Of a stretch of 58,877 nucleotides of DNA, positions 1-58,877 are shown in pieces. A program made the translations under genes and the position numbers. Origin of the DNA: an uncultured Bacteroidota bacterium (GTDB lineage Bacteria; Bacteroidota; Bacteroidia; Bacteroidales; P3); contig CACZWL010000015.1 in the NCBI GenBank assembly GCA_902784865.1, positions 46,699-105,575 on the forward strand, given 5' to 3'. The number at the start of each line of letters is the position of its first letter. Positions within the stretch are counted from its first letter, which is position 1. A model generated the notes under the pieces. That model worked only from the letters and a program-made list of their open reading frames with translations, did not search any database and was not told the DNA's origin.

Positions 1-2
1 AT

Positions 3-2873
3 TCTGCTTCCGACTCAGCCACTTCAGTGCGAAAGGCGCAGGCCTATGCGGAGGGTTCGCCCGATATCACTGGCGCCAAGCAGTATGCTGAGGAGGCCGA
101 GGCTGCGAGGGATGAAGCTGCCGGGAGCGCGGCAGCTGCTGCCAACACCGCCGAGAGGATACATTCATCGCTAGAAGAGATAGACACCCTAAAGGAAAAC
201 ATGGGATACTACGAGTGTACGACAGAAGGCGCAACTGCGGACAAGGTCGTCAGCGGTGTAAGCTACACACTACCGTCCAATGCACCCTACGGAGGGTGCA
301 TCAAGGTGATGTTTTCTCACGCGAACAGCGCTGAAAGCCCGACGTTGAGCATCGGAGGTGCGGCAGCGAAGCCCCTCTACTATGACGGTATGCCGGCATC
401 GGAATCCAACACATGGGCGGACGGAGAGACGGTGGAGGTATACTACGACGGAGCGTACTTTCAGGCAAACAACGTGGCAGGCGGCGGAAACTTCGCCACG
501 GGCGAGAAGGTGAGAGAGACTGGTATTGACGATGAACCTACTGCTGGAAGCGATAATCTGGTTAAGAGTAGAGGAGTGGCAGATAATCTTGGATATACTA
601 TTGAATCATCAGATTATATCAGACTGATAACAGATAAAAAAAATCATTTACTTTTTGGTATTAAAATTAACGGTGATATTGAATGGGGTAAGGGTGTTCC
701 CGCTCCTGTCAAGAATTATATCAATCAGAAGATTGATGAGCTTGGTCTTGACAAGATTAATGACATAGTAGCATTTATTGACGGTCTTGAAATTGAAGGC
801 AAAACACTTGCTGAACTTCTGTATGAGAAAGTAGACAAAGATGATGGTAAAGGACTTATTGATAACCAATATGTTGAAGAGGGTGAACATGACGAATTGA
901 TTAAAGCTACTTGTGATGCTGAAGGAAAGGTGCTACAAGGTATTAAAGCAGATGGTAAGCCGTATTTCCCGCACAATGAAATGATGGAAGTTGACGAAAT
1001 ATTTGGATATCATCATGTAGTTCTTGACAATGATGATAAGATTGTAGAGGGGATAGACGAGGAAGGAAAGCATATATTTAATGCAGGTATTGAAGTAGGT
1101 CAGCTTAAAACGGAAAGTGGTATTGAGTCGGGTGATTGGCTTGATGTTAAGACAGACCACGAAGGCAGGATTCTTGAGGGTATCAATAAAGATGGCGAGA
1201 AGCATATCAGCAAGTTTGACAAGACTACTCAGGAGTTAATTAAGGACTTTGTTGGTGGTTCTGCTGGAAGTAATTATATCAGTATTCCTGTGCTTGATGG
1301 AAACTTTATATCTCCAGTTCCTGTTGAGATTACTGGCACTAAAGGCAATGAGGATGCCAAGTATGTGTTTGATTTACCTCTTAGTGAAGATGCATTCAAT
1401 ATCAGATTTAGGTTTAGGATTACGGAAAATATACTTAACAAAGAAAAGACGGCAGTCATCGCAAAATTAGGGGATACCGATGCTGTTATTGCTACTCCTG
1501 TAAAATTGCAGCAACTTGTTACGACTGCTACTTATAATGAGGAACAAAAGAATTGTTATTGGGGAACTTTAGCTGGTGGCATAAGTCTGAATAACAGTAG
1601 TGTAAACCGAGTGTCAATTTCATTTGGCAAACAAAATATTGGCTTATTTGCATTTTATGTAAAATATATTGGCAACGAAGATGAAGCCTATATAGAGAAT
1701 GATGGCAGTAAATTTGTTGTCAGGGCAGGTAATAACACTACAAATTATCCTTTTAGTGAGTATGAAACTGTCTATGCCTTATATTCTGCTTTAAGAGACA
1801 GAACTGACCTTGAGGTTTCATATAATGAGACTGAAAACAGGATGAGTACAGAACTTGCGGTTTTCAGTGAATGTAAAATAAAGGGTTTATTCTATTCTGG
1901 CATAGATGAAAATACCACTATACAAGAATATATGGATAATGCTCCTTTCTTTGTCCCTTATGCAGTATGCGAGGAATGGCACAGAGTAGAAATTATTAAA
2001 ATAGCCAATACAATATATGTACTTTGTGATGGAGTTCAGAAAACCATTGTTGCTGATGCCAACACTTTGACTTTAGGAGGTGAGTGTGGGGTATTATTCA
2101 AAGACTTTGAGGTGCATACAGACAATGCTTATGACGCTGAGGTGTCAGATGGAATTGTTATTAGTTCGATGAATCCATATATTCTTATACATGAAGGACA
2201 TGGAATTGATAAAGTTCCTACAGGCGATGGAGCGCAGACAGACAATATGGCTACTACTGTAGACAGACTTCAGTATATTTACAGTATAGCTTTAAGTAAG
2301 GGGTATAAACCTGTGTCGATTGAACATATTGCAGATTATTATGCTGGAATCAAAGAATTACCAAAGCGTTGCTTCACTGTCATATTTGATGATTATAGAT
2401 TTGTGAACTGCATGGATATTGATAATAGAGCGGTATTTACAAGACTTGGCATAAAGCCTGCTCTTGCTGTTATATCAGACAGAGAAGAAAGCATTACTCA
2501 CAACGGTGAGACAATAGAACTTGCAAAAGCTGTGGATATTTGTAGGATGAACAATTTTAGTCTGGTTAGTCATACGAGAAATCACAGAAGAGTAGTTGCA
2601 ACTAAACCATCTACTTATATGCAGGAGTTTGTCAATGACATCTATAATGCTGACATAAAGGGTGTTGATGGCAGAATAATAGTATATCCTTATGGCGTAT
2701 CAAACTCTTATGAACATGACACTTTGAAATGGCTTGGTGTTAGACTTGGTATTAGTATTTATGAGGGTGCTACTCCAAGATATAATACATATAACAGAAT
2801 TAGATACAGATTAGTCAGGCAAGAGATAGGATTTAGAATTGGAATAAATAATATTTTGTCGCATTTATTATAA
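3..2873 (+). CDS. Phage tail fibre / receptor-binding protein with C-terminal polysaccharide deacetylase-like domain (5' partial)
   Basis: The reading frame is open to the window edge, so the true start lies upstream; the GTG at 27 is only the first internal start-like codon. Residues below count from that GTG. Residues 1-60 are Ala/Glu-rich and helical, as in fibre shafts. Four short repeats with the pattern D..G.(I/V)L.GI..DG lie near residues 197-220, 290-315, 329-352 and 371-396. A beta-rich, lectin-like middle follows. The last about 160 residues resemble NodB polysaccharide deacetylases: an FDD motif near residue 790 and an SHTRNH motif (the H-S/T-x-x-x-H metal motif) near 848. The likely role is binding and trimming surface glycans during adsorption. 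Base use is GC-rich to about 540 and then AT-rich, which suggests a swapped host-range module. The fibre role is inferred from architecture and context. Confidence 0.75.
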   Translation, partial: SASDSATSVRKAQAYAEGSPDITGAKQYAEEAEAARDEAAGSAAAAANTAERIHSSLEEIDTLKENMGYYECTTEGATADKVVSGVSYTLPSNAPYGGCIKVMFSHANSAESPTLSIGGAAAKPLYYDGMPASESNTWADGETVEVYYDGAYFQANNVAGGGNFATGEKVRETGIDDEPTAGSDNLVKSRGVADNLGYTIESSDYIRLITDKKNHLLFGIKINGDIEWGKGVPAPVKNYINQKIDELGLDKINDIVAFIDGLEIEGKTLAELLYEKVDKDDGKGLIDNQYVEEGEHDELIKATCDAEGKVLQGIKADGKPYFPHNEMMEVDEIFGYHHVVLDNDDKIVEGIDEEGKHIFNAGIEVGQLKTESGIESGDWLDVKTDHEGRILEGINKDGEKHISKFDKTTQELIKDFVGGSAGSNYISIPVLDGNFISPVPVEITGTKGNEDAKYVFDLPLSEDAFNIRFRFRITENILNKEKTAVIAKLGDTDAVIATPVKLQQLVTTATYNEEQKNCYWGTLAGGISLNNSSVNRVSISFGKQNIGLFAFYVKYIGNEDEAYIENDGSKFVVRAGNNTTNYPFSEYETVYALYSALRDRTDLEVSYNETENRMSTELAVFSECKIKGLFYSGIDENTTIQEYMDNAPFFVPYAVCEEWHRVEIIKIANTIYVLCDGVQKTIVADANTLTLGGECGVLFKDFEVHTDNAYDAEVSDGIVISSMNPYILIHEGHGIDKVPTGDGAQTDNMATTVDRLQYIYSIALSKGYKPVSIEHIADYYAGIKELPKRCFTVIFDDYRFVNCMDIDNRAVFTRLGIKPALAVISDREESITHNGETIELAKAVDICRMNNFSLVSHTRNHRRVVATKPSTYMQEFVNDIYNADIKGVDGRIIVYPYGVSNSYEHDTLKWLGVRLGISIYEGATPRYNTYNRIRYRLVRQEIGFRIGINNILSHLL

Positions 2874-2900
2874 ACAATTTAAAAATGGAGGATTAAAATT

Positions 2901-3779
2901 ATGAACAACAAATGTTTAGTAACAAGACTGAAGGCAGTAGTCAACGATGATAGTCTGCCAGTAATTGAGACAATGCAGCAGTTTACACTTGATGCTATTG
3001 ATGCTGGAGGTAACAAGAGTATGAGTGATGCTCAGAAGTGGGCACTTAATCATTTCTTCTATCAAATAGGTGCTATCAGTAATAGCGGTATTTGGAGTAA
3101 GGTCGGTTTCGCAATACTGCCTATTATCGGTGCTAATAAGAATTATTACCCTTATGATTTCAAAAACAATGTATTATTGTTTAATGTAACAAATGTAATG
3201 AGAGATACCAATGGAGGACTTGAGGTCTATTATGAATCACCCAATGCTACTTCTATAGGATTAAATAGTAGTATACAGAATGTCGATGGTTCGAGTATTG
3301 GATGTTTTGTTTCTTCCGTAAAACAAAGAACTATAAATTCATCAAATGCTGCACCACCTATCAAGGTAACTTTCGGTTTTGACGATAACACTAATATTTC
3401 ACTTTCTTGTCCTGAAATAGTTACAGGAGGTGGCATTATGCAATTGAGATACCAAAGTGGAATAGACTACTACAAAAGATTGGCTAGTAATTATTACAAC
3501 AATTACGTTAGGTCTACTCTGCTTAATATCAACGGTACACCATCATCAAGTACTATTTCTGCATTATATGCTGATGTTAACGGCAACTTACTTAAAAGTA
3601 ATACGCCAGTTGTTAGTGGTAATTATACAGATACTTCTGAAAAATCAATAACAAGTAAAAATTTAAGGATTGGTTCTGGCAATGTTTTTGGAGTCTTAAT
3701 ATTCTTTAAAGAAGCCCTGACAGAAGCAGAGTGCTCAAAACTTATTCAGGCCAACCAAGAGTTAATTGAAGCATTCTAA
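2901..3779 (+). CDS. Putative phage tail / lectin-like protein
   Basis: A 292-residue protein 27 bases downstream of the fibre gene, with the same AT-rich codon use, preceded by a purine-rich RBS (ggagg). It has no signal peptide or membrane segment. The N-terminal 60 residues are helical and the rest looks beta-rich with many Asn, Ser and Gly. The C-terminus (VFGVLIFFKEALTEAECSKL) resembles the last strand and helix of concanavalin/LamG-like phage proteins. It may be an accessory adhesin or a chaperone-like partner of the fibre. It is the last gene before a terminator pair, so it closes the tail transcription unit. No family is recognised with confidence. Confidence 0.55.
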   Translation: MNNKCLVTRLKAVVNDDSLPVIETMQQFTLDAIDAGGNKSMSDAQKWALNHFFYQIGAISNSGIWSKVGFAILPIIGANKNYYPYDFKNNVLLFNVTNVMRDTNGGLEVYYESPNATSIGLNSSIQNVDGSSIGCFVSSVKQRTINSSNAAPPIKVTFGFDDNTNISLSCPEIVTGGGIMQLRYQSGIDYYKRLASNYYNNYVRSTLLNINGTPSSSTISALYADVNGNLLKSNTPVVSGNYTDTSEKSITSKNLRIGSGNVFGVLIFFKEALTEAECSKLIQANQELIEAF

Positions 3780-3859
3780 ATTAACAATGACATCTTCTTT
3801 CTCTTTCTACAAAAACTGAGAGAATAAATAGTTATTGTAATAAGTAGGTACAAAAGACA

Positions 3860-3880
3860 GTCACTTCGGTGACTTTTAAA
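3860..3880 (+). terminator. UUCG-tetraloop hairpin
   Basis: GTCAC (3860-3864), loop TTCG, GTGAC (3869-3873), followed by TTTT. It is a short stem with a very stable loop, lying 80 bases after the tail gene. It could be a terminator or an RNA-processing or stability element. Confidence 0.5.
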
Positions 3881-3929
3881 GATGACGGGTTTATGTAAGT
3901 AGTAAATAATTAAAATTTGAAATTCCATT

Positions 3930-3964
3930 AAGGACTACATCACTAAAAGATGTAGTCCTTTTAC
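3930..3964 (+). terminator. Rho-independent terminator
   Basis: A perfect 12-bp stem (3930-3941 with 3949-3960), 7-base loop, then a T run. It ends the tail-fibre unit. The rest of 3781-4272 is an AT-rich intergenic stretch in which I see no gene, only these hairpins and a promoter-like element near its right end. Confidence 0.85.
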
Positions 3965-4223
3965 TTTGTAAATATGCTTGTTTTACACACTAACAACCAT
4001 TGCTTTTTTATTATACTATACTTAACGATATAAGTTTATGTAAAATTTTAAGATAGATTATCAATCCTTTAACTTCGCAAAGCAACTAAAACAAACGGGC
4101 AAAAAGCGAATGAATAAGTCCATGAATGGTTATAAAAGCTGAAATTAATCACAAGACAGAATTTAGCCAAAAAAAATTTCTTTCAAAAACACAAGATAAA
4201 GGAGAGAGGTGGGGAAATGAGTG

Positions 4224-4231
4224 TACTTTTG
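4224..4231 (+). promoter_or_regulatory. Bacteroidetes-type -7 element (TACTTTTG)
   Basis: TACTTTTG matches TAnnTTTG and lies about 40 bases before the gene at 4273, after the terminators. No TTTG is present at the expected -33 position (bases 4201-4204 are GGAG), so activity may need a phage factor. Confidence 0.45.
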
Positions 4232-4272
4232 CATCAATAATTTTACAGTCAAACAATCAGATATAAAGAAAA

Positions 4273-4587
4273 ATGGAAGCTTACAAAGAAAGGCTCATTA
4301 AAGAGCAGGAAGATCTAAAAGAGAAACTGGTCAGCCTGATTGAGTTCATCAATTCGGACAAGTTCTACGGGCTGTCGAGCAACAACCGTCAGCTGCTGAG
4401 GAACCAGAAGATAGCCATGGAGCAGTATCTGGAGCTGCTGAACATGCGGCTATACGAGGATGTGGACAATATCACAGTCCCTAACCTGGGGATGCTCCAA
4501 ATGATGGGCGGACTTTTCGGTGGAAGCTTTGGGGGTCAGACAGCCACCATAGGCGACTGCATAAAAGAGACGGCCAAGGAGGCATAA
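4273..4587 (+). CDS. Small helical phage protein of the crAss001_48 / T4 Vs.4-like type
   Basis: A 104-residue protein. Residues 1-65 form a helical hairpin with the pattern seen in small phage proteins annotated as crAss001_48-related: a start of the form YxERxxxExxxL, then FIxSxxF, LSxxxRxLLxxQxxAMxxY and LxxRL. T4 Vs.4 is thought to belong to this broad group, and some such hairpin proteins have been reported to sequester cyclic nucleotide signals of CBASS or Thoeris immunity. Whether this one does is inference. The tail (residues 75-95) is Gly/Met-rich (MMGGLFGGSFGG), unlike the compact family members. It is the first gene of a new transcription unit after the terminators. Confidence 0.6.
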   Translation: MEAYKERLIKEQEDLKEKLVSLIEFINSDKFYGLSSNNRQLLRNQKIAMEQYLELLNMRLYEDVDNITVPNLGMLQMMGGLFGGSFGGQTATIGDCIKETAKEA

Positions 4588-4658
4588 CAAAAAAAGAAAG
4601 TTGGTCGCGACAACTGAATAAAAACCAAAAAAAGTCTAACAAAAAAAATTAAAGAATT

Positions 4659-5459
4659 ATGGACGAGAAAATCAATCTTCTGACCCTGCCCACTGGCGGC
4701 GGTCAGGATGCCACCACAGCGATGGCGATGATGAACAACAACCCGTGGATGTACCTGGTGATGCTGGCGCTGTTCGGCAACGGTGCATTCGGCAACAACC
4801 GTGGTGCCGGCGTGAACGGGGTGCTGGACATGGAGACGCAGAACAAGCTGAACAGCTTGCAGTCGCAGATAAACGACAACAACAACAATGCGTGGGCCCG
4901 CGAGGCCATAACCAATGCCGGCAACCGTGCCGACTTTGCCATCTCGCAACTGGCACAGAGCCTCGGCGTGGGCGTGGGCGAACTGCGCGGAGCCATCGGC
5001 AGTGTAAAGGACGCCATGTTCAACATGGGTGCACAGAACGGCATGGGCTTCATGGGTGTGCAGAACTCTATTGCCATGGGTAACCTGAACATCATCCAGC
5101 AGCTGAAGGACTGCTGCTGCGCAACGCAGAAGCAGATTCTCGAGCAGGGCTACCAGGGCCGCATCGAGACCATCAACCAGACCAACGACCTGCAGAACTC
5201 CATCCGCGTCGAGAACGGTCTCGTCCGCGCAGAGGTGGCCGCATTCCGCCAGGCATGGGAAAACTCGCGCTACCAGGATGTGGTGGCCGAGAAGACCCGC
5301 CTGCAGACGGAGCTTGACCTGCTGCGTAGCCAGCAGGGCACGGCAGCCATGATTGCCCCCATTCAGGCGGAGGTGGTGAAGCTTGAGACCCAGATGCAGC
5401 AGTTCATCAACACCTACAGCGGCGGCGGCGCCAAGAGCGGCAGCACGAGCGGCCAGTAG
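4659..5459 (+). CDS. Conserved phage protein with coiled coil, function unknown
   Basis: 266 residues, starting at the first ATG after an AT-rich 71-base gap. The N-terminus is Gly/Asn/Met-rich with a short hydrophobic stretch (PWMYLVMLALFGNGAFG, near residues 28-44). Residues 60-130 and 150-250 are helical with heptad-like spacing. A CCC triplet occurs near residue 151. The tail is Gly/Ser-rich. Neighbours are structural and lysis genes. I do not recognise a characterised family; a virion or membrane-associated role is possible. Confidence 0.6.
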   Translation: MDEKINLLTLPTGGGQDATTAMAMMNNNPWMYLVMLALFGNGAFGNNRGAGVNGVLDMETQNKLNSLQSQINDNNNNAWAREAITNAGNRADFAISQLAQSLGVGVGELRGAIGSVKDAMFNMGAQNGMGFMGVQNSIAMGNLNIIQQLKDCCCATQKQILEQGYQGRIETINQTNDLQNSIRVENGLVRAEVAAFRQAWENSRYQDVVAEKTRLQTELDLLRSQQGTAAMIAPIQAEVVKLETQMQQFINTYSGGGAKSGSTSGQ

Positions 5460-5475
5460 AAATCCATCCCCCAGA

Positions 5476-5508
5476 GAGGACGGCGGCAGCGGATGCCGCT
5501 GTCCTCTA
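5476..5508 (+). terminator. Strong hairpin after the 266-residue phage gene
   Basis: A 14-bp stem (5476-5489 with 5495-5508) with one G-U pair and a 5-base loop. No T run follows, so it may protect the upstream mRNA or attenuate transcription rather than terminate it. Confidence 0.55.
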
Positions 5509-5554
5509 TCCACAAAACAATAAAAAGACAACCAACAAAAAAGAGCAACACAAG

Positions 5555-6073
5555 ATGAACACACTATTCAAAGACATGGCAGCCGGTGCGACGGTGCATG
5601 CACTGGTGAAAGGCGAAGAGCTGCGATATGTGACAGGCACGGTGGTGAGCATAGGCCAGCCGCGAGTGGATATGCCGAATCCAATACAGGGCATAGGGCA
5701 GGGATACAAGCAGGTGGTGGACGTGACATTTGCCGTGGACGGCAAGAACTACACGGAGGCCGTGGAGGTGACGGCATGTATGTTTCCGACGAACAAGCTG
5801 GGTGGAGTAAGCCTGGTTGCCACAGACACGGAGCCCATAGTGCGCGAGTTGCGCGCGACAGAGAAGCTGGACGCCGACTATCTGAAACAGACGGAGAGCG
5901 AGATACCGAAGAGGGAGAAGCGTATAGAGGCCTGCAAGCAGCTGATAGCGGAGCTGGACACCGACTACAAAGAGAAGCGGGAGACAGAAGACCGTTTCAT
6001 CCGTATAGAGAAGAAACAGGAGGAGTTTGGCGGAATGCTGAAGCGCATACTGGATGCGGTGGAGAGCAAGTGA
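5555..6073 (+). CDS. Conserved phage protein, function unknown
   Basis: 172 residues. Residues 1-95 look like a beta-rich domain (KNYTEAVEVTACMF, GGVSLVATD); residues 96-172 are charged and helical and probably form a coiled coil. No signal peptide or membrane segment. It lies between two other unknown genes in the same direction with AT-rich spacers, in the module leading to the holin. I do not recognise a family. A virion-associated or assembly role is a guess from position. Confidence 0.6.
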   Translation: MNTLFKDMAAGATVHALVKGEELRYVTGTVVSIGQPRVDMPNPIQGIGQGYKQVVDVTFAVDGKNYTEAVEVTACMFPTNKLGGVSLVATDTEPIVRELRATEKLDADYLKQTESEIPKREKRIEACKQLIAELDTDYKEKRETEDRFIRIEKKQEEFGGMLKRILDAVESK

Positions 6074-6127
6074 CGGAAGCTGCGCCGTAGAAAATAACCA
6101 TAAATAAAAACACAAAGACAAAGAGAC

Positions 6128-6634
6128 ATGAATGGTAACGAGATAATGGCAAAGTTTGACGAGCTGTATGAGAAGATGAGCAGATCGTCGGACGTAAAGG
6201 ACATGAAACTGTTCGGCGGGGTGATGCGCGAAGCCATGGCGTATCTGACCGAGAGCAAGAGCGAGAAAGCCGAGGAGCTAATGGAGAAGTTGTGCGCCAT
6301 GGAGTGGTGCAACTATGTGACGCGGCGCGAGGCCGAGGAGATAGTAAAGCACATGGTTCCAAGTGCGCGGTGGAGCGAGGAGGCGATGAAGCGATGGCTT
6401 GAAGAACTAGGGCTCCAGAAAGAAGAGGCGCCGTACTATAACGAGCATGCGTTGTGGGTGGTGGTGTCGATGAAGTACAGCGACGATGCGAAGACCCTGG
6501 CCGAGGAGGTGATGGGCAAGAAAGTGGAGGAGGTTGAAGAGCTGGATATGTTTAGGATGTGCCATGCCTTGGCAATGGATGTGCTGAGGGACGAGGACGG
6601 AGTGTTTGACGTGCGGAAGTATTTTGGCTTGTAA
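6128..6634 (+). CDS. Helical phage protein, function unknown
   Basis: 168 residues, almost entirely alpha-helical by composition, rich in Glu, Lys and Met, with no signal peptide or transmembrane segment. The start ATG follows an A-rich stretch (caaagacaaagagac). Phages of gut Bacteroidales often carry such helical proteins near tail or lysis genes, but I do not know a function. It shares direction with its neighbours, separated by 54 and 62 bases. Confidence 0.6.
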   Translation: MNGNEIMAKFDELYEKMSRSSDVKDMKLFGGVMREAMAYLTESKSEKAEELMEKLCAMEWCNYVTRREAEEIVKHMVPSARWSEEAMKRWLEELGLQKEEAPYYNEHALWVVVSMKYSDDAKTLAEEVMGKKVEEVEELDMFRMCHALAMDVLRDEDGVFDVRKYFGL

Positions 6635-6696
6635 CCCGGACAGAGACAAGGAATGTATAACCAGAGTGGCTGACAGTCACCGAAAAAACATAGACG

Positions 6697-7173
6697 ATGG
6701 AAATACTGAACGGAATAGGCCAGATGCTGCTGATAGGAGGGCTGGCGATGATAGTGGTCTTCTTAGCCATGATGATGGACCTTGTAAGCGGGTTGCGGAA
6801 AGCGCGGCAGCGTGGGGAGGTGCGGACGTCGCAGGCGCTGAAGCGCACGATCACGAAGTTCATCACCTACGAGGGCAGCATGGTCGTGGCCCTGGGTATC
6901 GACATCCTCATCCACTTGAGCCAGCTGATACGGCTGTTCGGTCTCGATACCATTTACAACGTGCCGGTGATAGCGTGCCTGGTGGGTGTCTTTATGCTGG
7001 TGGTGGAGTTCATCAGTATAAGAGAGAAGGCGGAACAAAAGACGAGGCAGCAGATGAGCGATGCGGCTGTGGTGTTGGCTGCGTTGCTACAAAACGATAG
7101 CATAAAGGACGTGCTACGCACGTCCATGGAGCAGCAGGCAAAGGACACAGGAAGTGAGGTACATGATGGCTGA
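6697..7173 (+). CDS. Phage holin family protein
   Basis: 158 residues with three hydrophobic segments (about residues 6-28, 60-78 and 88-108) and a charged C-terminal tail. This matches the phage holin 4 (phi29-like) group. It would form inner-membrane lesions that release or activate the endolysin. Its 3' end overlaps the lysozyme gene, and the spanin candidate follows, giving a holin-endolysin-spanin cassette. The segment before TM2 is basic ([17 protein letters not shown]), giving a cytoplasmic loop. Function is assigned by family resemblance plus context. Confidence 0.8.
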
Positions 7174-7732
7174 CGTAATGACCTTGGCGCCGTTTATCCT
7201 GTCGTTCGAAGGCGGCTTTGTGAACGACAAAGCCGACAAAGGAGGAGCCACGAACAAAGGCGTTACGATAGCCATCTGGAAGAAGCAGGGCTACGACAAA
7301 GATGGGGATGGCGACATCGATGTGGACGACTTGAAGCTGATAAGCGACGAGGATGCCGTGAATGTAATCCTGCAGCCACACTACTGGAACCGCTGGAAGG
7401 CCGACAAAATAAAGAGTCAGTCGGTGGCCAACATCCTTGTTGACTGGGTGTGGGGAAGTGGCAAGTGGGGCATCATCTACCCGCAGCAGCTCCTGGGCGT
7501 TGTAGCCGACGGCATAGTAGGACCCAAGACCCTTGCGGCATTGAACGCTCGCGACCCTCATGCTTTCTTCAACCTGCTAAAGAACCGCAGGGAGCAGCAT
7601 TTCCACAGCATCGTAAAGAAAGACCCCACGCAGAAGAAATTCCTCAAGGGTTGGCTCCGCAGGCTCAACAGCATCAACTACGGTTATCTGAAAGACAACC
7701 GAGGTCGTATCATCAAATTCAAAGAGCAATGA
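7166..7732 (+). CDS. GH108 family phage lysozyme (endolysin) with EF-hand-like loop
   Basis: 188 residues. The N-terminus carries the GH108 signature ([21 protein letters not shown]; catalytic Glu at residue 15). The C-terminal half has the usual GH108 peptidoglycan-binding region ([16 protein letters not shown]). It would hydrolyse muramic acid-GlcNAc bonds at lysis. No signal peptide, so export depends on the holin. Residues 44-55 form a DxDxDGDIDxxD loop, an EF-hand/dockerin-like calcium site between the two halves of the catalytic domain. The ATG at 7166 was chosen because GTGAGG lies 6 bases upstream; GTG 7154 and ATG 7163 are alternatives. It overlaps the holin end, and its stop overlaps the next start (ATGA). 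Confidence 0.85.
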
Positions 7733-8217
7733 AAAAGACATGTTATTTCTTGATAGTTCTTGCAATACTTTCAAGTATTGTCGGCTGCAGTACACCGAAG
7801 ACGGTGTATGTGCCGTTACCAGTTACTGACTCCATCAGCGAGAGCCATCATGACAGAACGACGGAGCGCGACAGCGTCATCAAGGAGAAGACCGTCATCG
7901 TGCAGGTGGCCGACAGTGGATTGCTGGCACAGCTGGCGGCCATGGGGTTGCAGGTTGACGAGAGTAAGCAATATATCATGGTGCTACAGAAAGAGTTGGA
8001 GCGTAAGATAAGCGAACTGTCGAGCAGCAAGAGCGACACCGCCATCAGGTACAAAGAGGTGCCAGTACCCTACCCTGTGGAGAAACTCGTCGAGAAACCG
8101 CTGACAAAATGGCAGAAGTTCCAGATGAAAGGCTTCTGGTGGCTATCAGTCGGGCTGATTGGCTATGTGTTGTTCAGGACACGCAAGGTGTGGCTGAAAT
8201 GGCTGAAACGAAGTTAA
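7729..8217 (+). CDS. Lipoprotein with C-terminal transmembrane segment; candidate unimolecular spanin
   Basis: 162 residues. The start ATG overlaps the lysozyme stop (ATGA). Residues 1-20 are a lipoprotein signal with the lipobox SIVGC, predicting an acylated Cys20. The middle (40-125) is charged and partly coiled-coil. Residues 136-149 ([14 protein letters not shown]) form one transmembrane helix followed by a basic tail. A lipid anchor at one end and an inner-membrane helix at the other is the topology of single-gene (u-) spanins such as T1 gp11, which fuse outer and inner membranes in the last lysis step. Position directly after the endolysin supports this. The assignment comes from topology and context, not sequence similarity. 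Confidence 0.7.
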
Positions 8218-8285
8218 TTCACAACATAAAGCCAACAGCCTACGAAAGGTAAGTATTTTTACAACCGATTTGAACAAAAATCTCA

Positions 8286-8735
8286 ATGGAAATAACGCTA
8301 ACTATTAACAAGCCAGACGTGCTGAAAGAGGTGGCGCAGACCACCAGCTACACCGGCTCGAAGAAGGTAGGGGATGACGGAGCGTTAGACCGCATCGCCA
8401 CCGTTGACGAGGATCAGGTGGAGCTGCAACGCTTCTGGGATGAGAGCCGAGCCGAGGTGGCACAGTCTTTCATCCGGTTGCTTGCCAGCGAGGGTATGAA
8501 TGGTGACGACTACGAAGTGAAGCTCAACGTGTCGGTATCTTTCAACATGTCGTTGCTTCCGAGCATGCAGCTTGGGTTGTTCTCATATTTTGTGCAGAAC
8601 ATCACGGGCAAGTGGTATGTGTTCACCAACAAAGACGAGGCCGGGGCCTTTGCCGACAGAGGCAGTGCCTTGTTGCAGGAGGTGAAAGAGAAAGCCTTCT
8701 ACAAGAAGATGCCGACGAGACCGACGTACAATTAA
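8286..8735 (+). CDS. Phage protein, member 1 of a three-gene paralog-like set
   Basis: 149 residues, no signal peptide or membrane helix. It begins with a strand (EITLTINKPDV), has a helical middle (ELQRFWDESRAEVAQSFIRL), a Lys-x-Asn-Val-Ser-Val-Ser strand, then a helix with an aromatic Trp-Tyr pair and a basic tail ending RPTYN. The following two genes have the same order of elements and similar tails, so the three look like diverged tandem copies. In this position they could be tail completion or connector proteins, or small virion proteins. That is inference. Confidence 0.6.
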   Translation: MEITLTINKPDVLKEVAQTTSYTGSKKVGDDGALDRIATVDEDQVELQRFWDESRAEVAQSFIRLLASEGMNGDDYEVKLNVSVSFNMSLLPSMQLGLFSYFVQNITGKWYVFTNKDEAGAFADRGSALLQEVKEKAFYKKMPTRPTYN

Positions 8736-8767
8736 CCGAATAATAACAGTAAAAATAACAGAGAATT

Positions 8768-9292
8768 ATGGCAGAGAATCCCATTACATTGCCGGTGACG
8801 ATCCAAACCAAAGAGGTGAAGTTCGCCATCATGAACAAGACCCATGTGACAGCCCGCAGCCTACAGGCCGCCGGGACTGTCAACTTCGAGGCCGCTGCCC
8901 ACATGCAGGCCAGCGAGGATGCCGAGAACTCATACGAGCTGATACGCGCCATCAACGACAGCATAGCCGAGGTGAAGGTGGAGCTTGGCGAGTACCTTGA
9001 CGAGGACACCACCTCGACAGACAACCTCATCAAATCCGCTGTCGAGAACGGAGAGGCTGTGGTGCTGAGTTTCAAGATGCCGTCGAACTTCAACAACTCC
9101 GCTGCCGACGCCCTTGGTGCCGGAATTCATGAGTTTGTCGTGGGTCGCAGCTGTTATGCCTGGTACCGTCAGACGAACATGGCGATAGCCGACGCATGCA
9201 ACAAAGATGCGGAAGAGGCGCTCAACAGGGCCAAGAAAGCACTGTACAAGCGCAGCCGTCCCGAGCGTCCGACCTATACCTCTGAACCCTAA
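8768..9292 (+). CDS. Phage protein, member 2 of a three-gene paralog-like set
   Basis: 174 residues. An N-terminal strand (ITLPVTIQTKEVKFA) is followed by a helix with alternating Ala and Glu, a Val-Val-Leu-Ser-Phe-Lys-Met-Pro strand matching the mid-protein strand of its neighbours, a helix with SCYAWYRQTN, and a basic end (KRSRPERPTY). The ending closely parallels the previous gene (KKMPTRPTY). It is 32 bases downstream of the first member and 11 bases upstream of the third. No function recognised. Confidence 0.6.
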   Translation: MAENPITLPVTIQTKEVKFAIMNKTHVTARSLQAAGTVNFEAAAHMQASEDAENSYELIRAINDSIAEVKVELGEYLDEDTTSTDNLIKSAVENGEAVVLSFKMPSNFNNSAADALGAGIHEFVVGRSCYAWYRQTNMAIADACNKDAEEALNRAKKALYKRSRPERPTYTSEP

Positions 9293-9303
9293 AACCCTAA
9301 TCA

Positions 9304-9834
9304 ATGATGTCAGGTTGTTGTTGCAGACAAGAGGCAGCTCCGAAGACCGTGCGCTTGACGTTCTTACGTAAGGAACTGCTCTATGATTCCCAGAACTACG
9401 CCTATGTCGAAGCCGATGTGATGGGTGAGGAGAAGCAGCATGCCAAGCACATGTTGGCCGACATCTGCGAGGAGGGCAACGTGGATCGTGTAAGCCGCAT
9501 CCTTGCCGTTGTCCATGCCACCGTGGTGGAGATGCTGTACCCCTTCACCAAAGAGGCACCAGCGGATGCAGAGATTGACGACAAGCTGGAGGCCCCGGAG
9601 CAGTACGAGATAGAGCTGAAGGTGCCAGACGGCATGTCGCAGACCACTGTCAAGCTGCTGTCGAAGCAGATACATGAATATATGGTGTATCGGGTGATGG
9701 CCGACTGGCTGACAATCACCAACCCTGCTGCAGCGCAGACGTGGATGGGTCGCGCCGAGGACACGGCCACGGAGATAGAGAAGAGCAAGAACCTACGACG
9801 CAGGCCGCAGGAGCGAAAGATGAGTACTTTTTAG
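9304..9834 (+). CDS. Phage protein, member 3 of a three-gene paralog-like set
   Basis: 176 residues. Starts MMSGCCCRQEAAP with three consecutive cysteines, then an N-terminal strand (VRLTFLRKELL), a helical part, an IELKVPDGM strand, a helix with VYRVMADWL, and a basic tail with Arg-Arg-Arg-Pro. The order of elements matches the two preceding genes. The CCC cluster is unusual for a cytoplasmic protein of this size and could bind metal or be modified. It is the last gene of the rightward arm and is followed by a strong terminator facing the leftward arm. Confidence 0.6.
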   Translation: MMSGCCCRQEAAPKTVRLTFLRKELLYDSQNYAYVEADVMGEEKQHAKHMLADICEEGNVDRVSRILAVVHATVVEMLYPFTKEAPADAEIDDKLEAPEQYEIELKVPDGMSQTTVKLLSKQIHEYMVYRVMADWLTITNPAAAQTWMGRAEDTATEIEKSKNLRRRPQERKMSTF

Positions 9835-9873
9835 TTTTTTCCATTTTGTTTTAGTTTGTGGTTGTTAATTGAG

Positions 9874-9901
9874 AAAGCCGGGGCTGAGAGGCCTCGGCTT
9901 T
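9874..9901. terminator. Bidirectional terminator between the convergent phage arms
   Basis: An 11-bp stem (9874-9884 with 9891-9901, one G-U pair), 6-base loop. T-rich sequence follows on the plus strand (TTGTTTTATT) and A-rich sequence precedes it, so it can stop transcription from both arms. Confidence 0.85.
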
Positions 9902-9949
9902 TGTTTTATTGGGTTGCAACGGTGTTGCAACATACGGGACGGGGATGGG

Positions 9950-12805
9950 TTAGTGCAGTTTGTGGATGTGGCGTGGTTCGACGACGAAGGTAGTGCCGGC
10001 GAGTGACTGGTTGTCGGCGAGGGAGGAGACGGCCACGAGACGGAAGTACTTGTAGGGTGTGCCGCGAAGTCCGCGGATGGCGTGCGAGGTGCTGGAAGCG
10101 ATGAGGTACCAGCGTTCGAGGTCGCGCGAGCCATAGAGGATAGTCTTGACGTCGCCCCGGTTGAAGACACCGCGTTGGATGAGTTCGTAGACCGACTTGA
10201 GCGTGTCGGGGCTGCCGAACTTGATGGGCCGGGTGATGGCGATGCTGGATACTGGGGTGTCGGTAGCCGGGTTGTCAAAGGAGACGAGATTGTTGTCTTG
10301 GTCCATGGCAAGGCATTCGGGGTAGGAATTGAGAGAGTATGCGAGGTTGGAATCCATCATACCCCAGAGATTGGAGCGGAGAGAGAATACGTAGGCGTAG
10401 TGGAAGTGGGGTGTGTAGGTGCCGGTCGTCGGGTCGAAGAGCCCCCCAATTGTTCTTTGGTGTTCGTGCCGGTGTTCGTCTTGCAGAGGGTTGAAGACGA
10501 TGATGCGTTGGTGGATGTAGTCGTAGAGTATACGACAGTCGGAGAGGAATTCGGAGAAAGGCGCGATGGATGGTAAGTTGGAGTTGATGGTGGAGAGCTT
10601 GGGAAGTGCGGAAAGATGGTTGAACGGATGTTCGGTAGCGATGATGTCGGAGATACATTCGACGTTGCGGCCATAGATTTGCATAATGCCGCGTTGGGTG
10701 ACGTAGAGGACGGAGGAGCCGAGTTGCGTGATAGATTTTGGGTTGGTACATACGTCCTTGTTGACGGGTTTGATGTTGTTTATTTTTCCCTCCTGATTGA
10801 TTTGTGCCACCCAGATGCCATCGGAACTGAAAATGTAGATGTCGGCATAGCCGAACTGACCCTGTGAGAGCGGTTCGGTGACAGTGGCGAGGCCGAGGAT
10901 AGTGCCGTTGCCTATGGTGTTGATGCCGGTGACGGGGAAGAAGAATGGGTTGTTGACCTCGGAGGTGTAGAGTTTGCCTGGTGAAATTATTATATTGTCA
11001 CCTTCACCAGGGATTGTCGCAGTGTCTTCTGGCAGGTATGCTGTCTTGTCCAGGTCTGTCACGAGATGCGGGGTGGTGAAAGAGCCGTTGAGGAAAGCGC
11101 TAGACTTCATAGGCAAGACGGCGTACTTGTCGGTGCTGTCGCCACTCCTCCGATAACGTATGACCATCTTGACGGCCCTGCTGTCTGGGTAGAAGAGGGG
11201 CATATTGGCGAGCATGAACTCGCTAACAATGGATTCAACACGATTTATCACGACCTTCTGTCCTTGTGTTGTATTGATGAACACGGCGCACCCATATACA
11301 CGGACTAGGTGATTTGCTTCATACGGCACAAGTGATGTCGTCATAAAACCGTTGAACAGTCTTTCGCGCACGGAGGAGACCAAGAGGCGCGAGTTGAAGA
11401 CAAAGAGGTTTGTCGTGGCATTTCCGTTAGTGTCGTAGGCGGCAAGCAAAGCGTTGTGGGTGTTATAGTCGTCGACCATAGCCTCCCGAGTGGCAAGGGT
11501 AGCGAGGGTTCCATTGTCCATCGGGACATCTGTCCATTCTTCAAGATTTAGCGGATTATCTTTTCCGAGGTCGAATGAGGCGATTTTGAAGAACGACACC
11601 GTGTTGAGGATTTTTTCTGCATACTGGTCGTCGTTGAACATGGGTATGTCGCAGATGATACGTTCACCAAAATCAATATCGTAAGTGTCTGCGAGGTCGC
11701 GATACGTTACATTAATCTGGCTATACGGATGGAGTTCACGTACTTCGTATGTATATCCTGCAGAGTATCTAGAAGCTGAGATAACCGGCCGAGAGTTGTC
11801 TTCGCGCAAGATAGGCAACGAGACAAACACGTCTATTGATGTGACGATATCGGACCAGTCGCCAATAAGTGTATTCAAAGTGTAAGTGTCGTCGCACCTG
11901 TAGACGAGAGGCACGTCTGCCGGGACATATTTCAAAAGCATATAACCCAGATTGATTTTTCGACTCGTATTGTGGCCGACGCAATATTTATAATTATTGC
12001 TGACTTCAATTTCGCCATCGCTGGCGACTGGGTAATTCATGAGTTCGACCCGAAAAGCCTGAGCCATAGAGACGGGCATGAATACCGGCGCGGAGTGCAT
12101 GACATGCGAGCCGTCGAAGAGGGTGTAGCAGTACCTGACAAAGAAGGGGGCGTAGAATCTGTTGTTGTCGGTGATGATTTTGTTGGCCTTGTTGACAACA
12201 GCCCAAACCGACTCTGTAAAAGACGCCTGGTACTCGTCTTTGAAGTAGACAGTGTTTTCGTTTTCAATCCGAGAGATGCCCGACGCACCGGGGACGCTCG
12301 TTTCAAGATATATAGAATAGTCGTCATCGACCCCGTAAGATTCATTGTGTTGTTCGCCAGTGGCGAAAATGATGTTCAGAAACGGTGGCTTGGAACCAAG
12401 CCACCTGTAGTTGTCATCCTTCCAGTGGAAGTATTGCATGGGTGAATTACCGTCCGCCACGACGGCGAGGGTGTTTCCGATGGCGGCGACTTTCAGCGGT
12501 GGAGCGGATATATGTCCGATTTGTACCGGGTCTTCCGGTATGGAGGCATTACGGTTGAGCCAATAGAGAGAACGGTCGTTTTCGTTGTAGATGATGTAGT
12601 GAGAATATTCTTGAGTGCTGTGGATTGTCAGCACGACCATTCCTGGTTCGAATTGGCGGATGATACGAGGTTTCTGGATGGCTCGGACGGCACCGTTCTC
12701 GTTGATGAGGTTGAGGGAGGCGTCGAGTTGGCCGTCTGGGGACTGGTAGTCGTCGGGGATGGCGGCGATGCCTGAGAGTTTGATTTCCTGTGTCATATTG
12801 TTCAA
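9950..12805 (-). CDS. Large phage structural protein, probable tail/stabilisation beta-propeller
   Basis: 951 residues, no signal peptide. Rich in beta-strand with repeated aromatic and Asp/Asn turns (IYNENDRSLYWLN, YIFSSDGIWVAQINQEGKI, YVTQRGIMQIYG), which suggests a beta-propeller. Large proteins of this kind in Bacteroidetes podo-like phages resemble P22 gp10-type tail hub or stabilisation proteins; this is inferred from size and composition, not a recognised motif. It is oddly placed: it is transcribed with the early operon direction, at that operon's far end, opposite the other structural genes. A -7-like element (TATCTTTG) just upstream suggests it can be expressed separately. Confidence 0.6.
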   Translation of the reverse strand: MNNMTQEIKLSGIAAIPDDYQSPDGQLDASLNLINENGAVRAIQKPRIIRQFEPGMVVLTIHSTQEYSHYIIYNENDRSLYWLNRNASIPEDPVQIGHISAPPLKVAAIGNTLAVVADGNSPMQYFHWKDDNYRWLGSKPPFLNIIFATGEQHNESYGVDDDYSIYLETSVPGASGISRIENENTVYFKDEYQASFTESVWAVVNKANKIITDNNRFYAPFFVRYCYTLFDGSHVMHSAPVFMPVSMAQAFRVELMNYPVASDGEIEVSNNYKYCVGHNTSRKINLGYMLLKYVPADVPLVYRCDDTYTLNTLIGDWSDIVTSIDVFVSLPILREDNSRPVISASRYSAGYTYEVRELHPYSQINVTYRDLADTYDIDFGERIICDIPMFNDDQYAEKILNTVSFFKIASFDLGKDNPLNLEEWTDVPMDNGTLATLATREAMVDDYNTHNALLAAYDTNGNATTNLFVFNSRLLVSSVRERLFNGFMTTSLVPYEANHLVRVYGCAVFINTTQGQKVVINRVESIVSEFMLANMPLFYPDSRAVKMVIRYRRSGDSTDKYAVLPMKSSAFLNGSFTTPHLVTDLDKTAYLPEDTATIPGEGDNIIISPGKLYTSEVNNPFFFPVTGINTIGNGTILGLATVTEPLSQGQFGYADIYIFSSDGIWVAQINQEGKINNIKPVNKDVCTNPKSITQLGSSVLYVTQRGIMQIYGRNVECISDIIATEHPFNHLSALPKLSTINSNLPSIAPFSEFLSDCRILYDYIHQRIIVFNPLQDEHRHEHQRTIGGLFDPTTGTYTPHFHYAYVFSLRSNLWGMMDSNLAYSLNSYPECLAMDQDNNLVSFDNPATDTPVSSIAITRPIKFGSPDTLKSVYELIQRGVFNRGDVKTILYGSRDLERWYLIASSTSHAIRGLRGTPYKYFRLVAVSSLADNQSLAGTTFVVEPRHIHKLH

Positions 12806-12821
12806 AATATTTTAATGGATG

Positions 12822-12829
12822 CAAAGATA
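12822..12829 (-). promoter_or_regulatory. Bacteroidetes-type -7 element for the large structural gene
   Basis: On the minus strand this reads TATCTTTG, matching TAnnTTTG, in the only gap (48 bases) before the 951-residue gene. No TTTG is found 19 bases upstream, so it would be a partial promoter, perhaps for late expression. Confidence 0.5.
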
Positions 12830-12853
12830 CGTTGTAATTTCTGGCGCGGTGGT

Positions 12854-13249
12854 TTATGTTGTGAATTGCCGTTGGCTGATGGTGTTGCGAAGTGTGTCGA
12901 TGGTGGACTGTGTCATCATCTGTGAGGGAGTGAATTTAAGGACCACCCAGCCGTCTTGTGCTGCGGCGTTGAACTTCTCCATATCTTTCATGTATCCGAT
13001 GGGACGTGTGTGCCGTCCACCTGTGAAGACCCCACCGTCGCATTCGACGGCAATCTTCAGGTCTGGAAAAGCGTAGTCGAAGCGCCATTTGCGTACAGGA
13101 TGGAAGCGGTACTCGCGTACAGGTTCACGCCCCAGCTGCGAGAGGCAGAAGAGCGTGAACATGTCGGAGGTGTCTTTGTTGGTGGCAGCGGCCACCTTTG
13201 CGGCACGGCTGGCGCGACGGAGTTTTTGAGGGATATACCAGTTGCTCAT
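12854..13249 (-). CDS. Phage PD-(D/E)XK-type endonuclease (DUF559/Vsr-like fold)
   Basis: 131 residues. The core FDYAFPDLKIAVECDGG has the Vsr/DUF559-like pattern: Asp in FDYAF, the catalytic E-x-D in VECDGG, then a Gly/His-rich segment (GGRHTRPIGY) and a helix KDMEKFNAAAQDGW ending in a VLKFTPSQM strand. Such proteins occur as recombination or nicking endonucleases in gut phage early operons. It would act on DNA in the cytoplasm, for example on branched recombination intermediates. Its start overlaps the upstream gene's stop (ATGA), so they are translationally coupled. Confidence 0.7.
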   Translation of the reverse strand: MSNWYIPQKLRRASRAAKVAAATNKDTSDMFTLFCLSQLGREPVREYRFHPVRKWRFDYAFPDLKIAVECDGGVFTGGRHTRPIGYMKDMEKFNAAAQDGWVVLKFTPSQMMTQSTIDTLRNTISQRQFTT

Positions 13250-13479
13250 GGTCTGTCGCCTTTCATATAACAGTCCACCTCACGTTCAGGGAGGCCGAAG
13301 GGGCCACGTTTGTAGAGCGTCCAGTAGTCGGATATTTGCTCTGTGTTGCGAGCCATGCGCCGTAGCAGACGGCCATCGCGACCGTATGTGTGGCGCGGTT
13401 CGCTGTCACCAGTATAGAATACCGTGAGGCGGTAGTGGACGCGGAAAGGTTTGCGGAGGAGAGAGATTAATTTTTCCAT
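13246..13479 (-). CDS. Small phage protein, function unknown
   Basis: 77 residues, basic, with many Arg and Tyr (KPFRVHYRLTVFYTG, YGRDGRLLRRMARN). No known motif. Its stop overlaps the start of the nuclease gene, and it lies 12 bases after a small DUF551-like gene, so it is part of the early operon. Confidence 0.55.
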   Translation of the reverse strand: MEKLISLLRKPFRVHYRLTVFYTGDSEPRHTYGRDGRLLRRMARNTEQISDYWTLYKRGPFGLPEREVDCYMKGDRP

Positions 13480-13491
13480 TGTTGATATGTT

Positions 13492-13731
13492 TTAATGTTT
13501 CACTTTGTCTTCTGGATCCAAGTCGTACATATAGTAGCGGACAACATCGTCGCCGAGCATGAAGCGCATACCGTGCTGTCCCACCCAGTACATGCCATTC
13601 CACTTGGCCACGGCCTTGTGTCCGTCTGCGAACTTGGCCAACACCTCACGACCAATGGGTGGCTTGTGGGTGCTGGCGTTAGTCCATTCGTTTGTGATGA
13701 TGCAGTCCATATTTATGATTTCATTGCGCAT
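13492..13731 (-). CDS. Small phage protein, DUF551-like pattern
   Basis: 79 residues. The core (NASTHKPPIGREVLAKFADG followed by KWNGMYW) resembles DUF551-type small phage proteins, whose pattern is P-P-x-G-x-x-V-L followed by an aromatic Trp motif. Function unknown. Its start overlaps the end of the frameshifted zinc-ribbon ORF upstream. Confidence 0.55.
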   Translation of the reverse strand: MRNEIINMDCIITNEWTNASTHKPPIGREVLAKFADGHKAVAKWNGMYWVGQHGMRFMLGDDVVRYYMYDLDPEDKVKH

Positions 13732-13935
13732 GTTTCTTCTCGTTGAGCATAATCAGTAGCTTGGCCTGTTCTTTTTCGACGCATGGTCTGCAGTAGGCGA
13801 GGCTGGGTATGTCGGGGTCGACGACCGGCCAGAACACCTCGGCTTGCTTACCGCAGAGACGCAGCACTTGAAGTTTTTGGCGAAGATGCGACTGGGTTTC
13901 TTGGGTGGCTTTGGGGTGATGTGGTCTTCAATCAT
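13721..13935 (-). pseudogene. Frameshifted small zinc-ribbon phage protein
   Basis: From the ATG at 13935 the frame reads MIEDHITPKPPKKPSRIFAK and then drifts into low-quality Ser/Pro sequence. Another frame, open over the second half to a TGA at 13721-13723, reads LCGKQAEVFWPVVDP, then SLAYCRPCVEKEQ and KLLIMLNEKKHAQ, a convincing zinc-ribbon end with a second C-x-x-C. The two join if one base is gained near 13865. This is either a real inactivating deletion, a programmed shift (the region reads AAGTGCTGCGTC), or a sequence error. The two halves do not make sense apart. Confidence 0.6.
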
Positions 13936-14350
13936 TGTGTGTGTTTATAAGTTCTGGGTTGTCGTGGATGTTGCCGAGAACGTATAGTTTTATTGCTGTC
14001 CTATTCATCATATGTCCGACATTGGCACAGTCATTATCTGACGTATAGTTGCAATAAGTGTCGGTGTTGATGTAAAAGTTTCCTTCATGATACCATTTCA
14101 CCACACCAAAAATCTTTCTTTTCCCTGTGTCTGTATCGGTATATCCGATAATGTCATCTTCAAAGACTTGCTTTCCATTTTTATCGACAACACCAGTGTA
14201 CTGCCCTACAGTTGAAGGGTCAACCTTAACGAATGAATTTTCGTCTTGGATGTAGTGAAATCTTCCATTCTCTCCTTTTGTGTTGGAGTAGAATCCATAC
14301 ACCCATTCCCCGTCGTCAAATCGCTTACCGCGAAATAGTATCTCACGCAT
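13928..14350 (-). CDS. YopX family protein
   Basis: 140 residues. The start MREILFRGKRFDDGEWVYG and the motifs VGQYTGVVDKNGKQVFEDDI and VVKWYHEGNF are the YopX (SPBc2-type) signature. YopX proteins are common accessory proteins of phages of Firmicutes and Bacteroidetes; their function is not known. It overlaps the genes on both sides by a few bases, in the small-gene part of the early operon. Confidence 0.85.
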   Translation of the reverse strand: MREILFRGKRFDDGEWVYGFYSNTKGENGRFHYIQDENSFVKVDPSTVGQYTGVVDKNGKQVFEDDIIGYTDTDTGKRKIFGVVKWYHEGNFYINTDTYCNYTSDNDCANVGHMMNRTAIKLYVLGNIHDNPELINTHND

Positions 14351-14582
14351 TGTCGCCTCCTTTCAGCAATAAATCTATTATGTGAGGGATGTACTTTTCA
14401 GCATCGAGTTTATTTGTGAACACAGCACTCTGTCTCGCGCATGAGATGAGCGTGTTTGCGTCATTGACCACTTGCTTCATAACTTCTTTTACGGCTTGCT
14501 CGGAGAAGTAAGGATAACTATCAGTGATAGGTTCCTCGCTCCAAACCGTCTTTCCGATGTATATTACTTTTGGTTTATTCAT
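14343..14582 (-). CDS. Small phage protein, function unknown
   Basis: 79 residues from the ATG at 14582, which overlaps the stop of the upstream gene; an earlier in-frame start would overlap that gene more. Sequence begins MNKPKVIYIGKTVWSEEP and has a helix (SEQAVKEVMKQVVNDANTL). No recognised family. It overlaps the YopX gene by 8 bases. Confidence 0.55.
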   Translation of the reverse strand: MNKPKVIYIGKTVWSEEPITDSYPYFSEQAVKEVMKQVVNDANTLISCARQSAVFTNKLDAEKYIPHIIDLLLKGGDNA

Positions 14583-15349
14583 CTTTTGCTCCTTTCTTGA
14601 AAAGTTTGTCGTAGCACTTTGGGCCACTCTTGGCAGACCTTGCCGTCAAGCAGGCAACCGTTGGCTTTCTTGTTGCGCATCACTCCGTCCTCTCCCCACG
14701 TCCCCCACTGTTTGAAGAAGAAGGGGACGCCTTGCTCCTCACACTGGCGTTTGATGTTCAGCACCCACTCTTTTTTCATTGGCCGTGCCTGGTTGCCACT
14801 CTCGCCCCCGACAATGACCCAATCAATGCCGTAGAGTTCGAGTTCGCCAAGGTCCGATAGCAGCGGTTCGCACGAAAGGAACTTGACCGGCGCATACTTG
14901 TCACGTAGTTCATCTACACGATTAACCACGTCTGCGTTCTCAACGGTGGTTCCGAGCCAGACGTTTTTAGGCACATCGTTGTCTCTCATCAATCCGAAGT
15001 ACACAGACATTCGTTCTGCGCGTTTGGTGAGCAGTTGATAGGTGTGTTGGGGAGTTTCCTCAATGGTCTGCATCACCTTGTCGATGAAATCAAACGGAAC
15101 GTTATCGTGGAACAGATCGGCCATCGAGCAGACAAAGAACATGCTCGGGTCTTTGACTTTCTTCGGCTCGTTGAGTGCTTCGGGGTGCAGGGTCAGCTCG
15201 AAGCCGTTTGCGTAGCGTTTCTGACCCATACCTTGAAGTCTTTTGGCCATTGTTTCGGCGTAGCAGTGAGCGCACCCTGCCGAGTACTTGGTGCAGCCCG
15301 TGACGGGGTTCCAAGTGCGCTCCGTCCACGCAATTTTAGTCTTGTTCAT
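14579..15349 (-). CDS. Phage Gp37/Gp68 family protein (DUF5131), radical-SAM-like cysteine motif
   Basis: 256 residues from the ATG at 15349. The N-terminus (KIAWTERTWNPVTGC) and the C-x6-C-x2-C cluster (residues about 17-27, TGCTKYSAGCAHCYAE) are the Gp37/Gp68 signature. The later LTKRAERM, NVWLGTTVENADVVNRVDEL, FLSCEPLL, WVIVGGESG and FFKQWG motifs also match. The three cysteines suggest an iron-sulphur cluster, and similarity to radical-SAM-type folds has been noted for the family. The substrate is unknown. Such genes are frequent in phage accessory operons and may modify DNA or nucleotides (inference). Confidence 0.85.
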   Translation of the reverse strand: MNKTKIAWTERTWNPVTGCTKYSAGCAHCYAETMAKRLQGMGQKRYANGFELTLHPEALNEPKKVKDPSMFFVCSMADLFHDNVPFDFIDKVMQTIEETPQHTYQLLTKRAERMSVYFGLMRDNDVPKNVWLGTTVENADVVNRVDELRDKYAPVKFLSCEPLLSDLGELELYGIDWVIVGGESGNQARPMKKEWVLNIKRQCEEQGVPFFFKQWGTWGEDGVMRNKKANGCLLDGKVCQEWPKVLRQTFQERSKR

Positions 15350-15587
15350 CTTCGTTATCGTTTTGAATATTTTCAATAGTTGTTATATGCGAGAAATCCT
15401 CGCATTCTGTTTCTTCAAGTTCCTTGATTAGTTTTACATCGTCTTCGTCAAACCAAATGTCGGGCATATGCCGGACATCTTCGAGGTGAAGACAATCGTC
15501 TCCGTACCACCCAAAAGTGGGGTAACACTCACATATCTGTGAAAGTAGTCTGATGAGTAAACTGTGTTCTTTGTCTTGCTGTGTCAT
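15336..15587 (-). CDS. Small acidic phage protein, function unknown
   Basis: 83 residues from the ATG at 15587. Very acidic, with Asp/Glu-rich second half (IWFDEDDVKLIKELEETECED, ending NDNEDEQD). Acidic small phage proteins sometimes mimic DNA, but nothing specific is seen here. It overlaps the Gp37/Gp68 start by 14 bases and starts 2 bases before the end of the adenine methyltransferase gene. Confidence 0.55.
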   Translation of the reverse strand: MTQQDKEHSLLIRLLSQICECYPTFGWYGDDCLHLEDVRHMPDIWFDEDDVKLIKELEETECEDFSHITTIENIQNDNEDEQD

Positions 15588-15588
15588 T

Positions 15589-16410
15589 TTATACTTCTGT
15601 AAAAAGGTCAATATTATTGTAGTTGTATACAAGCAGTTCCTGCTTCCGTCTTAATTTTGTGCGCTGGTTGTTTGCCACGGTCATCATTGAATCTATGGCA
15701 ATGACATTCCACCCGAATTTATCGACCGCCTCGCGCAGATGGTCGTTCCAAAAGTGCGACAGAACGAACTTGCCCTTCACCATCGAGAGGGTTGTAATCA
15801 GAATGTCAAAATCCTCCGCAGTAAAGCCTTTATAGTGCTGCTGCTGACAACCAACATAAGGAGGGTCTACATAGAAAAAAGCGTCGGCCGAGTCTCTTTG
15901 TTCTATAACCGTTATTGCTTCCCGACAAGATATTTGTACCGTAGCAAGTCTGTCTCTGATGGAACGAGTAAAGGTTGTGCGCTTGGCTTCTAACATTCGA
16001 GGAGTGGACGCCTCGTTATCCCACTTCCAGCCACAATTGGGTGATGCAGAATAACTCATATTGCACATTACCCACACCGACCACGCTATTTCCAAGTCGG
16101 ACACGTCAGCAGCCTTGTGTTCTCCACGCCCGTAAAAGATACGTCTCGCCCGAAGCCATTCCGCCTCGGAGCATAACGTCCTCTGGATGAGCTGCTGGAG
16201 TGCATCGAAGTTGTCTACCACCTGGTGATAGAATGTTATCAGGCGTTCGTCGTGGTCGTTGATAACCTCAACTTTCGACGGGCTTTTGCTGAAGAACACG
16301 GCTCCATCGCCAAAGTAAGGTTCGCAGTATAACTTGTGAGGCGGCATTATGCTCAATATCTGTTTACACAGACGTTGTTTTCCTCCGTAGTATGTTATTG
16401 GGGTTTTCAT
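15589..16410 (-). CDS. D12-class DNA N6-adenine methyltransferase (Dam-like)
   Basis: 273 residues. The N-terminus TPITYYGGKQRLCKQILSIM is the SAM-binding motif I region of the D12 class; YCEPYFGDGAVFF follows, and the catalytic motif IV is DPPY (FFYVDPPYVGC, near residue 187). It would methylate adenine in a short target, probably to protect phage DNA from host restriction or to mark replication. No restriction enzyme is adjacent, so it is an orphan methyltransferase. Its start overlaps the stop of the ASCH-like gene (ATGA). Confidence 0.9.
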   Translation of the reverse strand: MKTPITYYGGKQRLCKQILSIMPPHKLYCEPYFGDGAVFFSKSPSKVEVINDHDERLITFYHQVVDNFDALQQLIQRTLCSEAEWLRARRIFYGRGEHKAADVSDLEIAWSVWVMCNMSYSASPNCGWKWDNEASTPRMLEAKRTTFTRSIRDRLATVQISCREAITVIEQRDSADAFFYVDPPYVGCQQQHYKGFTAEDFDILITTLSMVKGKFVLSHFWNDHLREAVDKFGWNVIAIDSMMTVANNQRTKLRRKQELLVYNYNNIDLFTEV

Positions 16411-16727
16411 TTCACTCTGCTCCCTAATTTAATGATGAAAACTGATTTGTCTGTCGGCGCGCCCCATTGTGGGTTGCCCTTCGCCGCTCCTACGCTGGCG
16501 ACCTCGAAGGTCATACGACGGCTGGTGTCCTCCTTCTTGGGGTAGCCGAGGGTGAACTCTACAGCGTCGTAGTGGCGGTACGGGATAGGCTCTCCAGCCA
16601 AGAAGTTGTCGGTATCGACGAGGCGTTTGACCCAATACGGGGTCATATCGCGGTACTCTTCCGGCTTCTCGCCGCTCTCTATCATCCTGTACCACTTTGC
16701 TTTGAGTGATAAGTGTAGTATCTTCAT
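16407..16727 (-). CDS. ASCH/PUA-like small phage protein
   Basis: 106 residues from the ATG at 16727, which overlaps the upstream small gene (ATGA). The beginning (KILHLSLKAKWYRMIESGEK) followed by PEEYRDMTPYW matches ASCH-domain phage proteins, a PUA-like fold that probably binds RNA or modified nucleotides. The segment GYPKKEDTSRRMTFEVASVG fits the later strands. It sits in a tight run of overlapping small genes upstream of the adenine methyltransferase. Confidence 0.75.
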   Translation of the reverse strand: MKILHLSLKAKWYRMIESGEKPEEYRDMTPYWVKRLVDTDNFLAGEPIPYRHYDAVEFTLGYPKKEDTSRRMTFEVASVGAAKGNPQWGAPTDKSVFIIKLGSRVK

Positions 16728-16882
16728 AACTTGATTTTTATGGTCTTTACATAGACGAAGGGGAACGAGCCGTCTAAAGAGCATTCCTTCGCACGTTTTC
16801 TTGTCGGGTGAATTATACCTCCAGGGATGAGTTTCCCGTCTCGTCTTTTGTAGATGTTCAAGTATTTAGTTACTATCTTCAT
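16724..16882 (-). CDS. Small basic phage protein, function unknown
   Basis: A 52-residue ORF beginning MKIVTKYLNIYKRRDGKLIP and ending TIKIKL. Its ATG overlaps the TAA of the chimeric gene upstream (TAATG), and its TGA overlaps the ATG of the ASCH gene (ATGA). This exact tiling, and beta-strand-like composition with no low-quality stretches, support it as real despite its length. No function recognised. Confidence 0.6.
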   Translation of the reverse strand: MKIVTKYLNIYKRRDGKLIPGGIIHPTRKRAKECSLDGSFPFVYVKTIKIKL

Positions 16883-17472
16883 TACGCTGCCTCCTCCAAT
16901 CTTTCAGCCAACGCCTCACACAGGACGCGGCTCATATTGACCTCTACGGCGTTGCCTATGTACTTCTTCTGTTCCGACTGAGTGCCTACCAGCACATAGT
17001 CTGGAGGGAAGCCCATAATGGCTTTCAGTTCCGATATTTTGAGCATACGCATCTTGATGTCAGTGATACAGTAGAGAGCCATAAACTCCTTGATTTTGCG
17101 CGTCATAGGGCTATCATCCTCGAACACGGCGATACCCACGCCCTGCTCCGTCTGCACCAGGTAGGGCGGCACTTTATCCATACGAGCCACGAGCGTAAAG
17201 CAGGGGTCGTCCACGGAGCTGCCGTCTGCTGCTCCAAGACGGGCAATTTCAACCTGCTTACTTCTGTACGGTTTGCCCGTCCATTGACGGACGCTGAGCT
17301 CCGCATTACCATTTCGCACGTCATTGATACGGCTTTCCCACAATGGCCAGTTGGCTCGTATGGTGTGCAACTTTTCTTTTCGTTGCAGTTTCTCCTTGAA
17401 CTCCGTTGGCTCTCCAGCCCTCGGATGCGTCGCAGGAAACACCCGCGACAGCATAATCACATAAGTTTTCAT
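16882..17472 (-). CDS. Chimeric protein: ASCH-like N-terminus fused to a cytosine-methyltransferase C-terminus
   Basis: 196 residues from the ATG at 17472. Residues 1-85 (YVIMLSRVFPATHPRAGEP, KEKLHTIRANWPLWESRI, LSVRQWTGKPYRSKQ) match a common Bacteroidetes phage ASCH-like protein. Residues about 87-196 match the C-terminal 110 residues of the phage's own cytosine methyltransferase at 26303-27904: PCFTLVARMDK.PP, SPMTRKIKEFMA, DIKMRMLK.SEL, VGTQSEQKK.IGNAVEVN. That segment holds motifs IX-X, without motifs I, IV or VI. It cannot be a methyltransferase alone. It may be a deletion fusion, or a decoy or partner that competes with the full enzyme (inference). The open frame and clean junction argue that it is expressed. 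Confidence 0.75.
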   Translation of the reverse strand: MKTYVIMLSRVFPATHPRAGEPTEFKEKLQRKEKLHTIRANWPLWESRINDVRNGNAELSVRQWTGKPYRSKQVEIARLGAADGSSVDDPCFTLVARMDKVPPYLVQTEQGVGIAVFEDDSPMTRKIKEFMALYCITDIKMRMLKISELKAIMGFPPDYVLVGTQSEQKKYIGNAVEVNMSRVLCEALAERLEEAA

Positions 17473-17669
17473 CTTGTTTCTCCTTTCTCTTTGAAACACA
17501 GCACACTACCACGGCTATATTTCAGCCATTCTGCCTCGTTCCATTCGACGTCGTAGGGGCGGATTTTAAGAATGGGAAAGTGGAGGATGTATCGGTGCCT
17601 GAGGTGGTATTGCTGCTGGTAGCGGTGCATAATGCGCCGGTTGATGATGGTTTGCTTGTCTCGTTTCAT
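17469..17669 (-). CDS. Small basic phage protein, function unknown
   Basis: 66 residues, rich in Arg, His, Tyr and Gln (NRRIMHRYQQQYHLRHRYILH). Its stop overlaps the start of the chimeric gene by the ATGA arrangement, and it begins 3 bases after the DUF7666 gene ends. No motif recognised. Confidence 0.5.
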   Translation of the reverse strand: MKRDKQTIINRRIMHRYQQQYHLRHRYILHFPILKIRPYDVEWNEAEWLKYSRGSVLCFKEKGETR

Positions 17670-17672
17670 TGC

Positions 17673-18374
17673 TCATCCTCCTACCTCGACCAGTTCGCCG
17701 TCGCGTACGGTGTACCATGTGTCGGCCTTGACCGTCTCGCCGTCCACCACGACGGCCTTCCATTCCTTGATATTGAAATTGTCATCGTTTTCCACAGCCA
17801 CCACAAGCAGGGCTCCGATGCCACCGCGCACCTTGGCATTTTCGTGACGGGCTACGGCGACGCCGTTTTTACCTACGGAAGCTGAACCTCTGCTCGTGGC
17901 AGCACCTCTATAGCCAGCCGTGGCAGCACCTCTATAGCCAGCCGTGGCAGCACCGCTATCGCCAGCCGTGGCAGCACCGCTATCGCCAGCCGTGGCAGCA
18001 CCGCTATAGCCAGCCGTGGCAGGCTTGCCTGGTTCTGCGTTGTTCTCATTGGTGATATGCTTCTTCACCCACTCCACATGAGCTTTGACAAGCCCAGGGA
18101 TGCCTATCTCGGCACCGACCGTCAATTTCGAGCAGCAGATCTTCTCTTCTTTTCTATGCACCTCGCCTTCGGCCTCTACCTCGCAATAGCGCGACGGCTT
18201 TCCGTATTCTGCCGGTGGATAGTAGTCAAACACATTCAACGGCGACTCATCTTCGCCGATGGCGTGAAACCCTTTCTGGCATATTTCAATGCAATCTTCT
18301 GTGTAGGTCTTCCCGACCTCGTACTGAAAACCTCTGCACTGGAGGTTTTCGTCAAATCCTTTGAATGCTTTCAT
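17673..18374 (-). CDS. DUF7666-type phage protein with octapeptide repeats
   Basis: 233 residues from the ATG at 18374. Residues 1-90 (KAFKGFDENLQCRGFQYEVG, ICQKGFHA, NVFDYYPP, RYCEVEAEG) match the DUF7666 type seen in many phages. Residues about 116-160 are tandem octapeptides of the form AATAG(D/Y)(S/R)G, encoded by 24-bp repeats. The C-terminal part returns to a beta-rich domain (GVAVARHENAKVRGGIGALL, ADTWYTVRDGEL). The repeats could form a small beta-solenoid and may change in number between isolates. Function unknown. Confidence 0.75.
   Translation of the reverse strand: MKAFKGFDENLQCRGFQYEVGKTYTEDCIEICQKGFHAIGEDESPLNVFDYYPPAEYGKPSRYCEVEAEGEVHRKEEKICCSKLTVGAEIGIPGLVKAHVEWVKKHITNENNAEPGKPATAGYSGAATAGDSGAATAGDSGAATAGYRGAATAGYRGAATSRGSASVGKNGVAVARHENAKVRGGIGALLVVAVENDDNFNIKEWKAVVVDGETVKADTWYTVRDGELVEVGG
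17892..18026 (-). repeat. 24-bp tandem repeat array inside the DUF7666 gene
   Basis: About five tandem copies of a 24-bp unit (on the plus strand cagccgtggcagcaccgcta and similar), with small changes at the codon for Tyr/Asp and Ser/Arg. The period is a multiple of three, so copy-number change keeps the frame. Confidence 0.85.
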
Positions 18375-18402
18375 TGTTAAATAAATTGAGGTTTGTCTAT
18401 TT

Positions 18403-18837
18403 TTATTCCACGCCCATGCGTTGGCGGGCTGCATGGAGGGCGCGTTCGATGATTACATGGTTGTCTTTGTTGAAGTCGTAGCGGCGTCCGCCGTAGGCCT
18501 CTTGATCCTTCTTGGCGTTGTCGAGGCTACCATGCCATACGATGGTGCCAGTAGCCTCGTTGACCACAACATATTGAGAGTATCTTACTGTTGACATAAT
18601 TGTTTGATGGTTTATAAAGTCGGTGCAGAGACGGGCTTTGTCCATAAAGACCTTGCCAATGGTGGAGACGTCGGGTTGATGGAAGACACGACCGTCGGAA
18701 TGGCCTTTAGGACAAGAGCCCATGAAATACTCCTTGGTTACGAGATTGAACGACGGGCCGGAAGTGTCGCGGACACAAAGCTCGCAATCACTGCAACGGG
18801 AGAGAAAGTTGCTTTTTGGTGTTGCTGTCTTTGGCAT
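18403..18837 (-). CDS. Phage protein with N-terminal cysteine cluster, function unknown
   Basis: 144 residues from the ATG at 18837 (ATG 18843 is an alternative). The N-terminus has a cysteine cluster (FLSRCSDCELCVRDTSG, then FMGSCPKGH) that looks like a metal-binding knuckle. A second part starts at MSTVRYSQYVVVNEATGTIV and contains a short domain ending LHAARQRMG. It overlaps the small coiled-coil gene upstream by about 50 bases. No characterised family recognised. Confidence 0.55.
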   Translation of the reverse strand: MPKTATPKSNFLSRCSDCELCVRDTSGPSFNLVTKEYFMGSCPKGHSDGRVFHQPDVSTIGKVFMDKARLCTDFINHQTIMSTVRYSQYVVVNEATGTIVWHGSLDNAKKDQEAYGGRRYDFNKDNHVIIERALHAARQRMGVE

Positions 18838-18964
18838 ATTCATTGATTTTTTCGATGCGTTTCTTGATTCGAGTAGCATAGGTATTCATCGACCGCTGCA
18901 TGTTGTCAATGTCGAGTTGAAGGCGAGATAGTTCGCGATTGAGTTTCCAGTTTTCGTCGCTCAT
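18788..18964 (-). CDS. Small coiled-coil phage protein
   Basis: A 58-residue ORF beginning MSDENWKLNRELSRLQLDID, with heptad-spaced Leu, Ile and Met, and a basic middle (RIKKRIEKINEYA). It starts 12 bases after the SSB-like gene ends and overlaps the next gene by about 50 bases. Composition and spacing suggest a real gene. It could be an oligomerising accessory factor. Confidence 0.5.
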   Translation of the reverse strand: MSDENWKLNRELSRLQLDIDNMQRSMNTYATRIKKRIEKINEYAKDSNTKKQLSLPLQ

Positions 18965-18976
18965 GGCAATCAGTTT

Positions 18977-19429
18977 TTAGAATGGCAAGTCATCTTCTCC
19001 ATTGGGCATTTGCACAGGGGCCCAAGCCGCGGCGGGCTGCTGCTGGAAGTTAGCCGGGAACTGCATTTGTTGCTGCGGTGCTTGTGCCTGTGGCGCAGCG
19101 CTGGGTCGAGCGGGGGCAGGGGCAGGAGCAGGAGCGCCCTGTGGAGCCGTGCCGTACATGGGCGAGACGCTGAACGCTTGCAGGTCGGTGTACCACTTCT
19201 CGTTGAACTCGCGGGATTCGGGGTTGTACTTCACCGTTACCATCGTGCCAACGGGAATATTGCGAACGATGTTGACCTTCTCTTCGCCGAAGAGAGTGAA
19301 TGCAACCTTGCGGGGGTATTCCTCGCCGTATTCCACGACGAAGCCGCCACGCATCCAGTGGCCACGCTGACTGTCGCCCTCCTGGGTTGGGAGGAGCTGA
19401 ATAATCTTTCCGTTAATCTGTTGTGCCAT
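18977..19429 (-). CDS. Single-stranded DNA-binding-like protein (DUF3127 type)
   Basis: 150 residues. The N-terminal half (MAQQINGKIIQLLPTQEGDS, GGFVVEYGEEYPRKVAFTLFG, VGTMVTVKYNPESREF, WYTDLQAF) is the OB-fold pattern of the DUF3127 group common in Bacteroidetes. A Pro/Ala/Gln linker follows, and the tail is GEDDLPF, the acidic tip by which SSB proteins recruit replication partners. It would coat ssDNA during phage replication. It directly precedes accessory genes and follows the primase-helicase in transcription order. Confidence 0.8.
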   Translation of the reverse strand: MAQQINGKIIQLLPTQEGDSQRGHWMRGGFVVEYGEEYPRKVAFTLFGEEKVNIVRNIPVGTMVTVKYNPESREFNEKWYTDLQAFSVSPMYGTAPQGAPAPAPAPARPSAAPQAQAPQQQMQFPANFQQQPAAAWAPVQMPNGEDDLPF

Positions 19430-19461
19430 AATTTTGAGAATTAAATGATTAATATTGAATT

Positions 19462-21606
19462 TTAATAAGGTACATCATCATTAGAGGTAAAGTCCAGTTC
19501 GTCCATGTATTGCCCATGCTGCTGGTCGAAATTGACGTTCTGCATCATGGCTGAAATGGAGAGTTGCTGCTGGCCCACGTTAGACCATCCGTAGTTGACA
19601 CTCTCCCATTCGGTATCTTTGAGACGGTTGGACTCCTTCTCGAAGAAGAGCTGGATGAAAGTATCGACGGCAGAACCCTTGTCACGACACTTGCAAATCT
19701 CGATGCAGTTGGTGCAGCCCGAGGCTGTGATACGTCCAACGGCATCGGCACCGAGGAACTCCGGGGCAAAGGTCATGAAATCCTTGTTGACACGGTGCAT
19801 GATGAAGACATTCTGGGCAAGGTCGGTGATATGGCCAGAGCCACTGACGCTGTTCATGCGGAGGAAGCCGCCGGACTTGTTTGGGTGAGCCACGATGTGG
19901 ATATGGATGTCAAGCTCTTTGGCGAGAGCCGTGAGAGCCACCATCAACCTGTCTTGTTGTTCGTACTTATCACCGGGGACACCCGTGAGGTCGAGTGTCA
20001 TGAGGTTGTCGAAGATGGCCACATCCACGTCGAATGTCTCTTTGAGTTTGCGAAGCTCGTCGATTATCTGGGTGATGTTGGAACCGTACTCGTTATTGAA
20101 GAGACGGAAATGTTTGTCGATCCAGGGGTCGATATGTTCGCAGATGTTCTTTGGGGTATAGAAGTAGCCCTCGACAGAGGTAGGACGGTTATACTGTTTG
20201 CCTGATGCTTGCAGGTAGAGCCACTGTTTCACCTCGGAACAGTCAAGCTCGCCAGTCCAGAGCGCCGAGTTATAGCTTTTGTCGGCAGCGTTGAGGATAA
20301 GCATATTGAGGAGGCTCGACTTGCCGCAGCCACGGTAGCCACTCCAGACAGTGACGTGCTTACGCTTGAAGCCGATAATCTTGCGGTCAATCTGCTCAAT
20401 ACCCGATGGCACATACTGCTTGATGTCGAACGAAGGCAGTGCGACAGAACTCATGGTGAGCCAGACATTGCCCTTCTCCTCGGTAGGCTGTATGGGTGCC
20501 GGGGGCTGAACGGTTGGCAGTTGTCGGAGTTGCGACTTGTCGAGGTGTCGCAGGTTCTTATAGAGGAAGTCTTGACGCTCCTGGTGGTCGTAGGCATTGG
20601 GTTCGTACTTCAGGCGCACGTCTTTCCAGCCGAAGCCGTTGCAGGTGTCGTGGAGGCACTTGTAGGCGATGGCTCCGTTGTCGTAGCGAAAGAGGACAGC
20701 ATCCTTGCCCGCATGTTCGGGGTTGAAGAGACAATGTTCGAGGTAGTAGCGAGTGCCGTCCGCGCTCTTGGCCTTGCCGACAATGTTGATGCCGTGAGCA
20801 GCACACCATTGTTCGAGGTCGAAATCTCCTCGACGCTGGTAGTCGTAATTGCGGGCAGGGAGATTGTCCTTCTTGTTGTCCTCGTCGGCAGGAGCGAACT
20901 GAGCCGATATGGCAGCGAAAGACATGATAGGAGTCGGGGTGATGATGTCCGGCACCTTGATGATACGACACATGCGCTGCGGTTGAGAGGGAATATTGGC
21001 ACCCTTGCGGTTGTAGCATCCTGGCAGACGAGCGATGCGAGAGGCATTGTAGACCACGCTGTCCACCTTGACAGATGCAGTTGTGAAAGCAATGCCGAGA
21101 GCCGCGATGAAATCCTTGACCAGTTTGTCGGTGTCATCGTTCTGTGGCATGTCGCAGGGGATATAGAGGTGGTATCCGTTGCCGCTATCCACCACCACGG
21201 GTTGGCTGATGCCGTGAGCGACGAGCCAGTTGTAGGCGTGACCCGCCACCTTGCGAGCCGCCTCTTTCTGTTCATCGGTCGAGTTGGTATCTTTGGGACG
21301 GTTGCAGTCGAAGTCGACGAACACCCAGCTGCGGTGTATGATTTCTTTGTCCTGAGTCGAGGTGCCGCCCAGCTTGACCTGTTCGCACTGTGGCCGTCCG
21401 TAGGTGTTCTGGTCGGGGTCGTTGACGGTGAAGTATATGTTGAAGTCCGAGTTGGCATCGACATCGCGGATGATGTTGTTGATGTCGCGGTAGTAGCCGG
21501 AGAGCGTCTTCTTGCCCTGCATGTAGCGCAGTTCCACAAGGTCGCCGTCATGCTTGAAGATGTGCCACCAAGACCGTAGTTGTTCTATTTGTTCCTGTGT
21601 CAGCAT
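19462..21606 (-). CDS. Phage primase-helicase (AEP-type primase plus DnaB/RecA-type helicase)
   Basis: 714 residues. The first half has the archaeo-eukaryotic primase pattern seen in phage and plasmid replication proteins: WVFVDFDCNRPKD (catalytic Asp pair, near residue 97), DSGNGYHLYIPCD, and SRIARLPGCYNRKG. A cysteine/His cluster (CLHDTCNGFGW) follows. The second half is a RecA-like helicase with Walker A GYRGCGKSS near residue 425, a Walker B strand VDVAIFDNL, and IHIHIVAHPNKSGG. It would unwind DNA and make primers at the fork, working with the initiator encoded just upstream. Confidence 0.88.
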   Translation of the reverse strand: MLTQEQIEQLRSWWHIFKHDGDLVELRYMQGKKTLSGYYRDINNIIRDVDANSDFNIYFTVNDPDQNTYGRPQCEQVKLGGTSTQDKEIIHRSWVFVDFDCNRPKDTNSTDEQKEAARKVAGHAYNWLVAHGISQPVVVDSGNGYHLYIPCDMPQNDDTDKLVKDFIAALGIAFTTASVKVDSVVYNASRIARLPGCYNRKGANIPSQPQRMCRIIKVPDIITPTPIMSFAAISAQFAPADEDNKKDNLPARNYDYQRRGDFDLEQWCAAHGINIVGKAKSADGTRYYLEHCLFNPEHAGKDAVLFRYDNGAIAYKCLHDTCNGFGWKDVRLKYEPNAYDHQERQDFLYKNLRHLDKSQLRQLPTVQPPAPIQPTEEKGNVWLTMSSVALPSFDIKQYVPSGIEQIDRKIIGFKRKHVTVWSGYRGCGKSSLLNMLILNAADKSYNSALWTGELDCSEVKQWLYLQASGKQYNRPTSVEGYFYTPKNICEHIDPWIDKHFRLFNNEYGSNITQIIDELRKLKETFDVDVAIFDNLMTLDLTGVPGDKYEQQDRLMVALTALAKELDIHIHIVAHPNKSGGFLRMNSVSGSGHITDLAQNVFIMHRVNKDFMTFAPEFLGADAVGRITASGCTNCIEICKCRDKGSAVDTFIQLFFEKESNRLKDTEWESVNYGWSNVGQQQLSISAMMQNVNFDQQHGQYMDELDFTSNDDVPY

Positions 21607-21609
21607 GGG

Positions 21610-22371
21610 TTAGAATTTGAAAGCTGATTTTGCACGTTCCATTTCGGAGGGGATGCGGAAACCGTTATTGTTCTGTTGCTCGTTGTCGGATGATGGTTGA
21701 GGGGATGACTGTTTGCGCATGGACTCCCAGTTGCGGATGGCCGCCTTCCAGTCCTTCATGGGTTTGTTCTTTCCGACGGTCCAGCCGCAGGCGTCGTAGT
21801 AGTTGAGGAAGTGCTGGGGGTCGATATTGTTGCCGCGTTCCTGGCAGTAGGCGGTGACCTCTTCGAGGGAGGGTCGGACGAATTGTCTGCTGGAGCGCTT
21901 GGGTTTCTCCTCGGTGGGGGGATTATAGGGGGGGATATTATTATCTTCTTCCCTTCTTGATAATTCTTTATAGGGGGTCTGGGGGATGCTTTCTTCGTCG
22001 TGTGTCACTGGCATGTCAACTGGTGTGTCATCTTGTGTGTATGATGCCGTGTCAACGGCTTGGTATTTCTCGAAGTTAGAGATTGTTAGGATGGTGTAAC
22101 CGTGTGTTGTTTCCTGTGTCAGTTCATGTGTTGAAAGAAGGTGCTTGAGTGCAGTTCTCAATTGGCTAACAGTGAGGCCGCTTTCCTCCTTGGTGGCCAT
22201 GGATCGTATAGTGGCGACGAACTGCCCCACCTCTATAGTGCGCCCTCTCCACTGCGATGGCCTATGATTGGCCTTAACGAGACAGTACTGGAAGAATACG
22301 CGAGTGTTAAGGTCTGTCCACCACTCCCAGTCCTGAATGCTTCTATATAGTTTTACCCATCCGGTTTTCAT
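21610..22371 (-). CDS. Phage replication initiator / DnaD-like wHTH protein
   Basis: 253 residues. The N-terminus (GWVKLYRSIQDWEWWTD, ANHRPSQWRGRTIEVGQFV, LTVSQLRTALKHL) is the winged-helix domain of phage replication initiator proteins that resemble DnaD or RepR N-termini. A Ser/Pro/Glu-rich linker follows. The C-terminal module (RPSLEEVTAYCQERGNNIDP, FLNYYDACGWTVGKNKPM, DWKAAIRNWE) is the helical segment of the DnaD-associated domain. It probably binds the phage origin and loads the helicase. It ends 3 bases before the primase-helicase gene starts. Confidence 0.82.
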   Translation of the reverse strand: MKTGWVKLYRSIQDWEWWTDLNTRVFFQYCLVKANHRPSQWRGRTIEVGQFVATIRSMATKEESGLTVSQLRTALKHLLSTHELTQETTHGYTILTISNFEKYQAVDTASYTQDDTPVDMPVTHDEESIPQTPYKELSRREEDNNIPPYNPPTEEKPKRSSRQFVRPSLEEVTAYCQERGNNIDPQHFLNYYDACGWTVGKNKPMKDWKAAIRNWESMRKQSSPQPSSDNEQQNNNGFRIPSEMERAKSAFKF

Positions 22372-22390
22372 GTTGTCGAAGTTATTTAGA

Positions 22391-22444
22391 GGGGCACCCG
22401 GATTCGAACCAGGGCGGTCGCGAGCCGCGCTGCCGTGCTGCCCC
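22391..22444 (-). tRNA. D-arm-less tRNA-like element (anticodon CGC, Ala-like); probably degenerate
   Basis: 54 nt. On the minus strand it has a 6-bp acceptor (GGGGCA with TGCCCC), one arm with 4-bp stem GCGG/CCGC and 7-base loop CTCGCGA (anticodon CGC), and a canonical T arm (CCTGG, loop TTCGAAT, CCGGG). There is no D arm and no variable loop. It may be a decayed tRNA or a structured RNA kept for another purpose. It sits between the initiator gene and the conserved phage gene. Confidence 0.55.
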
Positions 22445-22458
22445 TGAGGTTGGCGGGG

Positions 22459-23094
22459 TTATTCCGCTTGGGGTGTATCGATGATTTCGAGGCCCATCAT
22501 TTGAGCGTAGATGTCAATGAACTGCTTTCCGGCATACTCTGCCAACTCCTCCGACTTGAAGGCAAGGCGCGACCCGCTGCCCGTGCTCGAGACCGAAGAA
22601 TCGTGATACGCAACCGCACAAGCGAGTCCGCCACGCGCGTACGCACCGTAGTACGACCGACCAACGACGCGGCAGGAACGCCGCTCTTCCTCGTCAAGTT
22701 CGTTCTCCATTTCCGCCTTGGTGTAGAGGCGATACCACGGAGCCCAGCGGTATTCGCCATCCTCGTACTTAGGTTTCCAACCCTCGTTGAGAGCCGCCAC
22801 GATGATGCGGAGTTTGAGGTAGGCCACGATGTCGGTAGCCGAGCCCATCTTCTCTACCTCTTGGTTGGTGTGGGTCAGTTCGTCATATTGGAATACGAGT
22901 GGGTTGCTATCGCCAAGGGCACGTCTGGCATCCTCGAACGTCTTTATGCGTTCAGTGACAGGGCGGTTGTCCTTCGTGGGCTGGCAGGCGTTTTGGTTAG
23001 CCTCGGTGCCGAAGAGCGCGTCGAGGACTTGTTTGATTTCGGGGATTGTTGCCGCGCGGTAGGCGGCGTTGATTTGTTGTTGTGTGATTTCCAT
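22459..23094 (-). CDS. Conserved phage protein of the replication/recombination cluster
   Basis: 211 residues from the ATG at 23094; the frame stays open to an ATG at 23196, which would add 34 residues rich in Arg and Lys (QRERKNIRIF), a less likely start. Features: VTERIKTFEDARRALGD, IVAYLKLRIIVAALNEGW, YRWAPWYRLYT, RRSCRVVGRSYYGAYARGG and SRLAFKSEELAEYAGKQFID. This is a family common in Bacteroidetes phages, usually beside recombination genes, with no assigned activity known to me. It sits after the exonuclease gene in the operon. Confidence 0.7.
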   Translation of the reverse strand: MEITQQQINAAYRAATIPEIKQVLDALFGTEANQNACQPTKDNRPVTERIKTFEDARRALGDSNPLVFQYDELTHTNQEVEKMGSATDIVAYLKLRIIVAALNEGWKPKYEDGEYRWAPWYRLYTKAEMENELDEEERRSCRVVGRSYYGAYARGGLACAVAYHDSSVSSTGSGSRLAFKSEELAEYAGKQFIDIYAQMMGLEIIDTPQAE

Positions 23095-23198
23095 TGTTTG
23101 TGTTTTTTTGATGAATATTCTTATGTTTTTGCGCTCGCGTTGATATGGCTTTGGGTTGACAGTGCAGTCCGAGTAGTCTACTTTCAGCGTGAACATGG

Positions 23199-23993
23199 TT
23201 ACTTGGATTTTGATTGTCTTTCGCCCATCAGGCGGTCACTGATAGTGTTCTGGCGACGGCCTTCAAGGAACCACTCGATGAAGCGTTCAAGCTGCCCGCG
23301 GATAATGTCCTCGAAGGATGCCAGTGGGTCGGTGTAGGTCTCGTTGTAGAGTTGCATTTCGATGAAGGGGTTGGCCTGTGTCTCGCCGCTTAACTTGCAG
23401 ACCAAGAATGTGAACTGCTTGTAGTCGGGGATGAGGCCTCGTTGGTTGAGGATGTAGGGGTAGATGTAGCGTTGCCACTTGTCGCGGAACTTGCCACCCT
23501 CGTAGCGAGAGGTTGATTTGAGGTCGATGACAGTATCAGTCTTGAAATAGTCGGGGTAGCCATAGAGCTGCACCTTACCATAGCAGGTGTCGATGGTGGC
23601 ATCAACCAGTGCCTGGGGGGTGCATCCCTCGACATAAGATTTGAGATTCTTGATGTCGTCGGCATGGAAGAGGAAGGTATTAGCACCCATAACAGCAGTG
23701 ATGGTGCCGTCGGCGCTGGAGAGTTTGACATCGTCGCGAGTGCTGGGGACGCGGAGCAGCACACAGTCGAGGGCCTCGTTGAGGCAAGTACCGAGGTCGG
23801 CAGCACGTCCGGCAGGAGTGAAGACGCCGTTGCAAGCATCGATGAGGTCCTTCTCCAGCTTTTCGTCCCACTCGGCCAAGGTGTAGGCAGGGCTGTCGAC
23901 CTGTCCGTAGTATTCATCCCACGAACTTTCGCTTTCCTGCCATCCCTGGAACTTGTCGAGCAGAGTTGGTGATAAGTGCATGAGGACAGCCAT
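23199..23993 (-). CDS. PD-(D/E)XK phage exonuclease
   Basis: 264 residues. The centre (YGYPDYFKTDTVIDLKSTSRY) has the PD-(D/E)XK core: Asp in the PDYF strand, D-x-K in VIDLKST, and the following GGKFRDKWQRYIYPYIL helix. This is the pattern of lambda-exonuclease/RecB-type phage nucleases used in recombination. It is encoded directly after the Sak4-like ATPase; the stop-start overlap of one base (position 23993) implies coupling. Together they would resect and pair DNA ends. Confidence 0.8.
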   Translation of the reverse strand: MAVLMHLSPTLLDKFQGWQESESSWDEYYGQVDSPAYTLAEWDEKLEKDLIDACNGVFTPAGRAADLGTCLNEALDCVLLRVPSTRDDVKLSSADGTITAVMGANTFLFHADDIKNLKSYVEGCTPQALVDATIDTCYGKVQLYGYPDYFKTDTVIDLKSTSRYEGGKFRDKWQRYIYPYILNQRGLIPDYKQFTFLVCKLSGETQANPFIEMQLYNETYTDPLASFEDIIRGQLERFIEWFLEGRRQNTISDRLMGERQSKSK

Positions 23994-24907
23994 TATTTGC
24001 CTCCTTTCGTGGTCGATTTGGTGGGACGAGCGGGAGCTTCAGGAGCAGGGGCAGGAGCCTGAGCTTCGGGTTGTGCCTGTTGTGGAGCCTGTGCCGCAGG
24101 TGCTGGTTGAGGTGCGGGCTGGGCAACGTTGCGCATCTTGTTGAAGTTGTCCTGAACGCGCTTGGCGTTCCAGTTGAAGAAGCGGGTGAGGTAGTCGTTA
24201 GCAGCCGTAGCGTTGCCGCTTGCGTCGATAATCATCGGTATAGGCATGGGGTTGTACATTTTGCAAGCATCATCCCACTTGCCGTGGAGGTCGCAAGAGT
24301 TTTTGCACTCGATGTCACCCCAGGGGTCGAAGGTGATGTAGCGGTTGCCGCCATCGGCGAACATGAAGCCCTCCATGTCGAGGTCGGTGGTGATGTCGGG
24401 GGCATTGGACTTGCTGATGTTGGGACGGTAGAAGATGACCTCTTCGGAGCCAACCTTGCGCTTGTCCTCAACGACGTGGGCGACATAGATAACATTCTTT
24501 CCCATGTTGCGCATCTGCTGGACGAACTGCTGGTAGAGAACCTTGCGAGTGCCGTAGGCCTTCATGCTGGGAGTGCCGTCGCGCTGGATGAGCTTTGGGT
24601 AGGTGACGCGGACATACTCCATAGCGGTGTCCATGAGTCGGTCGATGGAGTCGACGATGACCGTCTGGATTTCCGGGCTGTTGCGGAGCTCGTTAATGGC
24701 GGTGTTCACGTCTTCCCAAGTGTTGGGGGTGAACGACGGGATGCGGTGAGCATAGTTCACACGATCCAAACCATTCTCGAAGTCCATGAGTACGGGATTG
24801 GGTGCCGAGCAAGCCAGCGTGGTTTTGCCGCAGGAGGGCATTCCGTAGATTAACATTGAGAGGGTTTTCTTCGGCTCTCTCTCTTCCGGTTTTTTGAAAA
24901 TAGACAT
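23993..24907 (-). CDS. Sak4-like RecA-type recombinase ATPase
   Basis: 304 residues. Walker A at residues 21-30 (YGMPSCGKTT), then PVLMDFENGLDRV, a Walker B strand TVIVDSID, and a helix VLYQQFVQQMRNMG. This is the RecA-core arrangement of phage Sak4-type single-strand annealing ATPases. The last 60 residues are an Ala/Pro/Gln-rich flexible tail ending in a basic KSTTKGGK. The alternation of Pro/Ala/Gln residues is like the linker in the SSB-like protein of this phage. Confidence 0.8.
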   Translation of the reverse strand: MSIFKKPEEREPKKTLSMLIYGMPSCGKTTLACSAPNPVLMDFENGLDRVNYAHRIPSFTPNTWEDVNTAINELRNSPEIQTVIVDSIDRLMDTAMEYVRVTYPKLIQRDGTPSMKAYGTRKVLYQQFVQQMRNMGKNVIYVAHVVEDKRKVGSEEVIFYRPNISKSNAPDITTDLDMEGFMFADGGNRYITFDPWGDIECKNSCDLHGKWDDACKMYNPMPIPMIIDASGNATAANDYLTRFFNWNAKRVQDNFNKMRNVAQPAPQPAPAAQAPQQAQPEAQAPAPAPEAPARPTKSTTKGGK

Positions 24908-24954
24908 AATTTTTTAATTTTGTTGGTGAATAAAAATATTGATTAGACGTAATT

Positions 24955-25215
24955 TCAATTCATTTGGGTGAGTGCCTTGCGGTCGAACATCAGTTTAGCC
25001 TGCTTGGAGTTGCCACGTTTGATGTGCGGGTAGCGGTATGGATCGTGGTGGACTATCTGGCGCAGGCTTTCGGGTGTGATGCCGAGGAGCGCAGCTGCCT
25101 CGTTGGTTGGCACCAAATCGGGCTTCTCGTCCTGCTTCTTCAGTAGTTTGGCAAGAACGACGGCTGTCTTGTAGGCCAGTTCGTCCATTTGTCGGGATGA
25201 CAGTGTTACTTCCAT
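24955..25215 (-). CDS. Small HTH (excisionase-like) DNA-binding protein
   Basis: 86 residues. The part from LVPTNEAAALLGITPESLRQ is a MerR/excisionase-type winged helix, followed by YPHIKRGNSKQAKLMF with the wing and a terminal helix. The N-terminal 30 residues are helical and basic. It could be an excisionase or an early regulator. It lies beside the tRNA on one side and 47 bases upstream of the recombinase start on the other. Confidence 0.75.
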   Translation of the reverse strand: MEVTLSSRQMDELAYKTAVVLAKLLKKQDEKPDLVPTNEAAALLGITPESLRQIVHHDPYRYPHIKRGNSKQAKLMFDRKALTQMN

Positions 25216-25237
25216 GATGATGCTATTTATTTATTTG

Positions 25238-25307
25238 TTTCCCCGACTGGAGTCGAACCAGTGTACAACAATTCGAAATGCTGCTCTACCTGTTGAGCTA
25301 CAGGGAA
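25238..25307 (-). tRNA. Phage tRNA with an unusual anticodon arm (reads as TCG, Arg)
   Basis: 70 nt on the minus strand. Acceptor TTCCCTG/CGGGGAA (7 bp), D arm GCTC/GAGC with loop AACAGGTA, and T arm ACTGG/CCAGT with loop TTCGACT are all canonical. The anticodon arm is best folded as CAGCA/TGTTG with an 8-base loop (TTTCGAAT), giving TCG after T33. Position 26 is missing and the variable loop is short. CCA is not encoded. It may be functional or degenerate. Confidence 0.75.
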
Positions 25308-25322
25308 AACCTTTGTGTGAGC

Positions 25323-25514
25323 CTACCAGTAGTCCATGCGGTGGCGGTTTTCGTAGTCCAGGAGGTTGTCGCGGAGGGCGGGTTGGAATTCGCCACGCTT
25401 GCGGGCCTCCCAGACGCGGTCGGCTTCGGTCATGGCATCCATCCAGGACTGCCGTTCCTCTTCGGAGAGGTCGGCCCAGTCGTGCCACAATCCATCATTG
25501 CCGATAGCCTGCAT
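25323..25514 (-). CDS. Small phage protein, function unknown
   Basis: 63 residues from the ATG at 25514. Sequence begins MQAIGNDGLWHDWADLSEEE and is Trp-, Asp- and Arg-rich with a helix (RQSWMDAMTEADRVWEARKR). Starts 2 bases after the upstream gene ends. No family recognised. Confidence 0.55.
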   Translation of the reverse strand: MQAIGNDGLWHDWADLSEEERQSWMDAMTEADRVWEARKRGEFQPALRDNLLDYENRHRMDYW

Positions 25515-25516
25515 GG

Positions 25517-25720
25517 TTATTCCTCCTCCTGGCATTCAAAGTCGGGCAACTCTTCGACGGCCTCACAGTTGCCAATGGGGATGTCGATGTTACGATCGTT
25601 GCAGTAGTTGACGAGGTTGCTGACCTTGTAGAAGTCTTTGGTTTCGACCTTGCCGTTGTCGTGGATTATTTCCACACGGCACTTGATGCTACTGTTTTCG
25701 AAAAATGCTTTTGCGTTCAT
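25517..25720 (-). CDS. Small acidic phage protein, function unknown
   Basis: 67 residues; acidic, with a C-terminal run (VEELPDFECQEEE). The middle is a beta hairpin (RVEIIHDNGKVETKDFYKVS). No known motif. It is part of the early operon between the secreted protein and a Trp-rich small gene. Confidence 0.55.
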   Translation of the reverse strand: MNAKAFFENSSIKCRVEIIHDNGKVETKDFYKVSNLVNYCNDRNIDIPIGNCEAVEELPDFECQEEE

Positions 25721-25731
25721 GATGATTGCTT

Positions 25732-26070
25732 TTATTGGTTAGACTTTTTTGCTTTGTACTCACGGCCCATCTTGGTGCAGATGTCGCGGGAAATCTCCTC
25801 ACCGAGGTACTGGCGGTACTCCTTGCCAGTTCTCTTGCTGGTGCGGACAATGTAACAGGAGCCAGTCTTGCCTATATGGATAGGGTACTTGACACCCTTG
25901 ATCTCGTAAGTGTAAGGCGTAGCAGACATGGTGTTATCCTTTTGAGGTACATTCTTGGTTACTGCCTTAATGGGGCGGTAGGTGTTGCCGTCGGTGGTGA
26001 AGCTCTTCTGGCTCCATGCCGTTGCGGTTGTGGCGAGCATCATAAGGATGCAGATAACTATACGTTTCAT
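25732..26070 (-). CDS. Secreted phage-encoded small protein
   Basis: 112 residues. Residues 1-20 form a Sec signal peptide (basic KR, hydrophobic VICILMMLATTATAW, then SQ). The mature part has a hairpin (YEIKGVKYPIHIGKTGSCYI) and a basic tail (RTSKRTGKEYRQYLG). One Cys and no lipobox, so it would be periplasmic or secreted. A secreted product in a phage early operon suggests a lysogenic conversion or superinfection-blocking role, but function is unknown. Confidence 0.7.
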   Translation of the reverse strand: MKRIVICILMMLATTATAWSQKSFTTDGNTYRPIKAVTKNVPQKDNTMSATPYTYEIKGVKYPIHIGKTGSCYIVRTSKRTGKEYRQYLGEEISRDICTKMGREYKAKKSNQ

Positions 26071-26088
26071 ATCGTTGTGAATTAAAGG

Positions 26089-26298
26089 TTATAATACTTT
26101 CTTACCGGCTTTCTTGGCCTTGAGAACGATGTATTGCACCTGGTAGAAGTTGATGTTGAACTCCAGTCCTACGGAGGTGTAGCACTCGGAAGGGCTTTCC
26201 TTCTTCTGTTTGCGGTGGAGGTTGTAAGCCGCAAGCACGTCGGCCTCGAACTTGGCACGGGTGCCACTCTGTCTTGTCTTTTGCTTGGTATTGATCAT
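26089..26298 (-). CDS. Small basic phage protein, function unknown
   Basis: 69 residues; basic at both ends (TKQKTRQSGTRAKFEAD, KAKKAGKKVL) with a helical middle (VLAAYNLHRKQKKES). A short hydrophobic strand (FNINFYQVQYIVL) follows. It may bind nucleic acid. It starts 4 bases after the end of the methyltransferase gene. Confidence 0.55.
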   Translation of the reverse strand: MINTKQKTRQSGTRAKFEADVLAAYNLHRKQKKESPSECYTSVGLEFNINFYQVQYIVLKAKKAGKKVL

Positions 26299-26302
26299 GA
26301 TA

Positions 26303-27904
26303 TTATACTTTTGATTTTCGTTTCATTTGAGCTTCTGCCAGTGCCTCGCAGAGCACACGGCTTTGGTTGACCTCGACGGCGTTGCCGATAAATTTCTTCT
26401 GTTCGCTCTGGGTACCCACAAGCTTGTAGTCGCGGGGAAAGCCCTGTATGGCCAGCAGCTCGGACACCTTGAGCATACGCATCTTGATGTCGACAATGCC
26501 ATAGACGGCCATGAACTCCTTTATCTTGCGTGTCATTGGGCTGTCGGTGTCGTAGATGTTAATGCCAATGCCCTGCTCGGTGCTGATGAGGTGGGGCGGC
26601 ATCTTATCCATCCGAGCTATAAGCGTGAAGCACGGCTTTTCGATACTGCCGCCTGCGCTGGCAAACTGTGGGTTCATCAGGTATTGGGTGCTGACGAGGC
26701 TCTGCTTGGGGTTGTTGACTACCGTGGGAGCCGGGCTTTCTATGCTCGTCGGCTTGCTTTTGCCGTACTGACTATCGAGGAACTGCGTCGTCACCAAGGC
26801 TATGCGGTCTTTGGTCGGTATCGTCGGCGCAGGCTCGTCAACAGGCTTGTTGAAGCCGTTGCCGTAGTAGGCGGTAACAAAGGCGTGGTGGTCCACCGCC
26901 GTGATGGTGCCGGCAGGGAGGTCAATGCTTTGGTTTTTCGACATCGGGTGTCCGCTGAACTGCTTGCTGAGAAACTGACACTTGACAATGCCGAGCCTAG
27001 TCTGCACGGCCACCGTGGGGGCAGGCTCGTCGATGGCCGGCGCGTTGTGGTGCCCCTTCTGGTTCATGGAGTTGTACTTCAGCAGCCATGTGTCGCACCG
27101 CTCCTTACCTCCAGCCACGAACTTGACCAATCCGGCGTAGATGCGCTCCATCGTTTTCTCGCACAGCGGCTTCTTCTTGGCAAAGATGCTCTCGCCATCG
27201 TCCTGAAGGTCGAGCACCTCACGCACAGGGCGCCACTTGCGATACATCTTGAACATGCCGTCCTCGTCGCCGTTCTTTGAGTAGGTCTGCATGGGGAACG
27301 CCGTGGCGAGACCCGTGCGGGCGAACTGCCCGAAGAAGCGGCGGCGTGAGGTGTAGGCACCGAAGTCGGCGGCATTGAGCAGGCGCCAGTCGTAGATGTA
27401 GCCGTACTCCTGCACACGCTTCGTCCATTGCAGGTATGAGCTGCCTTTGTGCTTCGACACCGGCTTGCCGTTCTCGTCGAGCTCTCCCCAGCACATAAAC
27501 TCCTCGACGTTCTCGATCTGAATGTAGTCCGGCTGCAGGGCCTCGATGTAGCGGAAGAGGTGTTCGGCGAGGGTGCGGCTGTCGGCGTCGCGCGGCAGTC
27601 CACCTTTTGCGCGGCTGAAATTGGTGCATTCCAGTGAGGCCCAGAGCACCACTTTGGCACCGGGGTGCTGCCGCCGTGCTTCGTCGGTGATCTGCACCAG
27701 CGGCGATAGTTCCAATGTACGTATATCTTCTGTGAAATGCTTTACTTCGGGGTGGTTGGCCAGGTGCGACGCGATGGCGTGGGCGTCGTGGTTCACACAG
27801 GCAATGACCTTGGCGCACTTCTCGCCGTGTATTGATGCCTGTTCAACTCCCGTTGAGGTGCCGCCGGCGCCACAAAAGAGGTCTATGTAAAGAAGACGTA
27901 TCAT
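26303..27904 (-). CDS. C5-cytosine DNA methyltransferase (Dcm type)
   Basis: 533 residues. Motif I is DLFCGAGGTSTG (residues 8-19), motif IV is ASLECTNFSRAKGG (catalytic Cys near residue 93, with Glu in place of the usual Pro before it), motif VI IQIENVEEF, motif VIII TSRRRFFGQF, and motifs IX-X near the C-terminus (SEQKKFIGNAVEVNQ). It would methylate cytosine, probably to shield phage DNA. Longer than most (about 400), with an extended target-recognition region. The start overlaps the stop of the first early gene (ATGA). Its last about 110 residues recur in the chimera at 16882-17472. Confidence 0.92.
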   Translation of the reverse strand: MIRLLYIDLFCGAGGTSTGVEQASIHGEKCAKVIACVNHDAHAIASHLANHPEVKHFTEDIRTLELSPLVQITDEARRQHPGAKVVLWASLECTNFSRAKGGLPRDADSRTLAEHLFRYIEALQPDYIQIENVEEFMCWGELDENGKPVSKHKGSSYLQWTKRVQEYGYIYDWRLLNAADFGAYTSRRRFFGQFARTGLATAFPMQTYSKNGDEDGMFKMYRKWRPVREVLDLQDDGESIFAKKKPLCEKTMERIYAGLVKFVAGGKERCDTWLLKYNSMNQKGHHNAPAIDEPAPTVAVQTRLGIVKCQFLSKQFSGHPMSKNQSIDLPAGTITAVDHHAFVTAYYGNGFNKPVDEPAPTIPTKDRIALVTTQFLDSQYGKSKPTSIESPAPTVVNNPKQSLVSTQYLMNPQFASAGGSIEKPCFTLIARMDKMPPHLISTEQGIGINIYDTDSPMTRKIKEFMAVYGIVDIKMRMLKVSELLAIQGFPRDYKLVGTQSEQKKFIGNAVEVNQSRVLCEALAEAQMKRKSKV

Positions 27905-28134
27905 TTGTCGAAGATATTAGGTTTGCAAGCACCGTCGTCTATGAGTTGCTGGACGAAAGCCGGGGCATCGTCGATGGGGACGCAACGATTGAAGTGGCGG
28001 CCTGTGATATGCCAGCTGACAGCCACGGTGTCATCATCCGACGTGGAGGTGGAGATGCTGATGCCGTACTCCTTAGCGGCTTTCATCACAACGGAGAATC
28101 TGCTGCGGTCGGTGAGTTTGTATTGCTTGTTCAT
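27901..28134 (-). CDS. First gene of the leftward early operon, function unknown
   Basis: 77 residues, the first gene after the leftward promoter. Sequence has a helical N-terminus (KYGISISTSTSDDDTV nearby), a SWHITGRHFNR strand, and VQQLIDDG. No signal peptide. Its end overlaps the methyltransferase start (ATGA), so both are translated from the same message. Position suggests an early regulator or anti-host factor, but sequence gives no clue. Confidence 0.6.
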   Translation of the reverse strand: MNKQYKLTDRSRFSVVMKAAKEYGISISTSTSDDDTVAVSWHITGRHFNRCVPIDDAPAFVQQLIDDGACKPNIFDK

Positions 28135-28145
28135 ATATATTGTAT

Positions 28146-28176
28146 TTTGTCAGTTCAAAAATTGTTCTTACATTTG
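28146..28176 (+). promoter_or_regulatory. Rightward immunity promoter
   Basis: TTTG at 28146-28149, a 19-base spacer, and TACATTTG at 28169-28176, an exact match to the Bacteroidetes promoter pattern. It points at the regulator gene at 28279, with a start point expected near 28183. Its -33 element lies inside the proposed operator at 28143-28152. Confidence 0.75.
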
Positions 28177-28213
28177 CATTTGATTTGTATATAGTTTCTA
28201 TTGAAATCGGATG

Positions 28214-28244
28214 CAAAAATAAATAAAAGTATTGACATGACAAA
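28214..28244 (-). promoter_or_regulatory. Leftward early promoter
   Basis: On the minus strand: TTTG (28244-28241), a 19-base spacer, and TATTTTTG (28221-28214). It points left at the early operon, with a start point expected near 28207. The -33 element lies inside the proposed operator at 28238-28247. It faces the rightward promoter, and the two transcripts would overlap. Confidence 0.75.
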
Positions 28245-28278
28245 ATAAAAATATTTACATTTTTTATATTTTATTGGT

Positions 28279-28644
28279 ATGCAAGGCTTTAAAATCAAAA
28301 AAAAATTGTTAGAGGGTGGTTTTGTGCTTGCCAAAGTAGCCCTTTCGATGGGTGAGTCGCCACAAAATCTCGACATTTTGCTACGCGCAAAGGATGTCAA
28401 GAGTGGAACCATCGAGCGCATATGCTTGGCAATCAATAAAACTATTGATTTTTTCTACTCCGAAAAAGAGTATGAATACATGCTCCCAAAGGTAGAAGTT
28501 CCGGGGTACGGAGAAGTAGTGGCCCTCAAGGAATACACAAAAATTGTCCGGGAAAATGAGCGTCTACTGATGGAGCTGGAAACATTAAAAGAAAAAACAG
28601 CATCGTACTCGGCTCCGATGACAGAGGAATCTATCTTGCCGTAA
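28279..28644 (+). CDS. Phage regulator (repressor-like, HTH N-terminus)
   Basis: 121 residues. The first 70 residues look like a compact helical HTH domain (KIKKKLLEGGFVLAKVALSM, SPQNLDILLRAKDVKSGTIE, ICLAINKTIDFFYS). The C-terminal part has a short strand and a helix KEYTKIVRENERLLMELETL, probably a coiled coil for dimerisation. The same helix start (YT.IVRENERL) is in the second regulator at 29482. Located right after the rightward promoter, as expected for a phage repressor or Cro-like protein. Confidence 0.75.
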   Translation: MQGFKIKKKLLEGGFVLAKVALSMGESPQNLDILLRAKDVKSGTIERICLAINKTIDFFYSEKEYEYMLPKVEVPGYGEVVALKEYTKIVRENERLLMELETLKEKTASYSAPMTEESILP

Positions 28645-28659
28645 AGGCATATCTATAAC

Positions 28660-29454
28660 ATGAAGAATGGTAGAAAGGAAATAGTAATAAGCATCGTCAT
28701 GCTCTTTTTGCTGGCGGGTGCATCATGGTTTATCTCGTTGGGCCTCGTCAGGGCATGTGCTAACGCTTTTGCGAAGCCAGACCCGCAAGCATGGGAGTGG
28801 GTGTATATCTCGACAAGTCCGAGGGCGTATAGTTACCACCAAAGTGGTGACTGCAAATATCTCCGAAAGACAACGCATAACATAGAGTTCATTTCTGTTG
28901 ATGAAGCAGATGAAGATGGGCGAACTCCTTGTAGTTATTGTATTGAAGAGAGCCGTAGGCATCAGTATGATAATTCGGCATTGTATGTAACACCTTTCGT
29001 GTTCATGCTTCTTCTTGGTTTGATCGCATTGATTGAACGGGTGTTTAGAAAATATAGTATTAAGTCTCCTTTCGTTAAGAAAAAAGAAAGGAAGGTTCTT
29101 AATCAAAATGATATTATCAATCTCGAATTGTCGATAAAGTATGCAAACATCAACAAAAAAAATTGTGAGGCTCAAAAAGAAGCGTTGTCGTCTATGCGCA
29201 AAACGCTTGATTTGATAGAAGCGGAGTTTCTGCAGAAAACTTTTATTGACGAGGAATTCATAGACCGCATAGGCAGGGTTGTTACTATACTTGTCAATGG
29301 CGGATTTTCCCATAGTATTGATAACATAATGACTTTATGGAATACTGCAAGGAACAGCAAAGAACAAGAGTGTATGCGGTTGAATACAAAAATGTTAATC
29401 CATGTGCTATGGTGTGGTTACATCGAGAGGTTGCTCTTGATACAACGAAAATAA
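28660..29454 (+). CDS. Membrane protein with Ada-like metal-binding motif in the immunity region
   Basis: 264 residues. TM1 about residues 7-30 and TM2 about 109-127 flank an extracytoplasmic segment with H60, C65, C91 and C94 in the pattern Y-H-x4-C-x-Y-L... P-C-S-Y-C, as in Ada-like zinc-binding modules. The last 130 residues are helical (NLELSIKYANINKKNCEAQK, EALSSMRKTLDLIE) and would be cytoplasmic. Genes of this position in temperate phages often block superinfection; that role is inferred. It is framed by two regulators and begins 16 bases after the first. Function not recognised. Confidence 0.7.
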   Translation: MKNGRKEIVISIVMLFLLAGASWFISLGLVRACANAFAKPDPQAWEWVYISTSPRAYSYHQSGDCKYLRKTTHNIEFISVDEADEDGRTPCSYCIEESRRHQYDNSALYVTPFVFMLLLGLIALIERVFRKYSIKSPFVKKKERKVLNQNDIINLELSIKYANINKKNCEAQKEALSSMRKTLDLIEAEFLQKTFIDEEFIDRIGRVVTILVNGGFSHSIDNIMTLWNTARNSKEQECMRLNTKMLIHVLWCGYIERLLLIQRK

Positions 29455-29461
29455 ATTTTCG
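29446..29461. promoter_or_regulatory. Short palindrome before the second regulator
   Basis: CGAAAAT, AA, ATTTTCG, overlapping the stop codon of the membrane protein and 20 bases upstream of the second regulator. It could be an operator for that gene or a weak hairpin. Confidence 0.45.
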
Positions 29462-29481
29462 TAATCAAAAATATATTTACG

Positions 29482-29790
29482 ATGATAAAAGACAGGATAG
29501 TACAGGTGTTGGAGGCAAAACGAGTGCCAAAGGAAAAGACAATAAAGGAGCTGGGTGTTACATCTGCCAACTTTCGTAGCAAGGCTAAGGAGACACCCAT
29601 CAACTCGGACGTTATCGTAAATCTATTTGCGATGTTCCCGGATATTAATTTGGAATGGCTCATAACAGGAGAGGGGGAAATGATCAAGCAACCTGCACCG
29701 ACAGATATGGTATCAATCAACAGATATACAAGAATCGTCCGTGAGAATGAACGCCTGCGGATTAAACTAAAAGAAATCAAAAATGAATGA
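29482..29790 (+). CDS. Phage Cro/CI-type regulator
   Basis: 102 residues. The first 65 residues have the layout of Bacteroidetes phage repressors: helix (MIKDRIVQVLEAKRVPKEKT), HTH (IKELGVTSANFRSKAKE), and the signature INLEWLITGEGEM. The C-terminus (INRYTRIVRENERLRIKLKE) repeats the YT.IVRENERL motif of the first regulator. Overlaps the next gene by 8 bases. Together the two regulators likely govern the lysis-lysogeny decision; which is the maintenance repressor is not clear. Confidence 0.8.
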   Translation: MIKDRIVQVLEAKRVPKEKTIKELGVTSANFRSKAKETPINSDVIVNLFAMFPDINLEWLITGEGEMIKQPAPTDMVSINRYTRIVRENERLRIKLKEIKNE

Positions 29791-30079
29791 ATGTTTGGCT
29801 GAACTGAAAGCAGCAGCTTTCGAGGTGCTATTGCTCAACCCCGGCAGCGAAATGGCCGACTGGCAGCAGACTCTGGTCCTGCAATACGTCACCGAAGTAG
29901 TGGACGCATACGGGAAAAATCCCACGGAGGTGTATGCAGCCCTCAACGACCTGTGGGAATCGCCCTATGAAGACATTAACAGCGGTCTGGAGTACGACTA
30001 CAAGACCTGGGCAGCGGCATTCGCTACCGATGAGGCCGTGCGGATGTACTACGACCTGACAAGTAAAATGAAAATGTAA
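29783..30079 (+). CDS. Small acidic phage protein at the prophage's right end
   Basis: 98 residues; a helical protein with acidic and aromatic residues (LNDLWESPYEDINSGLEYDY). No motif recognised. It overlaps the second regulator by 8 bases, so it is expressed with it. It is the last gene before the chromosomal rnz gene. GC content is closer to the lysis arm than to its AT-rich upstream neighbours. Confidence 0.6.
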   Translation: MNECLAELKAAAFEVLLLNPGSEMADWQQTLVLQYVTEVVDAYGKNPTEVYAALNDLWESPYEDINSGLEYDYKTWAAAFATDEAVRMYYDLTSKMKM

Positions 30080-30168
30080 GCGCACTGTAAGCGCAATCAA
30101 AATATGGAGATATGGACAATATGATTATCAGCAACTTATATTCTTCATATTATCCCTGTCTTTCCGCC

Positions 30169-30199
30169 AAGAAGCGCTGCATGCCAGGCAGTGCTTCTT
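30169..30199. terminator. Terminator at the prophage-chromosome boundary
   Basis: A 12-bp stem (30169-30180 with 30188-30199) with one G-U pair and a 7-base loop. T-rich sequence follows on the plus strand, so it can stop the rightward phage genes; rnz also ends towards it. Confidence 0.65.
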
Positions 30200-30207
30200 T
30201 CTTTTGC

Positions 30208-30996
30208 CTAGCGCCTGGCAATCTCTTTCACCAGGCCATCGGCGGCAATGATGGTATTCTCGAAGCAGGCACGGGCCTGGTCCAGAAGCAGTTCCGGCTC
30301 CTTGTAGCGAGCCGAGATGTGGGTCAGCATCAACTCGCCCACCCCAGCCTGCCGCGCCAGCTGCCCCGCCTGGCCGGCCGTAAGGTGCTGGCGCTGGGTG
30401 GCCAGGACCTCCAGGTCGTTGGCAAAGGTACTCTCAACACACAGCAGGTCAACACCTTGCACATACGGCAGGATAGCCTCGGTGTAGGCCGTGTCGCAGC
30501 AGTAGGCGTAGCTTCGCGGCGCGTGGTTGCCGCGCGGCACCTCGGTGATACGGAAGCCGTAGGTGGGCACCGAGTGCACCAGCGGAAAGGCATCAACCGT
30601 ACAGCAGGCGCATTCGAAGACGCGCTGCTCGCCCTCGGCGAAGTCCATCTCGTTGAACCTCAACTCGTAGCCCACATGGTTGCCCGTCAGCGAGAAAATG
30701 GTCTCTATCACCTGCCGCGCCCCGCGCGGCGCTATGATGTCGACAGGTTCAGTGCGTCCGCAGAGGTGCATGGTGGAGAGCAGCCCCGGCAGGCCGAAGA
30801 AGTGGTCGCCATGCAGGTGCGAGATGAGCACCGTCGAGAACGACTGCAGCTTGAGCCTATGGTAGCGGATGCGGTCCTGCGTGCCTTCTGCGCAGTCGAT
30901 GAGCAACTTGAATCCGTTGACGTTGACCACCTGCGCGCTACAGCGACGGTGGCCTGTGGGCAAGGCGGCTCCAGAGCCGAGGATGGTGAGAATCAT
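30208..30996 (-). CDS. rnz: Ribonuclease Z
   Basis: 262 residues from the ATG at 30996; a longer in-frame start at 31059 would add a heptamer-repeat-encoded N-terminus (QKSEIRNQSS), which is unlikely. Metallo-beta-lactamase fold with the zinc motif HLHGDHFFGLPG, plus GSGAALPTGHRRCSAQ near the start, YCCDTAYTE, and a final LMLTHISARY motif. It removes the 3' trailer of tRNA precursors. The length is slightly shorter than usual (about 300). It is the first chromosomal gene after the prophage. Confidence 0.9.
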   Translation of the reverse strand: MILTILGSGAALPTGHRRCSAQVVNVNGFKLLIDCAEGTQDRIRYHRLKLQSFSTVLISHLHGDHFFGLPGLLSTMHLCGRTEPVDIIAPRGARQVIETIFSLTGNHVGYELRFNEMDFAEGEQRVFECACCTVDAFPLVHSVPTYGFRITEVPRGNHAPRSYAYCCDTAYTEAILPYVQGVDLLCVESTFANDLEVLATQRQHLTAGQAGQLARQAGVGELMLTHISARYKEPELLLDQARACFENTIIAADGLVKEIARR

Positions 30997-31007
30997 GGGA
31001 GAACTTT

Positions 31008-31035
31008 GATTTCTGATTTCTGACTTTTGAGTTAT
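31008..31035. repeat. 7-bp tandem repeat (GATTTCT) upstream of rnz
   Basis: Four units of 7 bp (GATTTCT, GATTTCT, GACTTTT, GAGTTAT). On the minus strand these read AAATCAG, the same unit as the array inside the glycosyltransferase gene at 55763. Confidence 0.8.
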
Positions 31036-31055
31036 AAACAACGCCCGCGATAATT

Positions 31056-32558
31056 TCAATTTTCACTTTTCAATTTGCTGGGGAAGCACAGGAGTAGCAG
31101 GAAGGTGATGAGGCCGTTGAGGAGCAGTATCTCGAAGCCGAAGCGGTAGCCCAGCCACTGCGGGGCATAAAGTTTTAGAACATAGCACACTACGGGCGAT
31201 GCCACTGCTATCCAAGGCACGGCGCGGTCGCGCACGCCGCGACGCGTGAAGAGGCCGAAGGCATAGAGGCCCAGCAAGGGGCCGTAGGTGAAGCCCGCCA
31301 CGTCGAAGAGCGTGTCAATCAGTGACTGCGTGTGGAACGGACGGAAGGCGATGATTACCAACAGGTAAAGCAGCGCGAAGCCGACATGGACGACACGGCG
31401 CGTCCTGGTCTGGCTAGTCTCACTAGAAGCACTAGATTTTCTAGTTACACTAGAATCTCTAGGGTCGTCGAATTTCAGGAAATCATAGCAGAAAGTGGTG
31501 GTCAGGGCCGTCAGGGTGCCGTCGGCGCTGCTGTAGCCTGCGGCCACCATGCCGAGCACGAAGCAGACGGCCGTGAAGCCACTGAGGCTGAAGGCTATGG
31601 AGGGGAAAATCTTGTCGGCAACCACTGCCCCGCCCTCGCCCACCGGCAGCGCGAACCCCGTCTGCGAGGCATAGGCCAGCAGGGCGGCGCCGAGGCTCAG
31701 GAAGAGGATGTTCACCACGATGAAAAGCAGGCTCGAGGTCATGACGTTCTTCTGCGCGTCGCGCAACGTGCGGCAGGTGAGGTTCTTCTGCATCATGTCC
31801 TGGTCGAGGCCCGTCATGGTGATGGTGATGAACATGCCGGCCACCACCTGCTTCACCCAGAACTTGGGCGCCGTGGGGTCGGTGTCGAACATGTGCGTAT
31901 AGCCCTGCTCCGACGAAAGGCGCAGCAGGTCGCCGAAGCTCATATCCAGTCGGTTAAGGATGGCGATGACCGTGGCCGCCGCCGCTACCAGCAGGAAGGT
32001 GGTCTGCAGCATATCGGTCCACACCACCGTCTTGATACCGCCGCGGAAGGTATACATTAATATAATGGCGATGAACACCACCGCCGGCACCCAGAAGGGC
32101 ACGCCCCAGGCACGGAACACAAACTCGTACAACACAAAGACCACCAGATACATACGCAACGCCGAACCCAGCAGGCGCGACACGATGAAGAACAGGGCAC
32201 CTGTCCGCTCGCTCGCCGCGCCGAAGCGCTGCTCGAGGTAGGTATAGATCGAGGTGAGGTTCAGCCGGTAGTATAACGGCAACAGAATCAGTGCAATGGC
32301 GGCATAGCCCAGCACGTAGCCTAACACTAGCGGCATGTAGGTCCAGGCGCCGCTGTAGACGCCGCCAGGCACCGACATGAAGGTCACGCCGCTGAGCGAA
32401 GCCCCCACCATGCCGTAGGCCACCACCGGCCACGGCGACCTCCGCCCGGCGCGGAAGAAGGCCTCGTTGCCCGTCGCCCCATGCCGACCCGTCAGCCACA
32501 TCACCCCGAAGAGCAGTGCCGTATAGGCCACAAAACACACTAGTATAGTCAGTTCCAT
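31056..32558 (-). CDS. Sodium:solute symporter (SSS) family transporter
   Basis: 500 residues with about 13 hydrophobic segments. The N-terminus (GVMWLTGRHGATGNEAFFRA, RSPWPVVAYGMVGASLSGVT) and GLDQDMMQKNLTCRT match the SSS family. It would take up a small solute with sodium at the inner membrane; substrate unknown. A hydrophilic insert around residues 365-385 (SSVTRKSSASSETSQTRTRR) is coded by a 9-bp CTAG repeat and is not expected in the family. It ends 60 bases before rnz, with which it may be transcribed. Confidence 0.85.
   Translation of the reverse strand: MELTILVCFVAYTALLFGVMWLTGRHGATGNEAFFRAGRRSPWPVVAYGMVGASLSGVTFMSVPGGVYSGAWTYMPLVLGYVLGYAAIALILLPLYYRLNLTSIYTYLEQRFGAASERTGALFFIVSRLLGSALRMYLVVFVLYEFVFRAWGVPFWVPAVVFIAIILMYTFRGGIKTVVWTDMLQTTFLLVAAAATVIAILNRLDMSFGDLLRLSSEQGYTHMFDTDPTAPKFWVKQVVAGMFITITMTGLDQDMMQKNLTCRTLRDAQKNVMTSSLLFIVVNILFLSLGAALLAYASQTGFALPVGEGGAVVADKIFPSIAFSLSGFTAVCFVLGMVAAGYSSADGTLTALTTTFCYDFLKFDDPRDSSVTRKSSASSETSQTRTRRVVHVGFALLYLLVIIAFRPFHTQSLIDTLFDVAGFTYGPLLGLYAFGLFTRRGVRDRAVPWIAVASPVVCYVLKLYAPQWLGYRFGFEILLLNGLITFLLLLCFPSKLKSEN
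31414..31462. repeat. 9-bp CTAG-periodic repeat inside the transporter gene
   Basis: CTAG occurs at 31414, 31423, 31432, 31441, 31450 and 31459, exactly 9 bp apart. The array is in frame and codes the Ser/Arg-rich cytoplasmic insert. Confidence 0.85.
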
Positions 32559-32584
32559 CTTTTCAAATCCGATTTACCAAAGTG

Positions 32585-32592
32585 CAAAGATA
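32585..32592 (-). promoter_or_regulatory. -7 element for the SSS transporter
   Basis: TATCTTTG on the minus strand, 27 bases before the transporter ATG. No TTTG lies exactly 19 bases upstream. Confidence 0.5.
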
Positions 32593-32657
32593 CGAAAAAA
32601 TGTCCGTCATTCCGCACGGCAGCAGAAATTATTTTTCGTCATATCGGAATTTATTCG

Positions 32658-32665
32658 TACTTTTG
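32658..32665 (+). promoter_or_regulatory. -7 element for the small lipoprotein gene
   Basis: TACTTTTG followed by C, matching TAnnTTTG, with T-rich sequence but no exact TTTG at -33. Lies about 73 bases before the lipoprotein start. Confidence 0.55.
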
Positions 32666-32737
32666 CAGCCGGAAACAACAAAATGCGCCATGAGTACGCA
32701 CAAGACTATCCAGAATAAAACATTATAATTCAATAAC

Positions 32738-32941
32738 ATGAAACGACTAAAGCCTCCCTTGCTACTGCTGACCACGCTCACCCTCACCAGCTGCTACAGC
32801 ACCTACTACGGAGTGGATGAAGAATCCGCCACCACGGCAGCAGTCGTGCTCATATTACTAACAGGCATTCTTGCAATGGCATCTGTCGTCGGATTCCTAA
32901 TATTGCGGCAGACCTCTACCCATCTCCTGGCAAAGACCTAG
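32738..32941 (+). CDS. Small lipoprotein with one membrane helix
   Basis: 67 residues. Residues 1-19 form a lipoprotein signal (basic start, LLLLTTLTL, lipobox LTSC). Residues about 33-58 are a hydrophobic helix (AAVVLILLTGILAMASVVGF). The mature part is about 48 residues. Function unknown. It is a single gene with its own promoter-like element, followed by one copy of the dispersed intergenic repeat. Confidence 0.65.
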   Translation: MKRLKPPLLLLTTLTLTSCYSTYYGVDEESATTAAVVLILLTGILAMASVVGFLILRQTSTHLLAKT

Positions 32942-33012
32942 AGAGGAAGAAGAGGATATACTTTAAACGCTGTAAATCATATCATTGCAAACGAGCCATT
33001 TTGTGGATATTT
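32940..33012 (+). repeat. Dispersed intergenic repeat, copy A
   Basis: Starts with agaggaagaagagg, then ttaaacgc, atcattgcaaac and gagccatttt. The same order of blocks recurs at 38323, 41676 and 48481. This copy is the most diverged. Confidence 0.55.
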
Positions 33013-33141
33013 TAGGGTTTGAGGGCGAAATATTTCAGGCCGTCCAACGGGTGATTTGCACTTTTTTCGCAGGGGTGGCACAATAATATAATAAAACGCG
33101 CGTTATGCGTACCAAATAATAAACGGAAAAACAGTCCAACG

Positions 33142-33921
33142 ATGAAGATAAAGACCCTCCTGGCCAGCGTGGCCATCGCACTCATCTCGCTCACCGCCAG
33201 CGCACAAAGCGGCCACGACCTGCAGGACGACGGCCTCCGCGGCACCGTCAAGCGCATCGACGCCACCATGTATGAGGCCCACTACGACCTCAACGACAAC
33301 CTCGCCCGCGGCGACCAGATGGAGCACCTCATCACCGAATACAACCAGAAAGGCCAGCGCCGCAGTCAGACCTACCTCTCTGTCGCCGAGGACATTATCT
33401 TCCGCACCCGCTACAAGCACGACGGCTTCGGACTCACCACCCTCGAACATGTCGTCGACAATCAGGACCGCGTCATCGGCCGCACCTACTACGTCTACAA
33501 TGCCGACCACCAGCTCATCGAGATGTACGTCGAAGACGCTGAGCGCCAGGTAGAAAGCCGCCTCCGCCTCAAGCACGACAAACTCGGCCGCATCGAGCAG
33601 CGCTCCTACAACGACCCCCTCAACGAAATCTACAAACGCGAGAAGTACGTCTTCAACGCCGACGGCAGCGTCAACAAGGCCGTCATCTACGACCGCTCGA
33701 AGCAGAAGGTGCAAGAGAAGCGCTGGGAGTACGACGCCCAAGGCGAACCCCTCAGCTACACCCTCTACGACTACACCGAGGACGAACCCGAGATGTTCGT
33801 CACCCTCTACGAACGCGAGTACGACAGCCACGGCAACTGGATCCGCTGCACCGAATACGAGGTCGTCGGCGACCGCAAGTTCCCCACATACACCACCGAG
33901 CGTAAGATAGAGTATTTCTAG
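33142..33921 (+). CDS. Secreted YD-repeat-like protein, function unknown
   Basis: 259 residues with a Sec signal peptide (residues 1-21, IALISLTASAQS). The mature part has short repeats with the pattern Y..DG.G(L/R).....Y.V.(D/N).(D/N)..I (TRYKHDGFGLTTLEHVVDNQ, RTYYVYNADHQLIEMYVEDA, LRLKHDKLGRIEQRSYND), resembling the YD/RHS-like repeats of secreted Bacteroidetes proteins. Probably periplasmic or surface-exposed. No enzyme motif. The next gene (era) begins 60 bases downstream. Confidence 0.65.
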   Translation: MKIKTLLASVAIALISLTASAQSGHDLQDDGLRGTVKRIDATMYEAHYDLNDNLARGDQMEHLITEYNQKGQRRSQTYLSVAEDIIFRTRYKHDGFGLTTLEHVVDNQDRVIGRTYYVYNADHQLIEMYVEDAERQVESRLRLKHDKLGRIEQRSYNDPLNEIYKREKYVFNADGSVNKAVIYDRSKQKVQEKRWEYDAQGEPLSYTLYDYTEDEPEMFVTLYEREYDSHGNWIRCTEYEVVGDRKFPTYTTERKIEYF

Positions 33922-33981
33922 AAACTCCCGCCTGCGGCGTAATCCATCACTTCCGCAAAGCGGGGCAAAAACCACAATTGT

Positions 33982-34863
33982 ATGCATCGCGCTGGTTTCG
34001 TTAACATTATCGGCAATCCAAATGTAGGGAAATCCACCCTGATGAACGCCCTCGTGGGCGAGCGGCTCAGTATCATCACCTCCAAGGCGCAGACCACGCG
34101 CAAACGGGTGATGGGCATCGTCAACGGCGACGACTTCCAGATTGTCTACACCGACACCCCCGGCATCGTCAAGCCCGCCAACAAGCTCCACGAGCAGATG
34201 CTCGGCTTCATCGGCACCGCCCTGCAGGATGCCGACCTCTTCCTCCTCGTCACCGAGGCCGGCGAAACCCTCAAGAACCGCCACATCCTCGACCGCATCA
34301 TCAACAGCGACACACCGGTATTACTCATAATCAACAAGATAGACCTATCCAACCAGCAAGCCATAGCCGAGAAGATTGCCTACTGGCAGCAGGAGATACC
34401 GCGCGCCGTGGTCATCCCCTGCTCCGCCACCGAGCGCTTCAACGTCGACCTCATCTTCGACCATATACTCCGCCTGCTGCCCGAGCACCCCGCCTTCTTC
34501 CCCAAGGACGAGCTGACCGACCGCTCCATGCGCTTCTTTGTCAGCGAGATAGTGCGCGAGAAGATACTCCTCTACTACCAGAAGGAGATACCCTACAGCT
34601 GCGAGGTGGCCGTCGAGAGCTACGAGGAGAAGGACGGCATCGACAACATCTCGTGCCTCATCTTCGTCGAGCGCGAAAGCCAGAAAGCCATCCTCATCGG
34701 CCACCAGGGCAAGGCCATCAAGAAGCTGGGCACCGAAGCCCGCAAAGACATCGAGGAGTTCACCGACAAGCGCTGCTTCCTCAGCCTCCACATCAAGGTG
34801 CTCAAGGACTGGCGCAACAGCGACCGCGCCCTGAAGAGCTTCGGATATACACTTGAAGACTAA
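33982..34863 (+). CDS. era: GTPase Era
   Basis: 293 residues. G1 GNPNVGKST (residues 11-19), G3 DTPG, G4 NKID, and a C-terminal KH domain with LIGHQGKAIKKLG. Era binds the 3' end of 16S rRNA and helps 30S subunit assembly. Length is typical. It is followed by the acyltransferase gene after 12 bases, so the two are probably co-transcribed. Confidence 0.96.
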   Translation: MHRAGFVNIIGNPNVGKSTLMNALVGERLSIITSKAQTTRKRVMGIVNGDDFQIVYTDTPGIVKPANKLHEQMLGFIGTALQDADLFLLVTEAGETLKNRHILDRIINSDTPVLLIINKIDLSNQQAIAEKIAYWQQEIPRAVVIPCSATERFNVDLIFDHILRLLPEHPAFFPKDELTDRSMRFFVSEIVREKILLYYQKEIPYSCEVAVESYEEKDGIDNISCLIFVERESQKAILIGHQGKAIKKLGTEARKDIEEFTDKRCFLSLHIKVLKDWRNSDRALKSFGYTLED

Positions 34864-34875
34864 CCGCTTAGACCC

Positions 34876-35457
34876 ATGATACAGACCCGCGACGACCTAC
34901 GCCACTACCTCGCCGAGGACCGCCGAGTGAACCTCGGCAACCTCAATCGTTCTCAGATGATTAAGGCCCGGATGAAGGACATCGGCGGCTATTCCGCCTG
35001 GCGCTTCCTCAAGGCCCTGCGCCACCTCGAATACTACATCAACAACAGCCGCCGCTCGCCTATCAACAAGTTGCTCTGCGGCTACTGGCGTCTGCGCTAC
35101 ACACGCCTCACCAAGCGCTACCGCCTCGAGATACCGCCCTTCACCACCGGCTACGGCCTCCGCATCAGCCACCTGAGTTGCGGCGGCGTGGTGTTCAGCA
35201 ACTGCACCGTGGGCAACTACCTGGACCTGCGGCAGTTCACCACCATCGGCAACAAGGGCGACAACCGCCACGAGGAGCAGCCCGTGCTGGGCGACCACGT
35301 CTTCCTCGGCTGCGGCGTGAGCATCATCGGCAACGTGCATATCGGCGACCACGCCACCATCGGCGCCGGCTCGGTGGTGGTCAAGGACATACCGGCCTAC
35401 GCCATCGCCGTGGGCAACCCTTGCCGCGTCATAGGCTCCAACGCACCCGCCCAATGA
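34876..35457 (+). CDS. Hexapeptide-repeat acyltransferase (serine acetyltransferase-like)
   Basis: 193 residues. An N-terminal helical part is followed by a left-handed beta-helix of hexapeptide repeats (ISHLSCGGVVFSNCTVGNYL, LGDHVFLGCGVSIIGNVHIG, ATIGAGSVVVKDIPAYAIAV) and the closing GNPCRVIG. It resembles CysE-type or capsule/LPS acetyltransferases. It transfers an acyl group from acyl-CoA; the substrate is not evident. Located 12 bases after era and before a strong bidirectional terminator. Confidence 0.8.
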   Translation: MIQTRDDLRHYLAEDRRVNLGNLNRSQMIKARMKDIGGYSAWRFLKALRHLEYYINNSRRSPINKLLCGYWRLRYTRLTKRYRLEIPPFTTGYGLRISHLSCGGVVFSNCTVGNYLDLRQFTTIGNKGDNRHEEQPVLGDHVFLGCGVSIIGNVHIGDHATIGAGSVVVKDIPAYAIAVGNPCRVIGSNAPAQ

Positions 35458-35486
35458 GCCGCCCGGCTAGCAGGCATAAGAAACGA

Positions 35487-35523
35487 GAGAGAGGCCTCGC
35501 TGAAGCGGGGCCTCTCTCTTTTG
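35487..35523. terminator. Bidirectional terminator between acyltransferase and rplY
   Basis: A 14-bp stem (35487-35500 with 35505-35518, one G-U pair) with a TGAA loop and a T run on the plus strand. It separates two convergent genes. Confidence 0.88.
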
Positions 35524-35544
35524 TATTCAGCTTGTATGCGCGCT

Positions 35545-36132
35545 TTACTCGGCGGCAGCCTCTTCCTCGCCGCTGGCGGCGGTGGCGCTGGCGCGGGTGC
35601 TGACGACATTCACCACCTCGCTGCTCTTGGGGTTGAGAATCTCATACTTCTCGGTGGCGATGTCCTGCACACGGATGCGCTGGGCGACGTCGAGGTTGGT
35701 GACGTCGAGCAGCACCTCGCTGGGCATGTCGCCCGGCAGGGCTTTCACCTTCAGGCGCTTCTGCTTGTAGACAAGCTTGCCGCCCTTCATGACACCCTTC
35801 GAGGTGCCGGTGGTGTGCACGGGGATAGACATGACGACGGGCTTGTCGTCGGTCAGCTCATAGAAATCGGCGTGGTAGACGATCTCGGTCACGGGGTGGA
35901 AGTCGATGTCCTTCAGCATGGCCTTGCGGGCGGTGCCATTGATGTCGATGCTCACGTAGCAGGGCTCGGGGTTGAACAGAATACGCTGGAAGGCCTTCTG
36001 TTCGACGCTGAACATCACCTGCTCGCCCTTGCCATACATGACGCAAGGCACACGGTCTTCGCGGCGCAGAGCCTTAGCATCCTTTTTCCCTACGTTCTCG
36101 CGAAGAGAACCGCTCATTGATACTATTCTCAT
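35545..36132 (-). CDS. rplY: 50S ribosomal protein L25 / Ctc
   Basis: 195 residues. The N-terminus (SGSLRENVGKKDAKALRRED) and VPCVMYGKGEQVMFSVEQKA are the L25 5S-rRNA-binding domain, and the following half is the Ctc-type beta domain. The tail is Ala/Glu-rich (ASGEEEAAAE). It lies 41 bases downstream of prs on the same strand, an arrangement (prs-ctc) known from other bacteria. It binds 5S rRNA in the large subunit. Confidence 0.93.
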   Translation of the reverse strand: MRIVSMSGSLRENVGKKDAKALRREDRVPCVMYGKGEQVMFSVEQKAFQRILFNPEPCYVSIDINGTARKAMLKDIDFHPVTEIVYHADFYELTDDKPVVMSIPVHTTGTSKGVMKGGKLVYKQKRLKVKALPGDMPSEVLLDVTNLDVAQRIRVQDIATEKYEILNPKSSEVVNVVSTRASATAASGEEEAAAE

Positions 36133-36173
36133 TTTTTTTGTGAATTTTGAATTGGTTTATAAAAATATGTTTG

Positions 36174-37160
36174 TCAATCGTTTATGCGTTTGATGACGCC
36201 TTTGCTGTGCAGGGTGGTCTCGTAGAGGTTGTCGAGGCTCTCGTAGTTCACCACGCGGCGTATGGCCTCGGCCAGCAGCCAGTCGCAGCTCAGCACGTGG
36301 ATCTTGCTGCTCTCGCGTCTCAGCGGGATGGTGTCGGTCACCACCAGTTCCTCGAGATCGGAGGCTTCCACCTTCTCGATGGCCTGTCCGCTGAGCACGG
36401 GGTGTGTGATCATGGCGCGCACACTCTTGGCGCCGCTCTGCTTGATGATGCCGGCGGCCTTGCAGATGGTGCTGCCCGTGTCGATGATGTCGTCGAGCAG
36501 TATCACATGCTTACCCTCCACGTCGCCAATCAGGCGCATCTCGCCAATCTCGTTGGGTTTGTTGCGGTGCTTGTAGCAGATGACGAAGCTGTTGTTCAGC
36601 GTCTTGGCATAGATTCCAGCACGTTTGCTGCCACCCATGTCGGGGCTGGCGAACATCACATCCTCGATGTCGAACTTCTCGCGGATATAGGGCATGAAAA
36701 TCGATGAGCCGAAGAGGTGGTCAACCGGCACATTGAAGAAGGCCTGAATCTGGTCGGCATGGAGGTCCATGGCGATGATGCGGTCCACGCCTGCCACGGT
36801 GATCATGTCGGCGATGAGCTTCGATGCGATGGGCACGTGCGGCTTGTCCTTGCGGTCCTGACGCGCGAATCCATAATAAGGGATCACGGCGACAATCTTC
36901 TGTGCCGAAGCACGCTTGGCGGCGTCGATCATCATCAGCAACTCAAAGAGGTTGTCCGTCGGCGGTATTGTGCTTTGGATAATGAAGACGATACCACCAC
37001 GGATGGTCTCCTCGTACGACGGCTGGAATTCGCCGTCGGCATACTGAAAAACGGTCGAATTACCCAGCGGAATGCCATAGATTTCCGCCACGCGACGCGC
37101 CAGATTCTCGGTGGCCCGACCGGCAAATATGAAGACCTTGTCCGAACGCTTAGTGCTCAT
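36174..37160 (-). CDS. prs: Ribose-phosphate pyrophosphokinase
   Basis: 328 residues from the ATG at 37160. Key parts: FAGRATENLARRVAEIYG, ADGEFQPSYEETIRGG, IPYYGFARQDRKDKP, MDLHADQIQAFF and the PRPP-binding loop VILLDDIIDTGSTI. It makes PRPP from ribose 5-phosphate and ATP for nucleotide, His and Trp synthesis. Length typical. A clean promoter lies upstream. Confidence 0.96.
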   Translation of the reverse strand: MSTKRSDKVFIFAGRATENLARRVAEIYGIPLGNSTVFQYADGEFQPSYEETIRGGIVFIIQSTIPPTDNLFELLMMIDAAKRASAQKIVAVIPYYGFARQDRKDKPHVPIASKLIADMITVAGVDRIIAMDLHADQIQAFFNVPVDHLFGSSIFMPYIREKFDIEDVMFASPDMGGSKRAGIYAKTLNNSFVICYKHRNKPNEIGEMRLIGDVEGKHVILLDDIIDTGSTICKAAGIIKQSGAKSVRAMITHPVLSGQAIEKVEASDLEELVVTDTIPLRRESSKIHVLSCDWLLAEAIRRVVNYESLDNLYETTLHSKGVIKRIND

Positions 37161-37226
37161 CACTTTGTTGATTTTCAGGTTTTTTATCTTATTTTCGGGG
37201 CACTTCATCCCCATGCATTTTGAGTG

Positions 37227-37257
37227 CAAAGATACATCTTTTTGTACGACTGGCAAA
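37227..37257 (-). promoter_or_regulatory. Promoter of prs-rplY
   Basis: On the minus strand TTTG (37257-37254), a 19-base spacer, then TATCTTTG (37234-37227). An exact match to the Bacteroidetes consensus. Confidence 0.85.
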
Positions 37258-37264
37258 AAAAAGT

Positions 37265-37295
37265 TTTGCCATGTCGGAAAAAGTTAGTACTTTTG
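37265..37295 (+). promoter_or_regulatory. Promoter of the tRNA-Leu gene
   Basis: TTTG at 37265-37268, a 19-base spacer, then TACTTTTG at 37288-37295, placing the start point just before the tRNA. Lies back to back with the prs promoter. Confidence 0.85.
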
Positions 37296-37313
37296 CACCC
37301 GATTTCGACACCC

Positions 37314-37396
37314 GCCCTGGTGGTGGAATGGTAGACACGATAGACTCAAAATCTGTTGCTCGCAAGGGCGTGTGGGTTCAAGTCCCACCCGGGGTA
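37314..37396 (+). tRNA. tRNA-Leu (CAA)
   Basis: 83 nt with a long variable arm. Acceptor GCCCTGG/CCGGGGT, anticodon loop CTCAAAA (anticodon CAA), and T arm GTGGG/CCCAC with loop TTCAAGT. CCA is not encoded. The minus-strand DUF6266 gene runs into its 3' part. Confidence 0.93.
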
Positions 37397-38178
37397 CTAG
37401 AAGCGCTGGATTTCAGTGCTTCTTCTGTTTTAGGGCTGCGGATGGGAAATGAGATTCTATCAGCCTCGTTCCCAGCGACTTCAGACACTTCGGCATCCTC
37501 GCCGAGGGCTATGTAGGCCGAGTGGCTGGCGCGGTCTTGGGTGTCCACGGCGAAGCCCCAGAGGCGTGTGTTGCGGGCGGTCCAGCCGTCGGGCAGCTGC
37601 AAGGCGAGGCGGCCGGCGCGCCGCTCGGCGGGCGCGGAGAGGAGGCCCTCGCGGGTATCTATATTATATATGTATACGTAGACGCGGTCGGCGCCCTTCG
37701 CCCTCGCGGCACCCCCATTCCGCTCATACTCAACGCGCAGCACATTATTCTCATCAATCCCCGCCACCGTGAAGCGCACCGGCGCGGCTGGACCCTCGGA
37801 TATCCGAATCTTCTCATAATCAACCCCTACACCACCCACACTATCCACTCCCCTCTCCCGTGGGAGAGGGGCCGGGGGTGAGGCTAGGTCGGTTCGGCAG
37901 AAGCAGCCTTTGTTCATCTTCACAAACGCATTCCCCTCCGTCATATGCCACGTTGCGGCCGTCTCTCGCAGCCCCAGCAGCAGCGCCTGGCGCGCCGACG
38001 ACGCGAAACGCACCATCTCCACAAACCACTGTCGTTCAGCCTGCTGCTTTACAGTATTGGGGTAGTTTATCTCCCTGCGGTAGGCCCTGACGACGGGCAC
38101 ACCCCGCCAGCGATAGCCCACCACAGTCCCCACCTTGCCCCGGAACGCGCCCAGGATACCTTGCTCTAGCTTTGCCAT
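37378..38178 (-). CDS. DUF6266 family protein
   Basis: 266 residues. The N-terminal 95 residues ([59 protein letters not shown]) match the DUF6266 family of Bacteroidetes. The C-terminal half is a beta-rich domain ([33 protein letters not shown]). Between them a Pro-rich insert ([13 protein letters not shown]) is coded by an intragenic palindromic repeat. The last codons and stop (TGA, 37378-37380) lie inside the T arm of tRNA-Leu, so the gene end seems to have been captured there. Function unknown. Confidence 0.8.
37848..37883. repeat. Intragenic palindromic repeat of the TPGPSP type
   Basis: A perfect 10-bp inverted repeat (CCCCTCTCCC, GT, GGGAGAGGGG, 37850-37871) followed by GCCGGGGGTGAGG. 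This is the widespread element that codes TPGPSP-like peptides in one frame; here it is in frame and codes a Pro-rich insert of the DUF6266 protein. Confidence 0.8.
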
Positions 38179-38211
38179 AGATGCTTGATTTTGGTTGTTT
38201 TATGTTTTTTT

Positions 38212-38269
38212 CTGGTTTTTCTAGATTTTCTAGATTTTCTAGATTTTCTGGTTTTTCTAGATTTTCTAG
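38212..38269. repeat. 9-bp CTAGATTTT tandem repeat
   Basis: Seven units with CTAG or CTGG at 38212, 38221, 38230, 38239, 38248, 38257 and 38266, exactly 9 bp apart. It lies in the gap of about 410 bases between the DUF6266 and korA genes, which otherwise holds copy B of the dispersed repeat and the korA promoter and no convincing gene. Confidence 0.88.
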
Positions 38270-38322
38270 AACCCTTCTCTCTCCAATAACGCTGCCGTTC
38301 CCGGTTTATTGCCCCCGCTCTC

Positions 38323-38420
38323 CTACCATGGAAGAAGAGAGGAAGAAGAGGGTTGCCTTAAAGCGCACGCTATCAACCGTTTATACAGGTGCCATTTTTG
38401 CAAAAAAAATTAAAAAAAAC
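38323..38420 (+). repeat. Dispersed intergenic repeat, copy B
   Basis: Contains accatggaagaagagaggaa, gaagagggt, cgctatcaaccgttta, and gccatttttgc, the same blocks in the same order as copies C and D. A related stretch may extend to about 38505 (cgcccgcgacataa). Confidence 0.75.
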
Positions 38421-38517
38421 AGAAAAAATTTCAAAAAAATCCCCCCTTCGCGCCCCGCTGCCACCCCGCCTTGCACCGCCCGCGACATAATCAACTGGGC
38501 GCGGTGGATAAAATATT

Positions 38518-38548
38518 TTTGTCGGGTTGTTTTTATTTTGTACCTTTG
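38518..38548 (+). promoter_or_regulatory. Promoter of korA-korB
   Basis: TTTG at 38518-38521, a 19-base spacer, then TACCTTTG at 38541-38548. An exact consensus match, 43 bases before the korA start. Confidence 0.85.
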
Positions 38549-38591
38549 CACCGTGAAAATGTAAGGACAAAAGTACAAATAAACTCATATC

Positions 38592-40430
38592 ATGTCTCAA
38601 AATCAGATAGTTAATAAAGAGGACCTCGTGGTCCGATTTGCTGGCGATTCCGGTGACGGCATGCAGCTCAGCGGCACGCTTTTCTCCGACGCCTCGGCAC
38701 TGACCGGCAACGACATTGCCACCTTCCCCGATTACCCGGCCGAAATCCGCGCCCCGCACAACACCATCGCAGGCGTCAGCGGCTACCAGGTCCACGTCGG
38801 CAAGAGCATCTACTCCTCCGGCGACAAGTGCGACATACTGGTCGCCATGAACCCCGCCTCCTTCAAGAGCAACCTGAAGTGGGCCAAGAAGGGCGCCACC
38901 GTCATCGTCGACATCGACACTTTCACCGCTGAAGGCCTCGAGAAGGCCGGCTACACCACCGACCCCTTCACCGAGGAGTTCGAGCGCGACTATACCATCA
39001 TCAAAGCCCCCATCACCTCGTTCACCGCACGCATCGGCGAGGAGCAGGGCATCGACAAGAAGACCACCGAGAAGAGCCGCAACATGTTCGCCCTCGGCAT
39101 CATCTTCTTCATGACCAACAAGAGCCTCGACCAGACCTTTGCCTACCTGGAGCGCAAGTTCGCCAAGAAGCCCGAGGTCGTCAAGCTCAACAAGGCCGTC
39201 CTCACCGAAGGCTACGAGTATGCCGACAAGCTGGAGGTCATCCACTCGCACATCGTCTCCATAGCCCAGGCCGAGATGCCCAAGGGCCGCTACCGCAACA
39301 TCACCGGCAACGTGGCCACCGCATGGGGCCTGCTGGCCGCCTCTGAGAAGAGCGGCCGCCGCCTCTTCCTCGGCTCCTACCCCATCACCCCCGCCACCGA
39401 CGTCATGGTCGAGCTGGCCAAGCACAAGAGCCTCGGCGCCCGCGTCTTCCAGGCTGAAGACGAGATTGCCGGCATCTGCTCCGCCATCGGCGCCTCCTTC
39501 GCCGGTGCGCTGGCCTGCACCTCCACCTCCGGCCCCGGCCTCTCGCTGAAGAGCGAGGCCCTCGGCCTGGCCGTCATGACCGAGCTGCCGCTGGTCGTGG
39601 TCGACGTGCAGCGCGGCGGCCCCTCGACGGGCCTGCCCACCAAGACCGAGCAGAGCGACCTGGCCCAGGCCCTCTACGGCCGCAACGGCGAGGCCCCCCT
39701 CGTCGTCGTCGCCGCCTCGAGCAGCGCCAACTGCTTCTACTGGGCCTTCGAAGCCGCCCGCATAGCCCTGGAGCACATGACCCCCGTCATCCTGCTCACC
39801 GACGGCTACCTGGGCAACGGCTCGCAGCTCTTCCGCATCCCCAAGATGTCTGACCTGCCCGAGATCAAACCCCGCCTGGCCACACCCAACGACCCCGAGT
39901 ACCGCCCCTTCCGCCGCGACGCCGAGAAGTTCGCCCGCCAGTGGGCCCTGCCCGGCATGGAAGGCCTGCGCCACCGCGTGGGCGGCCTGGAGAAGTGCCC
40001 CGACGGCCCCCTCAGCACCGACCCCGAGAACCACGCCCTCATGTGCCACAACCGTCAGGAGAAAGTCGACCGCGTGGCCAACTATATCCCCGAACAGGAA
40101 GTCCAGGGCGCTGCCGACGCCGACCTGCTGGTCGTCGGCTGGGGCGGCACCTCCGGCGCCCTCACCCTCGCCGTCGAAGAAATGAACAAGGAAGGCAAGA
40201 AAGTGGCCTACACCCACTTCAACTACATCTGCCCCCTCCCCAAGAACACGGGTGACCTGTTGCGCCGCTACAAGAAAATCGTCGTCTGCGAACTCAACAA
40301 CGGCCAGTTCGCCGGCTACCTGCGCACCCAGTTCCCCGAGTGCCCCATGACACAGTACAACAAAATCATGGGTCTGCCCTTCGAGGTCGGCGAGCTCAAA
40401 GCAGAGTTTAACAGACTTCTTGAGAAATAA
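38592..40430 (+). CDS. korA: 2-oxoacid:ferredoxin oxidoreductase, gamma-alpha fusion subunit (KorA-like)
   Basis: 612 residues. The N-terminal gamma domain (RFAGDSGDGMQLSGTLFSDA, FPDYPAEIRAPHNTIAG) is joined to the alpha domain (GNVATAWGLLAASEKSGRRL, GSYPITPATDVM, QAEDEIAGICSAIGASFAGA, TSTSGPGLSLKSEALG, LPLVVVDVQRGGPSTGLPTK) and a C-terminal domain (DLLVVGWGGTSGAL). With KorB it converts a 2-oxoacid, most likely 2-oxoglutarate, and CoA to acyl-CoA, CO2 and reduced ferredoxin. Substrate is inferred from family similarity. Confidence 0.92.
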   Translation: MSQNQIVNKEDLVVRFAGDSGDGMQLSGTLFSDASALTGNDIATFPDYPAEIRAPHNTIAGVSGYQVHVGKSIYSSGDKCDILVAMNPASFKSNLKWAKKGATVIVDIDTFTAEGLEKAGYTTDPFTEEFERDYTIIKAPITSFTARIGEEQGIDKKTTEKSRNMFALGIIFFMTNKSLDQTFAYLERKFAKKPEVVKLNKAVLTEGYEYADKLEVIHSHIVSIAQAEMPKGRYRNITGNVATAWGLLAASEKSGRRLFLGSYPITPATDVMVELAKHKSLGARVFQAEDEIAGICSAIGASFAGALACTSTSGPGLSLKSEALGLAVMTELPLVVVDVQRGGPSTGLPTKTEQSDLAQALYGRNGEAPLVVVAASSSANCFYWAFEAARIALEHMTPVILLTDGYLGNGSQLFRIPKMSDLPEIKPRLATPNDPEYRPFRRDAEKFARQWALPGMEGLRHRVGGLEKCPDGPLSTDPENHALMCHNRQEKVDRVANYIPEQEVQGAADADLLVVGWGGTSGALTLAVEEMNKEGKKVAYTHFNYICPLPKNTGDLLRRYKKIVVCELNNGQFAGYLRTQFPECPMTQYNKIMGLPFEVGELKAEFNRLLEK

Positions 40431-40443
40431 ACACAATGTCAGA

Positions 40444-40470
40444 CAAGTCGGACTAGTCGGACTAGTCAGG
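40444..40470. repeat. 9-bp repeat CTAGTCGGA in the korA-korB gap
   Basis: Three units (caagtcgga, ctagtcgga, ctagtcagg) at 9-bp steps, in the 59-base gap between korA and korB. Same period and CTAG core as the arrays at 31414 and 38212. Confidence 0.75.
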
Positions 40471-40489
40471 CATAAAACAAAGAAAAACA

Positions 40490-41518
40490 ATGGAAAAGCA
40501 TTTTGTTCCGAAAACGGACGTTGAATATACCAAACAGGACTTCACCAGCGACCAGATGGTCAAATGGTGCCCCGGCTGCGGCGACCACGCCATCCTCGCA
40601 GCCCTCCTCAACGCCTTCCCCAAGCTGCACGACAAGAAGGAGAACATCTGCATGGTCTCCGGCATCGGCTGCTCGAGCCGCATACCCTACTATGTGGACA
40701 CCTACGGCTTCCACAGCATCCACGGCCGCGCCTGCGCCATCGCCACCGGCGTCAAGCTGGCCAACCCCGCGCTGAGCGTGTGGGTCAACATGGGCGACGG
40801 CGACTCCATGGCCATCGGCGGCAACCACCTCATCCACGCCATCCGCCGCAACCAGGACCTCAACATCACCATCTTCAACAACGAAATCTACGGCCTCACC
40901 AAAGGCCAGTACAGCCCCACCACCAAGTTCGGCCAGGTCACCAAGACCTCGCCCTACGGCACCATCGACTACCCATTCAACCCCGGCGAACTCGTCATGG
41001 GCGCACAGGGCACCTTCTTCGCCCGCTCGCTCGACGTCGTCCCGCCACTCACCACCGAGGTCATGACCCGCGCCGCCGAGCATGACGGATGCTCCGTCGT
41101 CGAAGTCCTCCAGAACTGCGTCATCTTCAACGACAAAACACACCAGGCCATCACCGACCGCGCCGTCCGCGACGACCGCACCATCGTCCTCGAACACGGC
41201 AAACCCATGATCTTCGGCAAAGACAAGAACAAAGGCATCCGCTTCAACGGCCGCCAGCTCGAAGCCGTCGTCATCGGCGAGAACGGAATCACCATCGACG
41301 ACATCCTCGTCCACCACGAAGACACCGAAGACTGCGGCATCCACATGATGCTCGCCCGCATGGGCGGCGACCTGCCCGTGGCCCTCGGCGTCATCCGCAA
41401 CGTCAAGAAAGAGAGCTACACCCAGCTCTACGAAGAGCAGATGGAACAGCAGATGGCCAACGGCAAATACCGCTGCATGGACGACCTCCTCAACAGCGGC
41501 GACACCTGGGAAGTCTAA
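40490..41518 (+). CDS. korB: 2-oxoacid:ferredoxin oxidoreductase, beta subunit (KorB-like)
   Basis: 342 residues. TPP-binding and cluster motifs: WCPGCGDHAILAALLNAFPK, SGIGCSSRIPYYVDTYGF, and the TPP Mg site MGDGDSMAIGGNHLIHAIRR with NNEIYGLTKGQ. Three conserved Cys would bind a 4Fe-4S cluster. It binds the thiamine cofactor and passes electrons to ferredoxin. No separate delta or gamma gene is adjacent, fitting the two-subunit type. Followed by a strong terminator. Confidence 0.93.
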   Translation: MEKHFVPKTDVEYTKQDFTSDQMVKWCPGCGDHAILAALLNAFPKLHDKKENICMVSGIGCSSRIPYYVDTYGFHSIHGRACAIATGVKLANPALSVWVNMGDGDSMAIGGNHLIHAIRRNQDLNITIFNNEIYGLTKGQYSPTTKFGQVTKTSPYGTIDYPFNPGELVMGAQGTFFARSLDVVPPLTTEVMTRAAEHDGCSVVEVLQNCVIFNDKTHQAITDRAVRDDRTIVLEHGKPMIFGKDKNKGIRFNGRQLEAVVIGENGITIDDILVHHEDTEDCGIHMMLARMGGDLPVALGVIRNVKKESYTQLYEEQMEQQMANGKYRCMDDLLNSGDTWEV

Positions 41519-41546
41519 AAGCAACTACAATAGTCCAGATTTCACC

Positions 41547-41583
41547 AAGGGGAGGCTGCCACTCGGCAGCCTCCCCTTCTTTC
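41547..41583 (+). terminator. Terminator of the kor operon
   Basis: A perfect 14-bp stem (41547-41560 with 41565-41578), ACTC loop, then TCTTTC. Confidence 0.88.
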
Positions 41584-41675
41584 CTCCCCATTCCCACCGG
41601 CCTGCTTTCCGGGCAACCGCCACCCCCTTCACGGCCCGGAAAACGGGCCGGACTCCCCCCTGCCCTAACCACCCC

Positions 41676-41830
41676 CTAAGCATAGAAGAAGAGGGGAAGA
41701 AGAGGGTACTCCCTACACCCTTGTTATCAACCACTTACAAACATGCCGTTTTTGCCCCTCCAGCCGTTTTTTCACTCAAAAATCGCAACCCGGTAGACAC
41801 TCCGCGCCCGCCGACATAACACTCTGGCAA
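41676..41830 (+). repeat. Dispersed intergenic repeat, copy C
   Basis: Contains agcatagaagaagaggggaa, gaagagggtac, ttatcaaccacttacaaac, gccgtttttgcccctc, and cgcccgccgacataac. The blocks match copies B and D in order and spacing. The rest of this gap (41519-41917) holds the terminator and the subtilase promoter, and no gene. Confidence 0.78.
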
Positions 41831-41862
41831 CGTGCCCCTTGCACCCGTCGGCAGAAATATTT

Positions 41863-41893
41863 TTTGCCATGTGGCGGATTTTTTATATCTTTG
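41863..41893 (+). promoter_or_regulatory. Promoter of the subtilase operon
   Basis: TTTG at 41863-41866, a 19-base spacer, then TATCTTTG at 41886-41893, an exact match, 25 bases before the ATG. Confidence 0.88.
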
Positions 41894-41917
41894 CATTTAA
41901 TATATATAACCCCAATC

Positions 41918-44050
41918 ATGAAGAAAACGCTACTTATAGCACTGTGCCTTAGCGCTTTGACCCTTGCCAACGCACAACAGAAGAAATGCGGCATCGACAC
42001 CCGCGCCCTCGTGGCCGAAGAGGTGGCCTCCGGCGCCACCACCGTCCGCATGCTCGCCAAGATGGCCCCCGGCTTCGACCGCGGCCTCCTCGAGAAGGCC
42101 GGCATCATCGTCGGCGCCCAGGCAGGCCAGATCATCACCCTCACCGTACCCGTCGACCAGATAGGCCACCTCGAGGCCAACGCCCAGGTGCTCCAATACT
42201 CCATCGCCCACCGCATCGCCGCCCCCCTCATGGACCAGACGCGCTTCGACACCCGCGTCGACAGCCTCCAGGCCGGCCTCGGCACCACCAACGGCATGGC
42301 CTACGACGGCACCGGCGTCTACATCGGCGTCACCGACTGGGGCTTCGACCTCACCCACCCCAACTACAACAACAACGGCTCCGACAACTGGCGCATCGAG
42401 CGCGTGTGGGACCAGTTCCGCCTCGCCGGACCCGCCCCGCAGGGCTTCACCTACGGCACCGAACTCACCACCCGCGCCCAGTTCATCGGCGCCAAGAGCG
42501 ACACCTCGAACCTCTACGGCTACGGCACCCACGGCACCCACGTCGCCGGCATCGCCGCCGGACGCGGCGCCAACGGCAAGCACATCGGCCAGGCTCCCGG
42601 CGCACGCCTCCTCCTCAGCGCCTTCCGCCTCGACGAGGCCTCCTGGATGGACGCCGCCGACTGGATGATGCAGGTGGCCCGCGAAGACGGCAAACGCCTC
42701 GTCATCAACAGCAGCTGGGGCATGTACTCCTTCAGCACCATCGACGGCACATCGCTCCTCAGCCAGGCCATCAACGCCTGGTCCGACGAGGGCACCGTCT
42801 TCGTCACCAGCGGCGGCAACAACGGCTACACCAGCCACCCCTTCCACATCAGCCGCACCTTCGCCTCCGGCACACCCGACACCCTCCGCACCGTCGTCGG
42901 CCGCGCCAGCGACATCTACCAGAAAGTCGACGAGATCGGCCAGGCGCTCATCCTCTGGGGCGAGCCCGAACGCGACTTCACCGCAGGCATCGGCATACTG
43001 GCAGGCGGCACCCTCTACCCCAGCCCCATGTTCAGCACCGCCCTCGGCGACTCCGTCATCCGCGACACCATCATCGTCGGCACCGACACCGTCACCTTCC
43101 GCCTCCTGCTCGAACACGCCAACCCCTTCAACAACCGCCCGCACATGCAGTTCGACGTCGACCGCACCAACCACAAGACCCACCTCTTCGTCACCGCCGA
43201 CAACGGCACGGTCCACGCCTGGAACCTCGCCAACCTCAAGAACAATGCCGGCAACCAGGGCTGCTCCTTCTCCAACGGCTCCCTCGCGGGCTACAGCACC
43301 GGCGACAACCGCTACGGCATCGGCGAACCCGCCTGCGCCGAGAAAGCCATCAGCGTCGCCGCCCACACTGCCGACCGCATGAACGTCGGCAACGTCTACT
43401 ACCCCGGCAACCTGGCCGGATTCAGCAGCTCCGGCCCCCTTATCAACGGCCGACAGAAGCCCGACATCTCAGCCCCCGGCGACAACGTCGTCTCCTCCAT
43501 CAGCTACTGGGCCGACAACAGCGAGGACTACCCCCAGGTGGAAGAACTCTACACCAGCAACCGCAACTACAAATGGTCCACCATGAGCGGCACCTCCATG
43601 TCCAGCCCCGCCGTCTCGGGCATCGTCGCCCTCATCCTCCAGGCCAACCCCGACCTCACGCCCGACCAGGTGCGCGACATCATCGTCACCACCGCCCGCA
43701 ACGACATCCGCACCGGCGCCCTCATCGCCAACGACAGCGCCGACCTCCGCTGGGGCTGGGGCAAGATTGACGCCCTCCGCGCCGTCAACAAAGCCCTCAC
43801 CATGGTAGGCATACAGCAGGTCGAGACCAACCGCACACCCCTGCGCCTCTTCCCCAACCCCGCCACCGCGCAGGTCACCGTCCTCACCGGCTGCGGCGAA
43901 CAGCAGACCCTCGACATCTACTCCGTCGACGGCCGACACGTCATGCAGGCCCCCGTCAGCATCGAGGCCACCCTCGACATCAGCCACCTCAACCCCGGCG
44001 TCTACATCGTCCGCGTGGGCAGCCGCACCGAGAAACTCATCGTCAGATAA
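41918..44050 (+). CDS. Secreted S8 family serine peptidase with T9SS sorting domain
   Basis: 710 residues from the ATG at 41918; an upstream in-frame ATG (41864) lies in the promoter. Residues 1-19 are a Sec signal (LIALCLSALTLANA). The catalytic triad is visible: Asp in GVTDWGFDLTHPNY, His in YGTHGTHVAGIAAG, Ser in SGTSMSSPAVSGI. The final 75 residues form a type IX secretion C-terminal domain (LFPNPATAQVTV, GVYIVRVGS, KLIVR). The enzyme is exported across the outer membrane and probably anchored or released as an extracellular protease. Confidence 0.92.
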   Translation: MKKTLLIALCLSALTLANAQQKKCGIDTRALVAEEVASGATTVRMLAKMAPGFDRGLLEKAGIIVGAQAGQIITLTVPVDQIGHLEANAQVLQYSIAHRIAAPLMDQTRFDTRVDSLQAGLGTTNGMAYDGTGVYIGVTDWGFDLTHPNYNNNGSDNWRIERVWDQFRLAGPAPQGFTYGTELTTRAQFIGAKSDTSNLYGYGTHGTHVAGIAAGRGANGKHIGQAPGARLLLSAFRLDEASWMDAADWMMQVAREDGKRLVINSSWGMYSFSTIDGTSLLSQAINAWSDEGTVFVTSGGNNGYTSHPFHISRTFASGTPDTLRTVVGRASDIYQKVDEIGQALILWGEPERDFTAGIGILAGGTLYPSPMFSTALGDSVIRDTIIVGTDTVTFRLLLEHANPFNNRPHMQFDVDRTNHKTHLFVTADNGTVHAWNLANLKNNAGNQGCSFSNGSLAGYSTGDNRYGIGEPACAEKAISVAAHTADRMNVGNVYYPGNLAGFSSSGPLINGRQKPDISAPGDNVVSSISYWADNSEDYPQVEELYTSNRNYKWSTMSGTSMSSPAVSGIVALILQANPDLTPDQVRDIIVTTARNDIRTGALIANDSADLRWGWGKIDALRAVNKALTMVGIQQVETNRTPLRLFPNPATAQVTVLTGCGEQQTLDIYSVDGRHVMQAPVSIEATLDISHLNPGVYIVRVGSRTEKLIVR

Positions 44051-44057
44051 ACCCGCC

Positions 44058-45044
44058 ATGCAGGAGCTGTTCCAGAAAAACACCACCGCGCAGGTGGCCA
44101 TCATCCTGGCCACCCTCGCGCTGCTGTGGACCGGACCGCTCGCCTCGCCCGAACCTATGGCGCCCCCGAGCGGCCATGCCCCACTCTACAGCCTCCTCTA
44201 CGCACTGCACATACCGCCCTTCCTGGCCACCTTCTCGGCCATGCTGCTGACCCTCCTCGGCGGCTTCCTCCTCAACCTCGTCCTTGTCGACGCCAAGATG
44301 GTGGCCCAACGCACCCTCCTGCCCACCCTGCTCTACCTCGTCTTCATGAGCTCCGCCAGCCACACCCTCACCCCGCTGCTCCTCGTCAGCCTGCTCTCCA
44401 TCGCCCTCATTCGCATGCTGTTGCTACACTCCTCACTCCTCACCATATCCTCCGACAAGATTTGCGGAGCCAACGCCATCATCGCCGTCTGCTCCATGCT
44501 CTACCTCCCCTCGCTGGCCCTCCTGGCCACCTATCTCCTCGTTGCCGTCAACTACCGCCTCTACGGCTGGCGCGACTGGGCCGTCGCCCTTCTGGGGCTC
44601 CTGGCCCCCTACCTCCTGCTCTGGGCCGTTCTGACCCTCAAGGGAGGCCTGATGGCCAACCTGGCGGCCACCGCCGACGGCTTCGGCGACCTCACCCTCA
44701 CCTTGGGGCCCTTCTCTACCCTGCAGGCGCTGGCCAACATCGTGCTCATTGCTGCGGCAATAATCGCCATCGCCATGACACTGAACAAGCTGAGCGAGAA
44801 CACCGTCGTCTGGCAGAAGAATGCCACCACCCTGCTCCTCCCCATCATCTCGGGCCTCGTCATGCTCCTCTACGCGCAGCTCTTCCCCGCCAACATGCAA
44901 CTCTTCGCCCTGCCTCTGGCCTTCTGTGGCACCCACGCGCTGCTGCTGGGCAGCAAGACCCTCTACCGCCGCCGCAACGACTGGCGCCCCTGGGCGCGCT
45001 CGTCGGCCCTGGCAGCCACCATCATTGCCGCCTACCTATGCTGA
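44058..45044 (+). CDS. DUF6427 family membrane protein
   Basis: 328 residues with about ten hydrophobic segments and short loops, matching the DUF6427 multi-spanning family of Bacteroidetes. The N-terminus (MQELFQKNTTAQVAIILATL) and DKICGANAIIAVCSML and YRLYGWRDWAVALLGL are family-like. Function is not known. It begins 7 bases after the subtilase and overlaps rnhB, so it is part of one operon. Confidence 0.78.
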   Translation: MQELFQKNTTAQVAIILATLALLWTGPLASPEPMAPPSGHAPLYSLLYALHIPPFLATFSAMLLTLLGGFLLNLVLVDAKMVAQRTLLPTLLYLVFMSSASHTLTPLLLVSLLSIALIRMLLLHSSLLTISSDKICGANAIIAVCSMLYLPSLALLATYLLVAVNYRLYGWRDWAVALLGLLAPYLLLWAVLTLKGGLMANLAATADGFGDLTLTLGPFSTLQALANIVLIAAAIIAIAMTLNKLSENTVVWQKNATTLLLPIISGLVMLLYAQLFPANMQLFALPLAFCGTHALLLGSKTLYRRRNDWRPWARSSALAATIIAAYLC

Positions 45045-45685
45045 AGCCCACGCTCATACCAGGCCGCCGCGAGGCGGGATGCGACGAGGCCGGCCGCGGC
45101 CCCCTCGCCGGACCCGTCGTCGCTGCCGCCGTCATACTGCCCGACGGCTTCGCCGACGACACCCTCAACGACTCCAAGCAACTCTCCGAGCGCAAGCGCG
45201 ACGCCCTGCGCCCAATCGTCGAACAGCAGGCCCTCGCCTGGGCCGTCGCCGTCGTCGACGCTCAGGAAATCGACCGCCTCAACATACTGCACGCCTCCAC
45301 CCACGCCATGTGCCTCGCCGTGCGGGCTCTCCTCGGCGAGCGCTTTGACAACGTCGTCGCCGGTGGCACTCACCTCGGCAACGCCAGCCCCGAGTTCATC
45401 GCCGTCGACGGCAACCGCTTCTACAACGAGACCGACCTTCCCTACCAGTGCGTCGTCAAAGGCGACGCGCAGTATATGCACATCGCCGCCGCCAGCGTCC
45501 TCGCCAAGACCCACCGCGACGAGATCATGGAACGCCTGGCCCTCGAGTACCCCCACTACGGCTGGGACCGCAACAAAGGCTACCCCACCGCCGCACACTA
45601 CGACGCCATCGAGCAACACGGCGTCACCCCCTACCACCGCCGCTCCTTCTCACTCTACCGCCAACATTCTCTTTTTGAAGTTTAA
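45038..45685 (+). CDS. rnhB: Ribonuclease HII
   Basis: 215 residues from the ATG at 45038, which overlaps the DUF6427 stop. Catalytic residues in EAGCDEAGRGPLAGPVVAAA, LNDSKQLSERKR, and AAASVLAKTHRDEIME; VDGNRFYNETDLPYQCVVKG fits motif III. It cuts the RNA strand in RNA-DNA hybrids and single ribonucleotides in DNA. Length typical. Confidence 0.94.
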   Translation: MLKPTLIPGRREAGCDEAGRGPLAGPVVAAAVILPDGFADDTLNDSKQLSERKRDALRPIVEQQALAWAVAVVDAQEIDRLNILHASTHAMCLAVRALLGERFDNVVAGGTHLGNASPEFIAVDGNRFYNETDLPYQCVVKGDAQYMHIAAASVLAKTHRDEIMERLALEYPHYGWDRNKGYPTAAHYDAIEQHGVTPYHRRSFSLYRQHSLFEV

Positions 45686-45707
45686 ACACATTTATCGCAA
45701 TATCGTC

Positions 45708-46247
45708 ATGCTGGAATACATCAAGAGCTTCCGCCGCAAGCAAATCATCCGCGACCTCAAGAACGTCAAACGCGAGACCCGCATCGAGAACATCGACGAG
45801 GTGAAACACATCGGCCTCATCTGCCGCCTCGACAACGAGCAGAACTGGAACGTCCTCTACCACTTCGCCAAAGTGATGGAGAATCAGGGCAAGAAGGTCC
45901 ACATCATCGCCTTGCAGGACGGCGAGATCAACTTCGTCGTCACCCACCAGGCCACCTCGATATGCCGCACCAAGACCGACATCAACTTCTGGGGCCTCCC
46001 CGCTTGGGACTCCATCAAGGAGTTCGCCTCGCAGCACTACGACGTCCTCATCGACACCATCGGCGAGGAGAACTTCTTCTCGCAGTATGTCGCACTGCGC
46101 ACCGACGCCAGCCTCAAGGTCGTCTACGCCACCCCCTACGAGGATCCCACCGAAATCTTCGACCTCATCATCCGCGGCGACGGCCGCGTCGAGCTCAAAG
46201 GCTTCTTCAACAATATTGTCGAGTACCTCGGCATGATTAAGAAATAA
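45708..46247 (+). CDS. DUF6913 family protein
   Basis: 179 residues. The N-terminal basic segment (IKSFRRKQIIRDLKNVKRET) and the core (IGLICRLDNEQNWNVLYHFA, VDVLIDTIGEE-type segment HYDVLIDTIGEENFFSQY, ATPYEDPTEIFDLIIRGDGR) match DUF6913, which is often linked to dapA in Bacteroidetes. Function unknown. It lies 22 bases before dapA in this operon. Confidence 0.8.
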   Translation: MLEYIKSFRRKQIIRDLKNVKRETRIENIDEVKHIGLICRLDNEQNWNVLYHFAKVMENQGKKVHIIALQDGEINFVVTHQATSICRTKTDINFWGLPAWDSIKEFASQHYDVLIDTIGEENFFSQYVALRTDASLKVVYATPYEDPTEIFDLIIRGDGRVELKGFFNNIVEYLGMIKK

Positions 46248-46268
46248 CATCCCAACACATCACCCAAA

Positions 46269-47165
46269 ATGGCATCCAACAACAAACTCTTTATCGGTAC
46301 CGGCGTGGCCCTGGTCACCCCCTTCCGCCGCCAACAAGATACCGTCGACTTCACCAAGCTCGAACACCTGATTGACAACGTCATATCACAAGGCGTCGAC
46401 TATATCGTCGCCCTCGGCACCACCTCCGAGGCCGCCACCATGACCGAAAGCGAGCGCTCCGCCGTGCAGGAGTTCATCGTCGAGACCGTCGCCGGCCGTT
46501 GCCCCATCATGCTCGGCCTCGGTGGCAACAACACCCTCAACATCACCGACACCATCGCCCGCACCAACTTCGACGGCATCAGCGGCATACTCTCCGTCAC
46601 CCCCTACTACAACAAGCCCAACCAGCGCGGACTCCTGCAGCACTACCGCAACGTCGCCGAGGCATCGCCCGTCCCCGTCGTCATCTACAACGTCCCCGGA
46701 CGCACCGGCGTCAACCTCGCTGCCGAGACCACCCTCACCCTCGCCCACGAGTGCCCCAACATCATCGGCATCAAAGAAGCCTCCGGCAACGTGCAGCAGG
46801 TCATGGACATACTCCGCCAGCGCCCCGACGGCTTCCGCGTCATCTCCGGCGACGACGCCCTCACCTACCCCCTCATCACCCTCGGCGCCGACGGCGTCAT
46901 CTCCGTCATTGCCAACGCTTTGCCGGGCGACATGTCGCAGATGGTGCGCCTGGCCCTCAAGGGCGACCTCAAGAAGGCGCTCCCCATCCACTACCGCATG
47001 CTACAGCTGATGAACGCCATCTTCGAGGAAGGCAACCCCGCCGGCATCAAGGCCCTGCTCGAAATCCAGGGACACATCAACAACGTGCTCCGCCTGCCCC
47101 TGGTCAAAGTCACCAAGCCCCTCTACAACAAACTCTCCACCCTCCACAATGAATATCGAGGCTAA
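46269..47165 (+). CDS. dapA: 4-hydroxy-tetrahydrodipicolinate synthase
   Basis: 298 residues. Motifs: GTGVALVTPF, ALGTTSEAATM (substrate loop), TPYYNKPNQRGL with the catalytic Tyr, YNVPGRTGVN, GIKEASGNV with the Schiff-base Lys, and SGDDALTYPL. It condenses pyruvate and aspartate semialdehyde in lysine and diaminopimelate synthesis. Its end overlaps the polyprenyl synthase start by 17 bases. Confidence 0.95.
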   Translation: MASNNKLFIGTGVALVTPFRRQQDTVDFTKLEHLIDNVISQGVDYIVALGTTSEAATMTESERSAVQEFIVETVAGRCPIMLGLGGNNTLNITDTIARTNFDGISGILSVTPYYNKPNQRGLLQHYRNVAEASPVPVVIYNVPGRTGVNLAAETTLTLAHECPNIIGIKEASGNVQQVMDILRQRPDGFRVISGDDALTYPLITLGADGVISVIANALPGDMSQMVRLALKGDLKKALPIHYRMLQLMNAIFEEGNPAGIKALLEIQGHINNVLRLPLVKVTKPLYNKLSTLHNEYRG

Positions 47166-47865
47166 CCTCCAACTCGTCCGACAGGAATACCTGACCCGCC
47201 TCACCGGCGGCGACGGCACACTCCTCCGCCAGGTCGAACAGCACCTCGCCGGCCGCACCGGCAAGATGTTGCGCCCCAGGCTGACGCTCCTCGCCGCCGC
47301 CACCCTCGGCGACGACACCCTCAACGCGCGCCGCACCACCCTCATGGCCACCGCCGTCGAGATGCTCCACAACGCCTCGCTGCTCCACGACGACGTCATC
47401 GACCACGCCGACACGCGCCGCGGACAACCCTCGGTCAACGCGCAGTGGAACAGCCAGATAGCTATCCTCGTTGGCGACTACCACCTCGCCCAGCTCATGC
47501 AGCTCCTCGACGAGGCCGACGACCACGAGGCCACACGCCTCATCAACCGCACCGTCATCGCCATGGTCCAGGGCGAACTGCTGCAGCAGGAAATCCTGGC
47601 CGGCACCGAGCTGACGCGCGACAACTACCTGAAAATCATCGATGCCAAGACCGCACGCCTCTTCGCCACGGCCTGCGCCCTCGGCAACCCCCTCTACCAC
47701 GACTTCGGCCTCCACTTCGGACGCCTCTTCCAGCTCCGCGACGACATCGACGACGGCGAAGACAACCCCTGGACGCGCACGCTCATCGACGAGGAGCAGG
47801 CCCTCCTCGCCACCCTGCCGCAACTGCCCATAGACGGTCTGGCCCTGCAAGAAAACCTTCATTAA
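47149..47865 (+). CDS. Short polyprenyl synthetase family protein
   Basis: 238 residues, about 80 shorter than usual (about 320). The first Asp-rich motif is LLHDDVIDHADTRRGQ, the second is LRDDIDDGE, and the TGKMLRPRL segment is also present. The family makes isoprenoid diphosphates such as octaprenyl diphosphate for menaquinone. The missing C-terminal helices may limit chain length or activity. It overlaps dapA and is followed by the TlpA-like gene. Confidence 0.85.
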   Translation: MNIEANLQLVRQEYLTRLTGGDGTLLRQVEQHLAGRTGKMLRPRLTLLAAATLGDDTLNARRTTLMATAVEMLHNASLLHDDVIDHADTRRGQPSVNAQWNSQIAILVGDYHLAQLMQLLDEADDHEATRLINRTVIAMVQGELLQQEILAGTELTRDNYLKIIDAKTARLFATACALGNPLYHDFGLHFGRLFQLRDDIDDGEDNPWTRTLIDEEQALLATLPQLPIDGLALQENLH

Positions 47866-47895
47866 ACGTACAAAATAATTAAAAACACCACCCAC

Positions 47896-48393
47896 ATGAA
47901 AAAAAACATCCTCACCCTCGTCGCCGTCGTCCTCGGCACCGCCCTCTGGGCGCAAAACGCAACCCTGCCGCAAAACATCGCCCTCAAACACATCGACGGC
48001 GAGACCGTGCAATCCGCTGCCATTCAGAACAATGGCAACCCCGTCATCCTCTCCTTCTGGGCCACCTGGTGCAAACCCTGCAACCGCGAACTCGACGCCA
48101 TCAAAGAGGTCTACGACGAGTGGCAGGAAGAGACCGGCGTCAAGCTGGTAGCCGTCTCCATCGACGACTCACGCTCCGCCGCACGTGTACGCCCTTGGGT
48201 CAACGCCAAAGACTGGCCCTACGAGGTCTATCTCGACCAGAATCAGGAACTTGCACGCGCGCTCAACGTCGGCGCCGACGTGCCGCACACCTTCATCCTC
48301 AACGGCAAAGGCGAGATTGTCTGGCAGCACAAAGGCTACCAGGACGGCGGCGAAGAAGAGCTCATCGAGCAGGTCCGCAAGATCCTCAAATAA
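47896..48393 (+). CDS. Periplasmic TlpA-like thioredoxin family protein
   Basis: 165 residues with a Sec signal (residues 1-19, TLVAVVLGTALWAQ). Thioredoxin motif WCKPC in LSFWATWCKPCNRELD, plus AVSIDDS and VPHTFILNGKGEIV. It would reduce or oxidise protein disulphides in the periplasm. It is the last gene of the long operon, before a strong terminator. The outer-membrane gene set downstream has its own promoter. Confidence 0.88.
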   Translation: MKKNILTLVAVVLGTALWAQNATLPQNIALKHIDGETVQSAAIQNNGNPVILSFWATWCKPCNRELDAIKEVYDEWQEETGVKLVAVSIDDSRSAARVRPWVNAKDWPYEVYLDQNQELARALNVGADVPHTFILNGKGEIVWQHKGYQDGGEEELIEQVRKILK

Positions 48394-48416
48394 ACCCCTT
48401 CGGACAACACCCCCTG

Positions 48417-48453
48417 AAGGCAGGTCAGCCACCCCGGCAGACCTGCCTTTTTC
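48417..48453 (+). terminator. Terminator of the subtilase-TlpA operon
   Basis: A stem AAGGCAGGTC...GACCTGCCTT (10 bp) extended by GCC/GGC across an A-A mismatch, 5-base loop, then TTTTT. Confidence 0.88.
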
Positions 48454-48480
48454 CGTCCGCCCCGCCCACCCCCCTACCCA

Positions 48481-48600
48481 TGCCCTACCATAGAAGAAGA
48501 AGGGAAGAAGAGGGTACCCCTTACACGCTGGAAACCAACCTGTTGCAAACGGGCATTTTTGGCCCCTCGGGCCACTTTTTTCAAAAAAAAATCGCACTTC
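48481..48600 (+). repeat. Dispersed intergenic repeat, copy D
   Basis: Contains accatagaagaagaagggaa, gaagagggtac, ttacacgct, aaccaacctgttgcaaac, ggcatttttggcccctcg and ttttttcaaaaaaaaatcgc. Matches copy C best, including the preceding tgcccta. Confidence 0.78.
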
Positions 48601-48669
48601 CGTAGCACACTGTGCACCAGCATTTTACCCAAAAAACAAACTTTTTTATATATATTCAATTAAATTGTG

Positions 48670-48677
48670 TAATTTTG
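48670..48677 (+). promoter_or_regulatory. -7 element of the DUF6029-Omp28 operon
   Basis: TAATTTTG followed by C, matching TAnnTTTG, 22 bases before the ATG, in an AT-rich stretch. Confidence 0.65.
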
Positions 48678-48699
48678 CACTCCGAAAACACCATACAAA

Positions 48700-50361
48700 A
48701 TGAACAAGAAAACCCTCACCCTCACCCTCGTCCTGACCATGGGCACCGCCGTCTCGGCGCAGGGTATCCTGGGCGGCCATGTCACAGGAAACGTGCAACT
48801 CGACGCCCAAATGAGCCGGGCCGACAGCACCATCGGTGCCGAGGAGGTTCCCGAACGCCTCCTCCTCAACGCCAGGGCCGACGTCCTCTACCAGAACGGC
48901 GACTTCAGCGCGGGCCTCCGCTTCGAGATGTACCAGAACCCCCTCCTCGGGTTCGACCCGCAATACAAGGGGCAGGGGCTGGCGCACTACTTCGTCAAGT
49001 ACAGCGGCCAGCGCCTCACCCTCACCGCAGGCCACTTCTACGAGCAGTTCGGCTCGGGCATGATCCTGCGCACCTACGAGGACCGCTACCTCGGGCTCGA
49101 CAACGCCCTCTTCGGCGCCTCGCTGCAATACCGCCCCGTCGACGGCATCACCATCAAGGCTCTCGCCGGGCGCCAGCGCCTCTATTGGGACTACGGCGCA
49201 GGCCTCGTCCGCGGCATCGACGCCGAGGTGGCCATCAACAGCATCATACCCGCCCTGGCCGACAGCAAGTTGCGCGCCACCCTCGGCGCCGGCTTCGTCA
49301 GCAAATACGAGGACGACGAGTCGCTGCCCGCCGCCGACCCCGCCTTCCGCCTCAACCTGCCCCTCAACGTCGGCGCCGGCGCCTTCCGCCTCAACCTCGG
49401 CTATGGCGGCTGGAACCTCCAGGCAGAATATGCCCACAAAGGGCAGGACCCCTCCGAGATGAACCACTACATCTACCGCCAAGGCTCGGCACTGCTCCTC
49501 GACCTCAGCTACTCCCAGCGCGGGTTCAGCGCCAACCTCCAGGCCAAACGCATCGACAACATGGGCTTCAAGTCCGTCCGCACACAGAGCGGCGAGATGC
49601 TGTTCATCAACTACCTGCCCGCCATCACCAAGAACCACACCTACGCTTTCCTCACCATGTACCCCTACGCCACCCAGGTGAACGGCGAGCAGGGCCTGCA
49701 GGGCAACGTGATGTACAAGTTCAAGAAGGGCACCCTGCTGGGTGGCAAGTACGGTACCGACCTGAGCCTCAACTCCTCCGTCGTCACCGCCCTCGACACC
49801 ACCAGCCTCGGTGGCGCCGGCACCGACGGCTATTCCGTCGAGACCTTCTCGAGGGGAGGACTCCTCTACGGCGATGTCTCCGTCGAGGTGGCCAAGAAAC
49901 TCTCCAAGACCGTCAAGCTCACCGCCACCTACGCCTACCAGGTGTTCAACCCTGTCGTCGAGGGACACAGCCCCGACCTCTACCACAACAACGTCCTCAT
50001 CGCCGACCTCTCGTGGCGCATCAACAAGAAGCACTCGCTGCGCTTCGAGGCCGAATGGATGGGCAGCGACAGCAAGTACGACCCCGAGCAGGGCCATGAC
50101 GACCGCCGCGCCGGCGACTGGATTATGGGCCTCGTCGAGTGGAACATCGGCACCCACTGGTTCCTCTCCGCCAGCGACCAGTATGCCTACAACGACGGCA
50201 CGGGCAACTACTACAACCTCTCCGTCGGCTACACCCGCGGCGCCACGCGCGCGCAGCTCGGCTACGGCAAGCAGCGCGAAGGCCTCCTCTGCATCGGCGG
50301 CGTCTGCCGTCAGGTCCCTGCCTCCAACGGCCTCACCTTCAGTCTAACAACCAGTTTCTAA
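48700..50361 (+). CDS. DUF6029 family outer-membrane beta-barrel protein
   Basis: 553 residues with a Sec signal (residues 1-20, LVLTMGTAVSAQ). The mature part is a beta-barrel with alternating hydrophobic strands (RLLLNARADVLYQNGDFSAG, YFVKYSGQRLTLTAGHFYEQ, HWFLSASDQYAYNDGTG) and a final strand ending in Phe (GLTFSLTTSF), the signal for outer-membrane insertion. It matches DUF6029. Function unknown. It precedes the Omp28-like gene by 6 bases. Confidence 0.85.
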   Translation: MNKKTLTLTLVLTMGTAVSAQGILGGHVTGNVQLDAQMSRADSTIGAEEVPERLLLNARADVLYQNGDFSAGLRFEMYQNPLLGFDPQYKGQGLAHYFVKYSGQRLTLTAGHFYEQFGSGMILRTYEDRYLGLDNALFGASLQYRPVDGITIKALAGRQRLYWDYGAGLVRGIDAEVAINSIIPALADSKLRATLGAGFVSKYEDDESLPAADPAFRLNLPLNVGAGAFRLNLGYGGWNLQAEYAHKGQDPSEMNHYIYRQGSALLLDLSYSQRGFSANLQAKRIDNMGFKSVRTQSGEMLFINYLPAITKNHTYAFLTMYPYATQVNGEQGLQGNVMYKFKKGTLLGGKYGTDLSLNSSVVTALDTTSLGGAGTDGYSVETFSRGGLLYGDVSVEVAKKLSKTVKLTATYAYQVFNPVVEGHSPDLYHNNVLIADLSWRINKKHSLRFEAEWMGSDSKYDPEQGHDDRRAGDWIMGLVEWNIGTHWFLSASDQYAYNDGTGNYYNLSVGYTRGATRAQLGYGKQREGLLCIGGVCRQVPASNGLTFSLTTSF

Positions 50362-50367
50362 CCAACC

Positions 50368-51198
50368 ATGAAAAAGACCATCATAGCCCTCGCCGCGGCC
50401 CTCGCCTTTGCCGCTTGCGACAAGATCAGCACCGACCAGTACGTCCTCTTTGCAGGCTCTGTGGCCCAGTGGGCCGACGGCACCCCCGTGGCGACACCCG
50501 TACAGCGCGCCCACGTCGATAAATACACCGGTCCCAAGTGCAGCAACTGCCCCACGGCCGACGTCACCCTCGAGGCCGCCCTGGCGACCCACGGCGACCG
50601 CATGACCCTCATCGCCGTCAACCACCCCTCGGTCCAAGGCCTCCCCTACCCCAACGAACCCGACTTGCGCACCTCGCACGGCACCGCCTGGGTCCAATTC
50701 TACGGCATCACAGGCATCCCCGCCGCCCTGCTCAACCGCAACACCGCCAGCACCTTCTCGGGCTCCATGCCCTCCATCTCCGGCGCCATTGCCGACGCCA
50801 TTGCGCAGCAGCCCACCCTGGCCCTCGAGGTCGAAGCCGCCGCCGAGGGCAGCAGCGTCACCATTGACGTCAACATGCAGTTCCTTGCCGACATTGCCGA
50901 GCCACTCACCCTCACCCTCGCCCTCACCGAGGACTCCCTCGCTTACAAGCAGCTCCTCCCCAACGCCTCGGTCAACCCCACCTACGTCCACAACCACATG
51001 CTCCGCGACGTCGTCACCGACACCTGGGGCACCCCCGTCGAGGCACAGGGCCGCTCCGGCGAATGCCGCAAGGCCACCTTCCGCTATGCCCCCTCAAACC
51101 CCGACATCAAGCTCGAAAACTGCCATATCGTCGCCCTCGTCAGCTACAAAGAGAGCCGCCAGATTGTCAACTGCGCCGAATGCCACATATCCCACTAA
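50368..51198 (+). CDS. Omp28-related outer-membrane lipoprotein
   Basis: 276 residues. Lipoprotein signal with lipobox AFAAC (Cys17). The N-terminal domain (VDKYTGPKCSNCPTADVTLE, GDRMTLIAVNHPSV, YGITGIPAALLNRNTAS) is a thioredoxin-like fold with C-x-x-C (CSNC), and the C-terminal domain is beta-rich. It matches the Omp28-related group. It probably sits on the outer membrane. Co-transcribed with DUF6029. Confidence 0.83.
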   Translation: MKKTIIALAAALAFAACDKISTDQYVLFAGSVAQWADGTPVATPVQRAHVDKYTGPKCSNCPTADVTLEAALATHGDRMTLIAVNHPSVQGLPYPNEPDLRTSHGTAWVQFYGITGIPAALLNRNTASTFSGSMPSISGAIADAIAQQPTLALEVEAAAEGSSVTIDVNMQFLADIAEPLTLTLALTEDSLAYKQLLPNASVNPTYVHNHMLRDVVTDTWGTPVEAQGRSGECRKATFRYAPSNPDIKLENCHIVALVSYKESRQIVNCAECHISH

Positions 51199-51203
51199 CC
51201 CCA

Positions 51204-51231
51204 AACTCATAACTCTTAACTCATAACTAAA
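51204..51231 (+). repeat. 7-bp tandem repeat (AACTCAT) before the MATE gene
   Basis: Units AACTCAT, AACTCTT, AACTCAT, AACTAAA at exact 7-bp steps, filling the gap between the Omp28-like and MATE genes. Confidence 0.82.
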
Positions 51232-51233
51232 AA

Positions 51234-52595
51234 GTGAACCGCCGCATCCTGCGCCTGGCGCTGCCCAACATCATCACCAACATCACTGTGCCGCTGCTCG
51301 GCATGGTCGACACGGCCATCATGGGCCACCTCTCGCCCGAGGGGCTGGGTGCCATAGCCATCGGTGCGGCCATCTTCAACCTCATCTATTGGAACTTCGG
51401 CTTCCTGCGCATGGGCACCAGCGGCATCACGGCCCAGGCCTATGGCGCCCGCCGCTGGGACCTCGCCGTCCGCACCCTCGTTCAAGCCGGCGCCATAGCC
51501 CTGGCCATTGCCCTCATACTCATTGCATTGCAATGGCCCATCAGCCTGCTCGTGCCCGTCATCTTCGAAGGCAGCGACGAGGTGCTCGGCATGGCTCTCG
51601 CCTACTTCCGCGTGCGCATCTGGGCTGCCCCGGCCACCCTCGGCCTCTACGCCATAAAAGGCTGGTTCATAGGCATGCAAGACTCGAAGACCCCCATGTG
51701 GATTGCCATCGCGCTAAACTGCGTCAACATTCTCTTCTCGCTCCTTTTCGTCCTTGTCTTCCACTGGGACATTGCGGGCGTGGCGCTCGGCACCGTCGTC
51801 GCCCAATACTCAGGCCTGGCCATGGGAATACTCTTCCTGCGGAAGAAACTGAGAACGGAGTGCGGAGAACGGAGTGCGGCGTCAGACGAACTTTCAACTT
51901 CCAACTTTCAACTCTCAACTCTCAAAGCGGCTTTGCGTTGGGCCGACATGCGGCGCTTCTTCCGCGTCAACGGCGATATCTTCCTCCGCACCGTCTGCCT
52001 CTCGGCCGTCTTCACCTTCATAACTGCCGCAGGCAGCCACATCGGCGACGAGGTCCTGGCCGTCAACAACCTGCTGATGCAGTTCTTCACCCTCTTCAGC
52101 TACATCATGGACGGCTTCGCCTATGCCGGCGAGAGCCTTGTGGGCCGCTACATCGGCGCCCGCGAGCCCCGCAACCTGCGCTCGGCCGTGCGCCTGCTGC
52201 TCCTCTGGGGGCTTGCGCTGACGGGCGTTTTCACCGTTGCCTATGCCATCGGAGGCGACTGGTTCCTGCGCATCTTCACCGACCAGCAGGCCGTCATCGA
52301 CGCCGCCGGGCGCTACCTCTTCTGGGTGCTCGTCATCCCGGTGTGCGGCTTCGCGGCCTTCCTCTTCGACGGCATCTTCATCGGCGCCACCGCCAGCCGC
52401 ACCATGCGCAACGCCATGTTCGCCGCCACCGCCGCCTTCTTCGCCCTCTACTATGGCCTGAAGGCTGCATTCAGCCCCCTCGACACCCTCGCCTGGAACA
52501 ACATCCTGTGGATTGCCTTCATGGCCTTCCTCACCCTCCGCGGAGTGCTGCAAGCAATTCGTCTTCAGAAAGATATATATTCCCAAGCCGAATAA
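51234..52595 (+). CDS. MATE family efflux transporter
   Basis: 453 residues with about 12 hydrophobic segments. The N-terminus (RRILRLALPNIITNITVPLL, GMVDTAIMGHL, GFLRMGTSGITAQAYGA) is the MATE/DinF pattern. It begins with GTG directly after the heptamer repeat. A hydrophilic insert around residues 205-235 (RTECGERSAASDELSTSN, FQLSTLKA) is coded by 14-bp and 7-bp repeats and is not expected in the family. It would export drugs or toxins with sodium or protons. Confidence 0.88.
   Translation: MNRRILRLALPNIITNITVPLLGMVDTAIMGHLSPEGLGAIAIGAAIFNLIYWNFGFLRMGTSGITAQAYGARRWDLAVRTLVQAGAIALAIALILIALQWPISLLVPVIFEGSDEVLGMALAYFRVRIWAAPATLGLYAIKGWFIGMQDSKTPMWIAIALNCVNILFSLLFVLVFHWDIAGVALGTVVAQYSGLAMGILFLRKKLRTECGERSAASDELSTSNFQLSTLKAALRWADMRRFFRVNGDIFLRTVCLSAVFTFITAAGSHIGDEVLAVNNLLMQFFTLFSYIMDGFAYAGESLVGRYIGAREPRNLRSAVRLLLLWGLALTGVFTVAYAIGGDWFLRIFTDQQAVIDAAGRYLFWVLVIPVCGFAAFLFDGIFIGATASRTMRNAMFAATAAFFALYYGLKAAFSPLDTLAWNNILWIAFMAFLTLRGVLQAIRLQKDIYSQAE
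51851..51927. repeat. 14-bp and 7-bp tandem repeats inside the MATE gene
   Basis: Two units of GAGAACGGAGTGCG (51851-51864, 51865-51878), then CAACTTC, CAACTTT, CAACTCT, CAACTCT at 7-bp steps from 51895. The frame stays open through the array, which codes a Ser/Thr-rich loop. Confidence 0.85.
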
Positions 52596-52644
52596 AGGAA
52601 AAGCCAACCCGTTCAAATCGCTCCAGAGTCGAACAATATACGAA

Positions 52645-52660
52645 CCAGATACCTACCAGA
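52645..52660. repeat. Inverted partial copy of the 11-bp repeat
   Basis: CCAGATACCTACCAGA, the reverse complement of TCTGGTAGGTATCTGG seen in the array at 56365. Lies between the MATE and patatin-barrel genes. Confidence 0.75.
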
Positions 52661-52686
52661 CCCGTAACGAAAACCGCCCCCACAAT

Positions 52687-54702
52687 ATGAAAAAGACCCT
52701 CACCCTCCTCGCCGCCCTCCTGCTGGCCCTCCCCCTCGCGGCCCAGAGCCACGAGCGCCCCCGGGTTGCCGTCGTCCTCTGCGGTGGCGGCGCCAAAGGC
52801 GCCGCTCACATAGGCGCACTGAAAGTCATCGAAGAAGCCGGCATACCCATCGACATCGTCTGCGGCACCTCCATGGGTGCGCTCGTCGGCGGCCTCTACT
52901 CCATCGGCTGGACCCCGCAGGAGATGGACTCCATCATGCACGCGCAGGAGTGGACCACCCTGCTGACCGACCGCATCGACCCCAACACCCTCGACGTCAA
53001 CAACCGCCGCATACAGAACACCTATGCCCTGTGGCACGCCATATCGACCAACGAAGAGGGCGGCGGCTTCGTCCGCGGCATCAACCTCGACCGCCTCTTC
53101 TCGCAGCTGCTCTACGGCTACCTCGACTCCATCGACTTCTACTCCCTGCCCATACCCTTCGCCTGCGTGGCCACCAACCTCATCGACAACGCCGAAATCG
53201 ACTTCCACCACGGCTACCTCAAGCAGGCCATGCGCGCCTCGATGTCCATCCCCGGCGTCTTCGCCCCCGTCCGCATGGGCGACAAACTTCTCGTCGACGG
53301 CGGCCTGCGCAACAACTACCCCGTCGACATAGCCCGCGAGATGGGGGCCGACATCGTCATCGGCATCACGGTGCAGGGCGAGGAACTCACCGCCGACGAC
53401 ATCACACACACCGTCACCGTCCTCGAGCAGATGGTCGACATCAACTGCCGCAACAAATACCAGTACAACGTCAACCAGACCGACCTCCTGCTGCAGGTCG
53501 ACGTCACGGGCTACAGCGCCGCCAGCTTCACCGACGACGCCGTAGCCACCCTCATAGCCCGCGGCGAGAAGATAGCCCGCGAGAACTGGGACAACCTGCT
53601 GGCCCTACGCCGCAAGCACGGCATCGACTCCACCGCGCGCCCCGCCACCCTGCGCCGACCCATACCCCAACCCGAGAAGCAACGACGCCTAGAAGGCTCG
53701 CCACTGCTGGGCGAGAAACTGATCGGCGCGGCCTTCCGCTTCGACAACGAGGAGAATGGCGCCCTACAGCTCGGCGGACGCCTCCCCTACCACTGGTTCG
53801 CACCCATGGAGGCCAGCGCCTTCCTTCGCCTCGGCAAACGGCTGCAACTCCACGTCGAGAACACCATCTTCCCTCGCGGAATCACAAGTCCCTCGGTGGC
53901 CTACACCTTCTACCGCGACGACATGGACTACTACATCGGCGGCCGACGGCAGCTCAACGTGCGCTACAACCGCCACAGCGTCGACCTGCTGCCCATCAAC
54001 TCGCACTTCCGCCGCTACCTGCTCCGCGCCGGTCTGCGCTGGGACTACTACCACTACGACGACCACACCCTCATCCGCCCGGGCCTCGACCTCGGCGACC
54101 TGCCCAACGCCCACTACTTCAGCCTCCGCGCCGAAGCCATCCACAACAGCGAGAACCATTGGTACTTCCCCTCCACCGGCAGCCTCATCCACGCCCGCTA
54201 CGCCTACGTCACCGACAACTTCTTCACCTACAACGGCGGCCCCGGCCTGCACGACATCAGCGCACGCTGGCGCGTCAACCTGCCCATCGCCTCGCGTCTC
54301 ACCATGCAACCCATGGCCTACGGGCGCCTCTTCATCGGCGACGAACACCCCCACCCCTTCGCCACCGTCCTCGGCTCCGAATGGTTCGCCATGGCCACCG
54401 AGGCGCAGATGCCCTTCGACGGCGTCACCGACATCGAATACGTCGACCGCAACCTCGTCGCGCTGCGCCTCCAGCTGCAATACCGCCTCATGAAGAACCA
54501 CTACATCCACGCCCGCTTCACCATGGCATCCTCGTTCAGCCACTTCGACGACTTCCAGAACCCCGAGGACCTCGTCAACCTCTTCGGCGGCGCCGTGGCC
54601 TACTTCTACGACTCCTTCTTCGGCCCCATCGGCTTCAACATCGGCTACAGCAACCTGCTGGACAAGCCCACCTTCTACCTCACCCTCGGACACCAATTCT
54701 AA
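52687..54702 (+). CDS. Patatin-like phospholipase fused to an outer-membrane barrel
   Basis: 671 residues with a Sec signal (residues 1-20). The patatin domain has the oxyanion Gly-rich loop (VVLCGGGAKGAAHIGALKVI), nucleophile Ser in CGTSMGALVGGLYSIG, and Asp in LVDGGLRNNYP. The C-terminal half is a beta-barrel ending in GHQF. It resembles type Vd (PlpD-like) proteins and the patatin-Omp85 group. It is expected to act on phospholipids at the outer membrane or outside the cell. Confidence 0.88.
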   Translation: MKKTLTLLAALLLALPLAAQSHERPRVAVVLCGGGAKGAAHIGALKVIEEAGIPIDIVCGTSMGALVGGLYSIGWTPQEMDSIMHAQEWTTLLTDRIDPNTLDVNNRRIQNTYALWHAISTNEEGGGFVRGINLDRLFSQLLYGYLDSIDFYSLPIPFACVATNLIDNAEIDFHHGYLKQAMRASMSIPGVFAPVRMGDKLLVDGGLRNNYPVDIAREMGADIVIGITVQGEELTADDITHTVTVLEQMVDINCRNKYQYNVNQTDLLLQVDVTGYSAASFTDDAVATLIARGEKIARENWDNLLALRRKHGIDSTARPATLRRPIPQPEKQRRLEGSPLLGEKLIGAAFRFDNEENGALQLGGRLPYHWFAPMEASAFLRLGKRLQLHVENTIFPRGITSPSVAYTFYRDDMDYYIGGRRQLNVRYNRHSVDLLPINSHFRRYLLRAGLRWDYYHYDDHTLIRPGLDLGDLPNAHYFSLRAEAIHNSENHWYFPSTGSLIHARYAYVTDNFFTYNGGPGLHDISARWRVNLPIASRLTMQPMAYGRLFIGDEHPHPFATVLGSEWFAMATEAQMPFDGVTDIEYVDRNLVALRLQLQYRLMKNHYIHARFTMASSFSHFDDFQNPEDLVNLFGGAVAYFYDSFFGPIGFNIGYSNLLDKPTFYLTLGHQF

Positions 54703-54711
54703 AAAAAATAG

Positions 54712-54719
54712 TATCTTTG
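54712..54719 (+). promoter_or_regulatory. -7 element of the DUF4254 gene
   Basis: TATCTTTG followed by C only 4 bases before the ATG, so the transcript would have a very short leader or none. No matching TTTG at -33. Confidence 0.6.
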
Positions 54720-54723
54720 CAAT

Positions 54724-55317
54724 ATGAAAGCAACCGAAATGTACGACTTGTTCGCAAAACAAGTATCTGAATATCACAAGACTGACTCCGTGGACGCCCC
54801 CATGTCCACCCCCTGCGCCGACGGCACCTTCGAGGCCCTGCTGTGGGAGAAGTCGTGGGTAGACACCGTGCAGTGGCACCTCGAAGACCTCATCCGTCCC
54901 GACGACGTGGACCCCGTCTACGCCCTGCAGCTCAAACGCCGCATCGATGCCTCCAACCAGCACCGCACCAACCTCGTGGAGCGCATCGACGACCACTACA
55001 TGGCCGAGTTCGTCCAAGTCACCCCCCAGCCCGGCGCACGCCTCAACACCGAGACGCCCGCCTGGGCCATCGACCGCCTCTCCATCCTCGCCCTGAAGGT
55101 CTACCACTTCAACATCGAGGCCCACCGCGGCGACGAAGCCCACCGCACCAAGTGCCAGCAGAAACTCGACATCCTGCTCACCCAACGCGCCGACCTCACC
55201 GCCGCCATCGACCAGCTGCTCGACGACCTCGCCGCCGGCCGCCGCATCATGCGCCTCTACCGCCAGATGAAGATGTACAACGACCCCTCGCTCAACCCCG
55301 AGCTCTACAAGAAGTGA
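54724..55317 (+). CDS. DUF4254 family protein
   Basis: 197 residues, helical. The pattern (GTFEALLWEKSWVDTVQWHL, EDLIRPDDVDP, LKRRIDASNQHRTNLVERID, RLNTETPAWAIDRLSILALK, VYHFNIEAHRGDEAH) is the DUF4254 signature, usually beside LPS glycosyltransferase genes. Function unknown; a helper role in LPS or surface glycan assembly is inferred. Overlaps the next start (GTGA). Confidence 0.88.
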   Translation: MKATEMYDLFAKQVSEYHKTDSVDAPMSTPCADGTFEALLWEKSWVDTVQWHLEDLIRPDDVDPVYALQLKRRIDASNQHRTNLVERIDDHYMAEFVQVTPQPGARLNTETPAWAIDRLSILALKVYHFNIEAHRGDEAHRTKCQQKLDILLTQRADLTAAIDQLLDDLAAGRRIMRLYRQMKMYNDPSLNPELYKK

Positions 55318-56291
55318 GGCTACTGGTCATACGCCTCTCGGCGCTGGGCGACGTGGCCATCATGGAGCCCGTGCTACGCGCCGTGGCCGCGGCCTATCCG
55401 GACGTGCGCTTCACCGTGGCCGCCCCGCCCCTGCTCGAGCCCCTCTTCGGCGGGATGCCCAACGTGGACTTCCTCGGGGTGAAGAAGCAACAGAGCGCGT
55501 GGCGCATCTACCGCCAGCTGAAGACCGTCGGCGCCGACGCCGTGGCCGACCTCCACCAGGTGAACCGCGTGGGCCGCGCCCTCGCCCTCCTGCGCCTCGA
55601 CGCCCTCCTCCACCTCCGCCCCCTGCCCCTGCGCCGCATCCGCAAAGGGCGCCTCACGCGGTGGCTCTTCCTCCGCCACCTCCGCATGCAGCCCCGCCGC
55701 CCTCAGTGGCAGCGCTACCTCGACGTCTTCAACCACTTCGGCCTCACCGCCCCCACACTCAAAAATCAGAAATCAGAAATCAGAAATCAACATTCATCCC
55801 CCCCCATCGGCATTGCCCCCTTCGCGCAGCACGAGGGGAAGATATGGCCGTGGGAACACACCTCGCAGCTCGCCCTCACCCTGGCCAAAGGCGGACATCA
55901 GGTGCTCCTCTTCGGCAGCAAGGAGGAGGCGCCGCAGCTCGAGAGCCTCGCCGCACGGCACGAGAACATCACCTCGCTCGCCGGCAAGTGCAGCTTCCAG
56001 GAGGAGATGGAGGCAATACGGGGCCTCGGCACGATGGTGTCGATGGACAGTGCCAACATGCACTTCGCCAGCGCGTTGGGAGTTAGGGTGGTGTCGATAT
56101 GGGGCGCCACGCATCCCGACTTCGGCTTCTATGGCTACGGCCAGCGGCGCGACGATGCCCTCTGCGCCAACCTCCCCTGCCAGCCCTGCTCGGCCTTCGG
56201 ACAAAAACCCTGCCGCTACGGCGACTACCGCTGCCTGCGCGCCATCACCCCCCAGGCAGTGGCCGAAAAAACAGTCGGGAAAAACCGATAA
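55314..56291 (+). CDS. Glycosyltransferase family 9 (heptosyltransferase-like)
   Basis: 325 residues from the GTG at 55314 that overlaps the DUF4254 stop. Motifs: RLLVIRLSALGDVAIMEPVL, IGIAPFAQHEGKIWPWEH, VLLFGSKEE, SLAGKCSFQEEMEAI, MVSMDSANMHFASALGV and VSIWGATHPDFGF. This is the GT9 (ADP-heptose:LPS heptosyltransferase) pattern. A linker at about residues 151-161 (NQKSEIRNQH) is coded by the 7-bp AAATCAG repeat. It likely adds a heptose or similar sugar to the LPS core. Confidence 0.88.
   Translation: MRLLVIRLSALGDVAIMEPVLRAVAAAYPDVRFTVAAPPLLEPLFGGMPNVDFLGVKKQQSAWRIYRQLKTVGADAVADLHQVNRVGRALALLRLDALLHLRPLPLRRIRKGRLTRWLFLRHLRMQPRRPQWQRYLDVFNHFGLTAPTLKNQKSEIRNQHSSPPIGIAPFAQHEGKIWPWEHTSQLALTLAKGGHQVLLFGSKEEAPQLESLAARHENITSLAGKCSFQEEMEAIRGLGTMVSMDSANMHFASALGVRVVSIWGATHPDFGFYGYGQRRDDALCANLPCQPCSAFGQKPCRYGDYRCLRAITPQAVAEKTVGKNR
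55763..55790. repeat. 7-bp AAATCAG repeat inside the glycosyltransferase gene
   Basis: Units at 55763, 55770, 55777 and 55784 (the last AAATCAA). They code QKSEIRNQ, a spacer between the two Rossmann domains. Confidence 0.88.
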
Positions 56292-56364
56292 AAACACACC
56301 CGCAAAACGGCACCCCACCACCAACAACCACTCAAAAATCATAAGAAATCACAACTCCCTCCGG

Positions 56365-56408
56365 GTATCTGGTAGGTATCTGGTAGGTATCTGGTAGGTA
56401 TCTGGTAG
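56365..56408. repeat. 11-bp tandem repeat GTATCTGGTAG
   Basis: Four perfect units (56365, 56376, 56387, 56398). It lies between the convergent glycosyltransferase and Lnb-like genes, just before the terminator. Confidence 0.9.
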
Positions 56409-56428
56409 GTGAATACTTCGACTCTTTC

Positions 56429-56458
56429 CCCTATTTTCCCACCGATGGGAAAATAGGG
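56429..56458. terminator. Bidirectional terminator
   Basis: A perfect 13-bp stem (56429-56441 with 56446-56458), loop CCGA, flanked by CTTTCC and GGAACC. Between two convergent genes. Confidence 0.8.
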
Positions 56459-56466
56459 AACCTTTG

Positions 56467-57618
56467 CTACGCCCGGGCGACAAGCATGCGTCCCACGGGC
56501 AGGACGAGGATGAAGACAATCATCAGCACGGCTGGCGACAGTCCGCAGACCAGCACCCAGACGGCGGCCACGGCGAAGCAGGCCAGCTGCAGCCACAGCG
56601 CCCAGCGGGGGCTGCGTTCCATACGGACGGCTATCAGCAGCAGCAACGGGCTGGCCCACAGTATGTTGAGATTCCACGCGGTGCAGTAGTGATCGGTGCC
56701 GAACCACATGAAGCAGAGGAAGAGGCCCAGCAAGCCGGCGATGACGAAGAGCACGCGGTCGACCCAACGGAGTATCCGGCGGACGCCCTGCGAGCGGCGC
56801 TCCACGACAGAAAGGATGGCAAGCAGGCCCAGAAGGAGACCAAAGAGGGCCACCGACGGACGGCTGCGGGCAGGCGGGGTGCGTGTCTCGGCGAGCAGTT
56901 GGCGGGGTTGCTCGACGAGACCCGGGCCGGTCCACGTGCCCGTTGTACCCGTCTGGGCATATTCTGCCATCATCTCCAACGGCAGGAACATGCGCTCGGG
57001 GGCGGAGCAGCGGTGGTCGGCAGGAAGACCGAAGAGGAGGTCGATGCCGAGGCGCCACCACTCGAGGGTATCCTTCAGTCTGTCAGCCACCAGGCGGCGG
57101 TAGCTGCGCTCGGGGAGGCCGCGCTGCAGGAGGGTGTCCATGCCCCAGGCGGAGTAGATGACGTCGCGCACGCGAGTGGCACAGTTGTCGCGGAAGAAGT
57201 CGTAGCGATAGTAGCGATACTCGGGCAGGAGATTGGTTTCCAGCAGGATATAGAGGTTGTCGACTTGCTGCGACTCGAAGCAGAGCGGCTGCTCCCACAC
57301 GGCGCGCCCCTCGAAGGCATACTCCTGCATGAAGCGGTTGTAGGTGGTGCGGGCAAGCTTGTAGTCGAGCTGACCACGCATGAACTTCCAGTAGAAATGG
57401 GGCGTATCGAAGTCAAAGGTGCCGTAGTTGTACACGTAGTCGATGCCCTGCTCGGGGTCGGTGATGCGGATGGCGCTGTGGCCAAAGGTGGTGTAGAATT
57501 CGTTGCCGGGGCCGCAGGTGAGCAGGCTGGCGGTGGCTTCGATGCCGAGCGGCTGCCGGGCATGCGCAAGCGCTGGGACAAGGAGCAGCAGGAAAAGCGT
57601 CAAACGTCTCATAGTCAT
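56467..57618 (-). CDS. Lnb-like protein (DUF4105; lipoprotein N-acyltransferase candidate)
   Basis: 383 residues from the ATG at 57618, which overlaps the stop of the MscS gene (ATGA). A signal peptide (residues 1-22) is followed by the DUF4105/Lnb periplasmic domain with His in YTTFGHSAIRI, YVYNYGTFDFDTPHFYWKFM, and Cys in RDNCATRVRDVIYS. The C-terminal 140 residues have four membrane segments. The family includes Lnb, a Bacteroides N-acyltransferase of lipoproteins, with His and Cys in the active site. That function here is by similarity. Confidence 0.85.
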   Translation of the reverse strand: MTMRRLTLFLLLLVPALAHARQPLGIEATASLLTCGPGNEFYTTFGHSAIRITDPEQGIDYVYNYGTFDFDTPHFYWKFMRGQLDYKLARTTYNRFMQEYAFEGRAVWEQPLCFESQQVDNLYILLETNLLPEYRYYRYDFFRDNCATRVRDVIYSAWGMDTLLQRGLPERSYRRLVADRLKDTLEWWRLGIDLLFGLPADHRCSAPERMFLPLEMMAEYAQTGTTGTWTGPGLVEQPRQLLAETRTPPARSRPSVALFGLLLGLLAILSVVERRSQGVRRILRWVDRVLFVIAGLLGLFLCFMWFGTDHYCTAWNLNILWASPLLLLIAVRMERSPRWALWLQLACFAVAAVWVLVCGLSPAVLMIVFILVLPVGRMLVARA

Positions 57619-58697
57619 CAATTTCCGGTGCCCAGTTTCTCGCCCTCGACGGCGTCGGGGCGTTTGATGGCGGCGCGCTGCTCCATGTGGGCGTGGGGGG
57701 CGTCGGCGGGCTGGTGGATGGTGACCTGCGGGAACGGTATCTCGACGCCGGCGTTGTTGAAGGCGATGTAGATATCCTCGCGGATATGCTCCCATACAGT
57801 CCAGTAGTCCTCGACCTTGGTCCAAAGCCAGAGGGTGAGGTCGACCGAGCTGTTGTTGAGGTTGCTGACGGCCACCTTGGGCTCCTTGAAGGTGCGGTCG
57901 ATGAGGGGTTCGGCGTTGATGACCTCCCAAAGGACGGCCTTGGCCTTGGCCAGGTCGGTGCCGTAGGCCACCGAGGCGACGACGTCGAGGCGGATGAAGG
58001 GCTCCTTGGTGTGGTTGATGAGGCTCTTGGTGGCCAGCTCGCTGTTGGGGATGATGACGGTGCGGCCGTTGAAGGGGCGCATGATGGTGTGGAAGATGCG
58101 GATTTCCTTGATATAGCCTTTGTATTCGCCGCACTCGATATAGTCGTCGACCTTGAAGGGTTTCATGAGCAGGATGATGACGCCGCCGGCGAAATTCTGG
58201 AGGGTGCCTTGCATGGCCATGCCGATGGCCAGGCCCATGGCGCCGAGCAGCGCGATGAACGAGGTGGCCTTGATGCCGATGACGTCCATGGCCATGATGA
58301 TAACCATTGCCTTGAGCAGCACGTCGACCAGCGAGCCGAGGAAGGTGCGCAGCGAGGGTTCGGCGTCGCGGCGTTCGAGGGAGCGGACGATGACGCGCTT
58401 GAGCATCTTGGCAAGCTTCATGCCGACCCAGAGGATGACGATGGCGATGAGCAGTTTGGGGATGAAGGCGACGGTGAGCTGCGTGAGCTCGCTGAGGGCG
58501 TCGCGGACAAAGGTGTTCTCGCCCGTGACGACGGCCTTGAGGTCGGTGGCGGACATATTCTTGAGGCTGTCGGCGAGCACGCGGTGGATGCTGTCGGTGG
58601 CCTGGAAGGTCTCGGGCACGGGCACTGGGGGCTTGTCGCCGCCGGCGGCAGCGGCAGCCAGCAGGGCGGGGGTCTTGTCGTCTAGAAGTATCATCAT
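57618..58697 (-). CDS. MscS family mechanosensitive ion channel
   Basis: 359 residues (the second ATG at 58694 is equally possible). Four hydrophobic segments; the pore-lining helix and vestibule start are clear (LLGAMGLAIGMAMQGTLQNF, AGGVIILLMKPFKVDDYIEC). Followed by the beta domain (IKEIRIFHTIMRPFNGRTVI, IPNSELATKSLINHTKE) and the alpha/beta domain. It opens under membrane tension to release solutes. It is coupled to the Lnb-like gene. Confidence 0.9.
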   Translation of the reverse strand: MMILLDDKTPALLAAAAAGGDKPPVPVPETFQATDSIHRVLADSLKNMSATDLKAVVTGENTFVRDALSELTQLTVAFIPKLLIAIVILWVGMKLAKMLKRVIVRSLERRDAEPSLRTFLGSLVDVLLKAMVIIMAMDVIGIKATSFIALLGAMGLAIGMAMQGTLQNFAGGVIILLMKPFKVDDYIECGEYKGYIKEIRIFHTIMRPFNGRTVIIPNSELATKSLINHTKEPFIRLDVVASVAYGTDLAKAKAVLWEVINAEPLIDRTFKEPKVAVSNLNNSSVDLTLWLWTKVEDYWTVWEHIREDIYIAFNNAGVEIPFPQVTIHQPADAPHAHMEQRAAIKRPDAVEGEKLGTGN

Positions 58698-58779
58698 GTG
58701 CGGTATCTTATATAATGAATGTTAACGCCGGCAGTAGCGGTTTAGTATGCTCCGCGTCAAAAAAAAGTGAGCGAGAACG

Positions 58780-58877
58780 TGTAATGAACCCCGAAAGTTG
58801 GACAAAAAACTTTCGGGGTTTTATTATGAGAAAAAGACACAGTGTAAAAGAGCGAGAGGAGGCAGTGAGAAGATGCC
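58780..58877 (+). mobile_element. Left end of an IS3-family (IS150-group) insertion sequence, cut by the window edge
   Basis: The terminal repeat starts TGTAATGAACCCCGAAAGTTGGACA, typical of IS150-group ends. A CCCCGAAAGTT/AACTTTCGGGG hairpin (58789-58818) sits just inside and would block readthrough into the transposase. Confidence 0.78.
58826..58877 (+). CDS. IS3-family transposase OrfA (partial)
   Basis: Only the first 17 codons are in the window (MRKRHSVKEREEAVRRC). They resemble the N-terminal HTH of IS3 OrfA proteins. The rest lies beyond the window. The call depends on the terminal repeat next to it. Confidence 0.6.
   Translation, partial: MRKRHSVKEREEAVRRC

Follow-up and report, generated by a model that had tools for sequence, protein, structure and literature searches.

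The 144-bp gap at positions 28135-28278 of the window, as we call the whole 58,877-nucleotide stretch of Bacteroidota DNA analysed here, is probably the lysis-lysogeny control region of an apparently complete prophage. Judged from its sequence, the gap is likely to hold a switch in which two promoters face each other and repressor dyads lie over both of their -33 boxes.

The prophage is about 61.4 kb long and lies at a tRNA-Ser gene, about half of it to the left of the window. The features that define it and its two operons, a rightward lysogeny operon and a leftward early operon, are the following:

28279..28644, forward strand: 121-aa HTH protein, first gene of the lysogeny operon and proposed repressor of the mirrored sites (HTH recognized through homologues)
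28660..29454, forward strand: 264-aa protein, second gene of the lysogeny operon (hydrophobic stretches seen by eye; no Pfam match above the cut-off)
29482..29790, forward strand: second HTH protein of the lysogeny operon (weak CI-repressor-like matches)
29783..30079, forward strand: 98-aa conserved protein (50% identity in the related phage stretch L002; 41% to a protein of Bacteroides phage BS-TP4)
30152..30170, forward strand: attR, which repeats the 19 bp of attL (C15:15477-15495, where tRNA-Ser has its 3′ end) in direct orientation
27901..28134, reverse strand: first gene of the early operon, 77 aa (no HTH match in Pfam or PHROGs)
26303..27904, reverse strand: C5-cytosine DNA methyltransferase, second gene of the early operon
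19462..21606, reverse strand: primase/DnaB-type helicase, early operon
C15:15878-17053: integrase, near the attL at tRNA-Ser

A DnaD-like loader is also encoded in the leftward operon, further left than the methyltransferase. The layout had at first suggested a Mu-like phage, an identity rejected on account of the DnaB/DnaD-type replication genes, the integrase and the tRNA-Ser att sites. Its relatives among named phages are those of Bacteroides, Riemerella and Cellulophaga; these and the promoter type place the host in Bacteroidota. The repressor has a match in 3 of the 190 genomes of the window's family, the genome of the window included; none of 67 candidate stretches in genome contigs was confirmed as a relative through the repressor, nor was any in viral contigs through the helicase or an 86-aa HTH protein. 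Two further observations concern the leftward genes. Within the early operon ARAGORN reports a tRNA-like gene (25237-25307, reverse strand) whose anticodon is unclear, and the phage protein at 17673-18434 (reverse strand) has a run of repeats of the ATAGDSGA/ATAGYRGA type.

The -33 element of Bacteroidota promoters is TTTG. Their -7 consensus has been stated as TANNTTTGY (PMC12632263). Both promoters of the gap match the Bacteroidota housekeeping consensus (-33 TTTG, -7 TANNTTTGY). The initial annotation had described two full Bacteroidetes-type promoters pointing at each other, and both prove to be exact: a rightward TTTG-19-TACATTTG at 28146-28176 (forward strand) and a leftward TTTG-19-TATTTTTG at 28244-28214 (reverse strand), each followed by C. 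With that base included, the two predicted elements are:

28146..28177, forward strand: rightward (lysogeny/repressor) promoter, TTTG-19-TACATTTGC
28213..28244, reverse strand: leftward (early, lytic) promoter, TTTG-19-TATTTTTGC

Such matches are rare by chance. TTTG-N19-TAnnTTTGY occurs six times in the window against 0.05 expected, a number reached in none of 100 shuffles, and a facing pair whose -7 boxes are 15-45 bp apart occurs once in the window and in none of 100 shuffles. On both strands of the gap there is no TAnnTTTG besides the one in each direction. Elsewhere in the window, outside the prophage, a back-to-back pair of full-consensus promoters lies at 37226-37296, 17 bases upstream of tRNA-Leu.

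The two -7 boxes are 37 bp apart. If starts are placed 4-7 bases past each box, the start points would be 24-30 bp apart; the positions near 28183 and 28207 given earlier were likewise placed by the customary distance from a -7 box. Since a bound polymerase reaches some 20 bases beyond its start, two polymerase complexes should not fit together at this separation.

A 10-bp sequence had also been reported, inverted over both -33 elements with centres 95 bp apart, and TATTTTGTCA is found exactly so, occurring only twice in the window, at 28143-28152 (forward) and 28238-28247 (reverse). The mirrored match extends beyond what was annotated, to the 16-mer TATTTTGTCAnnTCAA at 28143-28158 and 28232-28247. 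This 16-mer is exact at only these two places in the 2.4-Mb genome, with five more places at one mismatch. The inverted placement therefore stands; as the operator unit, however, the 10-mer is probably to be replaced by a 12-bp imperfect dyad, TTGTCAnnTCAA, whose centres are 85 bp apart:

28143..28158, forward strand: putative mirrored operator, copy 1, TATTTTGTCAGTTCAA (covers the rightward -33 box; its dyad core is 28147-28158)
28232..28247, reverse strand: putative mirrored operator, copy 2, TATTTTGTCATGTCAA (covers the leftward -33 box; its dyad core is 28232-28243)

Evidence that this dyad has a function comes from L002, where the 12-bp core is again inverted at the two facing promoters, one copy exact and one with one mismatch. 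In the 10,207 bases of L002, TTGTCANNTCAA is matched with no more than one mismatch at only two places, 3896-3907 (forward, one mismatch) and 3971-3982 (reverse, exact). Both are intergenic, and they are 75 bp apart. The exact site covers the leftward -33 box and the inverted, one-mismatch site lies at the weaker rightward -33 position, where the box is poor. Of 5000 Markov sequences of this stretch, 0.06% contained two or more sites of this kind; the figure is flattered by the limit of one mismatch, which was chosen after the L002 sites were known, and was obtained with the window pair's own consensus. The rest of the gap aligns poorly between the two phages: the scores in the two orientations are 89.0 and 90.5, where shuffled sequences give means of 79.3 (SD 7.1, largest 102.5) and 77.6 (SD 6.0, largest 98.5). 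An att core nearly identical to that of the window follows the L002 lysogeny operon. In the L002 list of open reading frames, a counterpart of the C5-cytosine DNA methyltransferase was not seen beside the switch.

Could the mirrored 10-mer merely extend, by chance, the -33 box that both promoters share, and not be an operator at all? The find was post hoc, the DNA is AT-rich, and the motif is common in viral contigs, where TTTGTCANNTCAA-N10-TANNTTTG occurs in at least 120 stretches. Among the matches listed, only 1 of 126 such sites is accompanied by an HTH of the 28279 type, in a stretch that has an identical copy of the L002 gene-1 protein; the operator motif, taken with the -7 box, was too common in viral contigs to serve as a finder of relatives. 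Nor do facing promoters generally resemble each other. Over 61 facing pairs (the 72 stretches introduced below plus the window, after exclusion of pairs that share a promoter or lie at the edge of a contig), the -33 flanks agree on average at 4.08 of 12 bases within pairs and at 3.91 between pairs, which rules out mirrored -33 operators as a general rule for facing pairs. The window pair, however, is the single case of 10 agreeing bases of 12 around its two TTTG boxes, and although this count was post hoc, only 0.18% of between-pair promoter comparisons reach it. With the recurrence at both facing promoters of L002, at the frequency in Markov sequences given above, we regard a chance origin as quite improbable. 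The putative mirrored operator is special to the window phage and L002 among those examined, and is not part of the general layout. The spacing of its two copies is close to a whole number of helical turns in both cases (85 bp or 8.1 turns in the window, 75 bp or 7.1 turns in L002), and looping between the dyads is possible.

Which protein would bind the dyads? The 28279-28644 product has no Pfam HTH match of its own, and its first 68 residues, the HTH domain, are 60% identical to the L002 protein and 48-52% identical to those of two other homologues, L482 and L483. L482 is above the Pfam cut-off for HTH_3, and in L483 both HTH_3 and Peptidase_S24 are slightly below it. Judged by these homologues, the 28279-28644 product most likely represents the DNA-binding portion of a CI-like repressor. 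Two of the five homologues besides the window, L482 and L483 (the other three being L484-L486), were inspected for operators, and each has a dyad of its own: TCTTTAT-N4-ATAAAGA in L482 and ATAAAGA-N4-TCTTTAT in L483, that is, the same half-sites in reversed order. A second match in L483 falls within the gene. The presumed recognition helices of these two proteins differ from those of the window phage and L002. There is no TTGTCAnnTCAA site in L004, whose HTH is about 41% identical, and none within two mismatches in the gap of BS-TP4. Thus, in the few phages at hand, the dyads co-vary with the 28279-type HTH, which points to this type as the binder. As to the surroundings in L483 (region L483:5416-5505), the ATAAAGA/TCTTTAT dyad lies in the spacer of the leftward promoter TTTC-19-TATCTTTG; translations suggest a MuA/MuB-like gene pair beside the repressor gene of this phage, and its repressor joins the 28279-type HTH to Peptidase_S24.

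Alternatively, the second HTH protein (29482-29790) or a protein of the early operon might occupy the mirrored sites, which we hold to be unlikely. The lysogeny operon has two HTH genes, and the two types have swapped places between the phages (L002:4045-4488 and 5001-5501 against 28279-28644 and 29482-29790 in the window), so that in L002 the gene nearest the promoters is of the other type. The 28279-type HTH of L002 is moreover fused to a homologue of the 98-aa protein. Against this, the dyad is common to phages whose 28279-type HTH domains are 60% identical, whereas the other HTH type is only 33% identical between the window phage and L002, and the first early gene is without an HTH match. 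We prefer the 28279-28644 product as the proposed repressor.

The following scheme can be proposed. The rightward promoter would serve the lysogeny operon (the 28279-28644 HTH protein, a membrane-like protein, the second HTH protein and a small protein) and the leftward promoter the early, replication operon. Polymerase complexes at the facing starts would overlap and so exclude each other, and each transcript would have to cross the opposite promoter, causing interference. A dimer of the 28279-28644 protein would bind the mirrored TTGTCAnnTCAA dyads that lie on the two -33 boxes; in this way it would silence the early promoter and also curb production of the repressor itself. When the repressor is absent, the early promoter would win. 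The sequence shows the promoters, their facing geometry, the mirrored dyads with their recurrence in L002, and the repressor and early genes on either side; the start points, the identity of the binding HTH protein, the mutual exclusion and the feedback are inferred. That the gap is a face-to-face lysogeny switch is well supported by its position between repressor and replication operons, the att ends, the integrase and the recurrence of the mirrored site in L002; the promoter interference described earlier is a prediction.

How general is the layout? The initial annotation likened the gap to face-to-face arrangements of other temperate phages but knew of none in Bacteroidales phages. The layout is not a one-off: it recurs at the repressor genes of phages with this promoter type. 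A search of IMG/VR gave 72 stretches with exact facing pairs whose -7 boxes are separated by 15-45 bp. By profile, an XRE-type HTH lies within 700 bp in 32 of these, in none of 46 stretches with a wrong, 16-bp spacer, and in 2 of 120 back-to-back stretches among the matches listed (Fisher P 3e-14 for facing against these back-to-back matches). With repeats removed, the counts are 31/63, 0/33 and, among the matches listed, 2/84; all of them carry a circularity, as the XRE HMM was built from genome hits of alignment A3, in which 9 of the 11 rows come from the flanks of facing pairs.

Pfam and PHROGs provide an independent check on this profile. The scan covered those unique pairs that are flanked on either side by an ORF starting with ATG and 60 aa or longer, which holds for 36 of the 63 facing pairs and for 53 of the 84 back-to-back ones (wrong-spacer pairs, with 3 of 33 qualifying, were left out). 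Among the 72 proteins flanking the facing pairs are 24 matches to phrog_8 (transcriptional regulator), 23 to phrog_4 (repressor), 16 to HTH_3 and 8 to Peptidase_S24. The 106 proteins at back-to-back pairs gave, among the matches listed, one HTH_3, three GerE and three HTH_30. Among the 25 families listed for these flanks are a "transcriptional regulator" PHROG and some PHROGs of anti-repressors, each represented once, and a repressor PHROG beyond those 25 would have at most one member.

The contrast is softer when the promoter consensus is not used for sampling. The first 110 HTH loci listed for 395 genomes of the phylum gave 73 non-redundant upstream regions. Facing -7 boxes 5-45 bp apart are found in 16 of them, compared with 0.73 in Markov sequences (SD 0.81, largest 3 in 100 runs), and back-to-back -7 pairs, sorted into three similarly wide bins, number 9, 11 and 4. 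When the limits are widened and -7 boxes alone are considered, 17 of the 73 regions have facing and 15 back-to-back boxes, so that the contrast holds for full-consensus promoters only; in the 42 regions with a divergent neighbour, the counts are 11 and 6. In sum, the facing layout is recurrent and not universal, and its sharp contrast with back-to-back order is limited to full-consensus promoters.

Among cellular genomes the exact form is rare, exact facing pairs being present in 4 of the 395, the window's own included. The other three places are not flagged as HTH-linked: two fall inside long open frames, and the third is intergenic, with neighbouring genes that in our reading do not resemble a phage switch. 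The window pair itself is not flagged by the XRE profile, because its first HTH is of a type outside the profile and its second lies beyond 700 bp. Pairs 46-76 bp apart occur in 1 of the 395 genomes, where the pair falls inside a long open frame. At four places in the genome of the window a full rightward promoter faces a -7 box, and the present pair is one of them. At another, C14:66393-66663 (L397, L471), the facing -7 boxes lie just upstream of a second HTH gene, and a TGTAATC/GATTACA inverted repeat overlaps their inner edges. In the repressor regions of eight phage records (a further matching record, MT838851, was left out of the survey), exact TAnnTTTG boxes face each other within 60 bp in four (L492-L495); in BS-TP4 the facing pair departs from the consensus by one mismatch, and L489-L491 have none.

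These comparisons bear on a simpler reading, in which one promoter matters in vivo, the second is weak or decorative, and the early promoter is repressed without any interference. One of the facing promoters is off-consensus in both L002 and BS-TP4. In the window, however, both promoters are perfect, including the trailing C, and each is the sole TAnnTTTG of its direction in the gap; proximity to an XRE-type gene, moreover, goes with both the facing order and the 19-bp spacer. We consider the simpler reading rather improbable, and prefer a switch in which both promoters take part.

The spacing of the pairs suggests a wider idea. In HTH-linked exact facing pairs the -7 boxes are 15 bp (the lower limit of the scan) to 37 bp apart, with a median of 22, and 26 of the 32 are at 20-28 bp; of 21 viral-contig pairs separated by 0-14 bp, only 2 have an HTH link. 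At the median, the starts would be about 9-15 bp apart. We tentatively suggest, as a reading with somewhat less than even chances, that a "one-slot" switch is common to temperate Bacteroidota phages: the boxes would lie so close that the region has room for a single polymerase at any moment, and the state would be set by competition for the slot, biased by the repressor and, in this phage, sharpened by mirrored -33 operators at a near-integral helical spacing that may be bridged.

In the PR/PRM region of lambda, an HTH repressor gene is divergent from the early genes and operators lie over the promoters. The window shares these features, its operators being putative. The promoters of lambda, however, are back-to-back (PMC6593788), whereas those of the window face each other. 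The closer likeness is to P2 and 186, in which lytic and lysogenic promoters also face each other between the repressor and the early genes, a likeness seen here at the level of sequence. In P2-like phages these promoters are 40-60 bp apart, and the first early gene of the P2/186 type encodes an HTH protein, Cox or Apl, with sites between or overlapping the promoters (PMC7498355). In 186, pR lowers pL 5.6-fold through interference, mainly of the "sitting duck" kind (PMC6593788; for 186 CII, see PMC7708051). In the window the -7 boxes are 37 bp and the starts probably 24-30 bp apart, the first early gene encodes 77 aa without an HTH match in Pfam or PHROGs, the promoters are of the -33/-7 Bacteroidota type, and one mirrored dyad, a putative operator, lies over each -33 box. 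By its separation and its first early gene the switch does not belong to the P2/186 type; our best reading is that the switch would work like that of P2 and 186 but is tighter.

Among phages of Bacteroidota, the hankyphage has a small CI-like HTH repressor, RepCHP, that silences the prophage in Bacteroides (PMC12135933). This phage differs in being transposable, and mapping of promoters or start points was not found in the accessible part of that report (PMC12135933). BS-TP4 resembles the window phage in its repressor, second gene, 98-aa homologue and integrase, which are divergent from recombination genes. Its facing promoters, TTTG-19-TAACTTTG leftward and TTTG-19-TAACTTTA rightward, the latter with one mismatch, differ in having -7 boxes only 5 bp apart. 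A mapped lysogeny promoter pair in Bacteroidota phages was not found among the papers listed from the mostly open-access literature, as judged by titles and the openings of abstracts.

In closing, Bacteroidota are abundant in the human gut, and lysogeny control in their temperate phages has barely been mapped. With a sequence signature of the switch, the repressors of uncultured prophages could be located more easily, together with their operators and early promoters. Such a signature would also allow testing whether interference-based switches arose here independently of those of P2 and 186.
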